A DNA stretch of 64,000 nucleotides from Anaeromyxobacter dehalogenans 2CP-C (GTDB taxonomy: Bacteria; Myxococcota; Myxococcia; Myxococcales; Anaeromyxobacteraceae), in contig NC_007760.1 in the NCBI RefSeq assembly GCF_000013385.1, positions 2,357,001-2,421,000 on the forward strand. Reading direction: 5' to 3'. Positions 1 to 64,000 of the stretch are shown here, one piece after another; the first letter of the stretch is position 1, and every line of letters starts with the position of its first letter. The notes beneath the pieces are model-generated. The model had not been told where the DNA came from. It ran no database searches and worked only from the letters and a program-made list of their open reading frames with translations. Both the position numbers and the translations under genes were made by a program.

Positions 1-643
1 CGGGCGGCGGGACGTTCTCGGCGATGAGCCGGCGCGCGGTCGCGATCACCGCGCGCAGCTCCGCGTCGGCGAGGTCCTCGACCCGGCGGAACGGGCTCAC
101 CCCGGCCACGAACAGGATCTCCGACTTGAGCTCGTTGCCGGCGCCGGCGAGCGCCCCCTGGTCCACCAGCGCGTCCGCGACGGCGAGCGCGCCGCGCGCC
201 CGCAGCCGCCGCTCCGCCTCGGCCTGGTCGAACGCCGGCGAGAGCAGGTCGGGCCCGAGGCGCGCCAGCGCCGGGGCCCGCCCCAGGTCCGCGGCGCGGA
301 TCCACTCCGCCACCGGCAGCTCGAACGCCACCGCCACCGCGTCCGGCACCTCGACGAGCACGCGCATCGCCGAGGCGGGCCGCCGCCACGGGGCGCCGGG
401 CCGGTACAGGTGCCAGCTCCCGTTCATGCGCAGGTGCGTGCGCAGCACGAGGCCGCCCGAGAAGTGGAGGAGCAGGTGCTTGCCGACGGACTCCACCCGC
501 TCCACGGTGCGCCCGGCCACCGGCGCGCCGGCGTCCACGCGCGCCAGCCGGGGCAGCACCGTCTCGAAGCGGACCACCGGCTTGCCGGCGAGCGCGCGGT
601 GCAGGGCGCGCGCGGCCCGGGCCAGCGTGTCGCCCTCGGGCAT
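1..643 (-). CDS. nei: Nei/Fpg-family DNA glycosylase (C-terminus beyond window)
   Basis: Base-excision repair glycosylase/AP lyase acting on oxidised bases. The frame begins MPEGDTLARAA, giving the catalytic Pro2 and Glu3 of the Fpg/Nei family; the MPEGDT start is the Nei (endonuclease VIII) type. About 214 residues are visible, covering the N-terminal beta-sandwich and much of the helix-two-turn-helix domain (segment GAGNELKSEILF). The zinc finger and stop lie past base 1. The start overlaps the lhr stop by one base (TGATG), so the two are probably translationally coupled. Nei-like genes next to lhr are, to my knowledge, seen in other bacteria, which supports a shared repair role. Nei versus Nei2/Fpg cannot be settled without the C-terminus. 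Confidence 0.88.
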   Translation of the reverse strand, partial: MPEGDTLARAARALHRALAGKPVVRFETVLPRLARVDAGAPVAGRTVERVESVGKHLLLHFSGGLVLRTHLRMNGSWHLYRPGAPWRRPASAMRVLVEVPDAVAVAFELPVAEWIRAADLGRAPALARLGPDLLSPAFDQAEAERRLRARGALAVADALVDQGALAGAGNELKSEILFVAGVSPFRRVEDLADAELRAVIATARRLIAENVPPP

Positions 644-3600
644 CAGGCCAGCCCGGCGCCGGAGGGGAGCGTCAGCGCGCCGGCGGCGCGGCGCGGGAGC
701 TGCAGCGCGGTGCCGGCCGGCGAGAACCCGGCCTGCACCAGGAAGCCGGCCAGCGGGTGCGTCGCCGCAGCGACCCCGTTCACCTCCTCCAGCAGCGCGC
801 CCTCCCCGCGCGCGAGCGCGTCGCGGGCCAGCGCCGCGAGCGCGCCCGCCACCGCCTCGCCCACCCGCGAGCGGTCCGGCTCGTCCTCCGGCAGCCACGC
901 CAGCACCTGCCGCAGCCCGCGGGCCGCCCAGGCGCCGGGCGCCCCGTCCACCAGCACCACCTCGGCGCCCACCGCGCGCGCGGGCCGCTTGCCCTCCGGC
1001 GCCCCCGGCACCGGCGGCCACTCCACCAGCGCGCCCCACGCGTTGGCCGGGTCGGCCGCCGCCAGCGTCACCACCTCCGGCGCCTCGCCCGGCTCGCGCG
1101 AGGCGCGCAGCAGGTCGAGCGCGCCCGGCTGCGCGAACTGCATCGCGCCCACCCCGGCCACGAAGTAGCCGCGCCGGATCCGCCCCGACTCCTCGAGGTG
1201 GCGCAGCACGTCGTAGACCGCGCCGAAGCCGCCCGGCAGCGCCTCGGCGGCGGCCACGCCGCGGGTCACCACGCCGTAGCGCGCCAGCAGCTGCTGCGCG
1301 AGCGCCGCGCTCCACTGCGTCGGGGTGGGCCGGGGCCGGCCGCCGGCGTCGCGGCGCGCCTCCACCAGCGTCCAGCGCCCGCCCGCGCCGGGCGGCGCGG
1401 AGAGGCGCGAGCGGTACCCGGCCGCCGCGGCCCGCCGGGCGGTCCGGCGCGCCCGCTCGCGATCGCGCCGCGGCGCGGCCCGCGCGGCGCGGGCCCGCAG
1501 CACCTGGAACGTGTCGTTCGTCACCAGCCCCCGCCACACCAGCGCCCAGATCGCGTCCACCGTCTGCTGGGCGAAGCCGCCGCCCGCGGCCTCGTGCAGC
1601 TCCGGGAAGAAGCAGGCCCCGCGGTGCGCCAGGTGATCGAGGATGCGCCGCTCCCGCGGATCCTCCGGCGGCTCGGCGGCCGGCGCCGGGGGGAGCAGCG
1701 CGGGCAGCGCGTCGGCGAGGAAGATCGCGACCCGCCCGTCGCGCTCGCCCAGCGGCTCGAGGCCGACCCAGGTCACCTCCCCGCCCGCCGCGAGCGCGTC
1801 GAGGTCGCCGGGCAGGTAGCCCTCCACCCGCGCCGGCAGGATCTCGCTCTCGAGCAGCGACGCCGGCAGCGGCGCGCCCTGGAGCTTCTCGACCGCGTCC
1901 AGCACCGCGTCCAGGCCGGCGGCGCGGCGCGTGATCCCGTGCCAGCCGAGCAGCGTCCGCCCCAGCACCCGCGGCTCGACCGGCTCGATCTCCTCGCGGA
2001 GCTTCGCGAGCGAGCGGCGCCGGAGCGTCCGGAGCACGTCCGGGTCGCACCACTCGCGCTCCGCGCCGTGCGGCCGGAACGCGCCCTCCAGCAGCCGGCC
2101 CGCGCGCGCGAGCCGCTCCAGCACCCGCTCCGCCGCGGCCCGGCCCAGGCCGAGGCGCGCCGCCAGCTCCCCCGCGGTGAACGGCGCGTGCCGGCGGGCG
2201 TGGCGCGCCACCAGGCCGTCGAGCGCGTCCGGCACCGGCGCGAGCAGCGCCTCGGGCACGCCGGGCGGGAGCGGCACCCCGAGGCCGTCGCGGTAGCGGG
2301 CGGCGTCCTCCACCGCCACGAACCGCTCCTCCCCGCCGACGCGGAGCGGCACCGCCCGCCGCTCCGCCACCAGCCGGTCGAGGCTGGCGGCGACCTCCGG
2401 GCTCGCCGAGCGGCGCTCCACCTCGGCGCGGCTGAGATCCCCGAGCCGGAGCAGCATGTCGGCGAGGCCGTCGGCGCTGCGCACCCGCAGCTCGGGCCGC
2501 AGGAGCTGCAGCCGCGCCTCCAGGTCGGCGAGCGCGTCGGCGTCGAGCAGCTCGCGCAGCTCCGCCTCGCCCAGCAGCTCGCGGAGCTGCGCCTGGTCGA
2601 TGGCGAGCGCCTGCGCGCGCCGCTCCGCCAGCGGCGCGTCGCCGTCGTAGATGAAGCTCGCCACGAAGCCGAACAGGAGCGAGCCGGCGAACGGCGACGG
2701 CACCCGCGTGTCGGCGACCGCCCGGCGCACCCGCCCCGCCTTCAGGTCGCGCATCAGCTCCACCAGCGCGGGCAGGTCGAACACGTCGCGCAGGCACTCG
2801 CGGTAGGCCTCGAGGAGCAGCGGGAACTGCGCGAAGCGGGAGGCCACCGCGAGCAGGTCGGCGGCGCGCTTGCGCTGCTGCCACAGCGGGGTCCGCTGGC
2901 CGGGGCGGCGGCGCGGCAGGAGCAGCGCGCGCGCGGACGCCTCGCGGAAGCGGGCGGCGAACAGCGCGGTGGCCCCGAGCTGCTCCACCACCAGCGCCTC
3001 GACCTCCTCCGGCTCCGGGAACAGGAAGTCCACCTCGGGCGGCTGGTCGGTCTCCGGGAGCCGGAGCGCGAAGCCGTCGTTGGTCCAGAGCGTCTCCGGG
3101 TCGGCGCCGAGCCGGTCGCGGGCGCGCCGGGCCGCCGCCATGCACCAGGGGACGAGCACCGCGCTGCCGAACGGCGCGAGCACGCACACGCGCCAGTCGC
3201 CCAGCTCGTCGCGGCAGCGCTCCACCAGCACGGTCCGGTCGTCCGGCACCGCCCCGGCCGCCTGCTGCTGGTCCTCGAGGTAGCGGACCAGGTTCTCCGC
3301 CGCGCGCGCGTCGAGGCCGTGGCGGGCCCGCAGGCGCTCCAGCGCGGCGGCGCGCGGCACCCCGCGCAGCTCCCGCACCAGCCGCCCGATGCGCCGCCCC
3401 AGCTCCACCGGCCGGGCGGCCGCGTCGCCGTGCCAGAACGGCATCTTCCCCGGCTCGCCCGGCGCCGGCGACACGAGCACGCGGTCGTGGGTGATCTCCT
3501 CGACGCGCCAGGTGGAGGCGCCCAGGGTGAACGTCTCGCCGACCGCCGTCTCGAAGACCATCTCCTCGTCCAGCTCGCCCACCCGCGCCTGGCCCTTGGC

Positions 3601-5253
3601 GCCGCCCAGCAGGTACACGCCGTAGAGGCCGCGGTCCGGGATGGTCCCGCCGCTCACCACCGCCACCCGCCGCGCGCCCTCGCGCGCGCGCAGCACCCCG
3701 CGCACCCGGTCCCAGGTGACGCGCGGGCGCAGCTCGGCCAGCTCCTCCGACGGATACCGGCCCGAGAGCAGGTCGAGCACGCCCTCCAGGATCCCGCGCG
3801 GCAGCTCGGCGAACGGCGCGGCGCCGCGCAGCGCCGCGTGGAGGTCGTCCACCCGCCAGTCGTCGAGCGAGACCATCGCCACGATCTGCTGCGCCAGCAC
3901 GTCGAGCGGGTTGCGCAGGTAGCGCGTCGCCTCGACGTCGCCCTCCTGCATGGCCTCGGTGAGCGCGGCGCAGGCGACGAGGTCGCCGCGGTACTTCGGG
4001 AACAGCACGCCGGCGCTGGGCGCGCCCACCTGGTGGCCGGCGCGCCCGATGCGCTGCATGCCGCTCGCGACCGACGGCGGCGCCTCGATCTGGACCACCA
4101 GGTCCACCGAGCCCATGTCGATGCCGAGCTCCAGCGAGGAGGTCGCCACCAGGCCGCGGACCCGCCCGGCCTTGAGGTTGTCCTCGATGGCGATGCGCTG
4201 CGGCCGGGCGATGGAGCCGTGGTGCGCCTGCACCAGCGTCTCGCCCGCCAGCTCGTTCAGCGCGCCGGCGAGCCGCTCGGCCACCCGCCGGCTGTTCACG
4301 AACAGCAACGTGGTGCGGTGCGCCTTCACCAGCTCGAGCAGGCGCGGGTGGATGGCCGTCCAGATCGAGGCCCGCGGGGGCGCCTGCGAGGCGTCGCCGC
4401 CGGGCAGGTCGAGCGGCTCGCCCAGGCGAGCCATGTCCTCGACCGGCACCTCGACGGTGAGCTCGAGGGCCTTGCGCGACCCCGCGTCCACCACCGTCAC
4501 CGGCCGCCAGGCCGGGCGGGCGGCCCGGTCGCGCAGCTCGCCCAGCGCGCCCTCGGCCTCGCCCGCCCCCGCCGGCGCGGCCGGGCGCGCGCCGCCCAGG
4601 AACCGCGCCACCTCGTCGAGCGGGCGCTGCGTGGCCGAGAGCCCGATCCGCTGCAGCGGCCGCCCGGCCAGCTGCTCCAGCCGCTCCAGCGACAGCGCCA
4701 GGTGCGCGCCGCGCTTGCTCGGGACGAGCGCGTGGATCTCGTCCACGATCACCGTCTCCACCGTGCGGAGCCCCTCGCGCGCCGCCTGCGTGAGCAGCAG
4801 GTAGAGCGACTCCGGGGTGGTGATGAGGACGTCGGCGGGGTCGCGCGCGAAGCGCGCCCGCTCCGCGGCGGGCGTGTCCCCGGTGCGCACGGCCACCGAG
4901 GGGATCCGGTGCGCGTCGCCGCGCTCCGCCGCCACCTGCGCGATGCCGGCGAGCGGCGCGCGCAGGTTGCGCTCCACGTCCACCGCCAGCGCCTTCAGCG
5001 GCGAGACGTACACCACCCGCAGCCGCTCCCGGCGCGGCGGCTCGGGCGAGAACATGAGCCGGTCGATGCAGGACAGGAACGCGGCCAGCGTCTTGCCGCT
5101 GCCGGTCGGCGCGAGCAGCAGCGTGCTCTCCCCCCGGTGGATCGGCGGCCAGCCGAGCGCCTGCGCGCGGGTGGGCGCCTGGAAGGCGCGCTCGAACCAG
5201 GCCCGCACCGCGGGGTGGAACGGCACCGCCGCCGCATCGGGGGACCTCGCCAT
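643..5253 (-). CDS. lhr: Lhr-family ATP-dependent 3'-5' DNA helicase, long form
   Basis: Superfamily 2 helicase of 1536 residues, the length of full-size bacterial Lhr. Walker A APTGSGKT lies near residue 50 and the DEIH Walker B near residue 170. The helicase motif TSSLELGIDMG and the QRIGRAGHQ arginine-finger motif near residue 400 are present. These are followed by the Lhr winged-helix/core region and the long C-terminal extension. Lhr translocates 3'-5' on single-stranded DNA and unwinds DNA:RNA and DNA duplexes; the C-terminal half of E. coli Lhr has been linked to uracil-DNA glycosylase activity. The gene starts 9 bases after the upstream secreted-protein gene and ends by overlapping nei, so all three are probably one transcript with a repair function. 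Confidence 0.93.
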   Translation of the reverse strand: MARSPDAAAVPFHPAVRAWFERAFQAPTRAQALGWPPIHRGESTLLLAPTGSGKTLAAFLSCIDRLMFSPEPPRRERLRVVYVSPLKALAVDVERNLRAPLAGIAQVAAERGDAHRIPSVAVRTGDTPAAERARFARDPADVLITTPESLYLLLTQAAREGLRTVETVIVDEIHALVPSKRGAHLALSLERLEQLAGRPLQRIGLSATQRPLDEVARFLGGARPAAPAGAGEAEGALGELRDRAARPAWRPVTVVDAGSRKALELTVEVPVEDMARLGEPLDLPGGDASQAPPRASIWTAIHPRLLELVKAHRTTLLFVNSRRVAERLAGALNELAGETLVQAHHGSIARPQRIAIEDNLKAGRVRGLVATSSLELGIDMGSVDLVVQIEAPPSVASGMQRIGRAGHQVGAPSAGVLFPKYRGDLVACAALTEAMQEGDVEATRYLRNPLDVLAQQIVAMVSLDDWRVDDLHAALRGAAPFAELPRGILEGVLDLLSGRYPSEELAELRPRVTWDRVRGVLRAREGARRVAVVSGGTIPDRGLYGVYLLGGAKGQARVGELDEEMVFETAVGETFTLGASTWRVEEITHDRVLVSPAPGEPGKMPFWHGDAAARPVELGRRIGRLVRELRGVPRAAALERLRARHGLDARAAENLVRYLEDQQQAAGAVPDDRTVLVERCRDELGDWRVCVLAPFGSAVLVPWCMAAARRARDRLGADPETLWTNDGFALRLPETDQPPEVDFLFPEPEEVEALVVEQLGATALFAARFREASARALLLPRRRPGQRTPLWQQRKRAADLLAVASRFAQFPLLLEAYRECLRDVFDLPALVELMRDLKAGRVRRAVADTRVPSPFAGSLLFGFVASFIYDGDAPLAERRAQALAIDQAQLRELLGEAELRELLDADALADLEARLQLLRPELRVRSADGLADMLLRLGDLSRAEVERRSASPEVAASLDRLVAERRAVPLRVGGEERFVAVEDAARYRDGLGVPLPPGVPEALLAPVPDALDGLVARHARRHAPFTAGELAARLGLGRAAAERVLERLARAGRLLEGAFRPHGAEREWCDPDVLRTLRRRSLAKLREEIEPVEPRVLGRTLLGWHGITRRAAGLDAVLDAVEKLQGAPLPASLLESEILPARVEGYLPGDLDALAAGGEVTWVGLEPLGERDGRVAIFLADALPALLPPAPAAEPPEDPRERRILDHLAHRGACFFPELHEAAGGGFAQQTVDAIWALVWRGLVTNDTFQVLRARAARAAPRRDRERARRTARRAAAAGYRSRLSAPPGAGGRWTLVEARRDAGGRPRPTPTQWSAALAQQLLARYGVVTRGVAAAEALPGGFGAVYDVLRHLEESGRIRRGYFVAGVGAMQFAQPGALDLLRASREPGEAPEVVTLAAADPANAWGALVEWPPVPGAPEGKRPARAVGAEVVLVDGAPGAWAARGLRQVLAWLPEDEPDRSRVGEAVAGALAALARDALARGEGALLEEVNGVAAATHPLAGFLVQAGFSPAGTALQLPRRAAGALTLPSGAGLA

Positions 5254-5262
5254 CCCCCGAGT

Positions 5263-5874
5263 CTAACGGAGGGGCCGGACGGCCGCCCCCGGCGAGCCGG
5301 CCGCGAGCGCCAGCGCGCCGGCGCGCACGCGCACCGTCACCTCCACCGAGGCGACCCGCGCCCCGGCGCGCAGGCCGCCGGGCTCCGCCTCCACCCGCGC
5401 GCCCGGCTCGGCGCCGCGACCGCCCGCGCCGCCGACGCCGACGCCGAGGCCGAGGCCCACGACGCCGCGGATCACCCGCCCCGCGATCCAGGCCGGGCCG
5501 GCGGCGCCCGGCACGGGCTCGGCGGCGGGCACGAGCTCCGGCGCGGCCGCCGCCGTGGCCACCTCCACCAGCTCCACCGCCGCCGAGCCGCCGACCTGCT
5601 GCGCGCGGGCCACCTGGTCGCGCGCGGAGACCACGTGCAGCCGGCGGGGCGCGCGGCGGGGGGGCGCCTTGCGCGGCAGCAGGCCCTTCCCGGCGCGGGC
5701 CAGGTTCACCTCGCGCAGGGTGGGCGCCGCGGACGCCGGCGCCGCGGGCTGGGCTGCCGCCTGGGCCGCGGCGGAGCCGTCCGGCGCGGCCGCGGCCGCA
5801 GGGGACGGGGGCTCCGCGCCCGGCGGCGCGGCGGCCGCCAGCGAGAGGAGGAGCGCGACGAGCGACAGGGACAT
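5263..5874 (-). CDS. Small secreted Ala/Pro-rich protein, unknown function
   Basis: A 203-residue protein I do not recognise. It starts MSLSLVALLLSLAAAAP, a plausible Sec signal peptide. An Ala/Pro-rich linker follows (about residues 18-50), then a basic stretch with LLPRKAPPRRAPRRL. The C-terminal half is Gly/Val-rich and contains WIAGRVIRGVVGLGLGVGVG, which may be a membrane-associated or glycine-zipper-like segment. It is placed first in the lhr-nei transcript, 9 bases before lhr. Amino-acid composition alone could partly reflect high GC, but the signal peptide and tight spacing favour a real gene. Confidence 0.6.
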   Translation of the reverse strand: MSLSLVALLLSLAAAAPPGAEPPSPAAAAAPDGSAAAQAAAQPAAPASAAPTLREVNLARAGKGLLPRKAPPRRAPRRLHVVSARDQVARAQQVGGSAAVELVEVATAAAAPELVPAAEPVPGAAGPAWIAGRVIRGVVGLGLGVGVGGAGGRGAEPGARVEAEPGGLRAGARVASVEVTVRVRAGALALAAGSPGAAVRPLR

Positions 5875-6096
5875 CGGACCTGCCCATCCACGGCGCGGGG
5901 GGGAGCGCCGTCGATCCACCGGCGCGAGGGGCGCCGTCCGCTCGACGTTGCGTCGCCGGCCGCCGGGGCGCCACGCCCCGCGCCCGGCCAGCGCCCACGC
6001 AGCCTGCGACGCGGCGCGGCGACCCCCTCCGGACGGGCGGCGCACCCGCGCACGGCGGGTTAGAAAGGGGGCGCCCCGCACCCGAGGACGCGCGCC

Positions 6097-7287
6097 ATGA
6101 ACCCAGCCTTCACCGATCACCTGCGCACCCAGCTCGACCGCCTCCAGGCGGAGGGGCTGTTCAAGCGCGAGCGCGTCATCACCAGCCGCCAGGGCCCCTG
6201 GGTCGAGGCCGACGGCCGCCGGGTGGTGAACCTGTGCGCGAACAACTACCTCGGCCTTGCCGGGCGGCAGGAGCTGGTGGACGCCGCGGTGGCGGCGCTG
6301 CCTCGCTGGGGCTTCGGCATGTCCTCGGTGCGGTTCATCTGCGGCACCCAGGACATCCACAAGGAGCTGGAGCAGCGGCTGGCGCGCTACCTCGGCTTCG
6401 AGGACGCCATCCTGTTCTCCTCCTGCTTCGACGCGAACGGCGGCGTGTTCGAGGCGCTGCTGGGCGAGGAGGACGCGGTCGTCTCCGACGCGCTCAACCA
6501 CGCCTCCATCATCGACGGGATCCGGCTCTGCAAGGCGCGCCGCTACCGCTACGCGAACGGCGACATGGCCGACCTCGCCGCGCAGCTCGCCGCCGCCGAC
6601 GCCGCCGGGGCGCGGTTCAAGCTGGTGGTGACCGACGGCGTCTTCTCGATGGACGGGTACCTCGCCAACCTGCCCGCCATCTGCGACCTGGCCGGGCGGC
6701 ACGGCGCGATGGTGATGGTGGACGACAGCCACGCGGTGGGCTTCGTCGGCGAGCACGGCCGCGGCACGCACGAGCACCACGGGGTGATGGGCCGGGTGGA
6801 CCTCGTCACCGGCACGCTCGGCAAGGCGCTGGGCGGCGCGTCCGGCGGCTACGTGGCCGGCTCGCGCGAGGTGGTCGAGTGGCTCCGCCAGAAGGCGCGG
6901 CCGTACCTGTTCTCGAACACGCTCGCGCCGGTCATCGCCGCCACCAGCATCGCGGTGCTCGACCTGCTGGAGTCCGGCGACGGCCTGCGGCGGCAGCTCC
7001 GCGAGAACGCCCGCCACTTCCGCGCCGAGCTGACCCGCCTCGGCTTCGAGCTGCTGCCGGGCGAGCACCCCATCATCCCGGTGATGCTCCACGAGGCGCC
7101 GCTGGCGCAGGAGCTGGCCCGCCGGCTGCTCGACGAGGGCGTCTACGTGACCGGCTTCTTCTTCCCGGTGGTGCCGAAGGGCCAGGCGCGCATCCGCACG
7201 CAGATGAGCGCGGCGCACTCGCGCGAGGACCTCGACCACGCCGTGGCGGCGTTCGAGAAGGTCGGCCGCGCGCTGGGCGTCATCTGA
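6097..7287 (+). CDS. kbl: Glycine C-acetyltransferase (2-amino-3-ketobutyrate CoA ligase)
   Basis: PLP enzyme that cleaves 2-amino-3-oxobutyrate with CoA to glycine and acetyl-CoA, the second step of threonine degradation. Its 396 residues match the usual length (about 398). Alpha-oxoamine synthase hallmarks are present: NNYLG near residue 49, the DDSHAVGF aspartate motif, and [14 protein letters not shown] with the PLP-binding lysine. It is followed 28 bases later by tdh, the enzyme of the preceding step, so the pair forms the classical kbl-tdh operon in the order kbl first. It is divergent from the lhr operon across a 222-base gap. Confidence 0.96.
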
Positions 7288-7315
7288 GCACGTTCACCCC
7301 GAGGGAACCGACGCG

Positions 7316-8353
7316 ATGAAGGCACTCGTCAAGGCGAAGCGCGAGGAAGGCATCTGGATGCAGCACGACGTCCCGGTCCCCGAGGTGGGGGTCCACGACG
7401 TGATGATCCGGGTGACGAAGAGCGCGATCTGCGGCACCGACGTGCACATCTACAACTGGGACGAGTGGAGCCAGAAGACCGTCCCGGTGCCGATGGTGGT
7501 GGGCCACGAGTACGTGGGCCGGGTCGAGCGGGTCGGGGCCGAGGTGGAGGCGTTCCGGCCCGGCGAGCGGGTGAGCGGCGAGGGGCACGTCACCTGCGGC
7601 TTCTGCCGGAACTGCCGCGCCGGCCGCCGGCACCTGTGCCGGCACACGGTGGGCGTGGGCGTGAACCGGCCCGGCTCGTTCGCCGAGTACGTGGTGATCC
7701 CGGCCGACAACGTCTACCGCATCCCGGACGACATCCCCGACGACATCGCCGCCATCTTCGACCCGTTCGGCAACGCCACGCACACCGCGCTCTCCTTCGA
7801 CCTGGTGGGCGAGGACGTGCTCGTCACCGGCGCCGGGCCCATCGGCGTGATGGCGGCGGCGATCGCGCGGCACGTGGGCGCGCGCCACGTGGTGGTGACC
7901 GACGTGAACGACTACCGCCTCGACCTGGCGCGCCGGATGGGCGCGTCGCGGGCGGTGAACGTGGCGCGGGAGGACCTGCGCGCGGTCATGTCCGAGCTGG
8001 GCATGCGCGAGGGCTTCGACGTGGGGCTGGAGATGAGCGGGAACGGCCGCGCCTTCCGCCAGCTCCTCGAGGTGATGAACCACGGCGGCAGGATCGCCCT
8101 GCTCGGCATCATGCCCGGCCCGGAGCCCATCGACTGGAGCCAGGTGGTGTTCAAGGGCCTCCAGCTCAAGGGCGTGTACGGCCGGGAGATGTACGAGACC
8201 TGGTACAAGATGGTCGCGATGCTCCAGAGCGGGCTCGACCTCTCGGCGGTCGTCACGCACCGCTTCTCGATCGACGACTTCCAGCAGGGCTTCGACGTGA
8301 TGCGCAGCGGGCGCTCGGGCAAGGTCGTGCTGGACTGGGGCGTCGCGCGCTGA
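7316..8353 (+). CDS. tdh: L-threonine 3-dehydrogenase
   Basis: Zinc-dependent medium-chain dehydrogenase oxidising L-threonine to 2-amino-3-oxobutyrate with NAD. Length is 345 residues against about 341 for E. coli Tdh. Visible elements are the catalytic zinc ligand region [20 protein letters not shown], and the structural zinc cluster [15 protein letters not shown]. The Rossmann motif is [10 protein letters not shown], and the threonine dehydrogenase signature [12 protein letters not shown] is present. With kbl it converts threonine to glycine and acetyl-CoA. Confidence 0.97.
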
Positions 8354-8431
8354 ACGATTCACCCACCGTGAGCTGACACCGCGTGTGCGGCGCGCCCGCG
8401 CCGCGCGGCAACAAACCACGCGCCGGTCGCA

Positions 8432-8450
8432 CCCGCACGCGGGGTGCGGG
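8432..8450 (+). terminator. Hairpin downstream of tdh
   Basis: CCCGCAC (8432-8438) pairs with GTGCGGG (8444-8450) around a five-base loop, about 80 bases after the tdh stop. There is no U-tract, so this is a candidate terminator or processing stop only. Confidence 0.35.
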
Positions 8451-8466
8451 CGCGCGAGGCCTGCGC

Positions 8467-8606
8467 CGGGATCCCTACCGGACGCGTCCACTTTCGCCCC
8501 GCGCCGCCGGCGCGCCGGCCGCACGCGCAGGCGCTGCGGGCACCGCCGACCCGGGCCGATCGGGCGCGACCGGGGATGCGGACCGGCGGAATCCACATTC
8601 CTCCCC
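8467..8606. repeat. Imperfect direct repeat pair upstream of flavoprotein operon
   Basis: Bases 8467-8500 and 8571-8606 share the layout GGGAT-n-ACCGG-n-TCCAC-n-TTC-n-CCCC, about 104 bases apart, in the promoter-proximal region of the flavoprotein operon. They could be paired regulator sites or remains of a duplication. Confidence 0.4.
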
Positions 8607-8857
8607 CGGCGTGCGCCGCGGAGATCCGCCCGGGCGCTCACGCCCGCCGCGGCCGCGCCGCGCAGGCTGCGCCCGTGCGCGCGCTGCGCCGCCTCGCGCG
8701 CGCGAACGAAGCGCCTGCCGGCGCGCAGCGGGTGCACGGCGCGGGGTGGCCGCCGACCCATTGCCCGCGTCGCGCCGCCGCTCGAAGGCTCCCCCCGCAA
8801 CGCCGTGCCCAGACCGGTGCGCGGCTCTTCCGCCCCCCGGCGGACAGGAGAAGCCAG

Positions 8858-10405
8858 ATGAGCGATCAGCAGCAGAAGACCGGAGTCGGACGTCGCGCGA
8901 TCCTCAAGGCCACCGCGGTGGCGGCCGGCACGGGCCTCGCGCTCGACCTCTTCGGCGGCAAGGCCGACGCGGCCGAGCCGCGCGCGAAGCGGCCCCTGCC
9001 GAAGAGGTGGGACGAGACCTGGGACGTGGTGGTGGTGGGCTCCGGCTTCGCCGGCCTGGCGGCGGCGGCCGAGGCCGCCAAGGCGGGCGCGAAGGTGACG
9101 GTGCTCGAGAAGATGCCGGTGTACGGCGGCAACTCGATCATCAACGGCGGCGAGTACAACGCCTGGACCGACGAGCTGCACCTCCGCGAGAAGCTGAAGC
9201 TGCCCGAGGACTCGCAGGACCTGCACGGCAAGGACACGCTCAAGGGGGGCGACTACTACGGCGATCCCAAGCTGGTCGAGATCCTCTGCCGCGAGTCGCC
9301 GAAGGCGCTCGACTGGATGATCGACGAGGGCGGCCTGCAGCTCCGCGAGATCCTGAACCGCACCGGCGGGCACACCGCCTACCGCACCCACACGTGCAAG
9401 GAGGGCGTCGGGCGCGGCTACACCGAGGCCGAGCGCAAGATCGCGGAGAAGGCCGGCGCGAAGATCCGCCTCAACCACGAGATCACCTGGATCTGGCGCG
9501 CCGACGTGGACGGGCCGGTGCTGGGCGTCGAGGTGAAGGCCCGCGGGAAGAAGCTCCAGCTCAGGGTGACCCGGGGGCTGGTGCTCGCGTCGGGCGGCTT
9601 CAGCCGCGACGTGAAGATGCGCATGGCGTTCAACCCGAGCCTGGTGGCGAGCTACAACTGCACCAACCACCCGGGCGCCACCGGCGAGACGCTCCGCTTC
9701 GCGCAGGCCGTCGGCGCCGACACGCTGCACCTCGCCTTCATCCAGCTCTACCCGTACGCCGAGCCGGAGACCGGCATCCTCGACGCGCCGGCCGTCTACC
9801 CGTTCCGCGGCCCGGGCTACGGCATCCTGTACGTGGACAGGAAGGGCAAGCGCTTCGTGAACGAGCTGGAGCGCCGCGACGTGGTCTCGCGCGCCGAGAT
9901 CAACACCGGGATGAAGCCGACCTACTCCGTCTTCAGCGCGAAGATGGCGCCGCTCATGGGCGGCACCAAGGAGGAGATCGACGCCGGCATCTCCAAGGGC
10001 CGCTTCGTGAAGGCCGACACCATCGAGGAGCTGGCCGGCAAGCTCGGGCTCCCGGCCGACGCGCTCCGCGAGACCGTCGCCACGCACAACCGGTACATCA
10101 AGGAGAAGAGGGACCCGGACTTCGGCAAGCCCATCACCGACCGCATGCTGCCGCTCGAGGAGGGGCCGTTCTACGGCATCGCCCAGTGGCCCGCGGTGCA
10201 CCACACCATGGGCGGCCTGCGCATCGACGAGCAGGCGCGCGTGATCGACATCTGGGGCAACCCCATCCCGAGGTTCTTCGCCGCGGGCGAGATCACCGGC
10301 GGCATCCACGGCGCGAACCGCCTCGGCGGCAACGCCGGCCCGGACGCGGTCGTGTTCGGGCGGATCGCCGGCCGGAGCGCGGCGGGCGCCACCCCGGCCG
10401 CCTAG
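8858..10405 (+). CDS. Tat-exported FAD flavoprotein of the fumarate reductase / flavocytochrome c family
   Basis: A 515-residue periplasmic flavoprotein. The N-terminus has a twin-arginine signal, GRRAILKATAVAAG. The FAD dinucleotide motif VVVGSGFAGLAAAAEA lies near residue 55. Two patches match conserved active-site regions of soluble fumarate reductases: HHTMGGLRID and GANRLGGN, which would supply the substrate-binding His and Arg. It has no heme motifs of its own, unlike Shewanella flavocytochrome c3. Electrons probably come from the seven-heme cytochrome encoded 75 bases downstream. The substrate could be fumarate or another enoate such as urocanate or a cinnamate; the sequence alone does not say. 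The start is set by ACAGGAG seven bases upstream. Confidence 0.87.
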   Translation: MSDQQQKTGVGRRAILKATAVAAGTGLALDLFGGKADAAEPRAKRPLPKRWDETWDVVVVGSGFAGLAAAAEAAKAGAKVTVLEKMPVYGGNSIINGGEYNAWTDELHLREKLKLPEDSQDLHGKDTLKGGDYYGDPKLVEILCRESPKALDWMIDEGGLQLREILNRTGGHTAYRTHTCKEGVGRGYTEAERKIAEKAGAKIRLNHEITWIWRADVDGPVLGVEVKARGKKLQLRVTRGLVLASGGFSRDVKMRMAFNPSLVASYNCTNHPGATGETLRFAQAVGADTLHLAFIQLYPYAEPETGILDAPAVYPFRGPGYGILYVDRKGKRFVNELERRDVVSRAEINTGMKPTYSVFSAKMAPLMGGTKEEIDAGISKGRFVKADTIEELAGKLGLPADALRETVATHNRYIKEKRDPDFGKPITDRMLPLEEGPFYGIAQWPAVHHTMGGLRIDEQARVIDIWGNPIPRFFAAGEITGGIHGANRLGGNAGPDAVVFGRIAGRSAAGATPAA

Positions 10406-10420
10406 GCGGCCACGCGGATC

Positions 10421-10451
10421 CCCGGCGCCGGTCCTGCTCGCCGGCGCCGGG
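10421..10451 (+). terminator. Intercistronic GC hairpin
   Basis: CCCGGCGCCGG (10421-10431) and CCGGCGCCGGG (10441-10451) form a perfect 11-bp stem with a nine-base loop between the flavoprotein and cytochrome genes. With no U-tract it may act as an mRNA stabiliser or partial attenuator that sets subunit ratios, not as a full stop. Confidence 0.45.
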
Positions 10452-10480
10452 CGTCCGCCCTTCCCTCACCGGAGCCCTCC

Positions 10481-11182
10481 ATGAACGCCCTCGTCGCGCT
10501 CGGCGCGCTGGCGCTCGTCGCCGCCGCGCCTCCCCGGCCGTCCGCCCCCGCGGGCAGCTGCAAGCAGTGTCACCCTTCGTGGACCGTCCTGCCCAAGGAT
10601 CACCCGCCGGTGAAGGGCACCACCCTGGCCGCCTGCCTCGGCTGCCACAAGCCGGTCGCGGACGCGAAGCCGGACGCGTTCTCGGCGCGGCTTCACCGCG
10701 CCCACCGCGCGCCCGAGGCGGACTGCACCGTGTGCCACACGCTGGCGCGCGGGCGCTTCGGCCTCGCCGGCGGGAAGAAGCCGCTCGGCACGCTCGCCGA
10801 GGGCGACGCGCCGCTGCGCCGGGCCGCGGCCTCCTGGGCGGGCTCGACGCTGCTCGACGCGGCCCACGCGAAGGCCGACGTCGCCTGCGCCGGCTGCCAC
10901 GCCGGCGCGCTCCCGGAGACGGGCGCGTTCGTCGAGAACGACCGCTGCCTCGCGTGCCACGGCCCGGCCGACGCCCTCGTGAAGGCGACCGAGCCCGCGG
11001 TGCACCCGGACCGCAACCCGCACCGCTCGCACCTCGGGGAGATCGACTGCACGGTCTGCCACCACGCCCACGCCGCCTCGGAGAACTACTGCCTCAACTG
11101 CCACCCGAAGTTCGAGATGAAGCCGCTGCCGGGCGCGGCGCCGTTGCGCCCGGTCCACGCAGCACCGGAGGAGACACCATGA
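10481..11182 (+). CDS. Seven-heme periplasmic c-type cytochrome
   Basis: A 233-residue secreted protein with seven CxxCH heme c sites (CKQCH, CLGCH, CTVCH, CAGCH, CLACH, CTVCH, CLNCH) after a short signal peptide (MNALVALGALALVAAA). Many extra histidines can serve as distal ligands. The pattern fits the cytochrome c3/NapC-type soluble multiheme carriers. It lies between the flavoprotein and a beta-barrel gene and overlaps the latter by four bases (ATGA). It probably feeds electrons to the flavoprotein, or moves them toward the outer membrane. Maturation would rely on a System II such as the resB/ccsA genes at 19-22 kb. Confidence 0.93.
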   Translation: MNALVALGALALVAAAPPRPSAPAGSCKQCHPSWTVLPKDHPPVKGTTLAACLGCHKPVADAKPDAFSARLHRAHRAPEADCTVCHTLARGRFGLAGGKKPLGTLAEGDAPLRRAAASWAGSTLLDAAHAKADVACAGCHAGALPETGAFVENDRCLACHGPADALVKATEPAVHPDRNPHRSHLGEIDCTVCHHAHAASENYCLNCHPKFEMKPLPGAAPLRPVHAAPEETP

Positions 11183-12360
11183 TCGACACCGTCGTACGGC
11201 TCGCGTGCGCCGCCGCGCTCGCGACCTCGGCGCAGGCCCTCGCGGCCGAGCCCGCTGCCGCACCGGAGAAGCCCTCGCTCGCGCTCCACGGGTTCGTGTC
11301 CGCCACCGTGTTCGTCCAGGACGCGACGACCGGCCCCTGGAACGGCCAGGGCTCGCTGTTCACCGTCGCCGAGCCGGGGACCGACGAGACGTTCCTCGGC
11401 GGCGACCTGCGCCAGACCCGGCTCCAGCTCGCGGCCACCGGCCCCGCCATCCTCTCCGGCCGCGCCACGCCGCGCGCGCTGGTCGAGGCCGACTTCTTCG
11501 GCGGCAACACCGGCGGCGCCTTCGGCGACGAGTCGGTGGGGCCGCGCCTGCGCCTCGCCTACGCCGAGCTGGTGCTGGGCCGCACCACCTTCCAGGTGGG
11601 CCAGAACCACGGGCTCATCTTCGCCATGGCGCCGGTCAGCCTCGCCCACGTCGCGTTCCCCGCCAGCTACGCGGCGGGCGGCATCGGCTGGCGCTTCCCG
11701 GGCGTGATGGTGTTCCACCGCATCCCGCTCGCCGGCACCCACGCCCTCGAGCTGGCGGTGAGCGCCACCCGCGGCTCCTGGAGCGACGCCGACGCGGGCC
11801 TGCCGCTGGGCGTCTCCTACGGCGAGGCGTCCTCGATCCCGCAGGTCGAGGCGCGTGCCATGCTGAGCGGCAAGCCCGCCGACCGCGTGGCCTACTCCGC
11901 GTTCCTGGTCGGCCACTACGACCGCAAGGACCTGAGCGGCGTGGGCGCGACGGCGCCGGAGGACGGCGTGGACGGCTGGGCCGCGGAGCTGGGCGGCAAG
12001 GTGACCGCGGGCCCGCTGCAGCTCGCGGCGAACGGCTGGACCGGGCGCGCGGTCGGGCAGCTGTTCGGCGCCATCGTGCAGTTCGGCGACATCCAGGGGT
12101 GGGGGGCGTGGGCGCAGGCGGGCTGGTCGTTCACCGACACCCTCTCGGCGCACCTGTTCGCCGGCGTGGACGATCCGGACGACGCCGACGTCCGCGAGGC
12201 GGGCGCGACGCGGCTCCGCAACGTGTCGATCGGCGCGCTCACCAAGTACTGCGAGGGTCCCTACACGCTGGGCCTGGAGTACTACCGGTACGAGACCCGG
12301 ACCGTCACGGGGACCCGCACCGCGGACCAGGGGTCCCTGACCGCGATGTACGCCTTCTGA
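11179..12360 (+). CDS. Outer-membrane beta-barrel (porin-like) protein
   Basis: A 393-residue protein with a signal peptide ending near ALAAEP. Alternating amphipathic strands, frequent aromatic girdle residues and a terminal aromatic (ending TAMYAF) are typical of outer-membrane barrels. The region FGGNTGGAFGDESVGPRLR and later LVLGRTTFQVGQNHGLIF resembles DcaP/porin-like proteins. It is translationally coupled to the cytochrome gene. It may admit the substrate of the flavoprotein or form part of a porin-cytochrome conduit; the first is simpler because no outer-membrane decaheme is encoded. Confidence 0.75.
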   Translation: MIDTVVRLACAAALATSAQALAAEPAAAPEKPSLALHGFVSATVFVQDATTGPWNGQGSLFTVAEPGTDETFLGGDLRQTRLQLAATGPAILSGRATPRALVEADFFGGNTGGAFGDESVGPRLRLAYAELVLGRTTFQVGQNHGLIFAMAPVSLAHVAFPASYAAGGIGWRFPGVMVFHRIPLAGTHALELAVSATRGSWSDADAGLPLGVSYGEASSIPQVEARAMLSGKPADRVAYSAFLVGHYDRKDLSGVGATAPEDGVDGWAAELGGKVTAGPLQLAANGWTGRAVGQLFGAIVQFGDIQGWGAWAQAGWSFTDTLSAHLFAGVDDPDDADVREAGATRLRNVSIGALTKYCEGPYTLGLEYYRYETRTVTGTRTADQGSLTAMYAF

Positions 12361-12385
12361 CCACTGGTGAACCCCTCGCAGCCCC

Positions 12386-12422
12386 GGGCCCCCGGCCGCG
12401 CCCCGCTCGCGGCCGGGGGCCC
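12386..12422 (+). terminator. Strong hairpin ending the flavoprotein operon
   Basis: GGGCCCCCGGCCGCG (12386-12400) pairs perfectly with CGCGGCCGGGGGCCC (12408-12422) around a seven-base loop, 26 bases after the barrel gene stop. A 15-bp GC stem without a U-tract, as is common in very GC-rich genomes. Confidence 0.7.
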
Positions 12423-12536
12423 ACTCGTCCGGGCGCGTCCGCCCCGCGAAGCAGCCACGGATCGTGAAGGAAGGCCTCGACACGGGGGCACGCGGTGCAC
12501 AGCGTCGGAGGTGTCCGCCCCCGCGGCGGGTCCCCG

Positions 12537-13388
12537 ATGCTCCCGGCCATCCTCGCGCTCGCCCTCGCCGCCCAGCCCGTCCCGGCCGTCCAGACGGTGC
12601 CGGCGGCCCTGCCCTCCGCCCCCACCGTCGTGCCGCCGGCCGCGCCGGACCTGCCGCTCGACGCGCCCGAGGCGCGGCCGCCGGGCGACAGCGTCTACCG
12701 GCTGGTCCCCTGGCTCGACGTGCCGCTCACCGCGCTCGCGGCGGGCGTGGCCATCCTGCCAGGGCGCTACCCGTTCCACTTCATCTCCCCGCGCTGCCCC
12801 TGCGATCCGGCCGAGGTGAACGGCTTCGACCGCTTCGCCATCGACCTGCACAGCCGCGCCGCCGGCGTGATCAGCGACGTGACCGTGCTCGCCTCGGTGG
12901 GCGTGCCGGTGGTGGCGGACGCGCTGTGGGTGGGGAACACGCGGGCGCTGCGCGAGGACCTGATGATCCTCACCGAGACGCTGGCGCTCAACTCGGCCGC
13001 GGTGATGACGGTGAAGTTCGCGGTGCAGCGGCCGCTGCCGGTCACCTACGCCGGGCGCGACGGCCTGGTGAAGCAGGCGCAGGGCTACCGGTCGTTCTAC
13101 TCCGGGCACACCTCCACCGCGGTCGCGGCGCTCACCGCCGCGTCCTGGACCTACACGCTGCGCCGGGGCCCGGCCGCGTGGCCGTGGCTGGTGACCGCGG
13201 CGGTGGGCGCGAGCGTCGGCGCCGAGCGCGTGCTGGCGGGGCGCCACTTCCCCACCGACGTCCTGGTGGGCGCGGCGGCGGGCTTCGGCTTCGGGACGCT
13301 GGTCCCGCTGCTCCACGCGCGCGGGGGGCGGCTGCCGGTGGCGCTCGCGCCCATGGGGCGCGGCGTCCAGCTCACCGGCACCTGGTAG
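12537..13388 (+). CDS. PAP2-family phosphatase, exported
   Basis: A membrane-associated phosphatase of about 283 residues. The three PAP2 signature motifs are seen: KFAVQRPLP (KxxxxxRP type), YSGHTS, and ERVLAGRHFPTDVLVG. A signal peptide (MLPAILALALAA) comes first. Members act on lipid phosphates such as undecaprenyl pyrophosphate, phosphatidic acid or lipid A phosphates in the periplasm; the exact substrate is not evident. I chose the ATG at 12537, which starts the signal peptide cleanly. An in-frame GTG at 12495 would add 14 residues of poor quality. It stands alone between two hairpin-bounded units. Confidence 0.83.
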   Translation: MLPAILALALAAQPVPAVQTVPAALPSAPTVVPPAAPDLPLDAPEARPPGDSVYRLVPWLDVPLTALAAGVAILPGRYPFHFISPRCPCDPAEVNGFDRFAIDLHSRAAGVISDVTVLASVGVPVVADALWVGNTRALREDLMILTETLALNSAAVMTVKFAVQRPLPVTYAGRDGLVKQAQGYRSFYSGHTSTAVAALTAASWTYTLRRGPAAWPWLVTAAVGASVGAERVLAGRHFPTDVLVGAAAGFGFGTLVPLLHARGGRLPVALAPMGRGVQLTGTW

Positions 13389-13409
13389 CGCCCCCCGGCG
13401 CGCCGCGGG

Positions 13410-13511
13410 CTACTTGCGGACGTGCGCGGGCGCGGGGCGGAGCGCGGTGCGGGCGTCGAGCTCGCAGAGCGCGTTCCAGAGGCGGGCCAGCGTGCGGATG
13501 AGGCGGATCAT
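13410..13511 (-). CDS. 33-residue ORF immediately after the dicarboxylate symporter gene
   Basis: A short frame starting MIRLIRTLARLWNALCELDA and ending with HVRK. It has an excellent ribosome site, GAGAGGGAGG, at 13521-13530, nine bases before the ATG. It lies 42 bases after the symporter stop on the same strand, so it is likely co-transcribed. The N-terminal half is amphipathic with Leu/Trp and Arg, compatible with a peripheral membrane helix. I do not recognise it. A small regulator or accessory subunit of the transporter is a reasonable guess. It could be chance, but the ribosome site is stronger than most in this window. Confidence 0.5.
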   Translation of the reverse strand: MIRLIRTLARLWNALCELDARTALRPAPAHVRK

Positions 13512-13553
13512 GTTCGGGTTCCTCCCTCTCGTGGGACGGGATGGTGCGGCGGC

Positions 13554-14876
13554 TCAGCCGTGCAGCCCGAGGCCGGCCGCCATCGCCGGCGGCTCGGGAT
13601 CGTTCGCCGGCTCCACCTCGTCCGGCACGGTGCCGGCGAGGACGGCGCGGGCGCGGGCCTGGTCCAGCTCGCCCTCCCAGCGCGAAACGGCCACCGAGGC
13701 GACGCCATTCCCGATGAGGTTGGTGATGGCGCGGGCCTCGGACATGAACCGGTCCACGCCAAGCAGCAGCGCCAGGCCGGCCACCGGGATGTTCCCCACC
13801 GCGGAGAGCGTCGCCGCCAGCGTGATGAAGCCGCCGCCGGTCACCGCCGCGGCGCCCTTCGAGGTCAGCAGCAGCACCGCCAGGATCTCCAGCTCCTGCA
13901 CCAGCGTCACGTGGGTGTTGGTCGCCTGGGCGATGAACAGGGTGGCGAGCGTCAGGTAGATGGAGGTGCCGTCGAGGTTGAAGGAGTAGCCCATCGGCAC
14001 CACCAGCCCGACCACCGGCTTCGAGCAGCCGAGCTTCTCCATCTTCCGCATCATGAGCGGCAGCGCCGACTCGGAGGAGGAGGTGCCGAGCACCACGAAG
14101 ATCTCCTCCTTGATGTAGCGGAGGAACCGGAACAGGCTGAGCCCGCACCAGCGCAGCACCAGGCCCAGCATCAGCACCACGAACAGCGCGCTCGTCGCGT
14201 AGAAGCAGGCGATGAGCTTGCCGAGGCTGAGCAGCGTGGCGATGCCGTACTTCCCCACCGTGAACGCCATGGCGCCGAACGCGCCCACCGGGGCGAGGCG
14301 CATCACGAAGCCGACGATGCGGAACAGCACCAGCGAGAGGCCGTCCACGAACTCGAGCACCGGCCGGCCCTTGTCCTTCAGCGCCGCGAGCGCGGCGCCG
14401 AACAGCACCGAGAACAGCAGCACCTGCAGGATGTCGCCGCGCGCGAACGCGTCCGCGACGTCGCGCGGGATCACGTTCATGAGGAAGTCCACGGTGCCGT
14501 GGGCCTGCGCGCCGTTCGTGTAGGAGGCGATGGCCTTGGTGTCGAGCGTGGCCGGGTCCACGTTCATCCCCGCGCCGGGGCGCGCCAGGCGCGCCACCAC
14601 CAGGCCGATGGCGAGCGCAACGGTGGTCAGCACCTCGAAGTAGAGCAGCCCCTTCAGCCCCACCCGCCCGACCTTCCGCAGGTCGCCCATCTTCGCGATG
14701 CCGGTGACGACCGTCGCGAACACGATGGGCGCGATCAGCATCTTCACCAGCTTGATGAACCCGTCGCCGAGCGGCTTCAGCGACGCGCCGGTGGCCGGGA
14801 ACAGGTGCCCGACCAGCGCACCGAGGACGACCGCCAGGAGCACCTGCAGGTACAGGCTGCGCGCGAGACGCTTCAC
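13554..14876 (-). CDS. dctA: C4-dicarboxylate/glutamate:cation symporter (DAACS family)
   Basis: A 440-residue inner-membrane carrier importing C4-dicarboxylates (or glutamate/aspartate) with Na+ or H+. The family features are clear: [21 protein letters not shown] in the first third, the serine-rich re-entrant loop [13 protein letters not shown], and [15 protein letters not shown], which carries the conserved NxDG substrate/cation site. The start is the GTG at 14876, preceded by AGGAGAG; an upstream ATG in frame would add an unlikely Pro/Arg-rich leader. A sigma-54 promoter lies about 100 bases upstream, and an activator and sensor kinase gene follow further upstream, so it is probably induced by its substrate through that pair. 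Confidence 0.92.
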
Positions 14877-14973
14877 GTGTCTCTCCTGCCGGGAGCCGCC
14901 GCCGCCCGGCGCGGGGGTCGAGGCCCGCGGTCGCGCCGCGGGGCCGTGGGATGTGCGTGGAGCCCCGGCCCAG

Positions 14974-14989
14974 AGCACCTTCGGTGCCG
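14974..14989 (-). promoter_or_regulatory. Sigma-54 (-24/-12) promoter for the symporter gene
   Basis: On the minus strand the sequence reads CGGCACCGAAGGTGCT, matching the TGGCAC-N5-TTGCW consensus with the required GG and GC ten bases apart. The predicted transcription start is near 14962, leaving a leader of about 85 bases before the GTG. The upstream gene encodes a sigma-54 activator with an intact GAFTGA loop, which fits. Confidence 0.7.
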
Positions 14990-15138
14990 GATCGCCCGCG
15001 CGCGGAATCCGGCGTGATCACCCGCCGCTCGCGCAGCGCGTCGAGATCCGAACCGGCATTCCGCGGGTTATCGCGACGGCGCGCCGCACCGCCCGCGCGG
15101 GCCCCGGAGCGCAGTGATCCCGGTCGCCTGCGCGCGGC

Positions 15139-15172
15139 CATGCCGGCGGGCATGGACATTCCGGCGGGAATG
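15139..15172. promoter_or_regulatory. Tandem 16-bp inverted repeats, candidate activator binding sites
   Basis: CATGCCGGCGGGCATG (15139-15154) and CATTCCGGCGGGAATG (15157-15172) are near-identical palindromic sites, each six-base arm around GGCG, spaced 18 bases start to start. They lie about 180-210 bases upstream of the predicted sigma-54 start site, a typical distance for an enhancer, and next to the activator gene. Confidence 0.65.
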
Positions 15173-15213
15173 CCGGTTCGGCGCGCGGCGGGGGCGCTGC
15201 GCGATCGCCGGGC

Positions 15214-16623
15214 TCAGCGGCGATAGGACTTCAGGCGCTTCGACAGCGCCGGCTGCGAGATGCCGACCAGGCGGGCGGCCAGCGTCTGGTTCCCGCCGGA
15301 GCGCCGCATCGCCTCCTGCACCAGCAGCTCCAGCGCCTCGTCGAACGTGGGCAGCCGCTCCACCGCGCCGAACGGGTTCTGCCCTTCGTCGGCCGCGGGG
15401 TGGGCGCCGTTGCCGTGCCGGCCGATCGCCTCCAGGAACGCGTCCATGGAGAGCACGCGATCGCGGTGGCGGCTGACCGCGTCGAAGCACATGGCGCGCA
15501 GCTCGCGGACGTTGCCGGGGAAGTCGTGCGTCATGAGCAGCTGCGCGAGCTGCCTCGGCGGGGTGGGCTTCTTCTTCCCGAGCTGCCGCGCCGCCTCGCC
15601 GAGGAAGTGGTCGAGCAGGAGCGGCACGTCCTCGCGGCGCTCGCGGAGCGGCGGCACCCGCACCCGGTGCGTGCGCAGGCGGTAGTACAGGTCGCGCCGG
15701 AACATCCCGGCCCGCTCCTTGGCGGCGAGGTCCTGGTGCGTGGCGGCGACGACGCGCACCTTCACGCGCTTCGGCCGGTCGCTCCCGAGCGGGAAGTACT
15801 CGCCCTCCTGCAGGAAGCGCAGCAGCTTCACCTGCGACGGCACCGAGAGGTCCCCGATCTCGTCGAGGAACAGCGTGCCGTCGGCGGCCTCCTCCACCAT
15901 GCCGCGCCGGGCCTGCTCGGCGCCGGTGAACGCGCCGCGCAGGTGGCCGAACAGCGTGTCGGCGAACACCGCGTCGTCGAGCCCGGCCACGTTCACGGCC
16001 ACCAGCTTCCCGGGCAACCCGGAGAGCCGGTGCGCGGCCCCGGCCACCAGCTCCTTCCCCACCCCGCTCTCGCCGGTGACGAGCAGCGGCTGCGGGCTCC
16101 GCGCCACCGCCTCCACGTACGAGAACAGCGTCAGCATGGTGCGGTCCTGCGTGACGATGCCGGCGAACGCCTCGGGGTTGCGCAGCTCCCCGGACATGAA
16201 GCGCGCGGTCATCTCCCCGTTCTCGCGCTGCAGCTCCTGCATGCGCACGGCGCGCAGCACGCCGGCGACCAGCCGGTCCTCCTCCTCGGTCTTCACGTGG
16301 TAGTCGAACGCGCCGAGCTTCATGCAGCGCACCGCGGTCTCGACCTGGTTCATCCCGGAGACCACGATGACCTTCACGTCGGGGTGCTCCACCGAGATGC
16401 GGCCGAGCAGGTCCTCGCCGGACAGGTGCGGCATGGTCAGGTCGAGCAGCACCACCCCGACGTCGTTGCCGTCGAGCACCTCCATCACCCGCCGCGGATC
16501 CTGGCAGGTGAGCAGGTGGGTGATGCCGGCGGCGCGCTCGAGGGTGAGCGCCACCGAGCGCAGCCAGGCGGCCTCGTCGTCCACCGCCAGGACCGCGAAC
16601 GCGGGGTAGAAGGACTCGCTCAC
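15214..16623 (-). CDS. dctD: Sigma-54-dependent response regulator (DctD/NtrC family)
   Basis: A 469-residue activator. The receiver domain (about residues 10-125) has the phosphoacceptor in VVLLDLTMPHLSG. The AAA+ domain (about 150-380) has Walker A GESGVGKE, the sigma-54 contact loop GAFTGA and Walker B LFLDEIGD. A Fis-type helix-turn-helix ends the protein (GGNQTLAARLVGISQPALSKRL). It starts with GTG overlapping the stop of the kinase gene (GTGA), so the pair is translationally coupled. The natural target is the adjacent symporter gene, which has a sigma-54 promoter and paired upstream inverted repeats. The dctD name is by analogy. Confidence 0.9.
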   Translation of the reverse strand: MSESFYPAFAVLAVDDEAAWLRSVALTLERAAGITHLLTCQDPRRVMEVLDGNDVGVVLLDLTMPHLSGEDLLGRISVEHPDVKVIVVSGMNQVETAVRCMKLGAFDYHVKTEEEDRLVAGVLRAVRMQELQRENGEMTARFMSGELRNPEAFAGIVTQDRTMLTLFSYVEAVARSPQPLLVTGESGVGKELVAGAAHRLSGLPGKLVAVNVAGLDDAVFADTLFGHLRGAFTGAEQARRGMVEEAADGTLFLDEIGDLSVPSQVKLLRFLQEGEYFPLGSDRPKRVKVRVVAATHQDLAAKERAGMFRRDLYYRLRTHRVRVPPLRERREDVPLLLDHFLGEAARQLGKKKPTPPRQLAQLLMTHDFPGNVRELRAMCFDAVSRHRDRVLSMDAFLEAIGRHGNGAHPAADEGQNPFGAVERLPTFDEALELLVQEAMRRSGGNQTLAARLVGISQPALSKRLKSYRR

Positions 16624-18347
16624 GCCGCGGCCTCCTCGTGGAGCGCGGGCAGCACCAGCGCCGCGGTGGTGCCCACGCCCGGCTGCGAGCCGAACTCGAG
16701 CCGGCCGCCGTGCTCCTTCACGATCCCCGCCGACACCGACAGGCCGAGCCCGGTGCCGCCGCTCTCGCGCTTGGTGGTGAAGAACGGGTCGGTGAGCCGC
16801 GCCAGGTGCTCGGGGGGGATGCCGACGCCCTCGTCGCGCACCTCCAGCACCACCTCGCCGGCGGCCGCGTCGTGGCGGATCGAGAGGCGCAGCCCGTGAT
16901 CGCGGTCGGGGAGCGCCTGGCACGCGTTCAGGAGCAGGTTCACGATCACCTGCTCGAGCCGGTGCGGGTTGCCGCGCACGCGCGGCAGCCCGGGCGCGAC
17001 CGCCAGCTCGAACCGGGAGGTGGCGGCGCGGATGGGCGCCTCGAGCAGGCGCACCGCGGCGCGCGCGGAGGCGCCGAGGTCCATGGGCTCGAGCCGGGGC
17101 GCGTCGTCGCGCCGGGCGAAGTCCTTCAGGTCGTCCACGATGCGCTTGATGCGCCGCCCGCCCTCGGCGATCTCGTCCAGCATCTGCGGGATCTCGTCGC
17201 GCATGCGCGCGTACGGGATGCCGGCCAGCTTCAGCTCGCCCTCGCGCGCGCGCGCGTCGAGCGCCTCCTGCGCGTCGGCGAACGCGGCCTTGAGCGTGGG
17301 GACGTTGAGCAGGATGTAGCCGGCGGGGTTGTTGATCTCGTGGGCGACCCCGGACACGAGCACGCCCATCGCGGCCGCCTTCTGCGCCTGCACGAGCTGG
17401 TGCTGGTGCTCGCGCAGCGCGGCCACGGCCCGCTCGCGCTCGGCCACCTCGCGCTCCAGCGAGGCGGTGCGCTGGGCCACCAGCCGCCGCAGCGACCGGC
17501 TCCAGGCGATGCTGGCGCCGAGCAGCACGAGGATGGGCAGCGCGCCGAGCGCGGCGTAGCGCGCGACGGCCTTCCACCCGATGGGCCTGGGCTCGAGCGG
17601 CCCGAGCCAGCGCGCGTGGATGGCGTCGTAGCGCCCGGTCTGCTTCAGGATGGCGAGCCCCTCGTCGAAGCGCGCGAGCAGCTCGCGATCGCCCTTCCGC
17701 ACGGCGTACCCGTAGCGCTCGGCGCGCACGGGCTCGCCCACGGGCTCGATGTTGGTGAGCCCGAGCTGGCGCTGCAGGTAGATCCCGGGCAGGAGCGCCA
17801 GCACGACGCAGTCGTGCTGGCCGGAGGCGAGCAGGCGCAGCGCGTCGGCGGGCGTCTGCGTCCGGATCACCTCGGCGGCCTTGCCGGCCCGGGTGATCTC
17901 CTCGTCCATGATGCCGCCGCCGAACACCACCACCTCGCGCCCGGCCAGCGCGTCGAGCGAGGCGGGCCGGGGGCCGTCCTTCCGGACGAAGATGGCGTGG
18001 TGGACGATGGCGTGCGGCGCCGCGAAGTCCAGGCGGCGGGCGCGCTCCTCCGACCACGAGATGCCCTGGAGCACGTCGATGCTGCCGTCGGCGAGCCCGG
18101 CCCGGATGCCCGCCCAGTCCCCGAAGCGGAACTCGACCGTGAACCCCATCACCTCGCCGATGGCGCGGGTGAGGTCCACGTTGAAACCGGCCGGCTGGCC
18201 GTTCTCGTCGAGGAACTCGTAGGGCGGGTAGTCGCGGTCGGCCCCGACCACCACCCGCTTCGGCTGCGGCGCGGGCGGGACGGCCCGTGCAACCGGGGCC
18301 GCCGCCAGCACCGCGGCGACGAGCAGGCAAGCGTGGATTCGGCGCAT
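16620..18347 (-). CDS. Sensor histidine kinase with fused periplasmic solute-binding domain
   Basis: A 575-residue inner-membrane kinase. A signal peptide is followed by an SBP_bac_3-type binding domain (about residues 30-250; RVVVGADRDYPPYEFLDENG opens it). One transmembrane segment lies near 260-285 (ALGALPILVLLGASIAW). Then come a short coiled coil, the His box GVAHEINNPAGY near residue 335, and a HATPase domain with NLLLNACQAL, DEGVGIP and GGTGLGLSV. It is a DctB-like partner of the coupled response regulator, but DctB normally senses through PAS-like domains, not an amino-acid-type binding domain. The ligand may therefore be an amino acid such as glutamate or aspartate. Start chosen at the ATG before the signal peptide. 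Confidence 0.9.
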   Translation of the reverse strand: MRRIHACLLVAAVLAAAPVARAVPPAPQPKRVVVGADRDYPPYEFLDENGQPAGFNVDLTRAIGEVMGFTVEFRFGDWAGIRAGLADGSIDVLQGISWSEERARRLDFAAPHAIVHHAIFVRKDGPRPASLDALAGREVVVFGGGIMDEEITRAGKAAEVIRTQTPADALRLLASGQHDCVVLALLPGIYLQRQLGLTNIEPVGEPVRAERYGYAVRKGDRELLARFDEGLAILKQTGRYDAIHARWLGPLEPRPIGWKAVARYAALGALPILVLLGASIAWSRSLRRLVAQRTASLEREVAERERAVAALREHQHQLVQAQKAAAMGVLVSGVAHEINNPAGYILLNVPTLKAAFADAQEALDARAREGELKLAGIPYARMRDEIPQMLDEIAEGGRRIKRIVDDLKDFARRDDAPRLEPMDLGASARAAVRLLEAPIRAATSRFELAVAPGLPRVRGNPHRLEQVIVNLLLNACQALPDRDHGLRLSIRHDAAAGEVVLEVRDEGVGIPPEHLARLTDPFFTTKRESGGTGLGLSVSAGIVKEHGGRLEFGSQPGVGTTAALVLPALHEEAAA

Positions 18348-18405
18348 CGAGGCGCACGCTACGACGGGGCCGCCGCCGGGACAAGGCGGGGGGCAGGGAC
18401 GGGTC

Positions 18406-18476
18406 CGCTCGCCCTGAGCTGTCGAAGGGCGGGCGTTCTCGAACCCGCTCACCCTGAGCCTGTCGAAGGGTGGGCG
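18406..18476. repeat. Two copies of the CCCTGAGC-CTGTCGAAGGG repeat
   Basis: Two adjacent units, GCTCGCCCTGAGCTGTCGAAGGGC and GCTCACCCTGAGCCTGTCGAAGGG, about 40 bases apart. Each can fold through CCCT/AGGG-type arms. Related units occur at 35.3, 37.0 and 53.1 kb in this window. Confidence 0.7.
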
Positions 18477-19182
18477 GGGGCTGCGGACTCTCGAAGCCGG
18501 GTGCCCGTGGATGCGGGTCCTGATGGGCGCTCCCGCCCTCGCCCGCTCGCGCGACGTGGAGAAGGAATGCTCGGCGCGGGGCTTCGGTCGTAGGACGCGC
18601 GCGGGTCGCGTCCGGCGCAGTTGGGCGCGCTCGCAAACTCGGCCGCGCGTATCGCTTCGCGACGCGCGGCCTCAGACATGCTCGCCGCGCACGCCGGCTG
18701 GATACGCGCGCGAGAGGTGATCGTCGCGGGCTGCGCCTGCGCTGACAGTCGCGGTCGCGGGCGAGGGCGTCCGCTTGGCGGACGGGGGGCCGTACTGGCG
18801 GCTTCGAGGTGTTCGGGGGCTCTGCGCGAGATGTTCCTTGCCCCACGCCTCCCGTCCACGTCAGGCCGCCACGGAGGCGATCCGGGCGTTCGCGCCGGAG
18901 CAGAGCGGAGCGAGCCCTCTGCGCGTCTCCAGGATCCTAGACCTGCACCGCCGGGGACAGCCGCTGCAGGAGGGACCGGCGCAGCCGGCGCCGGCGTCGC
19001 GCCGCGGCTGGCCCGCACGGTGCGTCGGCTTCCACGATCCCACCGCACCGGTTCCGGCCATCCATCCACGTCCCGGGCCTTGCGGAGCGAGCACCGCCGC
19101 GAATGCCCGGACCGCCGACCTAGCGGCCCGTTCCAGGACAGGGCCCGCTGGAGGCGGACACGCGCCCCAACGCGAAAGACGA
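18477..19182. other. Long intergenic region without a recognisable gene
   Basis: About 700 bases with open frames on both strands, but no ribosome site, no domain and no recognisable product. Base composition and codon patterns look less regular than in neighbouring genes, so decayed coding DNA is possible. It must contain the promoter of the kinase/activator pair. Confidence 0.4.
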
Positions 19183-19213
19183 CGGCCCCACCCCCGGACC
19201 GGGAGCGGGGCCG
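19183..19213 (-). terminator. Hairpin terminator of the resB-ccsA operon
   Basis: CGGCCCC (19183-19189) pairs with GGGGCCG (19207-19213), 27 bases after the ccsA stop. Read on the minus strand, the stem is followed by TCGTCTTTCG, a partial U-tract. Confidence 0.6.
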
Positions 19214-19239
19214 CCTCGCTTTCGAAGCGCCGGAAGTAC

Positions 19240-21057
19240 CTAGTGCCCCGGCTCCGGCGACGGCTCCTGCTGCTTGCCTGCCGCGTGCGCCGTCCTCCAG
19301 AACTGCGCCGGCAGCAGCGTGAACGCCATGATGGCGAGCTGCGAGGCGATGAAGCCGGTGAGCGCCCAGAACGCGCTGTCCATGAAGCCGTACGAGTGGA
19401 GCCCCACGCCCAGCATGTTCACGCCGAACCAGGACAGGCTGGTGATGACGTTGCCGAAGATCGCCATCGCCATGATGCCGCGCTCGCGGACGAACCCGCC
19501 CCAGCGCGCGTGCAGGATGATCGCGTTCCACAGCACGATGAGCAGCGCGCCGTTCTCCTTCGGATCCCAGCCCCAGAACCGGCCCCAGGACTGGTCGGCC
19601 CAGATGCCGCCCAGCACCGTGCCCAGGAAGCTGAAGAAGAGCGCGAAGCAGATGACGCCGTAGGTCATCCCCATGAGCGCCTTGGTGGTGCCCGGGTCCG
19701 GCTTGCGCACGAGGTGCTTGCGGAGCGTGTAGCCGATGGCCATCGCGCCCGCGAGGAACGTGCCGCTGTAGCCGATGGTGATGGTGACGACGTGGGTGGC
19801 GAGCCAGAAGTTCGAGTCCAGCACCGCCCGCATCATCTCCATCGTGTCGCCGTCGCCGGAGAGGTGGTGCGCCACGATGAGCGAGGCGAACCCCGAGGCC
19901 GCGGCCACCGCGGTCGCGAACCCCTTCCTGTAGATGCGCTCCAGGATGACGCCCAGCACCACCGCGCCCCACCCCACGAACACCGCGGAGGAGTAGAGGT
20001 TCGTGACCGGCGGGCGGCCCTGCAGGAGCACGCGCGAGACGAGGCCCAGCGTGTGGATCAGCGCGCCCGCCACCAGCAGGCCGTACGCGGCCGGCTGCAG
20101 GATCTTCGGCTTCCAGAGCCAGGAGGCGAACAGCGCCAGCATCGCGAGCACGTACACCACCATGCCCGCGTAGAACGGCTGCGCCCGGTTGAAGACGATC
20201 TCGTGGCCCGCGAGGTCGATCGAGTCCGGGCGCGCCGCGGCGTCGGCGGCGGTGACGTCGGCCACCGCGCGGCCGAAGCTCGACGGGTCCTGCGCCATGT
20301 ACGCGACCGAGAGCCGCGCCCAGCCCGACAGCGCGTCCCCCACCTGGCCGGACGCGGCGCCGCGCAGCGCCTGGCCCATGTTGAGCCAGTCGTCGCCGGT
20401 GGTGCCCGCGGCCGGCGGGATCGGGCGGAAGTAGGCCAGCTCCTCGATGGCCTGGTGGCGCTGCTGCGCGCCCGGCGTGCCTGCCGAGGCCACCTCCGCC
20501 GCGAGGCCGGGCGAGCCGGCGAGCTGCACGGTGTTCTTGAGGCGGTAGTACAGGTACACGCGCTCGAACAGGTTCGCGATGGCCGACTGGAAGCGCGTGC
20601 GCTGCTTCGCGTCCACCTGGTGCGCCGCCATGGCCTGCTTCTGGATCTCCTCCAGGTGCGGGACGAGCGCGCTGAACGCGAAGTAGCGGTTCGAGCTCTG
20701 GCGCATGCCCATGAGCCCGAGGACCTCCGGGTCGTTGATCACGAACACCGGGTACTGGTCCGCGAGCTCCGGGCGGAACAGGACGTCCAGGATCCACTCG
20801 TCGGACGAGATGGTCCGGCCCTTCTGCGGGCCGTCGCCGTCCGGGTCGTACCTGAAGCTCTGCTGGCCGCGGATCATCAGCAGCGCGTTGCGCGACACCG
20901 AGTCCACCGGCTTCACGCGCCCGCCCTCCAGCACCGGCAGCCGGCCGAACGCGTCGGTGTCGAACCCGCGGACCGGGCTCGGCGGGATGACGGCGATCGC
21001 CGCGCCGACGACGGCGAGGCCGCCGGCGAGCCAGGGGATCAGCTTCTCGAGCTTCAT
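19240..21057 (-). CDS. ccsA: Cytochrome c biogenesis protein CcsA/ResC (System II)
   Basis: A 605-residue polytopic membrane protein. The C-terminal half carries the tryptophan-rich heme-handling motif WGRFWGWDPKENGALL, followed by several membrane segments and conserved histidines. The N-terminal half has one membrane segment and a large soluble region, longer than in a minimal CcsA, as in other proteobacterial versions. With ResB it exports heme and ligates it to CxxCH motifs of apocytochromes outside the membrane. The start overlaps the resB stop (ATGA). The seven-heme cytochrome at 10.5 kb is an obvious client. Confidence 0.93.
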   Translation of the reverse strand: MKLEKLIPWLAGGLAVVGAAIAVIPPSPVRGFDTDAFGRLPVLEGGRVKPVDSVSRNALLMIRGQQSFRYDPDGDGPQKGRTISSDEWILDVLFRPELADQYPVFVINDPEVLGLMGMRQSSNRYFAFSALVPHLEEIQKQAMAAHQVDAKQRTRFQSAIANLFERVYLYYRLKNTVQLAGSPGLAAEVASAGTPGAQQRHQAIEELAYFRPIPPAAGTTGDDWLNMGQALRGAASGQVGDALSGWARLSVAYMAQDPSSFGRAVADVTAADAAARPDSIDLAGHEIVFNRAQPFYAGMVVYVLAMLALFASWLWKPKILQPAAYGLLVAGALIHTLGLVSRVLLQGRPPVTNLYSSAVFVGWGAVVLGVILERIYRKGFATAVAAASGFASLIVAHHLSGDGDTMEMMRAVLDSNFWLATHVVTITIGYSGTFLAGAMAIGYTLRKHLVRKPDPGTTKALMGMTYGVICFALFFSFLGTVLGGIWADQSWGRFWGWDPKENGALLIVLWNAIILHARWGGFVRERGIMAMAIFGNVITSLSWFGVNMLGVGLHSYGFMDSAFWALTGFIASQLAIMAFTLLPAQFWRTAHAAGKQQEPSPEPGH

Positions 21058-22232
21058 GAGTGCGCCTCCGCCGCGGCCGCACGGCGCCGCATCGACCTTC
21101 TCATCGTGATGGCGAAGTGGACGAGCAGCCCCACCGTGACCAGCACGCAGGAGATGTAAGGCAGGAGCCAGCCCGGGTTCGACACCACCTGCAGGATCGA
21201 GAGGGTGTCGCCCTTCCCGAAGCTGGCCTGGTAGAACGCCTTCCCGTCGTAGCGCAGCGGCTGGTTCATGTAGATGAGCACGTCGCGCGACTCGCCCCTG
21301 GCCGGGTTGTTGAGGTGCACCAGGCTGGAGAAGTTCTTCGGGATCTCCGTGCCCGGGTACACGTCGTGGGTGAAGTCCTTCAGCGTGAGCGAGTACGGCA
21401 GGTAGACACGCCGCGAGCGCATCGCGAGCTGGTAGGTGCGCCCCTCGTAGACGAACTGCTGCGGGGCGGCGAGCAGCGCCGACACCAGCCAGGTGCCGTA
21501 GCTCCGGCCGCCCGCCACCGGCTCGACGAACGCCGCGGTCGCGTTGGGGCGGTCGTCGGTGGTGACCGGCGGCAGCTCGGCCACGCGGATGCTGGTGCCC
21601 ACCCCGGCCGTGGCGATGGCCGGCGCGTCGTTCGGCGTGCGCATGGCCAGGTCGGCGTTCTTGAGGAAGCGCTTCACCTTGAGCGTGATGGGCGTCCCCG
21701 GCACCTGCACCTCGTCGGCGCGGGCGAGCAGCGTCTCGGGGATGCCGTACACCTCGTCCCAGGCCGGGTCGGTGACGTCGATGACCGCCAGCTCGTTCTC
21801 GCGGGGGTACTCCACGTAGTTCGCGGTGTGCCCCTCCTCGAACGCGAGCTGCATGTCCTGCTGGAACATGCCGGTCACGAACTCGCCGATGACGAGCAGG
21901 ATGAGGCCGGCGTGGACGATCCAGAGCCCCGCCTTCTTCCAGGACAGCTCGAGGCGCTTCAGCTGCGCGGCGATGAGGTTCACCGCCAGCACCGCGCCGG
22001 CGAGCGCGCCGCCGGGGAACACCGGCACCGAGAGCACGGTGCCCGGCACGTCCCACCAGACGAGCCAGCTGCGCATGTAGACGTTGACCGCGCCCCAGGT
22101 GCCGAGGTGGACCTGCGCCAGCGTGCAGGCCACCACCAGCACCATCAGCGCCGCCATGCAGACGATGGTGAGCTTCAGCGAGGTGAGCACGCCGAGCAGC
22201 GCGCGCAGGGGCCGGTTCTCAATTCGCGTCAA
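21054..22232 (-). CDS. resB: Cytochrome c biogenesis protein ResB/Ccs1
   Basis: A 392-residue System II partner of CcsA. It has three N-terminal membrane segments (SLKLTIVCMAALMVLVVACT; ALAGAVLAVNLIAAQL; GLWIVHAGLILLVIGEFV), a large periplasmic domain, and a C-terminal membrane segment before an arginine-rich tail. The best start is a TTG at 22232 that overlaps the upstream lipoprotein gene by 14 bases; it keeps the usual N-terminal layout of the family. It ends overlapping ccsA. Confidence 0.9.
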   Translation of the reverse strand: MTRIENRPLRALLGVLTSLKLTIVCMAALMVLVVACTLAQVHLGTWGAVNVYMRSWLVWWDVPGTVLSVPVFPGGALAGAVLAVNLIAAQLKRLELSWKKAGLWIVHAGLILLVIGEFVTGMFQQDMQLAFEEGHTANYVEYPRENELAVIDVTDPAWDEVYGIPETLLARADEVQVPGTPITLKVKRFLKNADLAMRTPNDAPAIATAGVGTSIRVAELPPVTTDDRPNATAAFVEPVAGGRSYGTWLVSALLAAPQQFVYEGRTYQLAMRSRRVYLPYSLTLKDFTHDVYPGTEIPKNFSSLVHLNNPARGESRDVLIYMNQPLRYDGKAFYQASFGKGDTLSILQVVSNPGWLLPYISCVLVTVGLLVHFAITMRRSMRRRAAAAEAHS

Positions 22233-22908
22233 GGCGGAGGCTCTCCAGCAGGGAAACGAACTCGGGCTTGCGCGCGCCGACCGCGGACGCGTCGCCGGAC
22301 ATCTTCAGGAACCAGGTGTTCCCCTCGGTGAACGTGAAGCCAGCCACCACGCGGGTCTTCTGCTGGCCCTCGCCGAGGAAGTCGTAGACCGACACGTCGC
22401 CGGCGCGGGTCTTCACGTGCTTGCGCGCGGACGCGAGCGCGGCGTCGTCGAGCGGCGGCAGGCCGATCTGCCCGCGCCACCGGTTCACGTTCGCGAGCTC
22501 GCCACCCGCCGGACCGGGGAGCACGATCACCGTGACCTCCACCTTGCCGCCCGAGGCCGGGGGCGTGATCGTCGCGTAGCGCATCGCGCCGCCGCCGCGG
22601 ACCTCGTTCCAACCCTTCGGCAGCGTCCACGCCAGCGCGGACGAGCCGGTCGGCTGCGCCGGCGGCGGCACGTCGCCGGCCATGCCGGGCGCGCCCATCC
22701 CGCCGCCCATGCCCGCGGGCATCGCCGCCATGCCGGCCGGCTCCGGCGCCGGCGCAGACTTCGGCACGCGGAAGTGGCTCACCGACTCGCGCTGGCAGCC
22801 GCTCGCGGCCAGCACCAGCGCCCCCACGATCACCCATGCGGGTGCGACCGGCGACCACGGGCGTGCTCCGTTCCGCCTCGCGCCCGGATCAGGTGCTTCG
22901 ACTCGCAT
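22219..22908 (-). CDS. Lipoprotein of the cytochrome c maturation operon
   Basis: A protein of about 229 residues with a lipobox LAASGC after a membrane stretch ([15 protein letters not shown]), so it is anchored in the membrane and faces the periplasm. A Met/Gly/Pro-rich linker follows, then a compact domain (from about residue 95: [23 protein letters not shown]) ending [11 protein letters not shown] do not recognise a named family. It overlaps resB by 14 bases and so is probably translated together with it; an accessory role in cytochrome or redox metal handling is inferred from position only. The first ATG at 22908 gives a somewhat long pre-lipobox region; a shorter start is possible. Confidence 0.7.
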
Positions 22909-23212
22909 CCATCCCTCGTGTGCGGGCGGCCAGCCGCCCGGGAAACCGCAGCGAAGTTGCGCATGCCGCAGCGCTGTGACCGTCTGGCGCGGGCTGCCAT
23001 TCAACAGCGAGCCCCCGGAACCCTTCCGTACCAGACGGGGCAGGAACCTATCCCTTGAGATGATCGGGATCAAACGGTTCGTCACGCGCTTTCCGGGCCT
23101 CCCGTGCGGCTCTTTGTCGCAGGCAGCCGCTCGCCCGCGGGCGCCGCCGGACCGCCCGCCCCTTCCCGCTTGCCGCCGGCCCGGCCCGGGCGGACAACTG
23201 GCACCGTCCGTC
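22909..23212. other. Divergent promoter region, no gene seen
   Basis: About 300 bases between the divergent lipoprotein and CDF transporter genes. It should hold both promoters. I could not identify a confident -35/-10 or operator. Confidence 0.4.
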
Positions 23213-24160
23213 ATGACCGCCCCCGCCCCCGCCCGCGCCTCCCTGACCCGCTTCGCCTGGCTCTCCATCGCCGCGGCGGTGACCACCATCGGCCTGAAGA
23301 CCGGCGCGTACCTCCTGACCGGCTCGGTGGGCCTGCTGTCCGACGCGCTCGAGTCGCTGGTGAACCTCGTCGCCGCCATGCTCACGCTGGCGATGCTGGG
23401 GGTCGCGGCCCGCCCTCCCGACGAGGAGCACGCGTACGGGTACGGCAAGGCGGAGTACTTCGCGAGCGGCGCGGAGGGGGCCCTCATCCTGCTCGCGGCC
23501 GCGGGGATCGCCTGGACGGCCACCGAGCGCCTGCTCGCGCCGCGCCCCATCGAGCAGGTGGGGCTGGGCCTCGTCGTCTCGGTGGCGGCCTCGCTCGTGA
23601 ACCTCGGGGTCGCGCGGGTGCTGCTGCGGGCCGGCCGGCGCCACCACTCCATCGCGCTCGAGGCCGACGCGCACCACCTCATGACCGACGTCTGGACGTC
23701 GGCGGGCGTGCTGGTCGCGGTGGGGCTGGTGGCGGTCACCGGGTGGCAGCGGCTCGACCCGCTCATCGCGCTCGCGGTCGCCGCCAACATCGTCTGGACC
23801 GGCGTGAAGATCATCCGCCGCTCGGCGCTCGGGCTGCTGGACCGCGCGCTCGCGCCCGAGGAGCAGGCCGCGCTGCGCGCCGTGCTCGACCGCCACGCCT
23901 GCCCGGAGGTGCAGTTCCACGCGCTCCGGACGCGGCAGGCCGGTGCGCGCCGCTTCGTCACGGTGCACGTGCTCGTCCCCGGCGCCTGGACGGTGGCGCG
24001 CGGCCACGCGCTGGTGGACGCGATCGAGCAGGAGGTGCGGGCGGTGCTGCCCAACGCCACCATGGAGACGCACCTCGAGGCCCTCGAGGATCCGGCCGCC
24101 TGGCAGGACCAGGAGCTCGATCGGCCGCTGCCGCCGGCCGCGCCGCGCCAGGCACCTTGA
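23213..24160 (+). CDS. Cation diffusion facilitator (CDF) family metal transporter
   Basis: A 315-residue inner-membrane metal/proton antiporter. Metal-site motifs of the family are visible: [11 protein letters not shown] in TM2 and [11 protein letters not shown] in TM5 (HxxxD). Six membrane segments are followed by a cytoplasmic domain (from about residue 215) containing [18 protein letters not shown] and a terminal helix. It resembles FieF/YiiP, which export Zn or Fe; metal choice cannot be read with confidence. It stands alone, divergent from the lipoprotein-resB-ccsA operon. Confidence 0.9.
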
Positions 24161-24192
24161 CGCGGCGCGAACGCCTCGCCATCAGTTGAGCC

Positions 24193-24232
24193 CGCCGGTT
24201 GGCCGGCGAGTGAGGCCGCCGGGTGGCCGGCG
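24193..24232 (+). repeat. Two tandem small hairpins before the methyltransferase gene
   Basis: CGCCGG-TTGG-CCGGCG (24193-24208) and CGCCGG-GTGG-CCGGCG (24217-24232) are near-identical stem-loops 24 bases apart, just before the GGAGG ribosome site of the next gene. They could close the CDF transcript or influence translation of the methyltransferase. Confidence 0.5.
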
Positions 24233-24244
24233 CGGAGGCGGTGC

Positions 24245-25066
24245 ATGAGCCAGGAGACGCTGAACCCGCAGGCCCGCCAGATGGCGGACGAGTCCATGTT
24301 CCGCAACCTGGCCGCGCAGGCCTCGGCCATCTGGCCGCAGGAGGCGCCGCTGTTCCGGCGCTACGAGCTGCCGCCGGGCGCGCGCATCCTCGACGCGGGC
24401 TGCGGCACCGGCGAGATCACCGCCCGCCTCGCCGGCCTGTTCCCGCAGGCGACGCTGCTCGGCGTGGACGTGCTCGAGCCGCCGCTCCGGGTGGCCCGCG
24501 CCCGCCACGGCGCGCTCGCGCCGCGCGTCTCGTTCGCGCAGGGCAGCGTGTTCCACCTGGCGCTGCCGGATCGCGAGTTCGACCTCACCGTCTGCCGCCA
24601 CGTCATCCAGGCCATCCCCCACCCCGAGCGCGCGCTCGCCGAGCTGGTCCGCGTGACGCGCCGCGGCGGGCGCATCCACCTGCTGGCCGAGGACTACGGG
24701 ATGATCCACATCCCGGCGCGCACGCTCGACCCGGCCGACTTCTGGCCGGCCGCGCCGCGCGAGTTCGGGGCCCGCACCGGCTCCGACATGCTGGTGGGCC
24801 GGCGCGCGTTCGCGATGATGCGCGCGCTCGGGCTCGCCGACCTCACGCTCGACTACGTCGCGGTGGACACGCTGCGCGTGCCGCGCGAGACGTTCGCGGC
24901 CATCTGGGAGGCCTGGCGCGACGGCTACGTGGACGCCATCGGCCAGCACACGCGCTTCACGGCCGAGGAGGCGCGGCGCCACTTCGACGACCAGATCGCG
25001 ACCATCCGCGATCCGGACCAGTACGCCGCCTGGATCATCCCGATCCTGTCCGCGCGCGTGCCGTAG
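24245..25066 (+). CDS. Class I SAM-dependent methyltransferase, substrate unknown
   Basis: A 273-residue protein with the SAM-binding motif ILDAGCGTGEITARLAG (about residues 43-59), the acidic ribose-binding residue in LLGVDVLEPPL, and the post-motif FDLTVCRHVIQAIPHPERAL. It resembles UbiE/Methyltransf_11-type enzymes. No neighbour suggests its substrate. It is placed between a transporter and aroG, with a ribosome site GGAGG seven bases upstream. Confidence 0.85.
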   Translation: MSQETLNPQARQMADESMFRNLAAQASAIWPQEAPLFRRYELPPGARILDAGCGTGEITARLAGLFPQATLLGVDVLEPPLRVARARHGALAPRVSFAQGSVFHLALPDREFDLTVCRHVIQAIPHPERALAELVRVTRRGGRIHLLAEDYGMIHIPARTLDPADFWPAAPREFGARTGSDMLVGRRAFAMMRALGLADLTLDYVAVDTLRVPRETFAAIWEAWRDGYVDAIGQHTRFTAEEARRHFDDQIATIRDPDQYAAWIIPILSARVP

Positions 25067-25184
25067 CCGGCCGCGCGACCGGCGGGCCGGCGGTTTCCGG
25101 CCGGGAATCGCCCCTGCGCGGGGTGGAACGGACGCGCCGATCGGGTGTATTTTCGCTCCCCTTCCCCCGCGCCGGAGCGAGCCC

Positions 25185-26255
25185 GTGCAGAAGACCGAGG
25201 ACCTGAACATCGCCGCGTTCGACCTCATGCCGTCGCCGGACGAGGTCAAGGCGCGCATCCCCATCACCGAGGAGGCCGTCCGCACCGTGGTGGAGGGCCG
25301 GCGCGCCATCGAGGCCATCCTCGACGGCCGCGACCCGCGCATGTTCGGCGTCATCGGCCCCTGCTCGATCCACGACGCCGCCGCCGGCCTCGACTACGCC
25401 CGCCGCCTGCGCCTCCTCGCCGAGGAGGTGAAGGACACGCTGGTCCTGGTGATGCGCGTGTACTTCGAGAAGCCGCGCACCTCGGTGGGCTGGAAGGGCT
25501 TCATCAACGATCCGTACATGGACGACTCGTTCCGGATCGACGAGGGCATGGAGCGGGCGCGCCGCTTCCTGCTCCAGGTGAACGAGCTGGGCCTGCCCGC
25601 CGGCACCGAGGCGCTCGACCCGCACGCGCCGCAGTACTACGGCGACCTCGTCTCCTGGACCGCCATCGGCGCCCGCACCTCCGAGTCGCAGACGCACCGC
25701 GAGATGTCGTCCGGCCTCTCCACCCCGGTCGGCTTCAAGAACGGCACCGACGGCGACGTGGACGCGGCGGTGAACGCCATCCTGTCGGCGGGGCGGCCGC
25801 ACAGCTTCCTGGGCGTGAACGGCCAGGGGCAGTCGGCCATCATCCGCACCCGCGGCAACCGCTACGGCCACCTGGTGCTGCGCGGCGGCGGCGGCCGGCC
25901 CAACTTCGACACCGTCTCCATCTCGCTGGCCGAGCAGGCGCTCACCCGCGCCAAGCTCCCGCTCAACCTGGTGGTGGACTGCTCCCACGCGAACTCGTGG
26001 AAGAAGCCCGAGCTGCAGCCGCTCGTGCTCCGCGACGTGGTCCACCAGGTTCGGGAGGGCAACCGCTCGGTGGTGGGCTTCATGGTCGAGAGCTTCATCG
26101 AGGACGGGAGCCAGCCCATCCCCGACGACCTCTCGAAGCTCCGCTACGGCTGCTCGGTCACCGACGCCTGCGTGGGCTGGGACACCACCGTGGAGATGGT
26201 GCGCCAGGCCCGCGAGGTGCTGAAGGACGTGCTGCCGCGCCGCGACCGCGGGTAG
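25185..26255 (+). CDS. aroG: 3-deoxy-D-arabino-heptulosonate 7-phosphate (DAHP) synthase, AroG type
   Basis: First enzyme of the shikimate pathway, joining phosphoenolpyruvate and erythrose 4-phosphate. Its 356 residues match the class I-alpha enzymes of E. coli (about 350). Seen are the PEP-binding GPCSIHD near residue 65, RVYFEKPRTSVGWKG, and the metal-site motif VVDCSHANSWK. The N-terminus (TEDLNIAAFDLMPSP) matches the feedback-regulated subfamily. Which aromatic amino acid inhibits it is not clear. It starts with GTG. It is convergent with ald with only three bases between the stops. Confidence 0.95.
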   Translation: MQKTEDLNIAAFDLMPSPDEVKARIPITEEAVRTVVEGRRAIEAILDGRDPRMFGVIGPCSIHDAAAGLDYARRLRLLAEEVKDTLVLVMRVYFEKPRTSVGWKGFINDPYMDDSFRIDEGMERARRFLLQVNELGLPAGTEALDPHAPQYYGDLVSWTAIGARTSESQTHREMSSGLSTPVGFKNGTDGDVDAAVNAILSAGRPHSFLGVNGQGQSAIIRTRGNRYGHLVLRGGGGRPNFDTVSISLAEQALTRAKLPLNLVVDCSHANSWKKPELQPLVLRDVVHQVREGNRSVVGFMVESFIEDGSQPIPDDLSKLRYGCSVTDACVGWDTTVEMVRQAREVLKDVLPRRDRG

Positions 26256-26258
26256 CGC

Positions 26259-27371
26259 CTACAGCAGCGTCCGCGGATCCGTGTACGGGATCCCCAGGCT
26301 CTCCGCCGCCGGGGCGCAGGTGAGCTTGCCCCGGTACGTGTTGAGCCCGGCCAGGAAGCCGGGATCCGCGAGGAGCGCGTCCTTCACGCCGCGGCCGGCG
26401 AGCTGCATCGCGTACGGGAGCGTCGCGTTGGTGAGCGCGAGCGTGGAGGTCCGCGGCAGCGCGCCGGGCATGTTCGCGACGGCGTAGTGCAGCACGCCGT
26501 CCACGAAGTAGACCGGGTCGGCGTGGGTGGTCGGCCGGGTGGTCTCGACGCAGCCGCCCTGGTCCACCGCCACGTCCACGATCACGCAGCCCGGCTTCAT
26601 GTCCTTCAGCATGCGCCGCTGCACCAGCCGTGGCGCGGCGGCGCCGGGGATGAGCACCGCGCCGATGACGAGGTCGGCCTGGACCAGCGCCTGCTCCACG
26701 TGGGCCTCGTTCGACCAGAGCGTCTCGATGCGGTTGCCGAAGATGTCGTCGAGGTAGCGGAGCGTGGGCAGGCTCTTGTCGAGCACCGTGACCCGCGCGC
26801 CCATGCCCGCCGCGACCTTGATCGCGTTCAGGCCCACCACCCCGCCGCCCAGCACCACCACGTGCGCGGGCGGCACGCCGGGCACGCCGCCGAGCAGCAT
26901 CCCCCGCCCGCCGTTCGGCTGCTGCAGGTAGAACGCGCCCACGTGCGCGGCCATGCGGCCGGCCACCTCGGACATGGGCGTGAGCAGCGGCAGGCGGCCC
27001 GCGGGGTCGCGGATGGTCTCGTAGGCGATGGCGGTGACCTCGTGCTCGAGGAGCGCCTTCGTCTGGAGCGGGTCCGGCGCGAGGTGCAGGTAGGTGAACA
27101 GGATCTGCCCGGGCCGCAGCGCGGCCAGCTCGGGCGGCTGCGGCTCCTTCACCTTCACGATCAGCTCGGCCTGCTCGAACACCTGCCGCGCCACCGGCGC
27201 GATGCGCGCGCCGACCGCCTCGTACTCGGCGTCGGTGAACCCGCTCCGCTCGCCGGCGCCGGACTCGACCAGGACCTCGTGGCCGGCCGCGACCAGCGAT
27301 CGCGCCCCGCCGGGCGTCAGGCCGACGCGGTTCTCATTGTTCTTGATCTCCTTCGGGCAGCCGACGCGCAT
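26259..27371 (-). CDS. ald: Alanine dehydrogenase
   Basis: NAD-dependent enzyme interconverting L-alanine and pyruvate plus ammonium; 370 residues, the family length. The N-terminus [20 protein letters not shown] holds the pyruvate-binding Arg. The Rossmann motif is [12 protein letters not shown] near residue 172, and the catalytic-histidine segment FTYLHLAPD is present. The start at 27371 is the family start; upstream in-frame codons give no plausible extension. It is divergent from the zinc-finger protein gene across 124 bases. Confidence 0.95.
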
Positions 27372-27495
27372 GCGAAGCTCCGGGGTGGTGAGGGCCGAGC
27401 GGCCCCCACCGAGTAAGACGAACGAGGGCCGCCGTCGATCCCCGCACCGGGTGTTCGCGATGGCGCGTCCCACGGTTCTGGGCTAAGGAGCGGCC

Positions 27496-27888
27496 ATGAA
27501 CGCGAAGGAGCGCGCCGCCCACCGGCTCGCCCTGGAGCGGCTGCGCGCGCAGCTCGTCCAGGCGGGCCCCGCCCGCATCGAGCCGAACCGCCGGGACCCG
27601 GCCAGCACCGGCGTCTCCGACGAGGACGCGCAGGCGCTCTCCGAGATGCTCCAGGTGCTCGCCTCGCAGCGCAACAAGGGGCAGGCCGAGCTGGTCGGGC
27701 GCATCGACCGGGCGCTGGCGAAGCTGGCGAACCGCCCGGACGACTTCGGCCTGTGCGAGTCGTGCGAGGAGGAGATCGCGCCCCGCCGGCTCGCGCTCAT
27801 GCCCTACGCGGCGCTCTGCCCGGAGTGCCAGGCGCGCTCCGAGCCGCGCCGCAACGCGACGCGCAAGAACCTCACCGACTTCAGCTGA
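27496..27888 (+). CDS. DksA/TraR-family zinc finger protein
   Basis: A 130-residue protein. The N-terminal two-thirds is a helical hairpin (about residues 5-85). It is followed by a four-cysteine zinc finger, [19 protein letters not shown] then CPEC, the DksA/TraR C4 arrangement. Family members bind the RNA polymerase secondary channel and modulate transcription with ppGpp. It is shorter than E. coli DksA (151), and I do not see the coiled-coil tip DxxDxA motif clearly, so it may be a paralogue. A good ribosome site (AAGGAG) precedes the ATG. It is followed 20 bases later by gloA. Confidence 0.88.
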
Positions 27889-27908
27889 CCCGCACCCCGG
27901 AGATCCCC

Positions 27909-28295
27909 GTGCGCATCCTCCACACCATGCTCCGCGTCGGCGACCTGGAGCGGTCGCTCGCCTTCTACACCGGCGTCCTCGGCATGACGCTGCTCCGCCG
28001 CCAGGAGTACCCCGACGGCCGGTTCACGCTCGCGTTCGTGGGCTACGGGCCCGAGTCCGAGCAGACCGTCATCGAGCTGACGCACAACTGGGACACGCCG
28101 CGCTACGACCTCGGCACCGGGTTCGGCCACGTGGCGCTGGAGGTGCCGGACGCCTACGCCGCCTGCGCCGAGATCAAGGCGCGCGGCGGGCGGGTGGTGC
28201 GCGAGGCCGGCCCGATGAAGCACGGGACGACCGTGATCGCGTTCGTCGAGGATCCCGACGGCTACAAGATCGAGCTCATCCAGCGCGGGAGCTAG
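27909..28295 (+). CDS. gloA: Lactoylglutathione lyase (glyoxalase I)
   Basis: Metalloenzyme turning the methylglyoxal-glutathione hemithioacetal into S-lactoylglutathione; 128 residues, close to E. coli GloA (135). It shows [20 protein letters not shown] with the first metal histidine, [10 protein letters not shown] with Glu, FGHVALEV with His, and [15 protein letters not shown] with the last Glu. It starts with GTG. Its stop overlaps the convergent prfC stop by four bases. Confidence 0.94.
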
Positions 28296-29917
28296 GCCGC
28301 GCGGACGACCACGCCGGTGGCGGTCTCGGCGAACCGGTACTCGGGGTGGAGCCGCTCCGCGGTGCGGAGCGCCCACTCACGGTCGAACAGCACCACCGGG
28401 CGCTCGCGCACGTCGAGCACCACCATGCCCTCGACCGCGTCGTGGAGCGCGTCGAGGTCGAGCGGCTTGCCGTCGGCGCGCGACACCCAGCGCGCGAGCT
28501 GGTACGGCACCGGCTCGACCCGCACCTGCACCGAGTACTCGGACTCGAGCCGGTAGCGCACCACCTCGAACTGGAGCTGGCCGAGCGCGCCGAGCACGAG
28601 GTCGCCGGCGCGGCCCGCCGGCGGGCGGTAGAGCTGCACCGTGCCCTCCTGCGCGAGCTGCTCGAGGCCGGTCGCGAACTGCTTGCGGCGCATGGGATCG
28701 ACGAGCGCGAGCCGCCGGAAGTGCTCGGGCGCGAAGCTGGGGATGCCCTCGTACACGAAGCGCGAGCCGCCGGTGAGCGTGTCGCCGATCTCGAGGTTGC
28801 CGGGGTCGTGGATGCCCACCACGTCGCCGGCCCAGGACTCGTCCACCACGTTCCGGTCGCGAGCCAGGAACTGCGTCGGGTTGGCGAGCCGGACGTCCTT
28901 GCCGCTGCGGACGTGGTGCGCCTTCATCCCGCGGACCATCCGGCCCGAGCAGATGCGCACGAACGCGACGCGGTCGCGGTGCGCCTTGTCCATGTTCGCC
29001 TGGATCTTGAACACGAACCCGCTGAACTCGTCGCGGGTCGGCTCCACCGGGCCCTGGTCGGTGTCGCGGGGGCGCGGCGGCGGCATCAGCTCGCTGAACG
29101 TCTCGAGGAACGCCTCCAGGCCGAAGTTGTTCACCGCGCTGCCGAAGAACATGGGCGACAGCTCGCCCGCCTCGAAGCGCGCGCGGTCGAACCCGTCGCC
29201 GGCCGCGTCGAGCAGGTCGGCCTCGGCGCGGAGGCGATCGTAGCCGGCGTCGTCGAGCGCCTCGCGCAGCATCGGGTCGTCGATGCCGGTCACCTCCACC
29301 GGCGGCCGCTCGGCGCCGGTGGTGGAGCTGGAGTTGGCGTGGTCGGCGTCGAACAGGTACACGCGCCGCGCCATGCGGTGGTACACGCCGCGGAACACGC
29401 CGCTGCGGAACACCGGCCAGGTGATGGGGTAGACGCCGATGCCGAGGACGCTCTCCACCTCGCCGATGAGCTCGAACGCGTCGCGGCCCGGCCGGTCCAT
29501 CTTGTTCACGAACGTGAAGATGGGGATGGAGCGCTGGCGGCAGACGCGGAACAGCTTGCGGGTCTGCGACTCGACGCCCTTGGCGCAGTCGAGCAGCATC
29601 ACCGCCCCGTCCACCGCGTGCAGCGTGCGGTAGGTGTCCTCGCTGAAGTCGGCGTGGCCGGGGGTGTCGAGCAGGTTCATCTGCAGCCCGCGGTAGGGGA
29701 ACTGCAGGACGCTGGTGGTGATGGAGATGCCGCGCTCGCGCTCCATCTCCATCCAGTCCGACACCGCGTTGGCGCGGCCGCGCTTCGCCTTCACCGCGCC
29801 GGCGAGCTGGATCACGCCGCCGTAGAGCAGCAGCTTCTCGGTGAGCGTGGTCTTGCCGGCGTCCGGGTGGGCGATGATGGCGAAGGTGCGCCGGCGCGAG
29901 ATCTCGTGGTGGCTCAT
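28292..29917 (-). CDS. prfC: Peptide chain release factor 3
   Basis: Translational GTPase that recycles RF1/RF2 from the ribosome; 541 residues (E. coli 529). The G motifs are [13 protein letters not shown], the RGISIT switch, DTPGHADF and [12 protein letters not shown]-like domains II and III follow, ending with a family-typical [15 protein letters not shown]. The start fits the family N-terminus [20 protein letters not shown]. Confidence 0.96.
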
Positions 29918-29947
29918 GGACTGCGGGGGTCCTTCCAGAATGCGAAT

Positions 29948-29973
29948 CGCCCCGGGCCAAGGGACCCGGGGCG
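29948..29973 (-). terminator. Hairpin between the GNAT gene and prfC
   Basis: CGCCCCGGG (29948-29956) pairs with CCCGGGGCG (29965-29973). On the minus strand it lies after the GNAT gene and 31 bases before prfC, followed by ATTCGCATTC. It could end the GNAT transcript or sit in the prfC leader. Confidence 0.5.
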
Positions 29974-30077
29974 AGCGAGCGTCTGTGTCGTCGGGGGCGC
30001 ACTCTAACCCAGCGGCGCGCGCGTTGCATCCCCCAGGCCTCGCCGCCCTCCGTCCGGCCGTCCCGGGGCAGCGCCGG

Positions 30078-30521
30078 CTAGCTCACCAGCAGGAGCTTGC
30101 GCATGTGGACGTGGGGGACGCCCTGGTCCTCGAACACCTCCCCCTCGCGCCGATAGCCGCGCGCGTGGAAGAACGGCTCCGAGCCGAGCTGAGAGGCCAC
30201 CACCACCTCGTGGATGCCGCGCAGGCGCGCCATGCGCTCGAGCGACTCGAGCATGGCGGCGCCCACGCCGGTGCGGCGGGCCGCCTGCGCCACGGCCATG
30301 CGGCCGATGTGGCAGGTGCGGTGGTCGGTCCGGACCACCCGGCCCGTGCCCACGCAGCGGCCGCCGCGGTCGAACGCGACCACGTGGTCGGCGGAGAAGT
30401 CGAAGGCGTCGCGGTCGAGCGGCCGGGGGATGTGCTGCTCGAGCTCGAAGACGTCGCGGCGCAGCGCGTAGGCGGCGTCGCGGTCGTCGGTGGAGGAGGC
30501 GAAGCGGACGAGGAAGGGCAT
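30078..30521 (-). CDS. GNAT-family N-acetyltransferase
   Basis: A 147-residue acetyl-CoA-dependent acetyltransferase. The acetyl-CoA loop is RMAVAQAARRTGVGAAML (R/Q-x-x-G-x-G/A type, about residues 73-90), preceded by the beta strand CVGTGRVVRTD. The C-terminal half, ASQLGSEPFFHARGYRREGE, resembles ElaA/YitI-like small GNATs. Substrate unknown. Confidence 0.85.
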   Translation of the reverse strand: MPFLVRFASSTDDRDAAYALRRDVFELEQHIPRPLDRDAFDFSADHVVAFDRGGRCVGTGRVVRTDHRTCHIGRMAVAQAARRTGVGAAMLESLERMARLRGIHEVVVASQLGSEPFFHARGYRREGEVFEDQGVPHVHMRKLLLVS

Positions 30522-30650
30522 GTGGTCAAGGTACCCGAAACGATCGTTCAGCCTCATGCCGCGGTGCGGCGAATCGACACGGTTTCCCTCGACCGGGCGA
30601 GCCCTTCGGCGGCCGTGCCACCGGTGGCCGCCGCGAAGGAGCATCGGGCC

Positions 30651-31643
30651 ATGCCCGCGAACGTTCCGCCCCGGTACAAGGACGCGGAGCTGCGCCTCCA
30701 CCGCGCCACCACGCGCGAGGAGAAGGAAGACGCGCTCCGCGAGATGATCGCGCTGCTCCCGCACCACAAGGGGACCGACAAGCTGCTCGGGGACCTGCGC
30801 GCCCGGCTCTCGAAGCTGGAGGAGGAGGCGACGCACGCGCACCGGCCCGGGCGCCGCGCCGAGGTCGGCCAGGTGGAGCGCGAGGGGGCCGGGCAGTGGG
30901 TGATGATCGGGCCGGCGAACTCGGGGAAGTCCTCGCTGCTCGCGGCGCTCACCCACGCGAAGCCGGAGATCGCGGAGTACCCGTTCACCACGCGTGACCC
31001 GCTGCCGGGGATGATGGAATTCGAGGACGTGCAGGTGCAGCTCGTGGACACGCCGGCGGTGGGCGGGGCGCAGGTGCCGGCCTGGCTGCCGCAGCTCGTC
31101 CACGGGGCGGACGGGGTGCTGATCGTGCTCGACGTGGCGGGGGACGACCTGGAGGCGGGGCTGCGGGCGACGCTGGACCTGCTGGAGAGGGCGCGGGTGC
31201 GGCCGGCGGGGCGGGCGGCGGCGGCGGGAGCGTCGCCGCTGGAGCGGGCGGTGCCGGTGGTGGTGCTCCTGAACCGGTGCGACCTGGACGACGACGGGAC
31301 GTTTGCGGCGCTGGCGCGGGAGGCGGTCCCGCCGGATCTGTTCATGTTCTCGGTGTCGGCGACGCGGGGGGATGGGCTGGATGGGCTGAGGCCCGTGCTG
31401 TTCAGGTCGCTGCACCGGATCCGCGTGCACACGAAGGAGCCGGGGCACGCGGCGGACGGCGGGAAGCCGTTCGTGCTGCCGGAGGGGGCGACGGTGCACG
31501 ACCTGGCGGATCGGGTGCATCACGATCTGGCGGAGCGGCTGAAGTTCGCGCGGCTGTGGGGGCCGCACGCGCGGTTCGAGGGGCAGCAGGTCGACCGGGG
31601 GCATGTTCTCGGGGATGGGGATGTGGTGGAGCTGCATGCTTGA
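30651..31643 (+). CDS. TGS-domain GTPase of the Obg/DRG superfamily
   Basis: A 330-residue GTPase. The N-terminal helical segment (about residues 1-65; TTREEKEDALREMIALLPHH then KGTDKL) resembles that of DRG proteins. The G domain has G1 GPANSGKSS, G2/G3 YPFTTRD then VDTPAV, and G4 LNRCDL. A C-terminal TGS domain (about 265-330) starts PFVLPEGATVHDLADRVH. Function is probably ribosome or RNA associated, by family. Codon use toward the 3' end shifts to more G-ending codons than in its neighbours. Confidence 0.85.
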   Translation: MPANVPPRYKDAELRLHRATTREEKEDALREMIALLPHHKGTDKLLGDLRARLSKLEEEATHAHRPGRRAEVGQVEREGAGQWVMIGPANSGKSSLLAALTHAKPEIAEYPFTTRDPLPGMMEFEDVQVQLVDTPAVGGAQVPAWLPQLVHGADGVLIVLDVAGDDLEAGLRATLDLLERARVRPAGRAAAAGASPLERAVPVVVLLNRCDLDDDGTFAALAREAVPPDLFMFSVSATRGDGLDGLRPVLFRSLHRIRVHTKEPGHAADGGKPFVLPEGATVHDLADRVHHDLAERLKFARLWGPHARFEGQQVDRGHVLGDGDVVELHA

Positions 31644-31656
31644 GGGCGGGGCCTCT

Positions 31657-31722
31657 GGAAAGGAGCTAGAGGTCGGGCAGCGGGGACGCTCCTGGGAAGG
31701 GAGCTAAAGGTCGGGCAGCGGG
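31657..31722. repeat. Tandem direct repeat, 38-bp period
   Basis: GGAAAGGAGCTAGAGGTCGG with CAGCGGG (31657-31684) recurs at 31695-31722 with two changes. It lies just after the GTPase stop. Confidence 0.7.
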
Positions 31723-31814
31723 CTTGCGGGGCGGGCCCGGTTGGCCGGGGGCGGCGAGGCGGGATCGGCTTGCGAGAGGCCTGAACGCGGGGCGGGGCTG
31801 GCTTCCGGTTGGTG

Positions 31815-31873
31815 TTCGCTCATGGTGAGTTCCTGGTCTTTCGCTCATGGTGAGCTCCGTCGAACCATGAGCG
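31815..31873. repeat. Direct and inverted copies of CGCTCATGG
   Basis: TTCGCTCATGGTGAG occurs at 31815-31829 and 31840-31854. CCATGAGCG at 31865-31873 is inverted to the second copy and can pair with 31842-31850 as a nine-base stem. Confidence 0.65.
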
Positions 31874-32120
31874 GGACGTAGTCACCGTGAGTACGTGCTT
31901 GCGACCCAACGGGCACGTTCGTCCCCCTTGACCCCGTTTCACTCTGCGGCGACCTCCGCGGCGCAGGACGCACGGAAACCCCGCTCAGAACGCGCTGCTC
32001 CCTCTCTGCGCGTCGCGCCCTCGCTCCGGGCGCGTTCGCGATCTTCCCCTCCCCTTCGTGCGTCTGACGGCGAACGCGTGCGTCCGGCGAGGGCTCGGAA
32101 ACGCGTGAGACAGTGTCGAT

Positions 32121-33089
32121 ATGGACACTGCGCGTGAACTCTCGGCTCAGCTGGCCACCCTCCTCCGCCGTGAGCGCTCTGCCCTCGCGGAGTTCCTCGT
32201 CGCGCTCGCGGACTTCGACGCGCGGCGCGCGTGGGCGGAGCTGGGGTACGCCTCGCTGTTCCACTACCTGCACCGGGAGCTCGGGCTGTCCAAGGGCTCC
32301 GCGCAGTACCGCAAGGTCGCGGCGGAGCTCATCCAGGCGGTCCCGGCGGTCATCGAGCCGCTGCGGGATGGGCGGCTGTGCTTCACGACCATCATCGAGG
32401 TGGCGCGGGTGGTGGACGCCCGGAACTGGGAGGGGGCGCTGCCTCGGTTCTACGGGCTGTCGCGGCACGAGGCGGCGGAGGTCGTCGTGGCGCTGGCGCC
32501 GCATCCGGCACCGCCGGTACGGACGGTGCTCACGGCGGTGCGTGGCCCCGGGTCGGCTGGTTCAACTGTTGAACCGGTCGCTCCGCCACCGGGGTCGTCC
32601 CGCTCGGCGGCGCTCACGCCGCTCACGGCGGAACGTCAGCGGCTTCACGTCACGGTAAGTGAACGTTTCGGGCGCAAGCTGGAGCGACTCCGCGATCTGC
32701 GTCCGGACCTCTCCGACGACGCGCTGCTCGAGGCGGCGGTGGACCTCCTCCTCGCCAAGGCGGAGAAGCGGAAGGGCGCGCTCACGGAGCGGCCTCGGGC
32801 GTCGGTCCGGCCTTCCCGCGATCCGCGTCACATTCCGGCCCACGTGCGCCGTGAGGTCTGGCGGCGGGACGGGGGGTGCTGCCAGTGGCGGGTGGCGAGC
32901 GGGGAGATCTGCGGTTCCACGCATGCGCTCCAGCTCGACCACGTCGTGCCGCTGGCGCTGGGCGGGGAGTCGTCTCCGGGCAACCTTCGCGTGCTCTGCG
33001 CGGCGCACAACCTCCTCGCGGCGCGGCGGGTGCTGGGGGACGCGCTGATGGATCGCCATGCGGTTCCGCGGGCTCGCGGAGCCCCTTGA
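32121..33089 (+). CDS. HNH endonuclease domain protein
   Basis: A 322-residue protein. The N-terminal helical region (about 1-130; YASLFHYLHRELGLSKGSAQ) is the type found on multicopy HNH proteins of GC-rich bacteria. A low-complexity linker and second helical segment follow. The C-terminal HNH domain (about 240-310) has GGCCQW, LQLDHVVPLALGG, NLRVLCAAHN, giving the metal-binding His/Asn/His. Substrate and role are unknown. The flanking repeats and atypical codon use suggest a mobile or recently spread gene. It is followed 35 bases later by the RdgC-like pair. Confidence 0.83.
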   Translation: MDTARELSAQLATLLRRERSALAEFLVALADFDARRAWAELGYASLFHYLHRELGLSKGSAQYRKVAAELIQAVPAVIEPLRDGRLCFTTIIEVARVVDARNWEGALPRFYGLSRHEAAEVVVALAPHPAPPVRTVLTAVRGPGSAGSTVEPVAPPPGSSRSAALTPLTAERQRLHVTVSERFGRKLERLRDLRPDLSDDALLEAAVDLLLAKAEKRKGALTERPRASVRPSRDPRHIPAHVRREVWRRDGGCCQWRVASGEICGSTHALQLDHVVPLALGGESSPGNLRVLCAAHNLLAARRVLGDALMDRHAVPRARGAP

Positions 33090-33124
33090 CCTTCTTCCCG
33101 CCCTCCCCCATCTTGCGCCCCCCT

Positions 33125-33760
33125 ATGCCCATCCGACGAGGTTCGGTCACCTTCGCTCGCTTCCGCGCGGAGATCCCCGCGAAGCGCTCCTCCGACACGC
33201 GCCGCTGGCTGGCCCGCGGGCTCGCCAAGGGCGCCTTCGAGCCGCTCGACGTGGAGCGCGGGGAGGACGATCGGGCGGCGGGGTTCGTCTCCGCTGAGGA
33301 CCCTGGGATCACGGACTTCACCTCCGGCGTGCTCGAGGGCGAGTGGGCGCTGTTCGGGTTCCGGGTGGACACGCTGCGCGTGCCCGCCTCGGCGGTCCGG
33401 GCGGAGCTGGACCGGTGGATCGCGCTCCACGAGAAGGAGCGGGGCCGGCCGCCGACCAAGGGCGAGAAGGCGACGCAGAAGGACCTCATCCGCCATGCGC
33501 ACCGGCAGCGGGCGGTTCCTTCCAGCAAGGTGCATGACGTGAGCCTGCACCTCGGGTCTGGCGAGCTGCTGGTGTGGGCGGCGTCGCGCAAGCTGGTGGA
33601 CGAGATCGCGGCGGCGGTGGAGGGGGCGCTGGAGATCAAGCTGACGCCCTCCTCGGTGAGCGCGCTGGCGGTCCGGTCGGAGATCTCCGACTCGGCGCTG
33701 GTTCCCACCGCGGCGCTGACGGGGCTTTCGGGGAAGGAGGCGCGCGATGTCGAGGCGTGA
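33125..33760 (+). CDS. rdgC: RdgC-like recombination-associated protein, N-terminal part
   Basis: A 211-residue protein. The segment from about residue 80 (LFGFRVDTLRVPASAVRAEL, then KGEKATQKDLIRHAHRQRAV, then GELLVWAASRKLVDEIAAAV) follows the layout of RdgC: a strand, a charged helix with a K/R-rich turn, and VRSS-like then DAAS-like strands. E. coli RdgC (about 303 residues) is a ring-shaped DNA-binding protein that limits RecA. Here the frame ends early and the next gene overlaps by 14 bases, so the RdgC fold may be split over two polypeptides. Family assignment is by recall of the pattern, not alignment. Confidence 0.65.
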   Translation: MPIRRGSVTFARFRAEIPAKRSSDTRRWLARGLAKGAFEPLDVERGEDDRAAGFVSAEDPGITDFTSGVLEGEWALFGFRVDTLRVPASAVRAELDRWIALHEKERGRPPTKGEKATQKDLIRHAHRQRAVPSSKVHDVSLHLGSGELLVWAASRKLVDEIAAAVEGALEIKLTPSSVSALAVRSEISDSALVPTAALTGLSGKEARDVEA

Positions 33761-34424
33761 TCAGGCGAGGGCTGAGGCCGCGTTCATGCGCGGCGACACG
33801 GGCGTGGACGGGGTCGCGACCGACGCGGACGGGCGGGACGAGGCGGAGGTCGAGCGCGACAAGGCGCGGGAGGCGCTGGTTCGCGGCCGCACGTGGCTAG
33901 GGCGCGAGCTGCTGACCTGGCTGCTGTGGCGCTCGGAGTCGGGGGAGCCGATCACCGAGCTGGACGGCACCCCGGTCGTCGTCCTCTTCGTCGGGCGGGT
34001 CACGCTGCGCGGGGTGGTGGGCGACGTGACGGAGCTGGCGGCGCGGGGCACGCAGGCGCCGTACGCGCGCGAGGTCCGGCGGGCGCTCGACGCGGGGCTG
34101 CTGGTGCACCAGGCGCGCGTGCGCGTCCAGCACGGCGAGCAGGCCTACGAGGTCACGCTCGACGCGGAGTTCCTGGACGTGAAGGGCGCGAAGCTGCCGC
34201 CGCCGCTGGCGGAGGCGGACGACGACAAGCTCGTCGAGCGGCTGGAGCAGGCGCAGCGGCTGTCGGCGCTGGTGGACGCGCTCGCGGCGGCGTTCCTCGA
34301 GGTCCGCGCCTCGCGGGCCTGGGCCTCGCGCACGGTTCCCGCGCTGAAGCGCTGGATGCAGGACGACGAAGGGGGCGCGGAGCCGGAGGAGGCGCCGGCG
34401 CCTCGGGCGCGCAAGGCGCGGTAG
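33747..34424 (+). CDS. Partner of RdgC-like protein, possible RdgC C-terminal part
   Basis: A 225-residue protein that I recognise only loosely. The core LGRELLTWLLWRSESG, then VVLFVGRVTLRGVVGD, then REVRRALDAGLLVHQARVRV and a late helix with FLEVRASRAWASRTVPALKR resembles C-terminal regions of some RdgC-like proteins. It overlaps the preceding gene by 14 bases, so the two products are probably made together and may form one complex. The first 45 residues are charged and probably disordered, and the C-terminus is acidic then basic. Confidence 0.6.
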   Translation: MSRRDQARAEAAFMRGDTGVDGVATDADGRDEAEVERDKAREALVRGRTWLGRELLTWLLWRSESGEPITELDGTPVVVLFVGRVTLRGVVGDVTELAARGTQAPYAREVRRALDAGLLVHQARVRVQHGEQAYEVTLDAEFLDVKGAKLPPPLAEADDDKLVERLEQAQRLSALVDALAAAFLEVRASRAWASRTVPALKRWMQDDEGGAEPEEAPAPRARKAR

Positions 34425-34484
34425 GCGCGGCGCCGCTCATTTTTCCCGTGCCCTCACCGCCGCGCGGCGGAATACTGCGCGGCC

Positions 34485-35225
34485 ATGCTGCGCATCGCGG
34501 CGCTGTCGGACATCCACGGGAACGTCTGGGCCCTCGAGGCGGTGCTGGAGGACGCGCACCGGCAGGGCGTGGACCTCGTCGTCAACACGGGCGACCTCCT
34601 CTCCGGGCCGCTCGATCCGGCGGCCACCGCCGACCTGCTCATCCCGCTCGGCCTGCCGACCATCGCGGGCAACCACGAGCGGCAGCTCCTCGCCTGCGAG
34701 CACCACGGCGGCGGGCCGGCCGACCAGCACGCGTTCGAGCACACCACGCCGCGCCACCGCGAGTGGCTGCGCCACCTGCCGCCCACGCTCGACCTGGCGC
34801 GCGCCGGCGTGTTCCTCTGTCACGGCTCGCCGACCAGCGACACCCAGCACCTGCTCGAGGACGTCGAGCACGGCGGGCTGCGCCTCGCCGCGCCGGGCAC
34901 GCTCGAGACCCGCGCGTTCGGCGTGGACCGGAGCCTCATCCTCTGCGGCCACTCGCACGTGCCGCACGCGACCGCGCTGAGCGGCGGTCGCCTGGTGGTG
35001 AACCCGGGCAGCGTCGGGCTGCAGGCGTACGAGGACGACCACCCGGTCCACCACAAGGTCGAGAACGGCTCGCCGCACGCCCGCTACGCCCTCTGCCACC
35101 GCACGCCGCGCGGCTGGAGCGTCGCGTTCCGCTGCGTGGCCTACGACCACCACCGCGCCGCAGAGACGGCGCGCGCGAACGGCCGCGAGGACTGGGCGCG
35201 CTGGCTGGAGAAGGGGCGGGCCTGA
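34485..35225 (+). CDS. Calcineurin-like metallophosphoesterase (YfcE/MJ0936 type)
   Basis: A 246-residue dimetal phosphoesterase. All motifs are present: ALSDIHGN near residue 6, NTGDLLSGP, AGNHERQ, CHGSPTSD, and CGHSHVPHA. Fold-level homologues hydrolyse phosphodiesters or phosphoproteins; the substrate here is unknown. It is convergent with the Gre-factor gene across a block of inverted repeats. Confidence 0.92.
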   Translation: MLRIAALSDIHGNVWALEAVLEDAHRQGVDLVVNTGDLLSGPLDPAATADLLIPLGLPTIAGNHERQLLACEHHGGGPADQHAFEHTTPRHREWLRHLPPTLDLARAGVFLCHGSPTSDTQHLLEDVEHGGLRLAAPGTLETRAFGVDRSLILCGHSHVPHATALSGGRLVVNPGSVGLQAYEDDHPVHHKVENGSPHARYALCHRTPRGWSVAFRCVAYDHHRAAETARANGREDWARWLEKGRA

Positions 35226-35227
35226 GT

Positions 35228-35346
35228 CCCTCGACTCCGCGCGGCCCAATGGGCCGCGCTACGCTCGGGATGAGCGAACGGAGTCGAGGGGTCGGGATGA
35301 GCGACCGGGGTCTACCGCTCGCCCTGAGCCTGTCGAAGGGCGAGCG
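35228..35346. repeat. Nested inverted repeats at a convergent gene junction
   Basis: CCCTCGACTCCG (35228-35239) pairs with CGGAGTCGAGGG (35279-35290). Inside it GCGCGGCCC (35239-35247) pairs with GGGCCGCGC (35251-35259). A separate stem CGCTCGCCCT (35316-35325) / AGGGCGAGCG (35337-35346) follows. This could terminate both converging transcripts. Confidence 0.75.
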
Positions 35347-35358
35347 AGGTCGGGCGCC

Positions 35359-35865
35359 TCACGGCGCCGTGCGCCGCACCGCCACCACGGTCAGCTCCGC
35401 CTCGCCGCCGGGCCGGTGCACCTCGACCACGTCCCCGGCGCGACGCCCGAGCAGCGCGCGTGCCACCGGCGAGCCGGCGCTGATGAGCCCGCGCCGCGCG
35501 TCGGCCTCGTCCGGCCCGACCAGGCGCCAGGTGACCCGGCGGCCGTCCTCCTCCTCGACGGTCACCCAGGTCCCGAACCCCACCTGCCCCTCCGGCGTGG
35601 CCTCGGGCCCGAGCACGGTGAGCGCGCCCAGCGTCGCGTCGAGCGCGGCGACGCGCGCGTCCAGGTCGGCGAGCCGCGGCGCGCGCTCGGCGTCTGGGAG
35701 CCGGGCCGCGTCGGCGCGCTCGGCCCGGAGCCGCGCCAGCGCCTCGCGCAGCGCGGCCTGCCCCTCCGGCGTGACGTAGCGCACCTCGCCCGGCGCGAGC
35801 CGCGGCGGCGGGCGCACCACCGGGCCGAGGTCGGGCGTCTCCTCGCTGGTGAAGGCCTTGGACAC
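35359..35865 (-). CDS. GreA/GreB-family transcription elongation factor
   Basis: A 168-residue protein that would enter the RNA polymerase secondary channel and promote transcript cleavage. The N-terminal coiled coil (about 30-95) contains the acidic tip region (ADAARLPDAERAPRLADLDA). The C-terminal domain shows the Gre pattern GFGTWVTVEEEDG, WRLVGPDEAD, ISAGSPVARALLGRRAGDVV. GreB-like by its MSKAFTSEE start; the exact subtype is uncertain. Confidence 0.88.
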   Translation of the reverse strand: MSKAFTSEETPDLGPVVRPPPRLAPGEVRYVTPEGQAALREALARLRAERADAARLPDAERAPRLADLDARVAALDATLGALTVLGPEATPEGQVGFGTWVTVEEEDGRRVTWRLVGPDEADARRGLISAGSPVARALLGRRAGDVVEVHRPGGEAELTVVAVRRTAP

Positions 35866-35994
35866 GCCCCGAGGATAGCGGCGGATCTGCGGGCGCGCCC
35901 GCCGGGCCGGGCGCCCGGGCCGGGCCCTGCGACACGGTGGCGCAGCTTCGGCGCAGCTTGCGCGGCCGCGCCGGAGGCGCCATCACCTCCACCC

Positions 35995-36987
35995 ATGGAC
36001 ACCACGCGACTGGGAAGGACCGGGCTCGAGGTCAGCCGGCTGTGCCTCGGCACCATGAACTTCGGGCCGGAGACGCCGGAGGACGAGGCGTTCCGGATCA
36101 TGGACCGCGCGCTCGACGCGGGCGTGTTCTTCTTCGACACCGCCAACGTCTACGGCCAGAAGGCGAGCGAGTGGGGCAAGCTCCCGCGCGAGGGGCGCAC
36201 CGAGCAGATCCTGGGGCGCTGGCTCGCGCAGGGCGGCGGGCGGCGCGAGCGGATCGTGCTCGCGACCAAGGTGTACGGGCCGATGTGGGAGGGGCCGAAC
36301 GGCCGCGGGCTCTCCGCCTACCACATCCGCCGCGCCTGCGAGGACAGCCTGCGCCGGCTCGGCACCGACCACGTGGACCTGTACCAGATGCACCACGTGG
36401 ACCGCGGCACGCCGTGGGACGAGCTCTGGGAGGCGATGGACCGCCTGGTGCGCGACGGCAAGGTGCTCTACGTGGGCAGCAGCAACTTCGCCGGCTGGCA
36501 CGTGGCGCAGGCCTGCGAGGCCGCCGCGCGGCGGAACCTCCTCGGCCTCGTCTCCGAGCAGAGCCTCTACAACCTCGCCTCCCGCACCATCGAGCTGGAG
36601 GTCATCCCGGCCTGCCGCTCCTACGGCGTCGGCATCCTCCCGTGGAGCCCGCTCGCGGGCGGCCTCCTCGGCGGCGCGCTCGCGAAGGCGGCCACCGGCC
36701 GGCGCGCCGGCGAGCGCGTGCAGAAGAAGATCGAGCAGCACCGCCCGCAGCTCGAGCGCTGGGAGAAGCTCTGCGCCGAGATGGGCCAGCGGCCCGCGGA
36801 CGTGGCGCTGGCGTGGGTGCTGGGGCGGCCCGGCGTCACCGCGCCCATCGTCGGGCCGCGCACCGTGGCCCAGCTCGACGAGGCCATCGCCGCGACCGAG
36901 CTGACGCTCGACGCGGCCGCGCTGCAGGCCATCGACGCGATCTGGCCGGGTCCCGGCGGCGAGGCGCCCGAGGCGTACGCCTGGTAG
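35995..36987 (+). CDS. Aldo/keto reductase
   Basis: A 330-residue NADPH-dependent oxidoreductase with a TIM-barrel fold. It shows LCLGTMNFG, the catalytic Asp and Tyr in FFDTANVYGQ, the Lys in VLATKVYG, the His in YQMHHVD, and the cofactor-binding region PIVGPRTVAQLDEA. It resembles the AKR/YajO-type family. Physiological substrate unknown. Convergent with the sigma-factor gene across repeats and a hairpin. Confidence 0.92.
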   Translation: MDTTRLGRTGLEVSRLCLGTMNFGPETPEDEAFRIMDRALDAGVFFFDTANVYGQKASEWGKLPREGRTEQILGRWLAQGGGRRERIVLATKVYGPMWEGPNGRGLSAYHIRRACEDSLRRLGTDHVDLYQMHHVDRGTPWDELWEAMDRLVRDGKVLYVGSSNFAGWHVAQACEAAARRNLLGLVSEQSLYNLASRTIELEVIPACRSYGVGILPWSPLAGGLLGGALAKAATGRRAGERVQKKIEQHRPQLERWEKLCAEMGQRPADVALAWVLGRPGVTAPIVGPRTVAQLDEAIAATELTLDAAALQAIDAIWPGPGGEAPEAYAW

Positions 36988-36989
36988 AG

Positions 36990-37135
36990 GTTCGACTCCG
37001 ATCGCTCATCCCGACCCTTCGACTCCGACCCTTCGACTCCGGCGAGCCTTGCGGCTCGCCTACGCTCAGGGTGAGCGGCGCGGCCGCAGGCCGCGCGGAG
37101 TCGAGGGACGCTCATCCCGCGCGGAGTCGAGGGCC
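36990..37135. repeat. Cluster of TCGACTCCG-type inverted repeats
   Basis: Contains CCCTTCGACTCCG twice in tandem, GGCGAGCC-TTGC-GGCTCGCC as a stem-loop, CGCTCAGGGTGAGCGG, and two GCGGAGTCGAGGG units in inverted orientation. Same family as at 18.4, 35.2 and 53.1 kb, here at the convergent end of the aldo/keto reductase gene. Confidence 0.75.
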
Positions 37136-37147
37136 CAGAAAGTCGGA

Positions 37148-37173
37148 GGCTCCGCCGGTTTCCCGGCGGAGCC
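37148..37173. terminator. Perfect 11-bp hairpin at a convergent junction
   Basis: GGCTCCGCCGG (37148-37158), loop TTTC, CCGGCGGAGCC (37163-37173). It can act on transcripts from either side. About 170 bases further, toward the sigma-factor gene, nothing else is seen except an unusually AT-rich patch (GTAATAAAACGTTTG) at about 37308-37323. Confidence 0.6.
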
Positions 37174-37341
37174 CCCGTGGCCCCCCGGCCACTTCGAGTG
37201 GAGCGCTCACCCTTGGACGCTCCGCAGACTTTGAACGGCCGGCCCGCGGCGTGTGACGCGCCGGGCGCGCAGCGCGCGCGGCCCGGGGAAACCCGTACCC
37301 ATTTCAGCGTAATAAAACGTTTGCCCAGAATGGGGCGTCCG

Positions 37342-37926
37342 TCAGGACTCTTCCCGACTGCCCTCGACCGCGCGGCGCCGGATGATCTCGGCCAGCCGGT
37401 CCTTGATGCGCTCGTAGCGCTTGCGCAGCGTGGCCGGGTCCACGCGCTTCCCCTCCTGCGACAGAACCTCCGCGACCTCGTCCCAGGAGAGCTGCTGGTC
37501 GAGCCGCAGCACGAGCAGCGTCTGCTCCTCGTCGTCCAGCATCGCGCGCAGCTCCTCCAGCTCCTGGCGCTGGCGCTCGAGGCGGACCCCGGTTCGGGTG
37601 CGCACGTCGGCGGCGAGGCGGGTCGCCTCGGTGGTGTCGAGCCGCTGCCCCAGCCGCCGCCAGGCGTCGTCGCGCACCTTCATGGCGGCGCTCCAGGCGG
37701 CCTTGAACGCCCAGGTGCGGGCGCTGGAGCGGCGCTGGAAGCCCGGCATGCCGCGCCACACCTGCTCGGCGAACAGCGCGAACGCGTCGGAGGCGGCGGT
37801 CTCGTCGCGGAGCAGGACGTTCAGGTAGCCCAGGATCCGGGGCCCGTAGCCGCGGATGATCTCGGTCGCGGCCAGGCGGTGATCGCCTGCCTCCAGCGCC
37901 GCGGAGACCCGGGACTCGACGTCCAT
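37342..37926 (-). CDS. ECF-like sigma-70 family RNA polymerase sigma factor
   Basis: A 194-residue protein. Region 2 (about 20-85) shows RILGYLNVLLRDETAASDAF and AFKAAWSAAMK. Region 4 (about 125-180) shows LEELRAMLDDEEQTLLVLRL and LSWDEVAEVLS then DPATLRKRYERIK, the promoter-recognition helix-turn-helix. It is more diverged in region 2 than typical ECF factors. It follows the ATP-grasp gene by 53 bases on the same strand, the last of a five-gene run. No anti-sigma gene is adjacent. Confidence 0.85.
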   Translation of the reverse strand: MDVESRVSAALEAGDHRLAATEIIRGYGPRILGYLNVLLRDETAASDAFALFAEQVWRGMPGFQRRSSARTWAFKAAWSAAMKVRDDAWRRLGQRLDTTEATRLAADVRTRTGVRLERQRQELEELRAMLDDEEQTLLVLRLDQQLSWDEVAEVLSQEGKRVDPATLRKRYERIKDRLAEIIRRRAVEGSREES

Positions 37927-37979
37927 CCCGCGCAATGTAGACGACCCTGCACGGGCGGTCGAGACGGGTACGGGGTGGG

Positions 37980-38921
37980 TCACCGGCCCGCCAGCAGCCC
38001 AGCGAGAGCCGAGGTGATCGGCTGTCCGGTCCGCTCCTCCACGAACCCCCACTGGCCGCTCGGGTTCAGCTCCAGGAACGCCCAGGAGCCGTCGTCCCGG
38101 CGCCGGAAATCGGCCGCGCCGTAGACGAGCCCCAGGTCCGCCATGAGCCGGCGCAGCCCGGCCGCGATGCGGTCCGGAAGCTCGCAGGCCGCCACGCGGC
38201 AGAGGTGGGTCACCGGGCGGAAGTCGTCCGGCGAGACCGTGTCGCGCGCGTCGAGGTCGGCCGCGAAGAGCTGGTCGCCGACCACCGTCACGCGCACGTC
38301 CACCCCCGGCACGCGCTCCTGGAAGATGACCGGCGCGAGCGGCAGCGACGCGAGCCGCGCCAGGTCGTCGGGGCCGACGCGGCGGGTGGGCCGCCACAGC
38401 GCCGGGGTTCCGGCGGCGAGGACCTTGTGGACGGCGCCGTCCGGTCCGCACGCGCCGAGGAACGCGCGCGCCGCATGCGGATCGCTGGTGATGAGCGTGC
38501 GCGGCACCTCGAGCCCGGCGCGCTCCGCCGCGGCGAGCTGGTTCGGCTTGTGCGCGGCGGCCGCGTCGCGCCAGGGATCGTTGACGAAGCGCGCGCCGCG
38601 CAGCGACGCCAGGAGGCCCATCGCCGCCTCGCCGGTCTGCCGGGTGGCGAACGCGGCGTCCTCCGGGCGGAGCCCCGGCGCGGCGGCGTGCGGCAGGGGG
38701 CGCCGCCACCAGACCGCGCTGACCTCGGCCGCGTCGATGGGCGGTCGCCCGTCGATCCGGAGCTCGCGTGCGCCACCGCCCGCACCGTAGCCGAGCACCA
38801 CCCGGCCCCGCCGCGGCAGGTCCGAGAGGTCGAGCACGGTCGCGTCGGCGCCGAGCGCCTCGAGCGCGCGGAGCACGAGCGGCGCGTGCTCGTCGCCGGC
38901 GTGGGTGATGGCGAGGATCAC
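37980..38921 (-). CDS. ATP-grasp ligase resembling graspetide (microviridin-type) peptide maturases
   Basis: A 313-residue enzyme. The N-terminal part has VSAVWWRRPLPHAA near residue 68; a W-x-R-R motif at this place is a mark of the MvdC/MvdD and SAV_5884-like peptide maturases. The ATP-grasp part follows: NDPWRDAAAAHKPNQLAAAE, AVHKVLAAG with a nucleotide-binding Lys, VIFQERVPGVDVRVTVVGDQ, and FLELNPSGQWGF with the metal-binding Glu/Asn near the end. Such enzymes join Asp/Glu side chains to Ser/Thr/Lys in a precursor peptide, forming lactones or lactams. It starts with GTG, 55 bases after a small protein gene. Other ATP-grasp roles, such as RimK-like tailing, remain possible. Confidence 0.78.
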   Translation of the reverse strand: MILAITHAGDEHAPLVLRALEALGADATVLDLSDLPRRGRVVLGYGAGGGARELRIDGRPPIDAAEVSAVWWRRPLPHAAAPGLRPEDAAFATRQTGEAAMGLLASLRGARFVNDPWRDAAAAHKPNQLAAAERAGLEVPRTLITSDPHAARAFLGACGPDGAVHKVLAAGTPALWRPTRRVGPDDLARLASLPLAPVIFQERVPGVDVRVTVVGDQLFAADLDARDTVSPDDFRPVTHLCRVAACELPDRIAAGLRRLMADLGLVYGAADFRRRDDGSWAFLELNPSGQWGFVEERTGQPITSALAGLLAGR

Positions 38922-38976
38922 GGGAAGGAGCCGGCGCGCGCCGCCACAGGAGACCGCGCGCGCCGGCGGGGTGACG

Positions 38977-39297
38977 CTAGATGGCGGTCTTCTCCGACGG
39001 CACGGCCGGGGACGCCTGCTGCGCCTCCGCCTGCAGCGTCGTGTACCAGCGCTCCACCGCCTGCATGTGCTGGATGCTGCCGTCGCTCAGGAAGTTCTCG
39101 CGGTGCGCTCGCTGCAGCAGGTCGAGCACCTTCGAGAGCGTCGCGACCAGCTCGACGGCGGTCGCCTGGCGCTTCGCGGCGAGCTCGGGGCTCACCTCCT
39201 CGACGCCGAACGGGCGGGGGGCGGTGAGCCCGACGGCGGTGATGCCCGGCTGGTCCTTTTCTTGGACGGTGGCCATCAGATCCGGATTCTTCGGCAT
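38977..39297 (-). CDS. Small protein next to the ATP-grasp ligase, candidate peptide substrate
   Basis: About 106 residues, hydrophilic, no signal peptide. The N-terminal third is extended and contains GLTAPRPFGVEEVSPEL (about residues 23-39). The RPFG piece recalls the recognition motif of ATP-grasp-modified precursors. The middle is a predicted helical pair (AVELVATLSKVLDLLQRAHR; HMQAVERWYTTLQAEA). The tail ASPAVPSEKTAI offers Ser, Thr, Lys and Glu. A classical repeated Thr/Glu core is not visible, so it may be a carrier or partner, not a precursor. The ATG at 39297 has GAGGAG six bases upstream; another ATG two codons earlier abuts that site and is less likely. Confidence 0.75.
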   Translation of the reverse strand: MPKNPDLMATVQEKDQPGITAVGLTAPRPFGVEEVSPELAAKRQATAVELVATLSKVLDLLQRAHRENFLSDGSIQHMQAVERWYTTLQAEAQQASPAVPSEKTAI

Positions 39298-39376
39298 TGG
39301 CATCTCCTCAGGGATGGATGGAAGTGGAACGAGCGAATGCTACGAAAGGGACGGACACGCACGGCCCGACGCACAC

Positions 39377-42331
39377 TTACAGCGAAGCTCGCAGCGCGCG
39401 CGCGTCCCGCGCCAGCGGGACATCGGCGTCCGCATGCGCGAGCATCCCGAGCAGGCGATCCACCGTCGTGCGCGCTGCTGCGCGGTCTCCCAGGTTCCGT
39501 TGGGCCAGCGCGGTGATGTACAGGGTGCGCGGATAGGCGAACGCCCGCCAGGTGCCACGCGGCGGCAAGCGCAGGAACCGCTGCGCGGCCGCGAGGGCCT
39601 CGCGGTGGTCGCCGAACGCCGCACTCACCTCGGCAGCGAGGTAGGCGGGTGGCAACCCCTCCACCGGCCAGGCATCGCGCGCCTCCGACGCGGCGAGCCG
39701 GGCGAGCGCGCCGGTCGCGTCGCCCGCCCGCCACAGCTCGAGCGCTGCCAGCTCCTCTGCCGCCACGGAGCCAGGGGGAAGCGCACGCCCGAGCTCGCGG
39801 GCGTGCTGAACGTCTCCGAGCAGCGCCAGCGGTACCGCCAGGTCGGCCGCGTAGGCTGGGTTCACCGCCGCGGCACGCGCGGCATACGGCCATACGCGGG
39901 CGGCATCCCACGCGGTGACCACGAGCAGCGCTGCGGAGTAGTGGCGGCCCTGGCTCTCCGGAACCTGGGAGTATCTCGCCGCGCACTCCTGGAGCGCCTC
40001 CCGCGCCCTGCCCTGCATCGCGAGCGCGAGCGCGCGCGTGAGGCGCCCATACGCTGCCGGCACGTGCTGTGCGACCTCCTCCATCTCGCGGACGTCTCCG
40101 GCCCCGCTGGCCGCAGCCGCGAGAAGCGGCGCCTGGGAGGCTCCGTTCCGTGCGAACGCGCGCCGCGCCTCGGCCAGGGCAGCCTGCGACTCCCCGAGCC
40201 ATTGGTGGATGCTCACCAGGGTCGCGCTGCGCCCTGGCGAGTCGGGCCGCGCGGCGATCCGTTCGCGCAGGGCGCGGAGATCCTCCGTGCGCCGAAGCCG
40301 CCCCAGCGCCTCGACGAGCGTCGCGAGCGGATCCTGCCGGTCGGGCGCGAGCGCGACCACCTTCTCGTAGTACGGCACGCTGTCCGCCCACTTGCCCTGC
40401 CGCCAGAGGATCTCGCCCGCACCCTCCAGCGCCTCGAGGTCATCCGCCGCGACGGCCAGGATCGCGTCGTAGAGCTGGCGCGCCTCGTCGAGCCGCCCGC
40501 CGATGCGGGCGGCCAGCGCCTGGACGAGCAGCCGCTCGCGCTCGCCGAGGCGGTCCGCGCCCCGCAAGGCCGCCTGGACGTGTCGCTGTCCGACATCGTC
40601 CCTCGCGCCCTGGAGCGACCGCACGGCCGCCAGCCTGTAGTGCGCCAGCGGGAACGCGGGATCCAGCGCGAGCGCACGCTCGAAGGACGAGGCGCACGCC
40701 TCCATGGCCGCCCCAACCGGCTCCGCCCTCTCCAGACAATCCACCCCCGCGTAGTACCAGCGCGCCGCCTCCGGGCTCGCGGTCACGGCCTCCGCCACCG
40801 GGCGCCGCACACGGCGGTCGGCGCGGCGCTCCTTCGCCTCGCGGCGGATCCGCTCGGCGAGCTGGTCCACGCCGTCCGACATGCCCGAGGCGCTCCACAG
40901 GTCGGCGCTCGCCTCGAACAGCTCCTTGCCGGTCTCCGACTCGACCGCCCGCACCGACAGCACCGGGCCGTGCTCGCCCGGCTCCGCGGACGGCAGCAGC
41001 ACCAGGCCGGCGCCGGCGATGCGGGCCAGGTTGCGCGCCCGCTCGGCGTCGAGCCGCCCCGGCTCCCCCAGCCCGGCCTCGCGCGACACCGCGGCGAGCC
41101 GCGCCGGCGCCAACAGCCGGACGCGCTTCGACGGCTCGAGCGCGGCGGCGAGCAGGCCGGGGACCGCGTCGAGCGTGGGATCGCCGGCGCGGTTCTCCAT
41201 GGCGCCGAGCACCGCCTTCAGCTGCTCGCCGGGCGGCGGCTCGCGGTCGAGCGCGAGCCAGGCGGAGAGCGCGATCGCGGAGAGCGCCACGCTGGCGGTC
41301 GCGACCAGGGTGCGGCGGCGGGTGCGGCCGGCGTGCGCCTGCTGGATGGCGAGCAGCGCGTCGCGGGCCTCGCGCGCGCTGGCGGGGCGCCGCGCGGCGT
41401 CGCGGTCGAGCAGCCGCCGCACCAGCGCCCGGAGCGCCCTCGGCGCGGCCCGGCGCGGCAGGGCCGGCGTCGGGCCGGGCTCCTGAGCCTCGCTCCAGTC
41501 CTTGTCCACCCGGTACGGCAGCGCGCCCGAGAGGCACTGGTGCAGGATGACGCCGAGCGCGAACAGGTCCACCCGCGCGTCGCCGCCCTCCCCCTCCCAC
41601 TGCTCGGGCGCCATGTACGCGGGCGTCCCGCCGTCGCCGATGCCGCCGCGGCCGAACAGGTGCGCGAACCCGAAGTCGAGCACCTTCACCTCGCCGTCGT
41701 CGGTGAGGTGGACGTTGCCGGGCTTGAGGTCGCGGTGGACGACGCCGGCCGCGTGCGCGTGCACGAGCGCCCGCGTGATGGCGACGCCGAGGTCGATCAC
41801 CTGCTCGAAGCCGAGCGTCTTCTCGCGCTCCAGCCGCCGCGACAGCGAGTCGCCGCGCAGCAGCTCGAACACGAGGTACGGGCCCTCCGGCGCCTGCCCG
41901 AAGTCGTGCAGCGTGACGATGTTCGGGTGGTTGAGCCGCGCCACCGCCTCGGCTTCGCGCTGCATCCACTCGCGGCCGCGGGTGGCGATGCGCGTGCCCG
42001 GGCGCACCACTTTCACCGCCACCGTCCGGCCCAGGTCGCCGTCCTCGGCCTCGTACACCACGCCGAAGCCGCCGCGCCCCAGCTCGCGGACCAGCCGGAA
42101 GCGGCCGATGGTGGCGCCGGGCCGGAGCACCGGGGACCACGCATCGCCGAGCGGCACGTCGTTCACGTGCACCATCTCGGCGAGCAGGCGCGTGAGCTGG
42201 ACCGAGCGGTGCTCGCTGGACGACTCGGCGCGCGGCGAGTCCTGGCTCACCGGCTCGGCGGTCTGGGCGGGCTTGGGCGGCGTCACGAGGGGTCCCGGGT
42301 CCGCCCCGGGTTCTATCAGATGCCCGGACAT
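39377..42331 (-). CDS. Membrane-anchored Ser/Thr protein kinase with TPR-like C-terminal domain
   Basis: A 984-residue Hanks-type kinase. The catalytic domain (about 77-335) has the glycine loop GRGGFG at 85-90, VAVKVV with the ATP lysine near 107, VVHRDLKPGN, DFGFAHL and MAPEQWEGE. A transmembrane segment (TLVATASVALSAIALSAWLA) is near 340. The outer half is a long alpha-helical, TPR-like array containing repeats such as ALDPAFPLAHYRLAA and ALEGAGEILWRQGKW. This is a common myxobacterial architecture. It is the second gene of the run Kelch-kinase-peptide-ATP-grasp-sigma, 79 bases before the peptide gene, so it may control the system. Confidence 0.93.
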   Translation of the reverse strand: MSGHLIEPGADPGPLVTPPKPAQTAEPVSQDSPRAESSSEHRSVQLTRLLAEMVHVNDVPLGDAWSPVLRPGATIGRFRLVRELGRGGFGVVYEAEDGDLGRTVAVKVVRPGTRIATRGREWMQREAEAVARLNHPNIVTLHDFGQAPEGPYLVFELLRGDSLSRRLEREKTLGFEQVIDLGVAITRALVHAHAAGVVHRDLKPGNVHLTDDGEVKVLDFGFAHLFGRGGIGDGGTPAYMAPEQWEGEGGDARVDLFALGVILHQCLSGALPYRVDKDWSEAQEPGPTPALPRRAAPRALRALVRRLLDRDAARRPASAREARDALLAIQQAHAGRTRRRTLVATASVALSAIALSAWLALDREPPPGEQLKAVLGAMENRAGDPTLDAVPGLLAAALEPSKRVRLLAPARLAAVSREAGLGEPGRLDAERARNLARIAGAGLVLLPSAEPGEHGPVLSVRAVESETGKELFEASADLWSASGMSDGVDQLAERIRREAKERRADRRVRRPVAEAVTASPEAARWYYAGVDCLERAEPVGAAMEACASSFERALALDPAFPLAHYRLAAVRSLQGARDDVGQRHVQAALRGADRLGERERLLVQALAARIGGRLDEARQLYDAILAVAADDLEALEGAGEILWRQGKWADSVPYYEKVVALAPDRQDPLATLVEALGRLRRTEDLRALRERIAARPDSPGRSATLVSIHQWLGESQAALAEARRAFARNGASQAPLLAAAASGAGDVREMEEVAQHVPAAYGRLTRALALAMQGRAREALQECAARYSQVPESQGRHYSAALLVVTAWDAARVWPYAARAAAVNPAYAADLAVPLALLGDVQHARELGRALPPGSVAAEELAALELWRAGDATGALARLAASEARDAWPVEGLPPAYLAAEVSAAFGDHREALAAAQRFLRLPPRGTWRAFAYPRTLYITALAQRNLGDRAAARTTVDRLLGMLAHADADVPLARDARALRASL

Positions 42332-42388
42332 GGCGTCCCGAGGGGGCCCGGCCGGGAGCCGGGCGGTCGGACAGAGGGTTTGGCCCGC

Positions 42389-43762
42389 CTACTCGTAGAC
42401 CTCCGCCTGCCGGAGCGCGGCCGCGCTGTCCTCGCCGCCGACCACCAGGACCCGTCCGTCGGGGAGCGCCGTGGCGCTGTGGAGGGCGCGCCGGGCGCCG
42501 AGTCGGACCGGCCCCGGGGTGAACGCCCGGGTCGCCGGGTCCCACAGCTCCACCGTGTCGAGCCGCTTGCCGTCCACGTCGGTGCCGCCCGCCACCAGCA
42601 CCCGCCCGTCGGCGAGCAGCGTGGCGGTGTGGTCCGCCCGCGGCGTCGCGAGCGCCCCGGCCGGCGTGAAGGCGCCCGTGTCCGGGTCCCACAGCTCGGC
42701 CTCGGCCACGTACGTCCACCCCGCGTCGAGCCCGCCCACCACCAGCACGCGGCCGTCGCCGAGCCGCACCGCCGCGTGGCCGCCGCGGGGGTGCGCGAGC
42801 GAGCCGGTGAGCGCGAACGACTCGGTGACCGGGTCGAACAGCTCGGCCTCGACCGCGTCGCCGCCGGAGAAGCTGTTCAGCCCGCCCGCCACCAGCACCC
42901 GCCCGTCGCGCAGGATCGTGGCGGTGTGGAACGCGCGTGGCTGGATCATGGCCGAGCCCGCCGGCGCCCGGCTCGCGGCCGCGTCCGGGTCGAGCAGCTC
43001 CTCGGTGACGACCGAGCCCGGCGCCCTGCCCAGCCATGCGCCGCCGGTGACGAGCACGCGGCCGTCCTCGAGCAGCGAGAGCGCGTGGCCCGCGCGCGCC
43101 TGGGCGAGCGCGCCCGGCTCGGTCCAGAGTCCGTCCGCCGGATCCCAGACCGCGGCGAGGTCCTCCCGGTCGCGGAAGTTGCTCTGCCCGCCCGCCACCA
43201 GCACGCGTCCGTCGGCGAGGCGCAGCGCGGCAGCGGCCGCGAGGCCCAGGCGCAGTTCGCCGGTGGCCGCCGAGGTGCCGGTGGTCGCGTCGTAGAGCTC
43301 CGCGGTCCAGCTGAATGTCGAGATGTTCGCCGAGCCGGTGGCGAGCAGGACGCGGCCGTCCCCGAGGCCCACCGCGACGTGCTGCGCGCGGGCGCTCCCT
43401 GGCGGGTCCAGCGGCCGGATGGCGTCGCGGTAGGCGAACGGGACCCGGACCACCGCCTCGGCGCGCTCGGCGCCGTCCTCGACGATCAGCCGGTAGGTGC
43501 GCGCCTCGAGCGCGGGGCCCACCTGGTATCGGCCACCGCTCGTCACCGGGCCGACATCCGGCTCGATGCGCGCGGTGCCGCGCGCGAACGCCGGCACGAG
43601 CGTCACGCCGGCGCCCGGCGCGAACGCGGGCGGGTCGGCCGCGAGCGCCGCGGCGAGCGGGCGCGGCTCGGCGCCGGAGGAGCCGCCGGTGCAGCCGGCG
43701 AGCGCGGCGGCCGCGGCCGAGAGGGCGGCGACCATCACGGAAAGTGCGTGGCGGGAGCGCAT
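42389..43762 (-). CDS. Kelch-repeat lipoprotein
   Basis: A 457-residue secreted lipoprotein: signal peptide with lipobox ALAGCTG near residue 23, an Ig-like region (about 40-120), then six or so Kelch-type blades. Each blade has a variant of LxDGRVLVAGG followed by ELWDPxTxxF, for example GDGRVLLATGSAN, DGRVLVAGGQSN, DGRVLVVGGLDAG. Kelch propellers usually bind proteins or glycans. It is the first gene of the minus-strand run that includes the kinase, 57 bases upstream of it. It is divergent from the TonB-like gene. Confidence 0.88.
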   Translation of the reverse strand: MRSRHALSVMVAALSAAAAALAGCTGGSSGAEPRPLAAALAADPPAFAPGAGVTLVPAFARGTARIEPDVGPVTSGGRYQVGPALEARTYRLIVEDGAERAEAVVRVPFAYRDAIRPLDPPGSARAQHVAVGLGDGRVLLATGSANISTFSWTAELYDATTGTSAATGELRLGLAAAAALRLADGRVLVAGGQSNFRDREDLAAVWDPADGLWTEPGALAQARAGHALSLLEDGRVLVTGGAWLGRAPGSVVTEELLDPDAAASRAPAGSAMIQPRAFHTATILRDGRVLVAGGLNSFSGGDAVEAELFDPVTESFALTGSLAHPRGGHAAVRLGDGRVLVVGGLDAGWTYVAEAELWDPDTGAFTPAGALATPRADHTATLLADGRVLVAGGTDVDGKRLDTVELWDPATRAFTPGPVRLGARRALHSATALPDGRVLVVGGEDSAAALRQAEVYE

Positions 43763-43957
43763 GCGGGCGCGACGTGTACACCGGCGCGACCGTCGAACGC
43801 ACGCGGGCGGGCGGGTGCTCTCGGGGCCGCGCTTCCGGGCCACCCCGCGCGTCGTCCCCCGCGACCCGGTCCCCCGCGATCCTCCCCCGTTCCCCCCGGA
43901 CAACGAACCGCAACGCCGGTCTCCCGGGACGGGCTTAGGAGTGAAGAGGGGACGCCG

Positions 43958-45202
43958 ATGTTCGACACGATCCTGAACCGGCGGGGCGCGAAGCGGAGGG
44001 GGCAACCCGGCGTGCAGGACGCGGCGCAGACGCGTCCGGCAGAAGGCACGGCTCCGGGCGATACCATACCGTCCGTGAACCCCGCCCCGGTGGACGGAAG
44101 GCCCGGCCCGGTCGAGGTGCACGATCCGGAGCGCGCCCGGCGGCTGTTCGGCGACCTCGTCCCGCTGCCGCCCGGCGCGGCCGAGCCCCCGCCCGCGGAT
44201 CTGAGCGCGCTGCTCTCCATCCTGTCCTTTCCCCCGCCGGATCCCGACCACCCGCTGTTCGAGCGGCTGGCCGGCCCGGGGACCGGGACCACCCTGCCGC
44301 GCGACCGTACGGCGGACGACGCCGCGCGGCCGCCGCTCGCGCCGGTGCAGGGCGTCGCGCCGCCGTCCTTCGCCTCGCTGCTCCGCCACGACCGCGCCGC
44401 GCGCGCCGGCCGGCGGGCGGCCTGGACCGGCCTCGGCGCGGGCGTGCAGGCGTGCCTCGTCGGCGCCGCGGTGGTCCTCGCCTCGGCGGTGGCCGCGCCG
44501 GAGCGCGAGGAGATCGAGATGATCGTCCCGGTGCACCTGCCGGCGGCCGCACCGCGCAAGACCGCCGGACCGCCCGGCCTGCCCGGGATGCCGGCGGCGC
44601 CCGCGCCGCCGCGCAGGGCGCCCGCGCCCGGGGCCCGCCCGCGCGCTACCCTCCCGCCGCCGCCGCCGACCGCGCTCCTGCAGCCGCGCGAGGTGAAGGC
44701 GGCGATGCGGGTGCCGGATCCCGACGAGCCCATCGAGGCGCTGCCGGAGGGCGCCGACGAGGGCGAGTACGCGCCCGGCGAGGTCGAGGGCGGCGTCATC
44801 GGCGGCGTGGTGGGCGGCGGCGGCGGCGGCGCCTGGGGCGGCGGCGCCGCCGTGGCGGGGACCAGCGCCGGCGCGCAGCCGCAGGAGATCGAGGACGCGC
44901 CGCAGTACATGACGGCGGGCTTCCGCAAGCCGGTCGAGGCGGACCCGGGCTGCGTGGGGCGGGCCATCCGGCTGCCGCGCGAGCTGACCGGGTTCACCTC
45001 GGGGCCGATCACGGTGCGCGTGGCGATCGGCGGCGACGGGCGGGTCGGGCGGGTGGAGCTGCTGTCGAGCGTGCCCGATCTTCGGATCGCACACGCGATC
45101 GAGGCCGCGGTGCGGGCCTGCCCGTGGCGCGGCGGCGCGGACGCCGGGGGGCGGCCGGTGGCGATCTGGGTGGTGATGCCGATCCGGTTCGAGGGCGTGT
45201 AG
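43958..45202 (+). CDS. TonB-like protein with long cytoplasmic N-terminus
   Basis: A 414-residue protein. Residues 1-150 are soluble and Pro-rich with no signal. A single transmembrane segment (GAGVQACLVGAAVVLASAVA) lies near 155-175. It is followed by a Pro/Ala/Gly-rich spacer with a long glycine run (GGVVGGGGGGAWGGG). The TonB C-terminal domain (about 325-414) has GPITVRVAIGGDGRVGRVEL and RACPWRGG, ending VVMPIRFEGV. Family members transmit proton-motive energy to outer-membrane receptors. The large cytoplasmic extension is unusual for TonB and may link it to a cytosolic partner. Confidence 0.83.
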   Translation: MFDTILNRRGAKRRGQPGVQDAAQTRPAEGTAPGDTIPSVNPAPVDGRPGPVEVHDPERARRLFGDLVPLPPGAAEPPPADLSALLSILSFPPPDPDHPLFERLAGPGTGTTLPRDRTADDAARPPLAPVQGVAPPSFASLLRHDRAARAGRRAAWTGLGAGVQACLVGAAVVLASAVAAPEREEIEMIVPVHLPAAAPRKTAGPPGLPGMPAAPAPPRRAPAPGARPRATLPPPPPTALLQPREVKAAMRVPDPDEPIEALPEGADEGEYAPGEVEGGVIGGVVGGGGGGAWGGGAAVAGTSAGAQPQEIEDAPQYMTAGFRKPVEADPGCVGRAIRLPRELTGFTSGPITVRVAIGGDGRVGRVELLSSVPDLRIAHAIEAAVRACPWRGGADAGGRPVAIWVVMPIRFEGV

Positions 45203-45213
45203 CGCGGGGCGCC

Positions 45214-45540
45214 CTACCCGACCAGCCGGACGCCGTCCACGGCCCCGCCGATGCGCACCACCATCCAGCGCTGCTCGCCGAACGCGGCGGCGCTGCGCAC
45301 GATCACGTCCTCGCCGGCGCCGCGCGAGCCAAGGCGCGCCTCGCTCATGACGTAGCCGGCCAGCCCGCCGGCGTCCGCGTAGGTCACGCAGGCGAGGTCC
45401 TCGAAGCCGCGCTCCACCGCCTCGATGCGGAGCGCGCGCCCGCGAAGCGGCGGCGGCAGCGGGACGCACCAGGCGTCCGGCGGGAGCCGGAGGACACGAC
45501 CGTCGTCGAGGCTGCACACCGCGATGCCGTGGAGCGCCAT
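45214..45540 (-). CDS. Hypothetical protein, 108 residues
   Basis: I do not recognise it. It is a compact, mostly beta protein starting MALHGIAVCSLDDGRVLRLP and ending GGAVDGVRLVG. There is no signal peptide or membrane segment. Its stop is 11 bases from the convergent TonB-like gene, and it is divergent from the next hypothetical gene across 180 bases. Confidence 0.5.
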   Translation of the reverse strand: MALHGIAVCSLDDGRVLRLPPDAWCVPLPPPLRGRALRIEAVERGFEDLACVTYADAGGLAGYVMSEARLGSRGAGEDVIVRSAAAFGEQRWMVVRIGGAVDGVRLVG

Positions 45541-45720
45541 GCGACCCCTCCCGTGCGTGCGAGGACCGACGCTACGCTGCGTCCGTGCTCGCCACCACTC
45601 CACGGACCGCGGGACGCGTGCGCCGGCCACATTCACACACCGCAAACGCGCCGGATCGGGGCGCCGCTCCCCGCCCGGCCCGGCCCGCTGCGCGCGGGCG
45701 CCGCACGTGATACACGATGA

Positions 45721-46572
45721 GTGATGCCGACGCACCCACCTCCGCGCCTGTACGCGCAGGTCGCCACCGCCGCCCCGGTGGCGCTGGTGTTCCGCCGCGG
45801 GCCCGGCGGCTGGTGGCACCTGCTGCGCTGGCACCTGGAGCAGGACGCGCTCGAGCCGGGCGCCTGGTTCCGCGGGACGCTCTACCCGCGCCGCTGCGAT
45901 CTCTCGCCGGACGGCGCGCTGCTCTCCGCGCTCGCCGGCTCGCCGACCTCGGCGGAGTTCCTCGGCGAGCACCCGTGGACCGCGTACCTCCTCGTGTCGA
46001 AGGCGCCCTGGCTGTTCGCGCTCGCCGCCTGGCGCGAGGGCGGGACCTGGAGCCGCGGGCACCACTTCGCGACCGCGGGCGAGGCCGGCACGATCGCGGC
46101 GGCGGACGCGGGCGACGCCTCGCCGCTCCGCGCGCGCGGCGGCCTCGTGCCGACGCCCGTCGTGCAGTACGCAGCCGAGCGCCGGCGCGGCTGGGAGGAC
46201 GACCCGCGCGGCGAGCCGCGGGATCCGCGCGGTGATCCCTGGGACGAACGGCGCCGCGCCCGCCTGGTGAAGGCGCGCCCCGGCGGCGGCGCGCGCCTCG
46301 TGCTCGAGGACCAGGGGCTCGACCTGCGGGCGCCGCGGATCGAGGGGCGCGGCCCGGCCTACTCGGTCGAGCTGGGGCGGCGCACGATCGCCCTGCCCGA
46401 GGCGGCGTGGGCCGACTGGGACGCGCGCGGGCGGCTGCTCGTCGCGACCCACGACGCTCGGCTCGAGCTGCGCGACGGGCGCGCCGCGGGGCTCGCGCTC
46501 CGCGGCGCGCACGACCTCTCCGCGCTCCGCCCCGACCCGCGCCCGGCGCCGGCCTCGGCGCGGCGCTGGTGA
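45721..46572 (+). CDS. Hypothetical cytoplasmic protein, about 283 residues
   Basis: Unrecognised. The N-terminal part (RLYAQVATAAPVALVFRRGP, WWHLLRWHLEQDALEPGAWF) and the middle (LLVSKAPWLFALAAWREGG) look well folded. The centre is Arg/Asp-rich and probably flexible (DDPRGEPRDPRGDPWDERRR), followed by a second beta-rich region. It begins GTG-ATG, so either codon could start it. It converges on the next lipoprotein gene with a four-base gap. Confidence 0.65.
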   Translation: MMPTHPPPRLYAQVATAAPVALVFRRGPGGWWHLLRWHLEQDALEPGAWFRGTLYPRRCDLSPDGALLSALAGSPTSAEFLGEHPWTAYLLVSKAPWLFALAAWREGGTWSRGHHFATAGEAGTIAAADAGDASPLRARGGLVPTPVVQYAAERRRGWEDDPRGEPRDPRGDPWDERRRARLVKARPGGGARLVLEDQGLDLRAPRIEGRGPAYSVELGRRTIALPEAAWADWDARGRLLVATHDARLELRDGRAAGLALRGAHDLSALRPDPRPAPASARRW

Positions 46573-46576
46573 CCGC

Positions 46577-48499
46577 TCAGCGGATCCAGTGCACCGCGTC
46601 CAGCTCGGCGTACGCGGGGATCCACTCGTACGCCACCCAGGCGTCGGCGGCGCCGGCCGAGAGGAGCGCCGCGCTGCCGAGCGCGTCGTAGAAGTCCCAG
46701 TGGTAGAGGACCGGGATCCCGTCCGGCGGGGAGAGGCCCAGATCGGCTCCGGCCCAGGCCAGGCGGACCGCCGGCCCGGGCTCGCCCCACGGCACCGGGT
46801 AGATGGGCGGATCGCCCCAGACGAACGCGAAGGCGTCCCCCACCGGCAGGGCGAGGGGATCCGTCTCGAAGTCGATGGGGCCGGCGAGCCGCGCCGCGGC
46901 GCGCTCCGCCAGCGCGCCCGCGGGGAGGCGCACCGCCGCGAGCTCGTAGGAGCCGTACGGCATCGTCGCCCGCCGCCAGCTGAGCAGGCACGCGGCGTCG
47001 CCGCAGGCGAGGTCGCCGGGGAACTTGTAGTCCTGATCGGCGACCAGCCGGACCGGCGCCGCGTCCAGCGAGGCGCCGGCGGCGCTCACCCGCACGCCCA
47101 CCACCTCGGTCCCGGCCGACGAGCCGCGACCCCAGACCACGAGATGCTCGGCCCCGCGGCCGGCGGCCTGGACGAACTGCACCGGCCCGTCGCCGAGGAA
47201 GCTCGGCGCGCCCACCGCGCCGTCCGCGCCGACCGCGGCGGCGTACACGCCGGGCACCGGATCGTCGCAGCCCCAGGCCACCAGGGAGCCGTCGCCGGCC
47301 CGCGAGGCCGCCACCGCGTAGCCCGTCCAGCGCGCGCACTGCGCCACCAGGATCCCGGTGGGCCCGTCCAGCGCGACCCCGTCCGCCGTCACCCGCGCCG
47401 CCCGGATCTCGGCGGTGCTCGCCGGCTGCGCAGGGACGGTCGCGAACGCGACCAGGTGCCGGTCCGGCCCCGGCGCCACCTGCGTGGCCATGTGCCAGGG
47501 CAGGTTCGTGTCGGCCGTCCACTGCGGCACCACCTCGAACGGCGCGCCGGCGGCGCCCCCGTCCACGAAGCGCCCCACGAGCCGCACCGGGCCATCGCGC
47601 CAGGCGACCTCCAGCACCATGGCGCGGGAGGAGCCGCCGCGGGCCGGGACCACGCGCCACGGGCTCACGTACGGATCCGAGCTGGGCGGCGGGACCACGA
47701 GCCGCGTCAGCTCGGCGAGCCCGCCGCCGCCGGCCGGGCTGGACCAGCCCACCAGCTCGTAGGTGGTGGGGGCGGACAGCTCGCCGCCGTCGCTCCGGCG
47801 CACGATGCCGACGCCGCGGGCGTACCAGGTGTCCTGCCAGGCGGTGGCGGTGACCGGGGCGTAGCCCGGGGCCGTCGGGTACAGCGTGAGCGTCAGCGAG
47901 AGCCGCACGTGCGCCGTGCCCGCGAACGTCCCCGCCGGCACCGTCACGTCCTCGAGGCCGAGCACCTGCCCGTCCAGCGCGAGGTCGAGCCGCTCGTGCT
48001 TCCCGTCGCCGTCCAGATCCTCGCCGTAGTCGAGGCCGGTGCAGCGCTCCGGCCAGGCTCCACCCACGGTGACGGGGTAGCGGAGGTCGTAGGTGGACGG
48101 CGTCGGATCCGTCGCGGTCCCGTCGCCCAGCTCGACCACGCCGGCCGGCGCGGAGGCGACGAGCGCGGTCGCGCCCGGGAGCTCGGCGCCGGTGGTCGGA
48201 TCCAGCTCGCGCAGCTCCGTCGCCGCGAACCCGCGGTAGCTGCGAGCGCCGCCGACCTCGATGCGCAGGTCCGCGGGGCGGGTGACGGGCTGCCCGGCGA
48301 TCCGGTAGCCCCAGCTCCAGCCCGGCGCGAGCGGGAACCAGCCCTCCACGTCCCCTGGCCCGGCCGTCCCTGGGTCCGGCGCTCCCTCGCACACCGCGGG
48401 CGCGGGGCCGTCCCCGCCGCCGCTGCTGCACCCGTTCCCCGTCCAGGCCAGGAAGGCGAGCACCACCCCAGCCGCAAGTCCGATCGGACGCGTCCGCAT
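46577..48499 (-). CDS. Large secreted lipoprotein, unknown function
   Basis: A 640-residue protein with a lipoprotein signal (VVLAFLAWTGNGCSSGGG). The first domain (about 55-250) has a pattern seen in secreted proteins of unknown function (WFPLAPGWSWGYRIAGQPV; DVTVPAGTFAGTAHVRLSLT). It also has a calcium-loop-like DYGEDLDGDGKHERLD. The rest (about 290-640) is beta-propeller-like, with repeated short strands such as HLVVWGRGS and SLVAWGCDD. Strong ribosome site GAGGAGGGGC. Divergent from aceE. Confidence 0.75.
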   Translation of the reverse strand: MRTRPIGLAAGVVLAFLAWTGNGCSSGGGDGPAPAVCEGAPDPGTAGPGDVEGWFPLAPGWSWGYRIAGQPVTRPADLRIEVGGARSYRGFAATELRELDPTTGAELPGATALVASAPAGVVELGDGTATDPTPSTYDLRYPVTVGGAWPERCTGLDYGEDLDGDGKHERLDLALDGQVLGLEDVTVPAGTFAGTAHVRLSLTLTLYPTAPGYAPVTATAWQDTWYARGVGIVRRSDGGELSAPTTYELVGWSSPAGGGGLAELTRLVVPPPSSDPYVSPWRVVPARGGSSRAMVLEVAWRDGPVRLVGRFVDGGAAGAPFEVVPQWTADTNLPWHMATQVAPGPDRHLVAFATVPAQPASTAEIRAARVTADGVALDGPTGILVAQCARWTGYAVAASRAGDGSLVAWGCDDPVPGVYAAAVGADGAVGAPSFLGDGPVQFVQAAGRGAEHLVVWGRGSSAGTEVVGVRVSAAGASLDAAPVRLVADQDYKFPGDLACGDAACLLSWRRATMPYGSYELAAVRLPAGALAERAAARLAGPIDFETDPLALPVGDAFAFVWGDPPIYPVPWGEPGPAVRLAWAGADLGLSPPDGIPVLYHWDFYDALGSAALLSAGAADAWVAYEWIPAYAELDAVHWIR

Positions 48500-48713
48500 G
48501 GCCCCTCCTCGCGACGCGCTCCCCGCGCGCGCTCCCGCGCTCCAGTGTCCGCCGTTCGCGCGGAGGCCACAACGAGGCCGTGGGACGCGCTCGTGCCGCG
48601 GCGCGGCACGCCTGCGCCCGGGTGCGCACCGTCCTCTCGGGGTCCAAGGGTTCGTTTGAATCCGGAGCCCCTCCCCAGTAGGAGTAGCGCGCAACCAAAG
48701 CCCAGGGAACGAC

Positions 48714-51371
<2,658 letters not shown>

Positions 51372-51388
51372 ACCGCGAGAACGAGGAC

Positions 51389-53053
51389 ATGCGCACCATC
51401 GAGGTCAAGGTCCCGAACATCGGCGACTACAAGGACGTCCCGGTCATCGACGTGCTGGTGAAGCCCGGCGAGCAGGTGGACGCCGAGGCGCCGCTGGTCA
51501 CGCTCGAGTCGGACAAGGCCACGCTGGACGTGCCCGCCCCCGCGGCCGGCACGGTCCGCGAGGTGAAGGTGAAGGTCGGCGACCGCGTCAGCGAGGGATC
51601 GCTGGTCGTCACCCTGGACGCGGCCGACGGGCAGGCGAAGGCGGAGGCGCCGGCAGCGCCCGCGAAGGCGGCCTCGGCCGCCGCGCCGCCGAAGACCGCC
51701 GCGGCGCCGGCCCCGGCCACGCCCCCCGCGCCCGCGGCCCCTGCCGCCTCGGCGGCCGCCGGGGGCGCGCCGCGCACGCTCGAGGTGAAGGTCCCGAACA
51801 TCGGCGACTTCAAGGACGTCCCGGTCATCGAGGTGCTGGTGAAGCCGGGAGACCGCGTCGAGGCCGACGCGCCGCTCGCGACGCTCGAGTCGGAGAAGGC
51901 CACGCTCGACGTGCCCGCCCCCGCGGCCGGCACCGTCCGCGAGGTGGCGCTGAAGGCGGGCGACAAGGTGAGCGAGGGATCGCTGGTGGCGATCCTGGAC
52001 GCGGTCGCGCCCGCCGCCGCGCCGACCGCGGCCCCCGCCGCGCCGGCCGCGCCCGAGGCGCAGCCCGCCGCCGCAGCGCCGGAGAAGGCCGCCGCGCCCG
52101 CGCCGGTCCCGGCCCCGCCGCGGGTCCCGTCGGAAGCGGGCGCGCAGGGCCCGGTCGCGCACGCGTCGCCGTCGGTCCGCAAGCTCGCCCGCGAGCTGGG
52201 CGTGAACTTGGCGCGCGTCGAGGGGAGCGGCCCGCGCGGCCGCATCCTGCAGGACGACGTGCAGAAGTTCGTGAAGGCCTCGCTCGCCCGCATCGAGTCG
52301 GGCGGCGGCGCCGGCGGCGCGCTCGACCTCGCGCCCTGGCCCAAGGTGGACTTCGCGCGCTTCGGCCCGGTGGAGCGCCAGCCGCTCTCGCGCATCCGCA
52401 AGCTGTCGCGGACGAACCTGGCGCGGAACTGGGTGATGATCCCGCACGTCACCCAGTTCGACGAGGCGGACATCACCGAGCTGGAGCGCTTCCGCGTCGA
52501 GCTGAACCGCGAGCACGAGAAGCAGGGCGTCAAGGTGACGCTGCTCGCGTTCCTGGTGAAGGCCTGCGTCGCCGCCATGAGGCGCTTCCCCGAGCTGAAC
52601 GCCTCGCTCGACGGCGACGAGCTGGTGCTGAAGCGCTACTTCCACGTCGGCTTCGCGGCCGACACGCCGCAGGGGCTGGTGGTGCCGGTGCTGAAGGACG
52701 CCGACCAGAAGGGCGTGCTGCAGCTCGCGAAGGAGCTGGCGGAGCTGGCCGCGAAGGCGCGCGACGGGAAGCTCTCGCCCGCCGACGTGCAGGGCGGCTG
52801 CTTCTCCATCTCCAGCCTGGGCGGCATCGGCGGCACCGCCTTCACGCCCATCATCAACGCGCCCGAGGTCGCCATCCTGGGCGTCTCGCGGAGCGCCATG
52901 CGCCCGGCGTGGGACGGCGCGCAGTTCCAGCCCCGGCTGATGCTGCCGCTGTCGCTCTCCTACGACCACCGCGTCATCGACGGCGCGCTGGCGGCGCGGA
53001 TCACGACGTACCTGGCCCAGCTCCTCGGGGATATGCGGCGGATCGTGCTCTAG
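51389..53053 (+). CDS. aceF: Pyruvate dehydrogenase E2 (dihydrolipoamide acetyltransferase)
   Basis: A 554-residue core subunit. Two lipoyl domains are seen: lipoyl lysines in ESDKATLDVPAPAAGTVRE (K43) and ESEKATLDVPAPAAGTVRE (about K169), joined by Ala/Pro-rich linkers. A peripheral-subunit-binding domain (ASPSVRKLARELGVNLARVE) starts near 255. The acetyltransferase domain ends with the catalytic SYDHRVIDGALAAR. E. coli has three lipoyl domains; two is also common. The E3 gene is not next to it and must be elsewhere. The stop lies before an inverted-repeat block. Confidence 0.96.
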   Translation: MRTIEVKVPNIGDYKDVPVIDVLVKPGEQVDAEAPLVTLESDKATLDVPAPAAGTVREVKVKVGDRVSEGSLVVTLDAADGQAKAEAPAAPAKAASAAAPPKTAAAPAPATPPAPAAPAASAAAGGAPRTLEVKVPNIGDFKDVPVIEVLVKPGDRVEADAPLATLESEKATLDVPAPAAGTVREVALKAGDKVSEGSLVAILDAVAPAAAPTAAPAAPAAPEAQPAAAAPEKAAAPAPVPAPPRVPSEAGAQGPVAHASPSVRKLARELGVNLARVEGSGPRGRILQDDVQKFVKASLARIESGGGAGGALDLAPWPKVDFARFGPVERQPLSRIRKLSRTNLARNWVMIPHVTQFDEADITELERFRVELNREHEKQGVKVTLLAFLVKACVAAMRRFPELNASLDGDELVLKRYFHVGFAADTPQGLVVPVLKDADQKGVLQLAKELAELAAKARDGKLSPADVQGGCFSISSLGGIGGTAFTPIINAPEVAILGVSRSAMRPAWDGAQFQPRLMLPLSLSYDHRVIDGALAARITTYLAQLLGDMRRIVL

Positions 53054-53058
53054 AGCCC

Positions 53059-53209
53059 GTCCCTCGACTCCGGCCGTGCCCCGTCACGTCCGCTCACCCC
53101 GAGCGTCCCTCGGCGGCGGCCGCTCACCCTGAGCGTAGGCGAGCCGCAGGCTCGCCGGAGTCGAAGGGTCTGGATGAGCGGCTCGGAGTCGAAGGCGCTG
53201 GGACGAGCG
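53059..53209. repeat. Cluster of TCGACTCCG / GCTCACCCTGAGC inverted repeats
   Basis: Bases include CCCTCGACTCCGG, CCGCTCACCCCGAGCG, CCGCTCACCCTGAGCGTAGG, GGCGAGCC-GCA-GGCTCGCC, GGAGTCGAAGGG and CGGAGTCGAAGG. Same family as at 35.2 and 37.0 kb; here between convergent aceF and an activator gene, where it can terminate both. Confidence 0.75.
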
Positions 53210-53211
53210 GA

Positions 53212-54222
<1,011 letters not shown>

Positions 54223-54273
54223 GGTGTTCCAGGCTGGAGCTTAACCGGGCCCGCCCCCGCGCGCATTCGCGCG

Positions 54274-54285
54274 TTCCGGCCGGAA
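54274..54285. promoter_or_regulatory. Palindrome between activator and iron-sulfur repair genes
   Basis: TTCCGGCCGGAA is a perfect 12-base palindrome, itself inside a larger inverted repeat GGGCCCGC (54247-54254) / GCGGGCCC (54287-54294). It is about 20 bases upstream of the sigma-54 promoter and could be an operator or an enhancer site for the divergent activator. Confidence 0.45.
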
Positions 54286-54303
54286 AGCGGGCCCTCCCGA
54301 GAT

Positions 54304-54319
54304 CGGCACGGCCCGTGCT
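54304..54319 (+). promoter_or_regulatory. Sigma-54 (-24/-12) promoter of the ric operon
   Basis: CGGCACGGCCCGTGCT matches the TGGCAC-N5-TTGCW consensus with GG and GC correctly spaced. The start site would be near 54330, giving a leader of about 20 bases that includes GAGGAG before the ATG at 54350. It is almost identical to the element before the symporter gene at 14.98 kb. Confidence 0.72.
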
Positions 54320-54349
54320 CTGGGCTCCCCCGAGGAGAAACGAACGAAC

Positions 54350-55045
54350 ATGCCCGCCATCGACCGCAACGCCACCGTCGCCGAGATCGTCACCGCCCAC
54401 GCCGTCACCGCCCGCGTCTTCCAGAAGCACCGCATCGACTTCTGCTGCCACGGGAACGTCAGCGTGGCCGAGGCCTGCCGCCCGCGCGCCCTCGACCCCG
54501 ACGCCGTGTTCGCCGAGCTGGACGCCGCGCTCCCCCAGGCGGACGGCGACGAGGATCCCCGCGCGCTCTCCACCTTCGCGCTCGTCGCCCGCATCGTGGA
54601 CCGCCACCACGCCTACCTGCGCCGGACCCTGCCGTTCCTCGAGCCGCTCGCGCACAAGGTCGCGAGCGTGCACGGGGACCACAACCCGCGCCTGTTCGGC
54701 GTGCGCGACGCGTACCTGGAGCTGGCCGCCGCGCTCGAGCCGCACCTCGACCACGAGGAGGCGGTGCTGTTCCCCGCGCTCCTCTCGCCGGCCCCGGACC
54801 GCGAGATCCTCCGCAAGGAGCTCGAGGGAATGATGAGCGACCACCTCCAGGTCGGCGCGCTGCTCGAGCGGATCCGCGCGCTCTCCGAGGGCTTCACCGT
54901 GCCGGAGTGGGGCTGCCGCAGCTACCGCGTGCTCATGAGCGAGCTGGAGACGCTCGAGACCGACGTGCTCCGCCACGTCCACCTCGAGAACCACGTGCTC
55001 ATGCCGCGCTTCGCCGGGCGCGCGACCGCCGAGGCGCGGGGCTGA
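54350..55045 (+). CDS. ric: Iron-sulfur cluster repair di-iron protein (RIC/YtfE/ScdA family)
   Basis: A 231-residue protein. The N-terminal ScdA domain (about 1-60) has VFQKHRIDFCCHGNVSVAEA with the Cys-Cys pair. The hemerythrin-like domain (about 75-225) carries the di-iron histidines and glutamates in IVDRHHAYLRR, VHGDHNP, HLDHEEAVLFPAL, MMSDHLQVG and RHVHLENHVLMPRF. RIC proteins help restore iron-sulfur clusters and metabolise nitric oxide under nitrosative or oxidative stress. It is transcribed from a sigma-54 promoter and translationally coupled (TGATG) to the next hemerythrin gene. Confidence 0.93.
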   Translation: MPAIDRNATVAEIVTAHAVTARVFQKHRIDFCCHGNVSVAEACRPRALDPDAVFAELDAALPQADGDEDPRALSTFALVARIVDRHHAYLRRTLPFLEPLAHKVASVHGDHNPRLFGVRDAYLELAAALEPHLDHEEAVLFPALLSPAPDREILRKELEGMMSDHLQVGALLERIRALSEGFTVPEWGCRSYRVLMSELETLETDVLRHVHLENHVLMPRFAGRATAEARG

Positions 55046-55506
55046 TGGCCCGCGCCACCGACGCCCTGCGCGCCACGCGCGCGGGGATCCGGGCGCGGCT
55101 GCAGGAGGTGGCGGAGAAGGCGGGCGCGGTCACCTCCGGCCCGCCCGCGGCGCGCGCCGCGACGATGCGCGAGGTGGTCGCCGGGCTCGACCGCTGCCTG
55201 CGCGGCCACCTGGAGTGGGAGGAGCGGACGCTCCACCCGGTGGTGGACAAGTTCGCCTGCGAGGGGCCGCGCGCGTTCAGCGCCTCCATGCGCTACGAGC
55301 ACGACATCATCCACCGCTGGATGGCCGAGCTCGCCCGGCGCGCCGGCGCTCCCGAGGACGCGGCCGGGTTCGTCCGCCACACCGACCGGCTGCTCGGCGT
55401 GGTGCTCGCGCACTTCGAGCTCGAGGAGGCGGTGTTCTTCCCCATCCTCGACGAGACCGCGGCCGGGCACGCCATCGGCGGTCCCCTGGCCCCCGCGCTG
55501 CCCTGA
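55045..55506 (+). CDS. Hemerythrin HHE domain protein
   Basis: A 153-residue four-helix protein. Likely metal ligands are in LRGHLEWEERTLHPVV, MRYEHDIIHRWM and VLAHFELEEAVFFPIL. It overlaps ric by one base, so it probably works with it, in oxygen or NO handling or iron donation. The N-terminal helix is Arg/Ala-rich. Confidence 0.87.
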   Translation: MARATDALRATRAGIRARLQEVAEKAGAVTSGPPAARAATMREVVAGLDRCLRGHLEWEERTLHPVVDKFACEGPRAFSASMRYEHDIIHRWMAELARRAGAPEDAAGFVRHTDRLLGVVLAHFELEEAVFFPILDETAAGHAIGGPLAPALP

Positions 55507-55522
55507 GCGCCTCGGCCGCCCC

Positions 55523-55585
55523 AACGACTCTGGGTCGGGGCGAAACGACTCTGGGTCGGGGCGAAACGACTCTGGGTCGGGAGGC
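55523..55585. repeat. Three tandem copies of a 21-bp unit
   Basis: AACGACTCTGGGTCGGGGCGA occurs at 55523, 55544 and 55565, the last with a changed end. Located just after the hemerythrin stop. The core ACTCTGGGT is conserved in all copies. Confidence 0.75.
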
Positions 55586-55765
55586 GGCGGGGTCGGGAGG
55601 CGGTGGCGCGCGCGCCTCGACGCGCTGCGCGATCCCTCCCGGGCCGCGATGACGCTCCGTGCGGGTCGATCCGTTCACGCCGAGCGCGTCCTTCACGGGG
55701 TGGCACACCTCGACAGGCCGTATCGTCCTGCTTAATGGAGCCTTCCCCGGGTGCGGCGGAGGCGT

Positions 55766-56518
55766 ATGGACGGCGAGACGATCCTGGAGACGCGGGAGCT
55801 GGTGAAGGCGTTCCAGGGGTTCGTGGCGGTGAACGGCGTCTCGCTGCGCGTCGCGCGCGGCAGCATCCACGCGCTCATCGGGCCGAACGGCGCGGGCAAG
55901 ACCACCGTCTTCAACCTGCTCACCCGCTTCCTCCCCGCGACCCGCGGCAGCATCCTGTTCCGCGGCGAGGACATCACCCGGGCCCGCCCCGCCGAGATCG
56001 CGCGCCGCGGGCTGGTCCGCTCGTTCCAGGTCTCGGCGGTGTTCCCGGACCTGACCGCGCTCGAGAACGTGCGCGTGGCGCTGCAGCGCGGGCTCGGCAC
56101 CTCGTTCCACTTCTGGCGCCCGGAGCGCTCGCTCTCGGTCCTCGACGCGCGCGCGCGCGAGCTGCTCGCGGCGGTGGGGCTGGAAGGGCAGGAGCAGGTC
56201 ACCACCGTCGAGCTGCCCTATGGCCGCAAGCGCGCGCTGGAGATCGCCACCACGCTCGCGCTCGAGCCGGAGGTGATGCTGCTCGACGAGCCGACGCAGG
56301 GCATGGGCCACGAGGACGTCGGGCGCGTGGTCGGCCTCATCCGCCAGGTGGCCGCCGGGCGCACGGTGGTGCTGGTCGAGCACAACCTCTCGGTGGTGCG
56401 CGACCTCGCCGACCGCGTCACGGTGCTGGCGCGCGGGAGCGTGCTCGCCGAGGGGTCCTACGACGAGGTCTCGCGCGATCCCGCGGTGCTCGAGGCGTAC
56501 ATCGGGGCGTCCCCGTGA
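55766..56518 (+). CDS. livG: Branched-chain amino-acid ABC transporter ATPase (LivG type)
   Basis: A 250-residue cytoplasmic ATPase. Walker A is GPNGAGKTT. In place of the usual LSGGQ-like signature it has ELPYGRKRALEIATTLA. Walker B is VMLLDEPTQGMG, and the switch His is in VVLVEHNLSVVRDLADRV. First gene of the transport operon. The ATG at 55766 follows GCGGAGG; an upstream GTG would add five residues. Confidence 0.92.
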   Translation: MDGETILETRELVKAFQGFVAVNGVSLRVARGSIHALIGPNGAGKTTVFNLLTRFLPATRGSILFRGEDITRARPAEIARRGLVRSFQVSAVFPDLTALENVRVALQRGLGTSFHFWRPERSLSVLDARARELLAAVGLEGQEQVTTVELPYGRKRALEIATTLALEPEVMLLDEPTQGMGHEDVGRVVGLIRQVAAGRTVVLVEHNLSVVRDLADRVTVLARGSVLAEGSYDEVSRDPAVLEAYIGASP

Positions 56519-57246
56519 CGACGCCCTTCCCCGCCCCGGCGCCGGCCGGCGAGATGCTGCGCGTCTCCGGCCTGCACGCGTTCTACGGCGAGTCGCACGT
56601 GCTCCACGGCGTGGACCTCGCGGTCGCCGCCGGGGAGGTGGTCACGCTGCTCGGCCGGAACGGCTCGGGCCGCACCACCACGCTGAAGGCCATCCTGGGG
56701 CTCACCGGCCGCCGCAGCGGGTCGGTGGTGGTGAACGGGCGCGAGACCGTCCGCATGCCCACGCACCGGATCGTGCACCTGGGCGTCGGCTACTGCCCGG
56801 AGGAGCGCGGGATCTTCGCGCGCCTCACCGCCGAGGAGAACCTCACGCTGCTCCCCGAGGTGCGCAGCGGCGGCATGCCGCTCGAGCGCATCTACGAGAT
56901 GTTCCCGAACCTGTGGGAGCGCCGGAGGAGCCCCGGCTCGCGCCTCTCCGGCGGCGAGCAGCAGATGCTGGCGCTCGCCCGGATCCTGCGCACCGGCGCG
57001 CGCCTGCTGCTGCTCGACGAGATCACCGAGGGGCTCGCCCCGGTGATCGTCCAGGCGCTGGGGCGGGCGGTCCGCGCCCTGAAGGACCACGGGTTCACGC
57101 TGGTGCTGGTGGAGCAGAACTTCCGCTTCGTCGCGCCGCTCGCCGACCGGCACCTGCTCGTCGAGCGCGGCCGGGTGGTCGGCGAGGTGGCGCGCGCCGA
57201 GCTGGAGTCACGGATGGAGTCGCTGCAGCGGTTCCTGGGCGTCTGA
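56515..57246 (+). CDS. livF: Branched-chain amino-acid ABC transporter ATPase (LivF type), Walker A Lys replaced by Arg
   Basis: A 243-residue ATPase that pairs with LivG. Signature RLSGGEQQMLALARIL, Walker B LLLLDEITEGLAPVIV and switch VLVEQNFRFV are normal. The Walker A motif reads GRNGSGRTTT, with Arg53 (CGC at 56671) where Lys is expected. This would be expected to weaken ATP hydrolysis at one site; some LivF-like proteins may tolerate it. Starts with GTG overlapping the livG stop (GTGA). Confidence 0.92.
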   Translation: MTTPFPAPAPAGEMLRVSGLHAFYGESHVLHGVDLAVAAGEVVTLLGRNGSGRTTTLKAILGLTGRRSGSVVVNGRETVRMPTHRIVHLGVGYCPEERGIFARLTAEENLTLLPEVRSGGMPLERIYEMFPNLWERRRSPGSRLSGGEQQMLALARILRTGARLLLLDEITEGLAPVIVQALGRAVRALKDHGFTLVLVEQNFRFVAPLADRHLLVERGRVVGEVARAELESRMESLQRFLGV

Positions 57247-57273
57247 CGCCCGCACACACGGATGGGAGGAAGC

Positions 57274-58488
57274 ATGCACCGGTTCGCCCTCGCCCTCGTC
57301 GCCGCCGGCCTCGCCGCCGGCGCGGCGCCCGCCCCCGCCGCGGAGAAGCTCTCCGACGGCAAGGTCAAGCTCGGCGTCCTCACCGACATGACCGGCTACT
57401 ACGCCGACCTGGCCGGCCCCGGCTCGGTGGTGGCGGCGCGGATGGCCGTGGAGGACTTCGGCGGCAAGGTCCTCGGCAAGCCCGTCGAGCTCGTCTCCGC
57501 CGACCACCAGCTCAAGGCCGACGTCGCCTCCAACATCGCGCGCAAGTGGATCGACGAGGGCCAGGTGGACGCCATCGTGGACCTGGTCTCCTCGTCCACC
57601 GCCGGCGCGGTGATGCCGGTCGCGGCGGAGAAGAAGCGCATCACGCTGCTCTCCGGCCCGGGCACCACCGCGTTCACCGGCGAGAAGTGCACCCGGTACA
57701 ACGTGCACTACACCTACAACAACTGGGCGCTCGCGAACGGCACCGGCCGCGAGGTGGTGAAGCAGGGCGGCGACTCCTGGTTCTTCCTGACCGCCGACTA
57801 CATCTTCGGGAAGTCGCTGGAGGAGGACACCACCAAGGTGGTGAAGGCGGCCGGCGGCAAGGTGCTCGGCGCCGCGCGCTACCCCTCCCCCGGCACCACC
57901 GACTTCTCCAGCTACCTGCTGCAGGCGCAGGGCTCCGGCGCGAAGATCGTCGGCCTCGCGAACGCCGGCGCGGACACCGTGAACTCCATCCGCCAGGCCG
58001 AGGAGTTCGGCGTCACGCCGAAGCAGAGCCTGGCCGGCCTGCTCGTGTTCATCACCGACGTGCACAGCCTCGGGCTCGAGGCGGCCAAGGGCATGTACCT
58101 CACCACCGCGTTCTACTGGGACCTGAACGACGAGACGCGCAAGTGGTCGCGGCGCTTCTTCCAGAAGCACGGGAAGATGCCGACCATGGTCCAAGCCGGC
58201 GTGTACTCGTCGGTCATGCACTACCTGAAGGCGGTGCAGGCGGCCGGCACCGACGACGCCGACGCGGTGATGGCGAAGATGCGCGAGACGCCGGTGAACG
58301 ACTTCTTCGCGAAGAACGCGCGCATCGGGCCCGACGGGCTGCTGCGCCACGACATGTACCTCGCCCGCGTGAAGGCGCCGAAGGACTCGAAGCAGCCCTG
58401 GGACTACTACCAGATCGTGAAGACCATCCCGGCCGCCGAGGCGTTCCCCTCGGTCGAGGCCCAGGCCTGCCCGCTGGCGAAGAGGTAG
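57274..58488 (+). CDS. livJ: Periplasmic substrate-binding protein of the ABC transporter
   Basis: A 404-residue type I periplasmic binding protein. The signal peptide (MHRFALALVAAGLAAGAAPA) cleaves near AAEKLSD. The body starts VKLGVLTDMTGYYADLAGPG, has VDAIVDLVSSSTAGAVMPVA, and two cysteines (Cys in TGEKCTRYNV; one near the C-terminus in QACPL). It is longer than E. coli LivJ (367) and belongs to the amide/aromatic or branched-chain group, so the ligand may not be a branched-chain amino acid. Ribosome site GGGAGGA. Confidence 0.9.
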   Translation: MHRFALALVAAGLAAGAAPAPAAEKLSDGKVKLGVLTDMTGYYADLAGPGSVVAARMAVEDFGGKVLGKPVELVSADHQLKADVASNIARKWIDEGQVDAIVDLVSSSTAGAVMPVAAEKKRITLLSGPGTTAFTGEKCTRYNVHYTYNNWALANGTGREVVKQGGDSWFFLTADYIFGKSLEEDTTKVVKAAGGKVLGAARYPSPGTTDFSSYLLQAQGSGAKIVGLANAGADTVNSIRQAEEFGVTPKQSLAGLLVFITDVHSLGLEAAKGMYLTTAFYWDLNDETRKWSRRFFQKHGKMPTMVQAGVYSSVMHYLKAVQAAGTDDADAVMAKMRETPVNDFFAKNARIGPDGLLRHDMYLARVKAPKDSKQPWDYYQIVKTIPAAEAFPSVEAQACPLAKR

Positions 58489-58544
58489 CCCCGCGCGCCC
58501 GGCGCGCGCCGCCCGCCGGCGGCGCGCGCCGGGCCCCGTCCCCC

Positions 58545-59411
58545 ATGACCCAGGCGCTCTTCGGCCAGCTCTTCCTCGGCCTCATCAACGGCGCGTTCTA
58601 CGCGCTCCTCTCGCTGGGCCTCGCGGTCATCTTCGGCCTGCTCGACGTGGTGAACTTCGCCCACGGCGCGCAGTACATGATGGGCGCCTTCGCCGCGTGG
58701 ATGGGGCTCACGTACCTGGGCGTCCCCTACGGCTGGGCGCTCCTGCTCGCGCCGCTCGCGGTGGGCCTCGTCGGCATGGCCGTCGAGCGGACGCTGCTGC
58801 GCCGCCTGCAGGGGCTGGATCCGCTCTACGGCCTGCTGCTCACGTTCGGCCTCACGCTCATCGCGGAGGGGCTGTTCCACCACGCCTACGGCAACTCCGG
58901 CTTCGCCTACCCGGTGCCGGGCTGGCTGCGCGGCGGCGTGAACCTCGGCTTCATGTTCCTGCCGCTGTACCGCGCCTGGGCGGTGGGGCTGTCGCTGGCG
59001 GTGTGCCTCGCCTGCTGGTTCGTCATCGAGCGGACCAAGCTGGGCGCGTACCTGCGCGCCGGCACGGAGAACCCGAAGCTGCTGCAGGCGTTCGGGGTGA
59101 ACGTGCCGCTCATGTTCACGCTCACCTACGGCTTCGGCGCGGCGCTCGCCGCGTTCGCCGGCGTGGTGGCCGCGCCGGTGTACCAGGTGACGCCGCTCAT
59201 GGGGTCGAGCGTCATCATGGTGGTGTTCGCGGTGGTGGTGATCGGCGGCATGGGGTCGATCGGCGGCGCCATCGTCACCGGCCTCGGCGTCGGGCTGCTC
59301 GAGGGCCTGACGCGCTTCTGGTACCCGCCCGCCTCCAGCGTGGTGGTGTTCGTGGTGATGGCGCTCGTGCTGCTGGTGCGCCCCGCCGGCCTCTTCGGGA
59401 GGGAGCGCTAG
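58545..59411 (+). CDS. livH: ABC transporter permease (LivH type)
   Basis: A 288-residue permease with about eight membrane segments. The family opening is GLINGAFYALLSLGLAVIFG, then DVVNFAHGAQYMMGAF. The cytoplasmic ATPase-contact loop is RAGTENPKLLQAFGVNV, and the end VLLVRPAGLFGRER is typical. It is directly followed by livM. Confidence 0.93.
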   Translation: MTQALFGQLFLGLINGAFYALLSLGLAVIFGLLDVVNFAHGAQYMMGAFAAWMGLTYLGVPYGWALLLAPLAVGLVGMAVERTLLRRLQGLDPLYGLLLTFGLTLIAEGLFHHAYGNSGFAYPVPGWLRGGVNLGFMFLPLYRAWAVGLSLAVCLACWFVIERTKLGAYLRAGTENPKLLQAFGVNVPLMFTLTYGFGAALAAFAGVVAAPVYQVTPLMGSSVIMVVFAVVVIGGMGSIGGAIVTGLGVGLLEGLTRFWYPPASSVVVFVVMALVLLVRPAGLFGRER

Positions 59412-60353
59412 ATGCCCGGGCGGCTCGTCACCTGGGGCTGGCTGGCCCTGCTCGCCGCGGGGCTGGCCGCGCCGTTCGTGGTGTACCCGGTCTTCGCCAT
59501 GAACGTGCTCTGCCTGGCGCTGTTCGCGAGCGCTTTCAACCTGCTGCTCGGCTACACCGGGCTGCTCTCCTTCGGCCACGCCGCGTTCCTGGGCGCGTCC
59601 GCCTACGCCACCGGCTGGGCGCTGCGGAGCTGGGGGCTGCCGCCGGAGGTGGCGGTGCTGCTCGGCACCGCGCTCGCCGCCGCGCTGGGCCTCGCGTTCG
59701 GGGCGCTCGCCATCCGGCGCTCCGGCATCTACTTCGCGATGATCACGCTGGGCTTCGCGCAGCTCGTGTACTTCCTGGTGGTCCAGCTGCCCTGGACCGG
59801 CGGCGAGGACGGGCTGCAGGGCATCCCGCGCGGCCGCGCGCTCGGGCTGCTCCCGCTCGACGACCCGCGCACCGCCTACTGGTTCGTGTACGCCGCGTTC
59901 CTCGCCGGCTTCTGGCTGCTCCACCGCGCCATCCACTCCCCGTTCGGCCACGTGCTCCGCGCCATCCGCGAGAACGAGCCGCGCGCGGTCTCGCTCGGCT
60001 ACGACGTGGCCCGCTACAAGCTGCTCGCGTTCGTGCTCTCGGCCGGCGTCTCCGGCCTGGCGGGCGGGCTGAAGGCGGTGGTGCTCCAGTTCGCCTCGCT
60101 CTCCGACGTGCACTGGCACCGGTCGGGCGAGGTGGTGCTCATGACCCTGCTCGGCGGCATGGGCACGGTGCTCGGGCCTTCGGTGGGGGCGCTGCTGGTG
60201 GTGGCGCTCGAGAACTACCTTGCCGACACCGGCTCGTGGGTGACGGTGATCACCGGCGCGGTGTTCGTCGCCTGCGTGGTCGCGTTCCGCCGCGGGATCG
60301 TGGGCGAGGTCCGCGCGCTGGTGCGGCGGTCGTTCACCGGAGGGAAGCCATGA
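59412..60353 (+). CDS. livM: ABC transporter permease (LivM type)
   Basis: A 313-residue permease starting at the base after the livH stop. It contains NLLLGYTGLLSFGHAAFLGA, YFAMITLGFAQLVYFL, and the ATPase-contact segment LRAIRENEPRAVSLGYDVAR. The C-terminal part has LMTLLGGMGTVLGPSVGALL. Overlaps the downstream SDR gene by four bases. Confidence 0.93.
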   Translation: MPGRLVTWGWLALLAAGLAAPFVVYPVFAMNVLCLALFASAFNLLLGYTGLLSFGHAAFLGASAYATGWALRSWGLPPEVAVLLGTALAAALGLAFGALAIRRSGIYFAMITLGFAQLVYFLVVQLPWTGGEDGLQGIPRGRALGLLPLDDPRTAYWFVYAAFLAGFWLLHRAIHSPFGHVLRAIRENEPRAVSLGYDVARYKLLAFVLSAGVSGLAGGLKAVVLQFASLSDVHWHRSGEVVLMTLLGGMGTVLGPSVGALLVVALENYLADTGSWVTVITGAVFVACVVAFRRGIVGEVRALVRRSFTGGKP

Positions 60354-61135
60354 GCGCTGGGCTGGACGGGCGGGCCGCGCTGGTCACCGGCGCGGCGAGC
60401 GGCATCGGCCGCGAGATCGCGGAGCAGCTCGCGCGGGAGGGCGCCCGGGTGGTGCTGGCCGACCTCGACGCCGCGGGCGCCGGGCAGGCCGCCGCCGCGC
60501 TGGCGGCCCAGGGGCTCGTGGCGCAGGGCATCGGCTGCGACGTCACCCGCGAGGCGGACGTGGAGCGGGCGGTCGCCGCGGTGCTCGCCGCGCACGGGCG
60601 GCTCGACGTGCTCGTGAACAACGCCGGGCTGCAGCACGTGGCGCCGCTCGACGCGTTCCCCACCGAGAGGTTCGAGCTGCTGCTGCGGGTGATGCTGGTC
60701 GGGCCGTTCCTCGCCACCAAGCACGCGTTCCCGGTCATGCGCCGGCAGCGGCACGGGCGCGTCGTGAACGTGGCGTCGGTGAACGGCCTCGTCGGCTTCG
60801 CCGGCAAGGCGGCCTACAACAGCGCGAAGCACGGGCTGCTCGGGCTCACCAAGGTGGCCGCCCTGGAGGGCGCCGCCGACGGCATCACCGTGAACGCGCT
60901 CTGCCCGGGCTACGTGGACACGCCGCTCGTGCGCAACCAGCTCGCCGACCTGGCCCGCACCCGCGGCGTGCCGCTGGAGCGCGTGCTGGAGGACGTCATC
61001 TACCCGCTCGTCCCGCAGCGGCGGCTGCTCTCGCCGCGCGAGGTGGCCGACTACGCGCTGTTCCTGGCGAGCGATCGCGCCGCCGGGGTCACCGGGTCGG
61101 CGGCGGTGGTGGACGGCGGCTACACCGCGCAGTAG
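60350..61135 (+). CDS. Short-chain dehydrogenase, 3-hydroxybutyrate dehydrogenase-like
   Basis: A 261-residue SDR. Cofactor motif TGAASGIGREIAEQLA near residue 14, NNAG near 85, catalytic Ser in VVNVASVNGL and YNSAKHG with Tyr/Lys. The region DGITVNALCPGYVDTPLVRNQ resembles 3-hydroxybutyrate dehydrogenases, which oxidise 3-hydroxybutyrate to acetoacetate. It is translationally coupled to livM, suggesting that the transporter imports its substrate or a related hydroxy acid. The bdhA name is likely but unproven. Confidence 0.82.
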   Translation: MSAGLDGRAALVTGAASGIGREIAEQLAREGARVVLADLDAAGAGQAAAALAAQGLVAQGIGCDVTREADVERAVAAVLAAHGRLDVLVNNAGLQHVAPLDAFPTERFELLLRVMLVGPFLATKHAFPVMRRQRHGRVVNVASVNGLVGFAGKAAYNSAKHGLLGLTKVAALEGAADGITVNALCPGYVDTPLVRNQLADLARTRGVPLERVLEDVIYPLVPQRRLLSPREVADYALFLASDRAAGVTGSAAVVDGGYTAQ

Positions 61136-61152
61136 GGCGTGGCCGGAAAGGC

Positions 61153-61188
61153 ACGGCCCCGCCGCCCGGCGATGGGCAGCGGGGCCGT
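61153..61188. terminator. Bidirectional terminator hairpin
   Basis: ACGGCCCCGC (61153-61162) pairs with GCGGGGCCGT (61179-61188), between two converging genes. On the minus strand the stem is followed by GCCTTTCC. Confidence 0.72.
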
Positions 61189-61237
61189 CTCCCCTCCCGA
61201 TCCCCGGGGCTGCGCCCCGGGATCCGGTCCGGCGCGG

Positions 61238-62368
61238 CTACGGCGCGGTGAGCGCCACGTTGGCCGTAGCGCCGTTCGTCACGGTCGCGGCCACCGGCGC
61301 GGCCACCGCGTGGCCGGTCTGGTCGCCGTTCGCGTCGAACGTGTCGCGCGTGAGCACCAGCGAGTACGCGCCGGTGGGCAGGTCGGGCGCCGCGAACGTC
61401 TCGGTCGCGGCCACCACCGGGGTGACCTCGCGGACGATCAGGTTCACCGGCGTCGCCCCGAACGGCTGGATGATCGCCAGCAGGTCGCGCTGCGTGTCGG
61501 TCGCGATGGGCGTCACCGTGCCGTTGATGCCGCCGTGCTCGGCGGCCACCGTGAGCGCGATGTCCTGCGTGGGCAGCGGTGCGGCCGCGGTGAGCTCGAT
61601 GGGGCCGCTCGCGAAGGCCTGGTAGACGGTGCCGCCGACCACCGGCTGCGTGACCACGTAGTAGGTGGCGGCGACCGGCAGCAGGCCGACCGCGTACTTG
61701 CCGTCGGCGCCGGTCACGGTGGAGCGGACCACGCTCGGCGCGCCGCCCTCGACCGTCTCGACGAGCACCGTGGCGCCCGCCACCGCCGTACCGCCCGCGG
61801 TGACCGTGCCGGAGATGGTGCCGGTGACCACCTGGTCGAACGCGCGCACCACCGGCCGCAGGATGTACTGGTCGGAGTTGCCGGCGCGGTGGACGAAGAT
61901 GGACTTGTGGGCGTCGAAGTCGATGAAGACGTCCTTGGTGGTGCCGGGCTCGACGTCGAAGTTGACGGTGAGCTTCACGCCCGACTGCATGCCCGAGGGC
62001 ACCTTGAGCGGCTGCGGCTCGGCGATGCCGTCCACCACCACGGTGTTGTCCGGCCCGAGCAGCAGGCGCATCTGCCCGTAGTGGCCCGCCGCGATGGGTG
62101 CGTTCTCGGCCAGCGTCTGGCTCACGCCGTTGGTGAGCGTGAGCAGGTCGATGGGGCCGCCGGACCAGGTGCCCAGCGTCTGCCAGCCGTCCGGTCCGTT
62201 GATCTGCACCTCGCGGACGTCGAGGAACAGCTGCACGTAGTCGCCGGGCGCGTCCACCAGCCGGACGTTGATCCGGGCGGGAGCGTCGTTGCTGCTGGAC
62301 GAGCCGCACGCGGCGAGGCCGAGCGCGAGCGCGCCAGCGAGCGCGATGCGAAGACCCTGAAGCTTCAT
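61238..62368 (-). CDS. DUF4382-like surface lipoprotein with Ig/carboxypeptidase-regulatory-like domain
   Basis: A 376-residue lipoprotein: signal with lipobox LGLAACGSSSS near residue 20. The N-terminal domain (about 30-175) has VRLVDAPGDYVQLFLDVREV, LLTLTNGVSQTLAE and RLLLGPDNTVVV, the DUF4382 pattern as I recall it. The second domain (about 180-260) is of the CarboxypepD_reg type (GTISGTVTAGGTAVAGATVL). A third beta domain follows. Start at 62368 has AGGAGGTTC upstream. Function unknown; extracellular adhesion or binding is possible. Confidence 0.8.
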   Translation of the reverse strand: MKLQGLRIALAGALALGLAACGSSSSNDAPARINVRLVDAPGDYVQLFLDVREVQINGPDGWQTLGTWSGGPIDLLTLTNGVSQTLAENAPIAAGHYGQMRLLLGPDNTVVVDGIAEPQPLKVPSGMQSGVKLTVNFDVEPGTTKDVFIDFDAHKSIFVHRAGNSDQYILRPVVRAFDQVVTGTISGTVTAGGTAVAGATVLVETVEGGAPSVVRSTVTGADGKYAVGLLPVAATYYVVTQPVVGGTVYQAFASGPIELTAAAPLPTQDIALTVAAEHGGINGTVTPIATDTQRDLLAIIQPFGATPVNLIVREVTPVVAATETFAAPDLPTGAYSLVLTRDTFDANGDQTGHAVAAPVAATVTNGATANVALTAP

Positions 62369-62660
62369 GTACGAACCTCCTTCGATGACCAGGGGAGCGA
62401 CGCCAGCAACCGGGCTGGCGGTCGCAACCTTGAACACTCGGGCCCGGGGAACGCTCGTCTCAGGCCCTGAATTTCCGGATAACGACCTTCACCCACCTCG
62501 GACGACCACGGCGCCCCCGGGTTGCGCGACACCACGCCAGGGCACAGCCCGCACCGCGCGGGCGCGACGCGCCGACGCAGCGGGGAGAAGCTCCAGGCCG
62601 ACGCGGGTGCGGCGCGCCGGAGCAGCGCGCGCGGCGGTCGGATCCGGTGGCCGGCCGGGC

Positions 62661-63164
62661 CTAGGCGAGGTCCTCGAAGATCCCGGTTTGCCGGTTCTTG
62701 CGAACCTTGTCGCCCGCGAACACGCGGCCGTTCATGGCCACGTAGACGCCCGGCGGCAGCACCTGCACGAACGAGAGCGCGCTGCCGAGGTTGAACAGGC
62801 CATCGGAGCTGCCGAACGCGTACGGGATCATCGCGCCGGTGAGCACCACCGTCTTGCCCAGACCGGCGGCGAGGAGCGCCCGCGCCGTCTCGGCCATGGT
62901 GTCGGTGCCGTGGGTCACGACGATTCGATCCTCGGCGGCGGCGCGGCAGCTCTCCACGATGATCCGCCGGTCGCCGTCGGTCATGTCGAGGCTGTCCACC
63001 ATCATGAGGTTCCGGACGCTCACCTCGAGGCGGCAGCGCGCCAGCCGCAGCATCTCCGGCAGGTGCGTGTCCTTGAAGTAGAGCCGACCGGACAGCTCGT
63101 CGTACTCCTTGTCGAAGGTACCGCCGGTGACGAACACGCGGATGGGCTGGCTCACGGGGCGCAT
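62661..63164 (-). CDS. Short asparaginase-domain protein
   Basis: A 167-residue protein with the N-terminal asparaginase/glutaminase motifs: FVTGGTFDKEY with the nucleophile Thr, and VVTHGTDTMAETA with the second Thr-Asp pair. LTGAMIPYAFGSSDGLFNLG is also present. It lacks the C-terminal domain of type I/II asparaginases (about 330 residues). Such short forms occur in proteobacteria and may be active as dimers or act on other amides. It starts one base after the upstream MFS gene stop, so they are co-transcribed. Confidence 0.85.
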   Translation of the reverse strand: MRPVSQPIRVFVTGGTFDKEYDELSGRLYFKDTHLPEMLRLARCRLEVSVRNLMMVDSLDMTDGDRRIIVESCRAAAEDRIVVTHGTDTMAETARALLAAGLGKTVVLTGAMIPYAFGSSDGLFNLGSALSFVQVLPPGVYVAMNGRVFAGDKVRKNRQTGIFEDLA

Positions 63165-63165
63165 T

Positions 63166-64000
63166 CTAATCCCCCCGGGCCGGGTTGCCGCCGGATCCGT
63201 CGCGCGCCGCGACGGGAGCGCGCCGCAGCCCGAGCGCCCAGATGGCCAGCGCCGCCGCGAGGAACGCCGCGCCCGCCGCGCACACGCCGGCCCAGCCGCG
63301 GGCCGTCCACGCCCAGGTGCCCACCGCGGTCCCGAGCGCGCCGCCGGCGAAGTAGGTCACCATGTAGATGGTGTTCATGCGGCTGCGCGCCTCCGGCCGC
63401 CGGGCGTGCACGCGCGCCAGGTTGGAGACGTGGTTGCCCTGCACCCCCACGTCGAGGAGCAGCACCCCCGCGACCAGCGCGGGGACGCTCCCGCTCGCGG
63501 CGAACACCGCGAACCCGGCCAGCGCCACCACGATCGAGATCCCGGCGTTCGCGCGCGGGCTGGTCCGGTCGGCGAGCCGGCCCAGCACCGGGGCCGCCAG
63601 GGCGCCCGCCGCACCCAGCACCCCGAACAGCCCGGCCACGTCCGGCCCGAGCCCGTGCCGCGCCTCGAGCTGGAACGCGAGCGTGCTCCAGAACACGCTG
63701 AACGCCGCGAACCCGAGCGCGCCGAGCGCCGCCGCCTCGCGCAGCACCGGCTCCTCGCGCGCGATGTCGAGCATCGACCGGAGCAGCGCCGGGTACGGCA
63801 TGGACGCGTCCGGTTCGCTGCGCGGGAGCAGCGCCCGGAGCGCCGCCGCCAGCGCCAGCATCAGCGCCGCCGCGACCACGTACACCGCGCGCCACCCCAG
63901 GTGCGCGCCCAGGAAGCCGCTCGCGGTGCGCGCGAGCAGGATGCCCACCAGCAGCCCGCCCATCACCGCGCCCACCGCGCGGCCGCGCTCCTCCGCCGGC
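63166..64000 (-). CDS. MFS transporter (N-terminus beyond window)
   Basis: Partial major facilitator superfamily carrier with about 277 residues visible; the frame runs out of the window. The visible part opens AEERGRAVGAVMGGLLVGIL, a loop preceding TM4/5 of the drug/sugar-type MFS proteins. It contains about seven more segments (e.g. WRAVYVVAAALMLALAAALR; FAAFSVFWSTLAFQLEA; GISIVVALAGFAVFAASG). Likely an efflux-type carrier. Its gene precedes the short asparaginase gene by one base. Confidence 0.88.
   Translation of the reverse strand, partial: PAEERGRAVGAVMGGLLVGILLARTASGFLGAHLGWRAVYVVAAALMLALAAALRALLPRSEPDASMPYPALLRSMLDIAREEPVLREAAALGALGFAAFSVFWSTLAFQLEARHGLGPDVAGLFGVLGAAGALAAPVLGRLADRTSPRANAGISIVVALAGFAVFAASGSVPALVAGVLLLDVGVQGNHVSNLARVHARRPEARSRMNTIYMVTYFAGGALGTAVGTWAWTARGWAGVCAAGAAFLAAALAIWALGLRRAPVAARDGSGGNPARGD

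Follow-up and report, generated by a model that had tools for sequence, protein, structure and literature searches.

Graspetides of known activity are mostly protease inhibitors, and to our knowledge the natural role of most graspetides is unknown. In the Myxococcaceae, microviridin-type graspetides have an N-terminal PFFARLL leader with a GG site and KYPSDxDE repeats, and are found with tandem ATP-grasps. In the ComQXPA and agr systems of Bacillota, histidine kinases and response regulators work with an isoprenylated ComX or a cyclic AIP, while the RRNPPA receptors (Rap, NprR, PlcR, Rgg) reside in the cytoplasm and use a TPR superhelix to bind oligopeptides that have been re-imported. STPK-linked ECF groups (ECF43 with PknT-EcfP and PknS-EcfK; ECF59, 61, 62, 217 and 283) have a kinase gene beside an ECF gene. 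We know of no pathway in myxobacteria that joins a peptide ligand, a Ser/Thr kinase and a sigma factor with strain-specific alleles. A search of the open-access literature, subscription papers aside, found no earlier account of a graspetide locus that includes a TPR Ser/Thr kinase or a sigma factor. Here we describe a four-gene locus that looks like a new kind of peptide-signal system.

Results

Organization of the locus

The window analyzed is a stretch of 64,000 nucleotides from the soil bacterium Anaeromyxobacter dehalogenans 2CP-C. An earlier note on this DNA listed four same-strand genes, and these are present on the minus strand at the coordinates and in the order that it gave. Transcription runs from the gene of a TPR-tailed Ser/Thr kinase with a single membrane pass, through those of a 106-aa protein and a graspetide-type ATP-grasp ligase, to that of an ECF-like sigma factor (Table 1). 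The intergenic gaps of 79, 55 and 53 bases that it reported are correct, as is a Kelch gene 57 bases ahead of the kinase gene. This Kelch gene is common to G006 and G001 only (our labels for two of the genomes compared) and is absent from the equivalent place in locus L040. It is therefore probably not a core part of the locus and was rejected as such. No transporter or protease gene adjoins the four genes. The GC-rich hairpin between the small gene and the ATP-grasp gene is a possible transcript attenuator or stabilizer; G006 and G001 retain a similar hairpin despite its location inside the divergent island described below.

Table 1. Features of the locus, with positions in the window.
Feature	Coordinates	Strand	Basis or remark
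Kelch-repeat lipoprotein gene	42389..43762	(-)	Upstream of kinase gene
Hanks-type Ser/Thr kinase, 984 aa	39377..42331	(-)	Pfam PF00069 and TPR matches; hydropathy; AlphaFold ectodomain model
Hypervariable TPR part of kinase, aa ~517-984	39380..40780	(-)	Within allelic island
Putative precursor, 106 aa	38977..39297	(-)	ORF, homologues, codon-position GC, dN/dS
GC-rich hairpin between precursor and ATP-grasp, 12-bp outer stem	38930..38967	(-)	
Graspetide-type ATP-grasp ligase, 313 aa, GTG start	37980..38921	(-)	Relative of GRASP_SAV_5884 (TIGR04187)
Divergent N-terminal and central part of ATP-grasp	38390..38921	(-)	Within allelic island
ECF-like sigma-70 factor, 194 aa	37342..37926	(-)	TIGR02937 match; alignment

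The ATP-grasp enzyme and its relatives

The best-scoring subfamily for the ATP-grasp was GRASP_SAV_5884 (TIGR04187; 252 bits, E 6.8e-75, cut-off 350), followed by MvdC (156 bits, E 9.7e-46, cut-off 425) and MvdD (136 bits, E 2e-39, cut-off 475); RimK gave 31 bits (E 1.3e-7). Because these scores lie below the curated cut-offs, the enzyme is a relative and not a member of the named graspetide maturase subfamilies. Its match to PF21068 is above the cut-off, its best PDB matches are graspetide synthetases, and the W-x-R-R motif noticed earlier is found as VWWRRP. The profile scores and PDB matches uphold the earlier assignment to the graspetide type as opposed to RimK, GshB or D-Ala ligase, and the scores rule out a role as RimK, LysX or another amino-acid ligase.

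The 12 ATP-grasps that have this TPR-kinase setting group in a single exclusive clade (support 0.98), with no outsider among 83. The same TPR-kinase gene is immediately upstream of the ATP-grasp in 12/12 clade members, and every member has at least one small ORF between the two, counting loci that are not cut by a contig end; two further loci of this gene order are cut in this way. Eight of 13 ATP-grasp loci have an adjoining sigma gene and five do not, and a ninth locus with a sigma gene, L104, is probably split over contigs. Since 12 ATP-grasps of one clade, from several genera of the family, have this gene order, it is, judged from these sequences, more than chance. Linkage to a kinase as a general trait of Myxococcota ATP-grasps was considered and rejected; it is restricted to one clade of Anaeromyxobacteraceae. 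The idea that this enzyme has a kinase and a sigma factor as partners of its own is upheld by recurrence across relatives as a genuine long-term association. The expectation that the small protein would be found beside homologues holds in part: a small ORF is present at every clade member, but its sequence is not conserved.

The small protein

Codon-position GC of the small ORF (0.70/0.44/0.94), homologues in two other genomes and a dN/dS of 0.3-0.4 against G006 indicate that it is a real gene. An alternative in-frame ATG at 39303 would yield 108 aa; the start at 39297 is preferred because a GAGGAG ribosome-binding site fits it. The protein has a disordered N-terminus containing T-x-x-x-K-D, R-P-F-G at residues 28-31 and a C-terminal helical hairpin (residues 37-67 and 72-94), and inspection revealed no signal peptide. 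It had no match in NCBIfam, Pfam or PHROGs, and assignment to a known family was rejected on these grounds.

The small ORFs of the clade differ greatly in sequence, yet 11 of 14 contain a recognition-like P-[FW]-[GALV] motif (1.55 expected); those at the G002b and G009b loci lack it. The motif is often mid-protein or in the C-terminal half, and in the window the candidate core, T-x-x-x-K-D, precedes the P-F-G motif. We know of no natural precursor with parts in this order. Engineered precursors have been made with a recognition element C-terminal to the core (PMC13003496).

The kinase and the sigma factor

The kinase domain comprises aa 79-317 (Pfam PF00069) and is followed by a single transmembrane segment predicted by hydropathy at 341-361. 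Beyond this, an AlphaFold model of the ectodomain contains an alpha/beta stalk and then a TPR superhelix at aa ~520-984. Because the kinase has one transmembrane helix, the TPR domain and stalk of the model should be extracytoplasmic. A Foldseek search with the ectodomain model returned generic TPR proteins only.

Among the many kinases that it resembles, the kinase domain matches LanL (127.6 bits) and LanKC (66.5 bits), and the precursor contains Ser/Thr residues. Both would suit a kinase that phosphorylates the small protein as tailoring, like the kinase domains of class III/IV lanthipeptide synthetases, with the sigma factor a bystander. We consider this very improbable, as PknB-type models outscore LanL and LanKC, the kinase is membrane-anchored with no lyase or cyclase domain found, and its family pairs with sigma factors where there is no precursor or ATP-grasp. 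Many pairs of a sigma gene and a Ser/Thr kinase gene occur in this way, and thus the constant partner of the kinase is the sigma factor. The sigma factor matches TIGR02937 with 44 bits (cut-off 42.9) and has AASD/DAAD in place of DAED in its sigma-2.2 motif. The Ser in this motif is not conserved (AAAD in G006 in the alignment), so an EcfP-type phosphosite is not supported.

An allelic island spans putative receptor, precursor and maturase

Between the window and G001, a sister genome, nucleotide identity falls to 54-81% over 40780-38390 (2.4 kb), against a median of 96%, which makes this island the longest low-identity run in the 64 kb. Within the island are the TPR superhelix of the kinase, the N-terminal half of the ATP-grasp and, between them, the entire small protein; identity to the sister genome remains 98-99% in the kinase domain and the sigma factor. 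In the comparison with G001, dS was 0.05-0.07 for the kinase domain and stalk, 0.59-1.57 for the TPR, 0.58-1.35 for the small ORF, 0.28-0.53 for the N-terminal half of the ATP-grasp and 0.11 for the sigma gene. The window shared 147 sites with G001 versus 27 with G006 in the left flank, 116 versus 272 in the TPR, 23 versus 95 in the small ORF, 15 versus 88 in the N-terminal half of the ATP-grasp and 122 versus 40 in the right flank, a phylogenetic discordance across the island borders as read from these alignments. Across the three close alleles compared, the sensor domain of the receptor, the precursor and the maturase are polymorphic as one block, and the kinase domain and regulator are conserved. 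A control paralogous TPR kinase had no island, leading us to reject general TPR-kinase divergence between the genomes as its origin. TPR domains of kinases without an ATP-grasp also outpace their own kinase domains, with no divergence jump in the control tested.

Much of the contrast between the window and G001 could come from a single recombination tract, and bacteria commonly show tracts 2-3 kb long. The locus might then be an ordinary graspetide cluster, for an inhibitor or bacteriocin, under kinase-sigma control, with a TPR domain that senses something else and an island that arose by chance. The protease inhibition typical of graspetides and the kinase-sigma pairs without an ATP-grasp favor such a cluster. 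We regard it as rather unlikely, given that the left border of the island (aa ~517) coincides with the beginning of the TPR superhelix in the model (aa 520) and the other border falls within the maturase. Moreover, the independent comparison of the window with G006 also shows divergence in the TPR and the N-terminus of the small ORF, but not in the maturase or in the C-terminal part of the small ORF, and the kinase is tied to the ATP-grasp clade throughout the family.

Seeing no transporter gene, the earlier note allowed for a product with an intracellular role. The small protein could be an intracellular signaling switch that is cross-linked by the ATP-grasp and acts on the kinase or the sigma factor in the cytoplasm without export. 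Its folded helical hairpin fits such a switch, as does the lack of an exporter or leader peptidase gene nearby; a C39-peptidase exporter elsewhere was rejected because Peptidase_C39 is absent from the genome. This alternative seems improbable since the single transmembrane helix should put the TPR domain, which covaries with the small protein, on the outer side of the membrane, and since no such covariation is seen for the kinase domain and the sigma factor, which are cytoplasmic. Action inside the cell is thus not borne out, and the outer position of the TPR domain together with its joint variation with the small protein points to an extracytoplasmic ligand-receptor pair.

Discussion

Because the small protein, the substrate-binding half of the enzyme and the outer domain of the receptor vary jointly between strains, the locus looks like a private peptide-signal system. 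We propose, with a probability of about 0.48, that it encodes a maturase-ligand-receptor-regulator system in which the kinase recognizes the modified small protein as its specificity ligand and controls the sigma factor. Gene order and its conservation, the enzyme family, the predicted single-pass topology and the island with its borders come directly from sequence analysis; from these we infer the modification chemistry, the location of the core, export, binding and transfer from kinase to sigma factor. The ATP-grasp would bind the small protein via the PFG/PWG element, and probably also via the C-terminal helical hairpin, and would join side chains in the flexible N-terminal T-x-x-x-K-D region as an ester or amide, a step with net loss of water. 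The modified N-terminal part would be released and exported, and outside the cytoplasm the TPR superhelix would take it as its specificity ligand. Ligand binding would alter the kinase, which would control its partner ECF-like sigma factor by phosphorylation. The half of the maturase that binds the precursor may have diversified together with the precursor and the TPR domain of the receptor as one allelic block, with the kinase domain and sigma factor held constant in the manner of pheromone systems that have pherotypes. More tentatively, the locus may represent a Gram-negative pheromone system with a graspetide ligand, the extracytoplasmic TPR of a Hanks-type kinase as receptor, an ECF sigma factor and strain-specific pherotypes, in which the recognition element is C-terminal to the core.

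If this proposal is true, it gives a graspetide a purpose, self-signaling, and assigns a class of ligands to the TPR receptor kinases of myxobacteria, which are so far orphans. It would also mean that strain-specific signaling evolves by block exchange of receptor, ligand and maturase parts. The signaling reading can be tested with few genes in laboratory strains.

Compared with known systems, the locus shares its enzyme superfamily with the GRASP_SAV_5884-type (TIGR04187) graspetides and graspimiditides such as fuscimiditide (ThfA/ThfB), and resembles them in having a small ORF beside the enzyme with a P-[FW]-G-like element. It differs in that its enzyme is below the cut-off, its motif often lies mid-protein or in the C-terminal half and not in an N-terminal leader, and it combines a sigma factor with a TPR receptor kinase and has no transporter, protease or methyltransferase. 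The Myxococcaceae microviridin-type graspetides come from the same phylum and enzyme superfamily but are unlike the locus in leader and tandem enzymes; they have no adjoining TPR kinase and occupy a separate part of the ATP-grasp tree. The STPK-linked ECF groups share the adjacent kinase gene, and ECF43-type factors also have an altered DAED in region 2.2, although as STTA rather than AASD/DAAD; the kinase of the locus is distinguished by a TPR ectodomain and an operon with a peptide maturase. RRNPPA receptors are a precedent for the TPR superhelix as the peptide-pheromone receptor proposed here, which in this case is the ectodomain of a membrane kinase. In ComQXPA, comQXP polymorphism is strain-specific and comQ clusters are at 65-70% nucleotide identity (PMC4408185). 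Like ComQXPA and agr, the locus has a maturase, a hypervariable precursor and a sensor domain that form one polymorphic block beside a constant kinase domain and regulator, but it does so with an ATP-grasp maturase, a Ser/Thr kinase and an ECF sigma factor.

Gene order and the ATP-grasp enzyme

The coordinates and gene spacing claimed for the cassette in the earlier note were correct when re-measured. The hairpin between the precursor and enzyme genes is present in all three close alleles (those of the window, the sister genome G001 and a further genome, G006), which are otherwise diverged, and it may set the expression ratio of precursor to enzyme. Elsewhere in the window, a gene at 32121-33760 (MDTARELSAQLATLLRRE...), possibly a repeated HNH/DUF222-type gene, has relatives that recur near several of the loci compared (L038, L039, L045, L110).

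Features of the cassette in order of transcription (window positions; the window spans 2,357,001-2,421,000 of a 5,013,479-bp chromosome)
Feature	Position	Strand	Gap from preceding gene (bases)	Remark
Kelch lipoprotein gene	42389-43762	minus		first in order of transcription
Kinase gene	39377-42331	minus	57	follows Kelch gene
Small ORF	38977-39297	minus	79	106 aa
GC-rich hairpin	38930-38967			12-bp outer stem; between small ORF and ATP-grasp genes
ATP-grasp gene	37980-38921	minus	55	follows small ORF
Sigma factor gene	37342-37926	minus	53	follows ATP-grasp gene

In profile searches the ATP-grasp protein matched GRASP_SAV_5884 best (252 bits, E 6.8e-75), followed by MvdC (156 bits), MvdD (136) and RimK (31), which bears out the proposal that it is a graspetide-type enzyme and not a RimK. 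Its best matches in a PDB sequence search are graspetide synthetases, and it retains an intact C-terminal ATP-grasp signature, FLELNPSGQWGFVE, and an intact pre-domain VWWRRP. The scores fall below the curated cut-offs of the named graspetide maturase models, so the enzyme is related to these subfamilies without belonging to them.

Distribution of the cassette

Homologues of the ATP-grasp are widespread, and 91 of 195 genomes from the phylum encode them. Those linked to a TPR kinase fall together in a single clade with no other members (n=12, support 0.98 in a tree of 83 sequences), all from Anaeromyxobacteraceae. In every clade locus the TPR kinase lies immediately upstream of the ATP-grasp with one or two small ORFs between them, as expected from the earlier claim of an adjacent small protein, and partial loci at contig ends of G015 and G023 keep the same gene order. 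Less closely related ATP-grasp loci in the phylum lack such a neighbouring kinase; among them are those of microviridin type, whose PFFARLL leaders are N-terminal and which contain KYPSD repeats. G015 (L051, L054, L055) has about five ATP-grasp matches, partial or diverged and located on short contigs, which suggests several peptide loci in that lineage.

The sigma gene adjoins 8 of 13 loci, either downstream of the ATP-grasp or upstream of the kinase, and a ninth (loci L042 and L104) is probably split across contigs. The family also has many pairs of sigma factor and kinase that lack an ATP-grasp, suggesting that this pair is the basic unit to which the peptide part was added. Loci L098, L100 and L102-L117 hold a large family of Anaeromyxobacteraceae Ser/Thr kinases with TPR ectodomains, many paired with the same ECF-like sigma type and lacking an ATP-grasp.

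The small protein

The small protein has no family match in NCBIfam, Pfam or PHROGs. Its identity to the window version is 79% in G006 and 37% in G001, compared with 93% and 78% for the ATP-grasp. An AlphaFold model has residues 1-36 disordered, followed by a helical hairpin (37-67, 72-94; block pLDDT mostly 77-88).

Small ORFs of different loci have little sequence in common. The motif P-[FW]-[GALV]-x occurs in 11 of 14 (1.55 expected by shuffling), an excess that is descriptive since the motif was chosen after some sequences had been viewed. It takes the forms RPFG, RPWG, VPFG, VPWGC, LPWGC, QPWGC, VPFLL, VPFVL and VPFAL, and lies in the C-terminal part of the ORF in G002a, G022b, G023, G015 and G009a. 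In the window, G006, G001 and G022a proteins it is preceded by T-x-x-x-K-D or a near variant, an element duplicated in G001 (ATTLSKDEPSITAV ... ATTLSKDAATTVAL). We infer that the motif is a putative maturase-recognition element and the N-terminal part a putative core. Precursors usually carry a leader followed by a core, an order that the proposed layout would invert. Engineered fuscimiditide precursors with repositioned leaders still function (PMC13003496).

Three loci (L044, L047 and L048; G018a, G009b and G017) have histone-H1-like Lys/Ala-rich small ORFs in the precursor position between kinase and ATP-grasp; in G018a and G017 another ORF follows, which carries PVPFLL and has a helical hairpin.

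An allelic island

Identity between the window and G001 is about 96% (median, 213 windows of 300 bp) and falls to 54-81% between ~40780 and ~38390, with sharp borders. This island is the longest low-identity run against G001 in the 64-kb window; a second, shorter patch at 18401-19300 holds no clear gene besides the ORF at 16620-18452. Against G001, dS climbs from 0.05-0.07 (kinase domain and stalk) to 0.59, 0.99 and 1.57 (the three TPR parts) and 0.58-1.35 (small ORF), then declines along the ATP-grasp from its first part (0.53) through the second (0.28) to the C-terminal part (0.16), with sigma at 0.11. On the left, the border falls at aa ~517 of the kinase, in agreement with the start of the modelled TPR superhelix (aa 520), and the most variable kinase helices are in the middle of the TPR array (aa ~680-805). 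A paralogous TPR kinase compared in the same genomes has no island.

The window groups with G001 outside the island and with G006 inside it. In the comparison with G006, divergence is found in the TPR and in small-protein residues 1-33, with dS of 0.60-0.81 at its peaks; the remainder of the small protein stays near baseline, as does the ATP-grasp. Thus, the N-terminus of the small protein tracks the TPR and its C-part tracks the maturase.

A proposed signaling system

The hydropathy profile of the kinase has a single transmembrane helix with arginines on the kinase-domain side, which predicts that the TPR lies outside. By analogy, the island has the pattern of pheromone loci. ComQXPA pherotypes rest on marked comQXP polymorphism, with comQ clusters at 65-70% nucleotide identity (PMC4408185); similarly, the TPR, small ORF and N-terminal half of the ATP-grasp diverge as a block. 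Based on this pattern, we propose that the N-terminal peptide of the small protein would be modified by the ATP-grasp and serve as ligand of the TPR ectodomain, and that the kinase would act on the sigma factor. The weakest link is export; there is no transporter gene adjacent to the cassette, and a search of the genome for Peptidase_C39, effective on control genomes, found none.

ECF sigma factors driven by kinases are already established (EcfP/PknT, EcfK/PknS; PMC8999054). These share the pairing with the cassette, but their phosphosite motif is not conserved in its sigma factor. The searchable text of graspetide-locus surveys from 2022 and 2026 (PMC8939145, PMC13097080) names histidine-kinase-like ATPases, HTH and OmpR regulators, TPR proteins, phosphotransferases and transporters; association with a TPR Ser/Thr kinase or sigma factor was not found in that text. 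The component parts are of known kinds. As far as the open-access literature goes, what is new is the assembly, its allelic structure and a precursor layout that may be reversed, and there is a real chance that the cassette is a new kind of signaling system.

Follow-up and report, generated by a model that had tools for sequence, protein, structure and literature searches.

A sigma-54 activator with an N-terminal cysteine motif faces ric in Anaeromyxobacter dehalogenans: a putative family of N-oxide-responsive activators in Myxococcota

The ric locus

The window considered here, i.e., the whole 64-kb stretch of DNA that was analysed, comprises bases 2357001-2421000 of the one-contig genome of Anaeromyxobacter dehalogenans 2CP-C (5,013,479 bases). 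Its forward strand carries ric (54350..55045), encoding an iron-sulfur repair di-iron protein with an ScdA_N and a hemerythrin domain (PF04405, 77.7 bits, and PF01814, 71.3 bits, by profile search). The protein belongs to the RIC family as defined by TIGR03652 (231.8 bits against a cut-off of 204.7) and is a plain member of the RIC/YtfE/ScdA group, with nothing notable about it. A second hemerythrin-like gene follows on the same strand (55045..55506; PF01814, 65.1 bits against a cut-off of 25.3), its start overlapping the ric stop as TGATG. The preliminary description of this DNA had proposed a RIC/hemerythrin operon; the identity of ric stands, and the start of the second gene is corrected to 55045. 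Homologues of this second gene lie directly 3' of ric in 7 of the 18 loci examined, all of them from Anaeromyxobacter (the window's locus and six others).

Divergent from ric, on the reverse strand, lies a gene for a sigma-54 activator (bEBP) of 336 aa (53212..54222). Two short repeats were observed at the edges of the locus: a 21-base tandem repeat in 2.8 perfect copies (AACGACTCTGGGTCGGGGCGA) at 55523-55581, just 3' of the hemerythrin gene, and a 28-base unit in 1.9 copies at 53156-53210, between the preceding operon and the 3' end of the activator gene.

The activator and its cysteine motif

The activator shows the features of a bEBP, namely an AAA+ domain with Walker A and a GAFTGA motif and a C-terminal Fis-type helix-turn-helix. 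Domain profiles assign PF00158 (232.5 bits), AAA_lid_14 (71.7 bits) and HTH_8 (59.8 bits); apart from overlapping AAA and HTH models, no other domain scored above its cut-off, and among the NCBIfam models listed the protein reaches the cut-off of none. The GAFTGA motif, the sigma-54 contact loop of bEBPs, was read in the alignment at residues 104-109 (53896..53913, reverse strand), and the helix-turn-helix spans residues 291-332 (53227..53352, reverse strand). The stretch ahead of the AAA+ domain is short, about 28 residues, and gave no GAF match. It contains Cys11-x-x-Cys14 (CAVC, followed by GL; codons at 54181..54192, reverse strand), which is invariant in all 24 aligned relatives. Domain profiles thus confirm the earlier view of a divergent GAFTGA-containing activator that has an N-terminal CxxC and no known sensor domain, and place the CxxC at residues 11-14. 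Structure prediction gave pLDDT values below 50 at residues 1-9 and 11-29, which are predicted to be disordered, and the best of five models had a mean pLDDT of 77.1 (the others 58.5-66.3). Because the first 29 residues are disordered and only one of the five models scored well, the prediction is uninformative about a metal site.

The alignment of 24 relatives served as query for a scan of Myxococcota, in which family members were detected in 33 of 195 genomes at 489-576 bits, the next match scoring 413 bits. Eight of 16 further genomes, those behind ric and similar loci, also hold members, and one of them holds two. In the phylogenetic tree, 41 members fall on one side of a branch with a support of 97/99 and nine paralogues on the other; the activator of the window lies within this clade and carries its CxxC ahead of Walker A. 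The motif is present in 41/41 members and 0/14 paralogues, at 46 and 43 residues before Walker A in 39 of the members and at 47 and 44 in the other two. Two additional cysteines (about C-x10-C-x2-C-x11-C) occur in 20 of the 41 members and are missing in 21; where present, the four cysteines lie at exactly -57, -46, -43 and -31 in 17 of 20 proteins and are shifted by one residue in three. The two- and four-cysteine types do not form clean clades (4 and 3 changes, respectively). Genome G208 holds one member of each type, a two-cysteine protein beside ric (L062) and a four-cysteine protein elsewhere (L178), each with an operator-like site at the activator start. Outside Myxococcota, a weak comparison with 398 genomes from the group of a Burkholderiales MAG, in which the best five candidates per genome were scored at E 1e-125, found no member.

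The invariance of the CxxC and its absence from the paralogues favor it as the best candidate sensor, as had been suggested from the locus itself. The cysteine pair is probably the sensor of the activator and may respond to NO.

The promoter of ric

A candidate sigma-54 -24/-12 element, CGGCACGGCCCGTGCT, lies at 54304..54319 on the forward strand with two mismatches to TGGCACGNNNNTTGCW; the ric ATG (54350) follows after a further 30 bases, which confirms the previously described position of the element. By convention, transcription begins 12 bases downstream of the GC in the -12 element, and the start of ric is therefore predicted at 54330 (forward strand). When the 160 bases upstream of ric were shuffled 500 times, a match as good as CGGCACGGCCCGTGCT arose once. 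Across the 64-kb window such elements are not significant, with 10 matches within two mismatches against 16.1 expected. The element is credible because of its conservation across loci, rather than by window statistics. Among 16 loci in which activator and ric diverge, 13 contain such an element, with no more than two mismatches, 18-99 bases upstream of ric, and in none of them did more than 7 of 500 dinucleotide shuffles score as well; the remaining three have three mismatches and are reached by 40-58 of 500 shuffles. These 16 loci include three near-copies (G000, G004 and G001) and four more from Anaeromyxobacter, and seven of them (G203-G209) were found via ric, so that linkage was selected there, but the promoter was not. 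This conservation supports the earlier proposal that ric has a sigma-54 promoter for which the divergent gene would encode the activator.

The operator and its distance to the promoter

Alignment of the intergenic regions revealed a 15-bp palindrome, GTTCCAGGCTGGAGC (54226..54240), which adjoins the activator start codon and is a predicted operator, or upstream activator site, with one mismatch to the family consensus GTTYC-N5-GRAAC. In a region reaching from 160 bases upstream of the activator start to 30 bases past it, the consensus was found exactly in 20 of 41 activator promoters (0.07 in shuffles), and 33 of 41 contain it with no more than one mismatch (0.86 in shuffles); several of the one-mismatch best hits lie away from the activator start (e.g., L005, L008 and L055). 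Beside ric, the site is mostly GTTCCANNNTGGAAC; members of the four-cysteine group often have GTTTC-N5-GAAAC. A further half site, GTTCCAT (54216..54222), holds the activator start codon, and a similar half site stands beside the operator in several relatives. In the 5.01-Mb genome, 54226-54240 is the sole exact GTTCCANNNTGGARC. The genome has ten operator-like places, none of them near its nosZ; among nine that were examined, a -24/-12 element at a distance of 20-160 bp was found only for the site at 54226.

Another palindrome, TTCCGGCCGGAA (54274..54285), had been taken as the likely binding site in the preliminary description. It occurs once exactly in the window and three times within one mismatch, against 0.25 expected. 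Read as GTTCCGGCCGGAAAG, it has one mismatch to the family consensus and thus ties with the site at 54226-54240.

Distances were measured between the centre of the operator and the GG of the -24 element. At ric and norB promoters, with near-copies collapsed, they were 72, 61, 64, 62, 62, 51, 71, 52, 62, 60, 72 and 62 bp. For the window, the distance was taken from the 54226 site (72) and not from the tied site at 25, and for G203 from the site nearer the activator start (64) and not from the tied one at 51. The 12 values cluster at 51-52, 60-64 and 71-72 bp, i.e., in steps of about one helical turn, and yield R 0.85 at a period of 10.5 bp, a value that none of 20000 uniform draws over the same range attained. 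When seven less certain pairs (six nosZ and G028) were added, the 19 distances gave R 0.47 (p 0.012) and fitted best at a period of 12.3. Since the phase signal weakens with 19 values, we limit the phase rule to ric and norB, whose distances obey it, and regard it as unproven for nosZ. At the nosZ promoters of four-cysteine members, the operator is exact in several cases, the -24/-12 elements are weaker and the distances are scattered (13, 37, 50, 60, 109 and 148). A NorB-type gene lies opposite the two-cysteine member of L117, and the operator there is 62 bp from the -24/-12 element, as for ric. Upstream of nosZ in L138 and L136, half sites of the form GTTCCG...GTGAAAC are separated by about ten bases more than those of the operator, which adds roughly one turn of the helix.

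An out-of-sample comparison of ric promoters was also made. None of nine ric genes from genomes without a family member has the operator within one mismatch, and three of the nine keep the -24/-12 element. In G199, activator and ric are on different contigs, yet an exact operator (GTTCCATTCTGGAAC) lies 72 bases from CGGCACGCGCCGTGCA before ric. In G006 and G011, whose only member is of the four-cysteine type, ric has the promoter and lacks the operator. A -24/-12 element without the family operator was likewise seen upstream of ric in L034, L036, L037, L042 and L054; in L036, L037 and L042, GGTG-rich repeats take the place of the operator and are perhaps sites of another activator.

Genes neighboring the family members

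Among the 33 members from the Myxococcota scan, ten adjoin a full-length ric, eight nosZ, two norB, one a DUF2249 gene and one an ScdA_N gene. At least 22 of 33 thus have N-oxide-type neighbors, in counts that cover part of the neighborhoods, several contigs being short, and 11 of 33 show no such neighbor in the stretch covered. The nosZ genes of L141 and L145, read from sequence alone, were left out of the count, as were two cases for ric: G009, whose gene resembles only the hemerythrin part of ric, and G114, with ric about 3 kb away. Beside the G009 activator, the locus L097 contains a gene for a hemerythrin-PAS protein along with the gene resembling the hemerythrin part only. Hemerythrin genes adjoin the activator in the nos loci L134, L138, L139, L142 and L144 and diverge from it in L089; multicopper oxidase genes are also among the family neighbors. 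The presence of ric, norB, nosZ and the DUF2249 gene beside the relatives supports the nitrosative-stress role that had been suggested for the circuit.

Comparison with known regulators

NorR, a sigma-54 activator often encoded divergently from NO-detoxification genes, has sites preceding dnrN/ric in some species, according to the portions of PMC1274295 and PMC9268430 consulted. The activator described here shares with NorR its type and its position opposite an NO-defence gene. It differs in lacking the N-terminal GAF domain and in its score against the NorR model, which has a cut-off of 476 bits (298.4 bits for the activator here and 341.5 for a four-cysteine member); these two differences exclude NorR as its identity. 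The predicted operator, a single conserved GTTYC-N5-GRAAC, also seems to depart from the tandem GT-N7-AC sites of NorR.

VnfA and AnfA are bEBPs with essential N-terminal cysteines, and a [3Fe-4S] cluster has been suggested in vitro for VnfA (PMC9542535, in the part consulted). N-terminal cysteines are common to these proteins and the present activator, whereas there they accompany a GAF domain and here they do not, and the targets differ; the combination of cysteines with GAF that marks VnfA-like proteins is therefore absent. Rhizobial NifA carries interdomain cysteines between AAA+ and HTH, which are linked to the redox/oxygen response, whereas the cysteines of the activator here precede the AAA+ domain. 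PspF resembles the activator in being a bEBP without an N-terminal sensor domain. The activator scores 262.7 bits against the PspF model, below its cut-off of 443.55, and PspF is not known to carry a cysteine motif.

Regulation of ric, as reviewed in the part of PMC9268430 consulted, involves NsrR, DnrD, NorR or SrrAB, from all of which the predicted control by a bEBP with a cysteine tag differs. Among the open-licence papers listed in our literature search, none concerned such a regulator, and the portions of PMC9268430, PMC1274295, PMC12316311 and PMC3162934 consulted do not mention one. The proteins thus apparently constitute a so far undescribed family of activators in Myxococcota, predicted from their sequences to respond to N-oxides.

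Proposed mechanism and alternative explanations

From sequence comparison (family, motif, operator, promoter, spacing and neighbors), we infer the binding, autorepression, signal and metal of a local circuit in which a Myxococcota bEBP with a cysteine motif, bound to its operator, would activate ric under the control of its cysteines; we assign this reading a probability of roughly 0.6. The divergent activator would bind the 15-bp palindrome at 54226-54240, which abuts its own start codon, and this binding would probably limit its own synthesis. From there, it would loop to the RNA polymerase held by sigma-54 at 54304-54319 and switch on ric and the second hemerythrin gene, while other family members may control N-oxide genes, namely ric, norB and nosZ. 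The most likely role of the cysteines is to bind a metal centre of the Fe-S, Fe or Zn type, and the AAA+ ATPase would be freed when this centre reacts with NO or a related signal. A more specific version, which we put forward tentatively and at somewhat less than even odds, is that the entire sensor of a Myxococcota-wide NO/N-oxide-sensing family is a metal centre on the N-terminal cysteine tag of about 30 residues. In nos-type members, four cysteines of one chain would hold this centre, and in ric-type members, the CxxC motifs of two neighboring subunits would share it; upon cluster loss or nitrosylation, the AAA+ assembly by which ric, norB and nosZ are activated would change directly.

Several alternatives bear on the role of the cysteines and on the signal. 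The CxxC might be a structural zinc knuckle or a dimer staple, with control exerted through the amount of activator, autoregulation or a signal read by the AAA+ domain. The CxxCGL stretch presumably resembles a zinc or rubredoxin knuckle, PspF-type bEBPs function without a sensor domain, two of the four cysteines are missing in 21/41 members and the operator overlaps the activator's own start. We nevertheless consider a structural role unlikely, as N-oxide targets occur in both the two- and the four-cysteine groups, so that a sensor is expected somewhere, and no other domain was found. A co-encoded hemerythrin-like protein could instead sense the signal and restrain the activator, as NifL does with NifA, a part that would fall here to the second hemerythrin gene. 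The hemerythrin genes adjoining or diverging from the activator in the nos loci and L089 fit this idea, as does the second gene following ric here and in six other Anaeromyxobacter loci; with that arrangement confined to Anaeromyxobacter (7/18 loci) and the CxxC present in 41/41 members, it seems quite improbable.

Instead of NO, the signal itself could be oxygen, the general redox state or the supply of copper or iron. Hemerythrins also bind oxygen, and nosZ and multicopper oxidase genes are among the neighbors; VnfA, moreover, is reported in the consulted part of PMC9542535 to be inhibited by metal chelators and superoxide generators. Against this, the targets ric and norB suggest NO as the signal (PMC9268430, in the part consulted), and we rate a signal other than NO as improbable. 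Still less should be expected of TTCCGGCCGGAA as the main operator, which we consider very unlikely. It is a perfect palindrome, rare in the window, and ties with the 54226-54240 site, but only 2 of 16 divergent loci carry it without mismatch, it is altered in G004 and absent from the others, and its distance of 25 bp from the -24 element, compared with 51-72 elsewhere, lies off the helical series. The earlier assignment of this palindrome as the binding site is thus not upheld. Because GTTCCGGCCGGAAAG fits the consensus with one mismatch, an auxiliary role is possible, and in the three closest strains TTCCGGCCGGAA may at most act as a weak secondary site.

Significance

Under the circuit that we favor, these activators would form a family of bEBPs that has its own operator and an unfamiliar kind of sensor tag. 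How Myxococcota regulate nitrous oxide reductase and NO defence is undescribed in the literature searched. With a short activator that carries a cysteine tag, an operator that can be read and a rule of helical phase, the regulon would be predictable from sequence, and the activator may offer a minimal system for how a metal centre gates a bEBP that has no folded sensor domain. If nosZ is controlled by the cysteine-tag activator, this would bear on when the soil N2O sink switches on.
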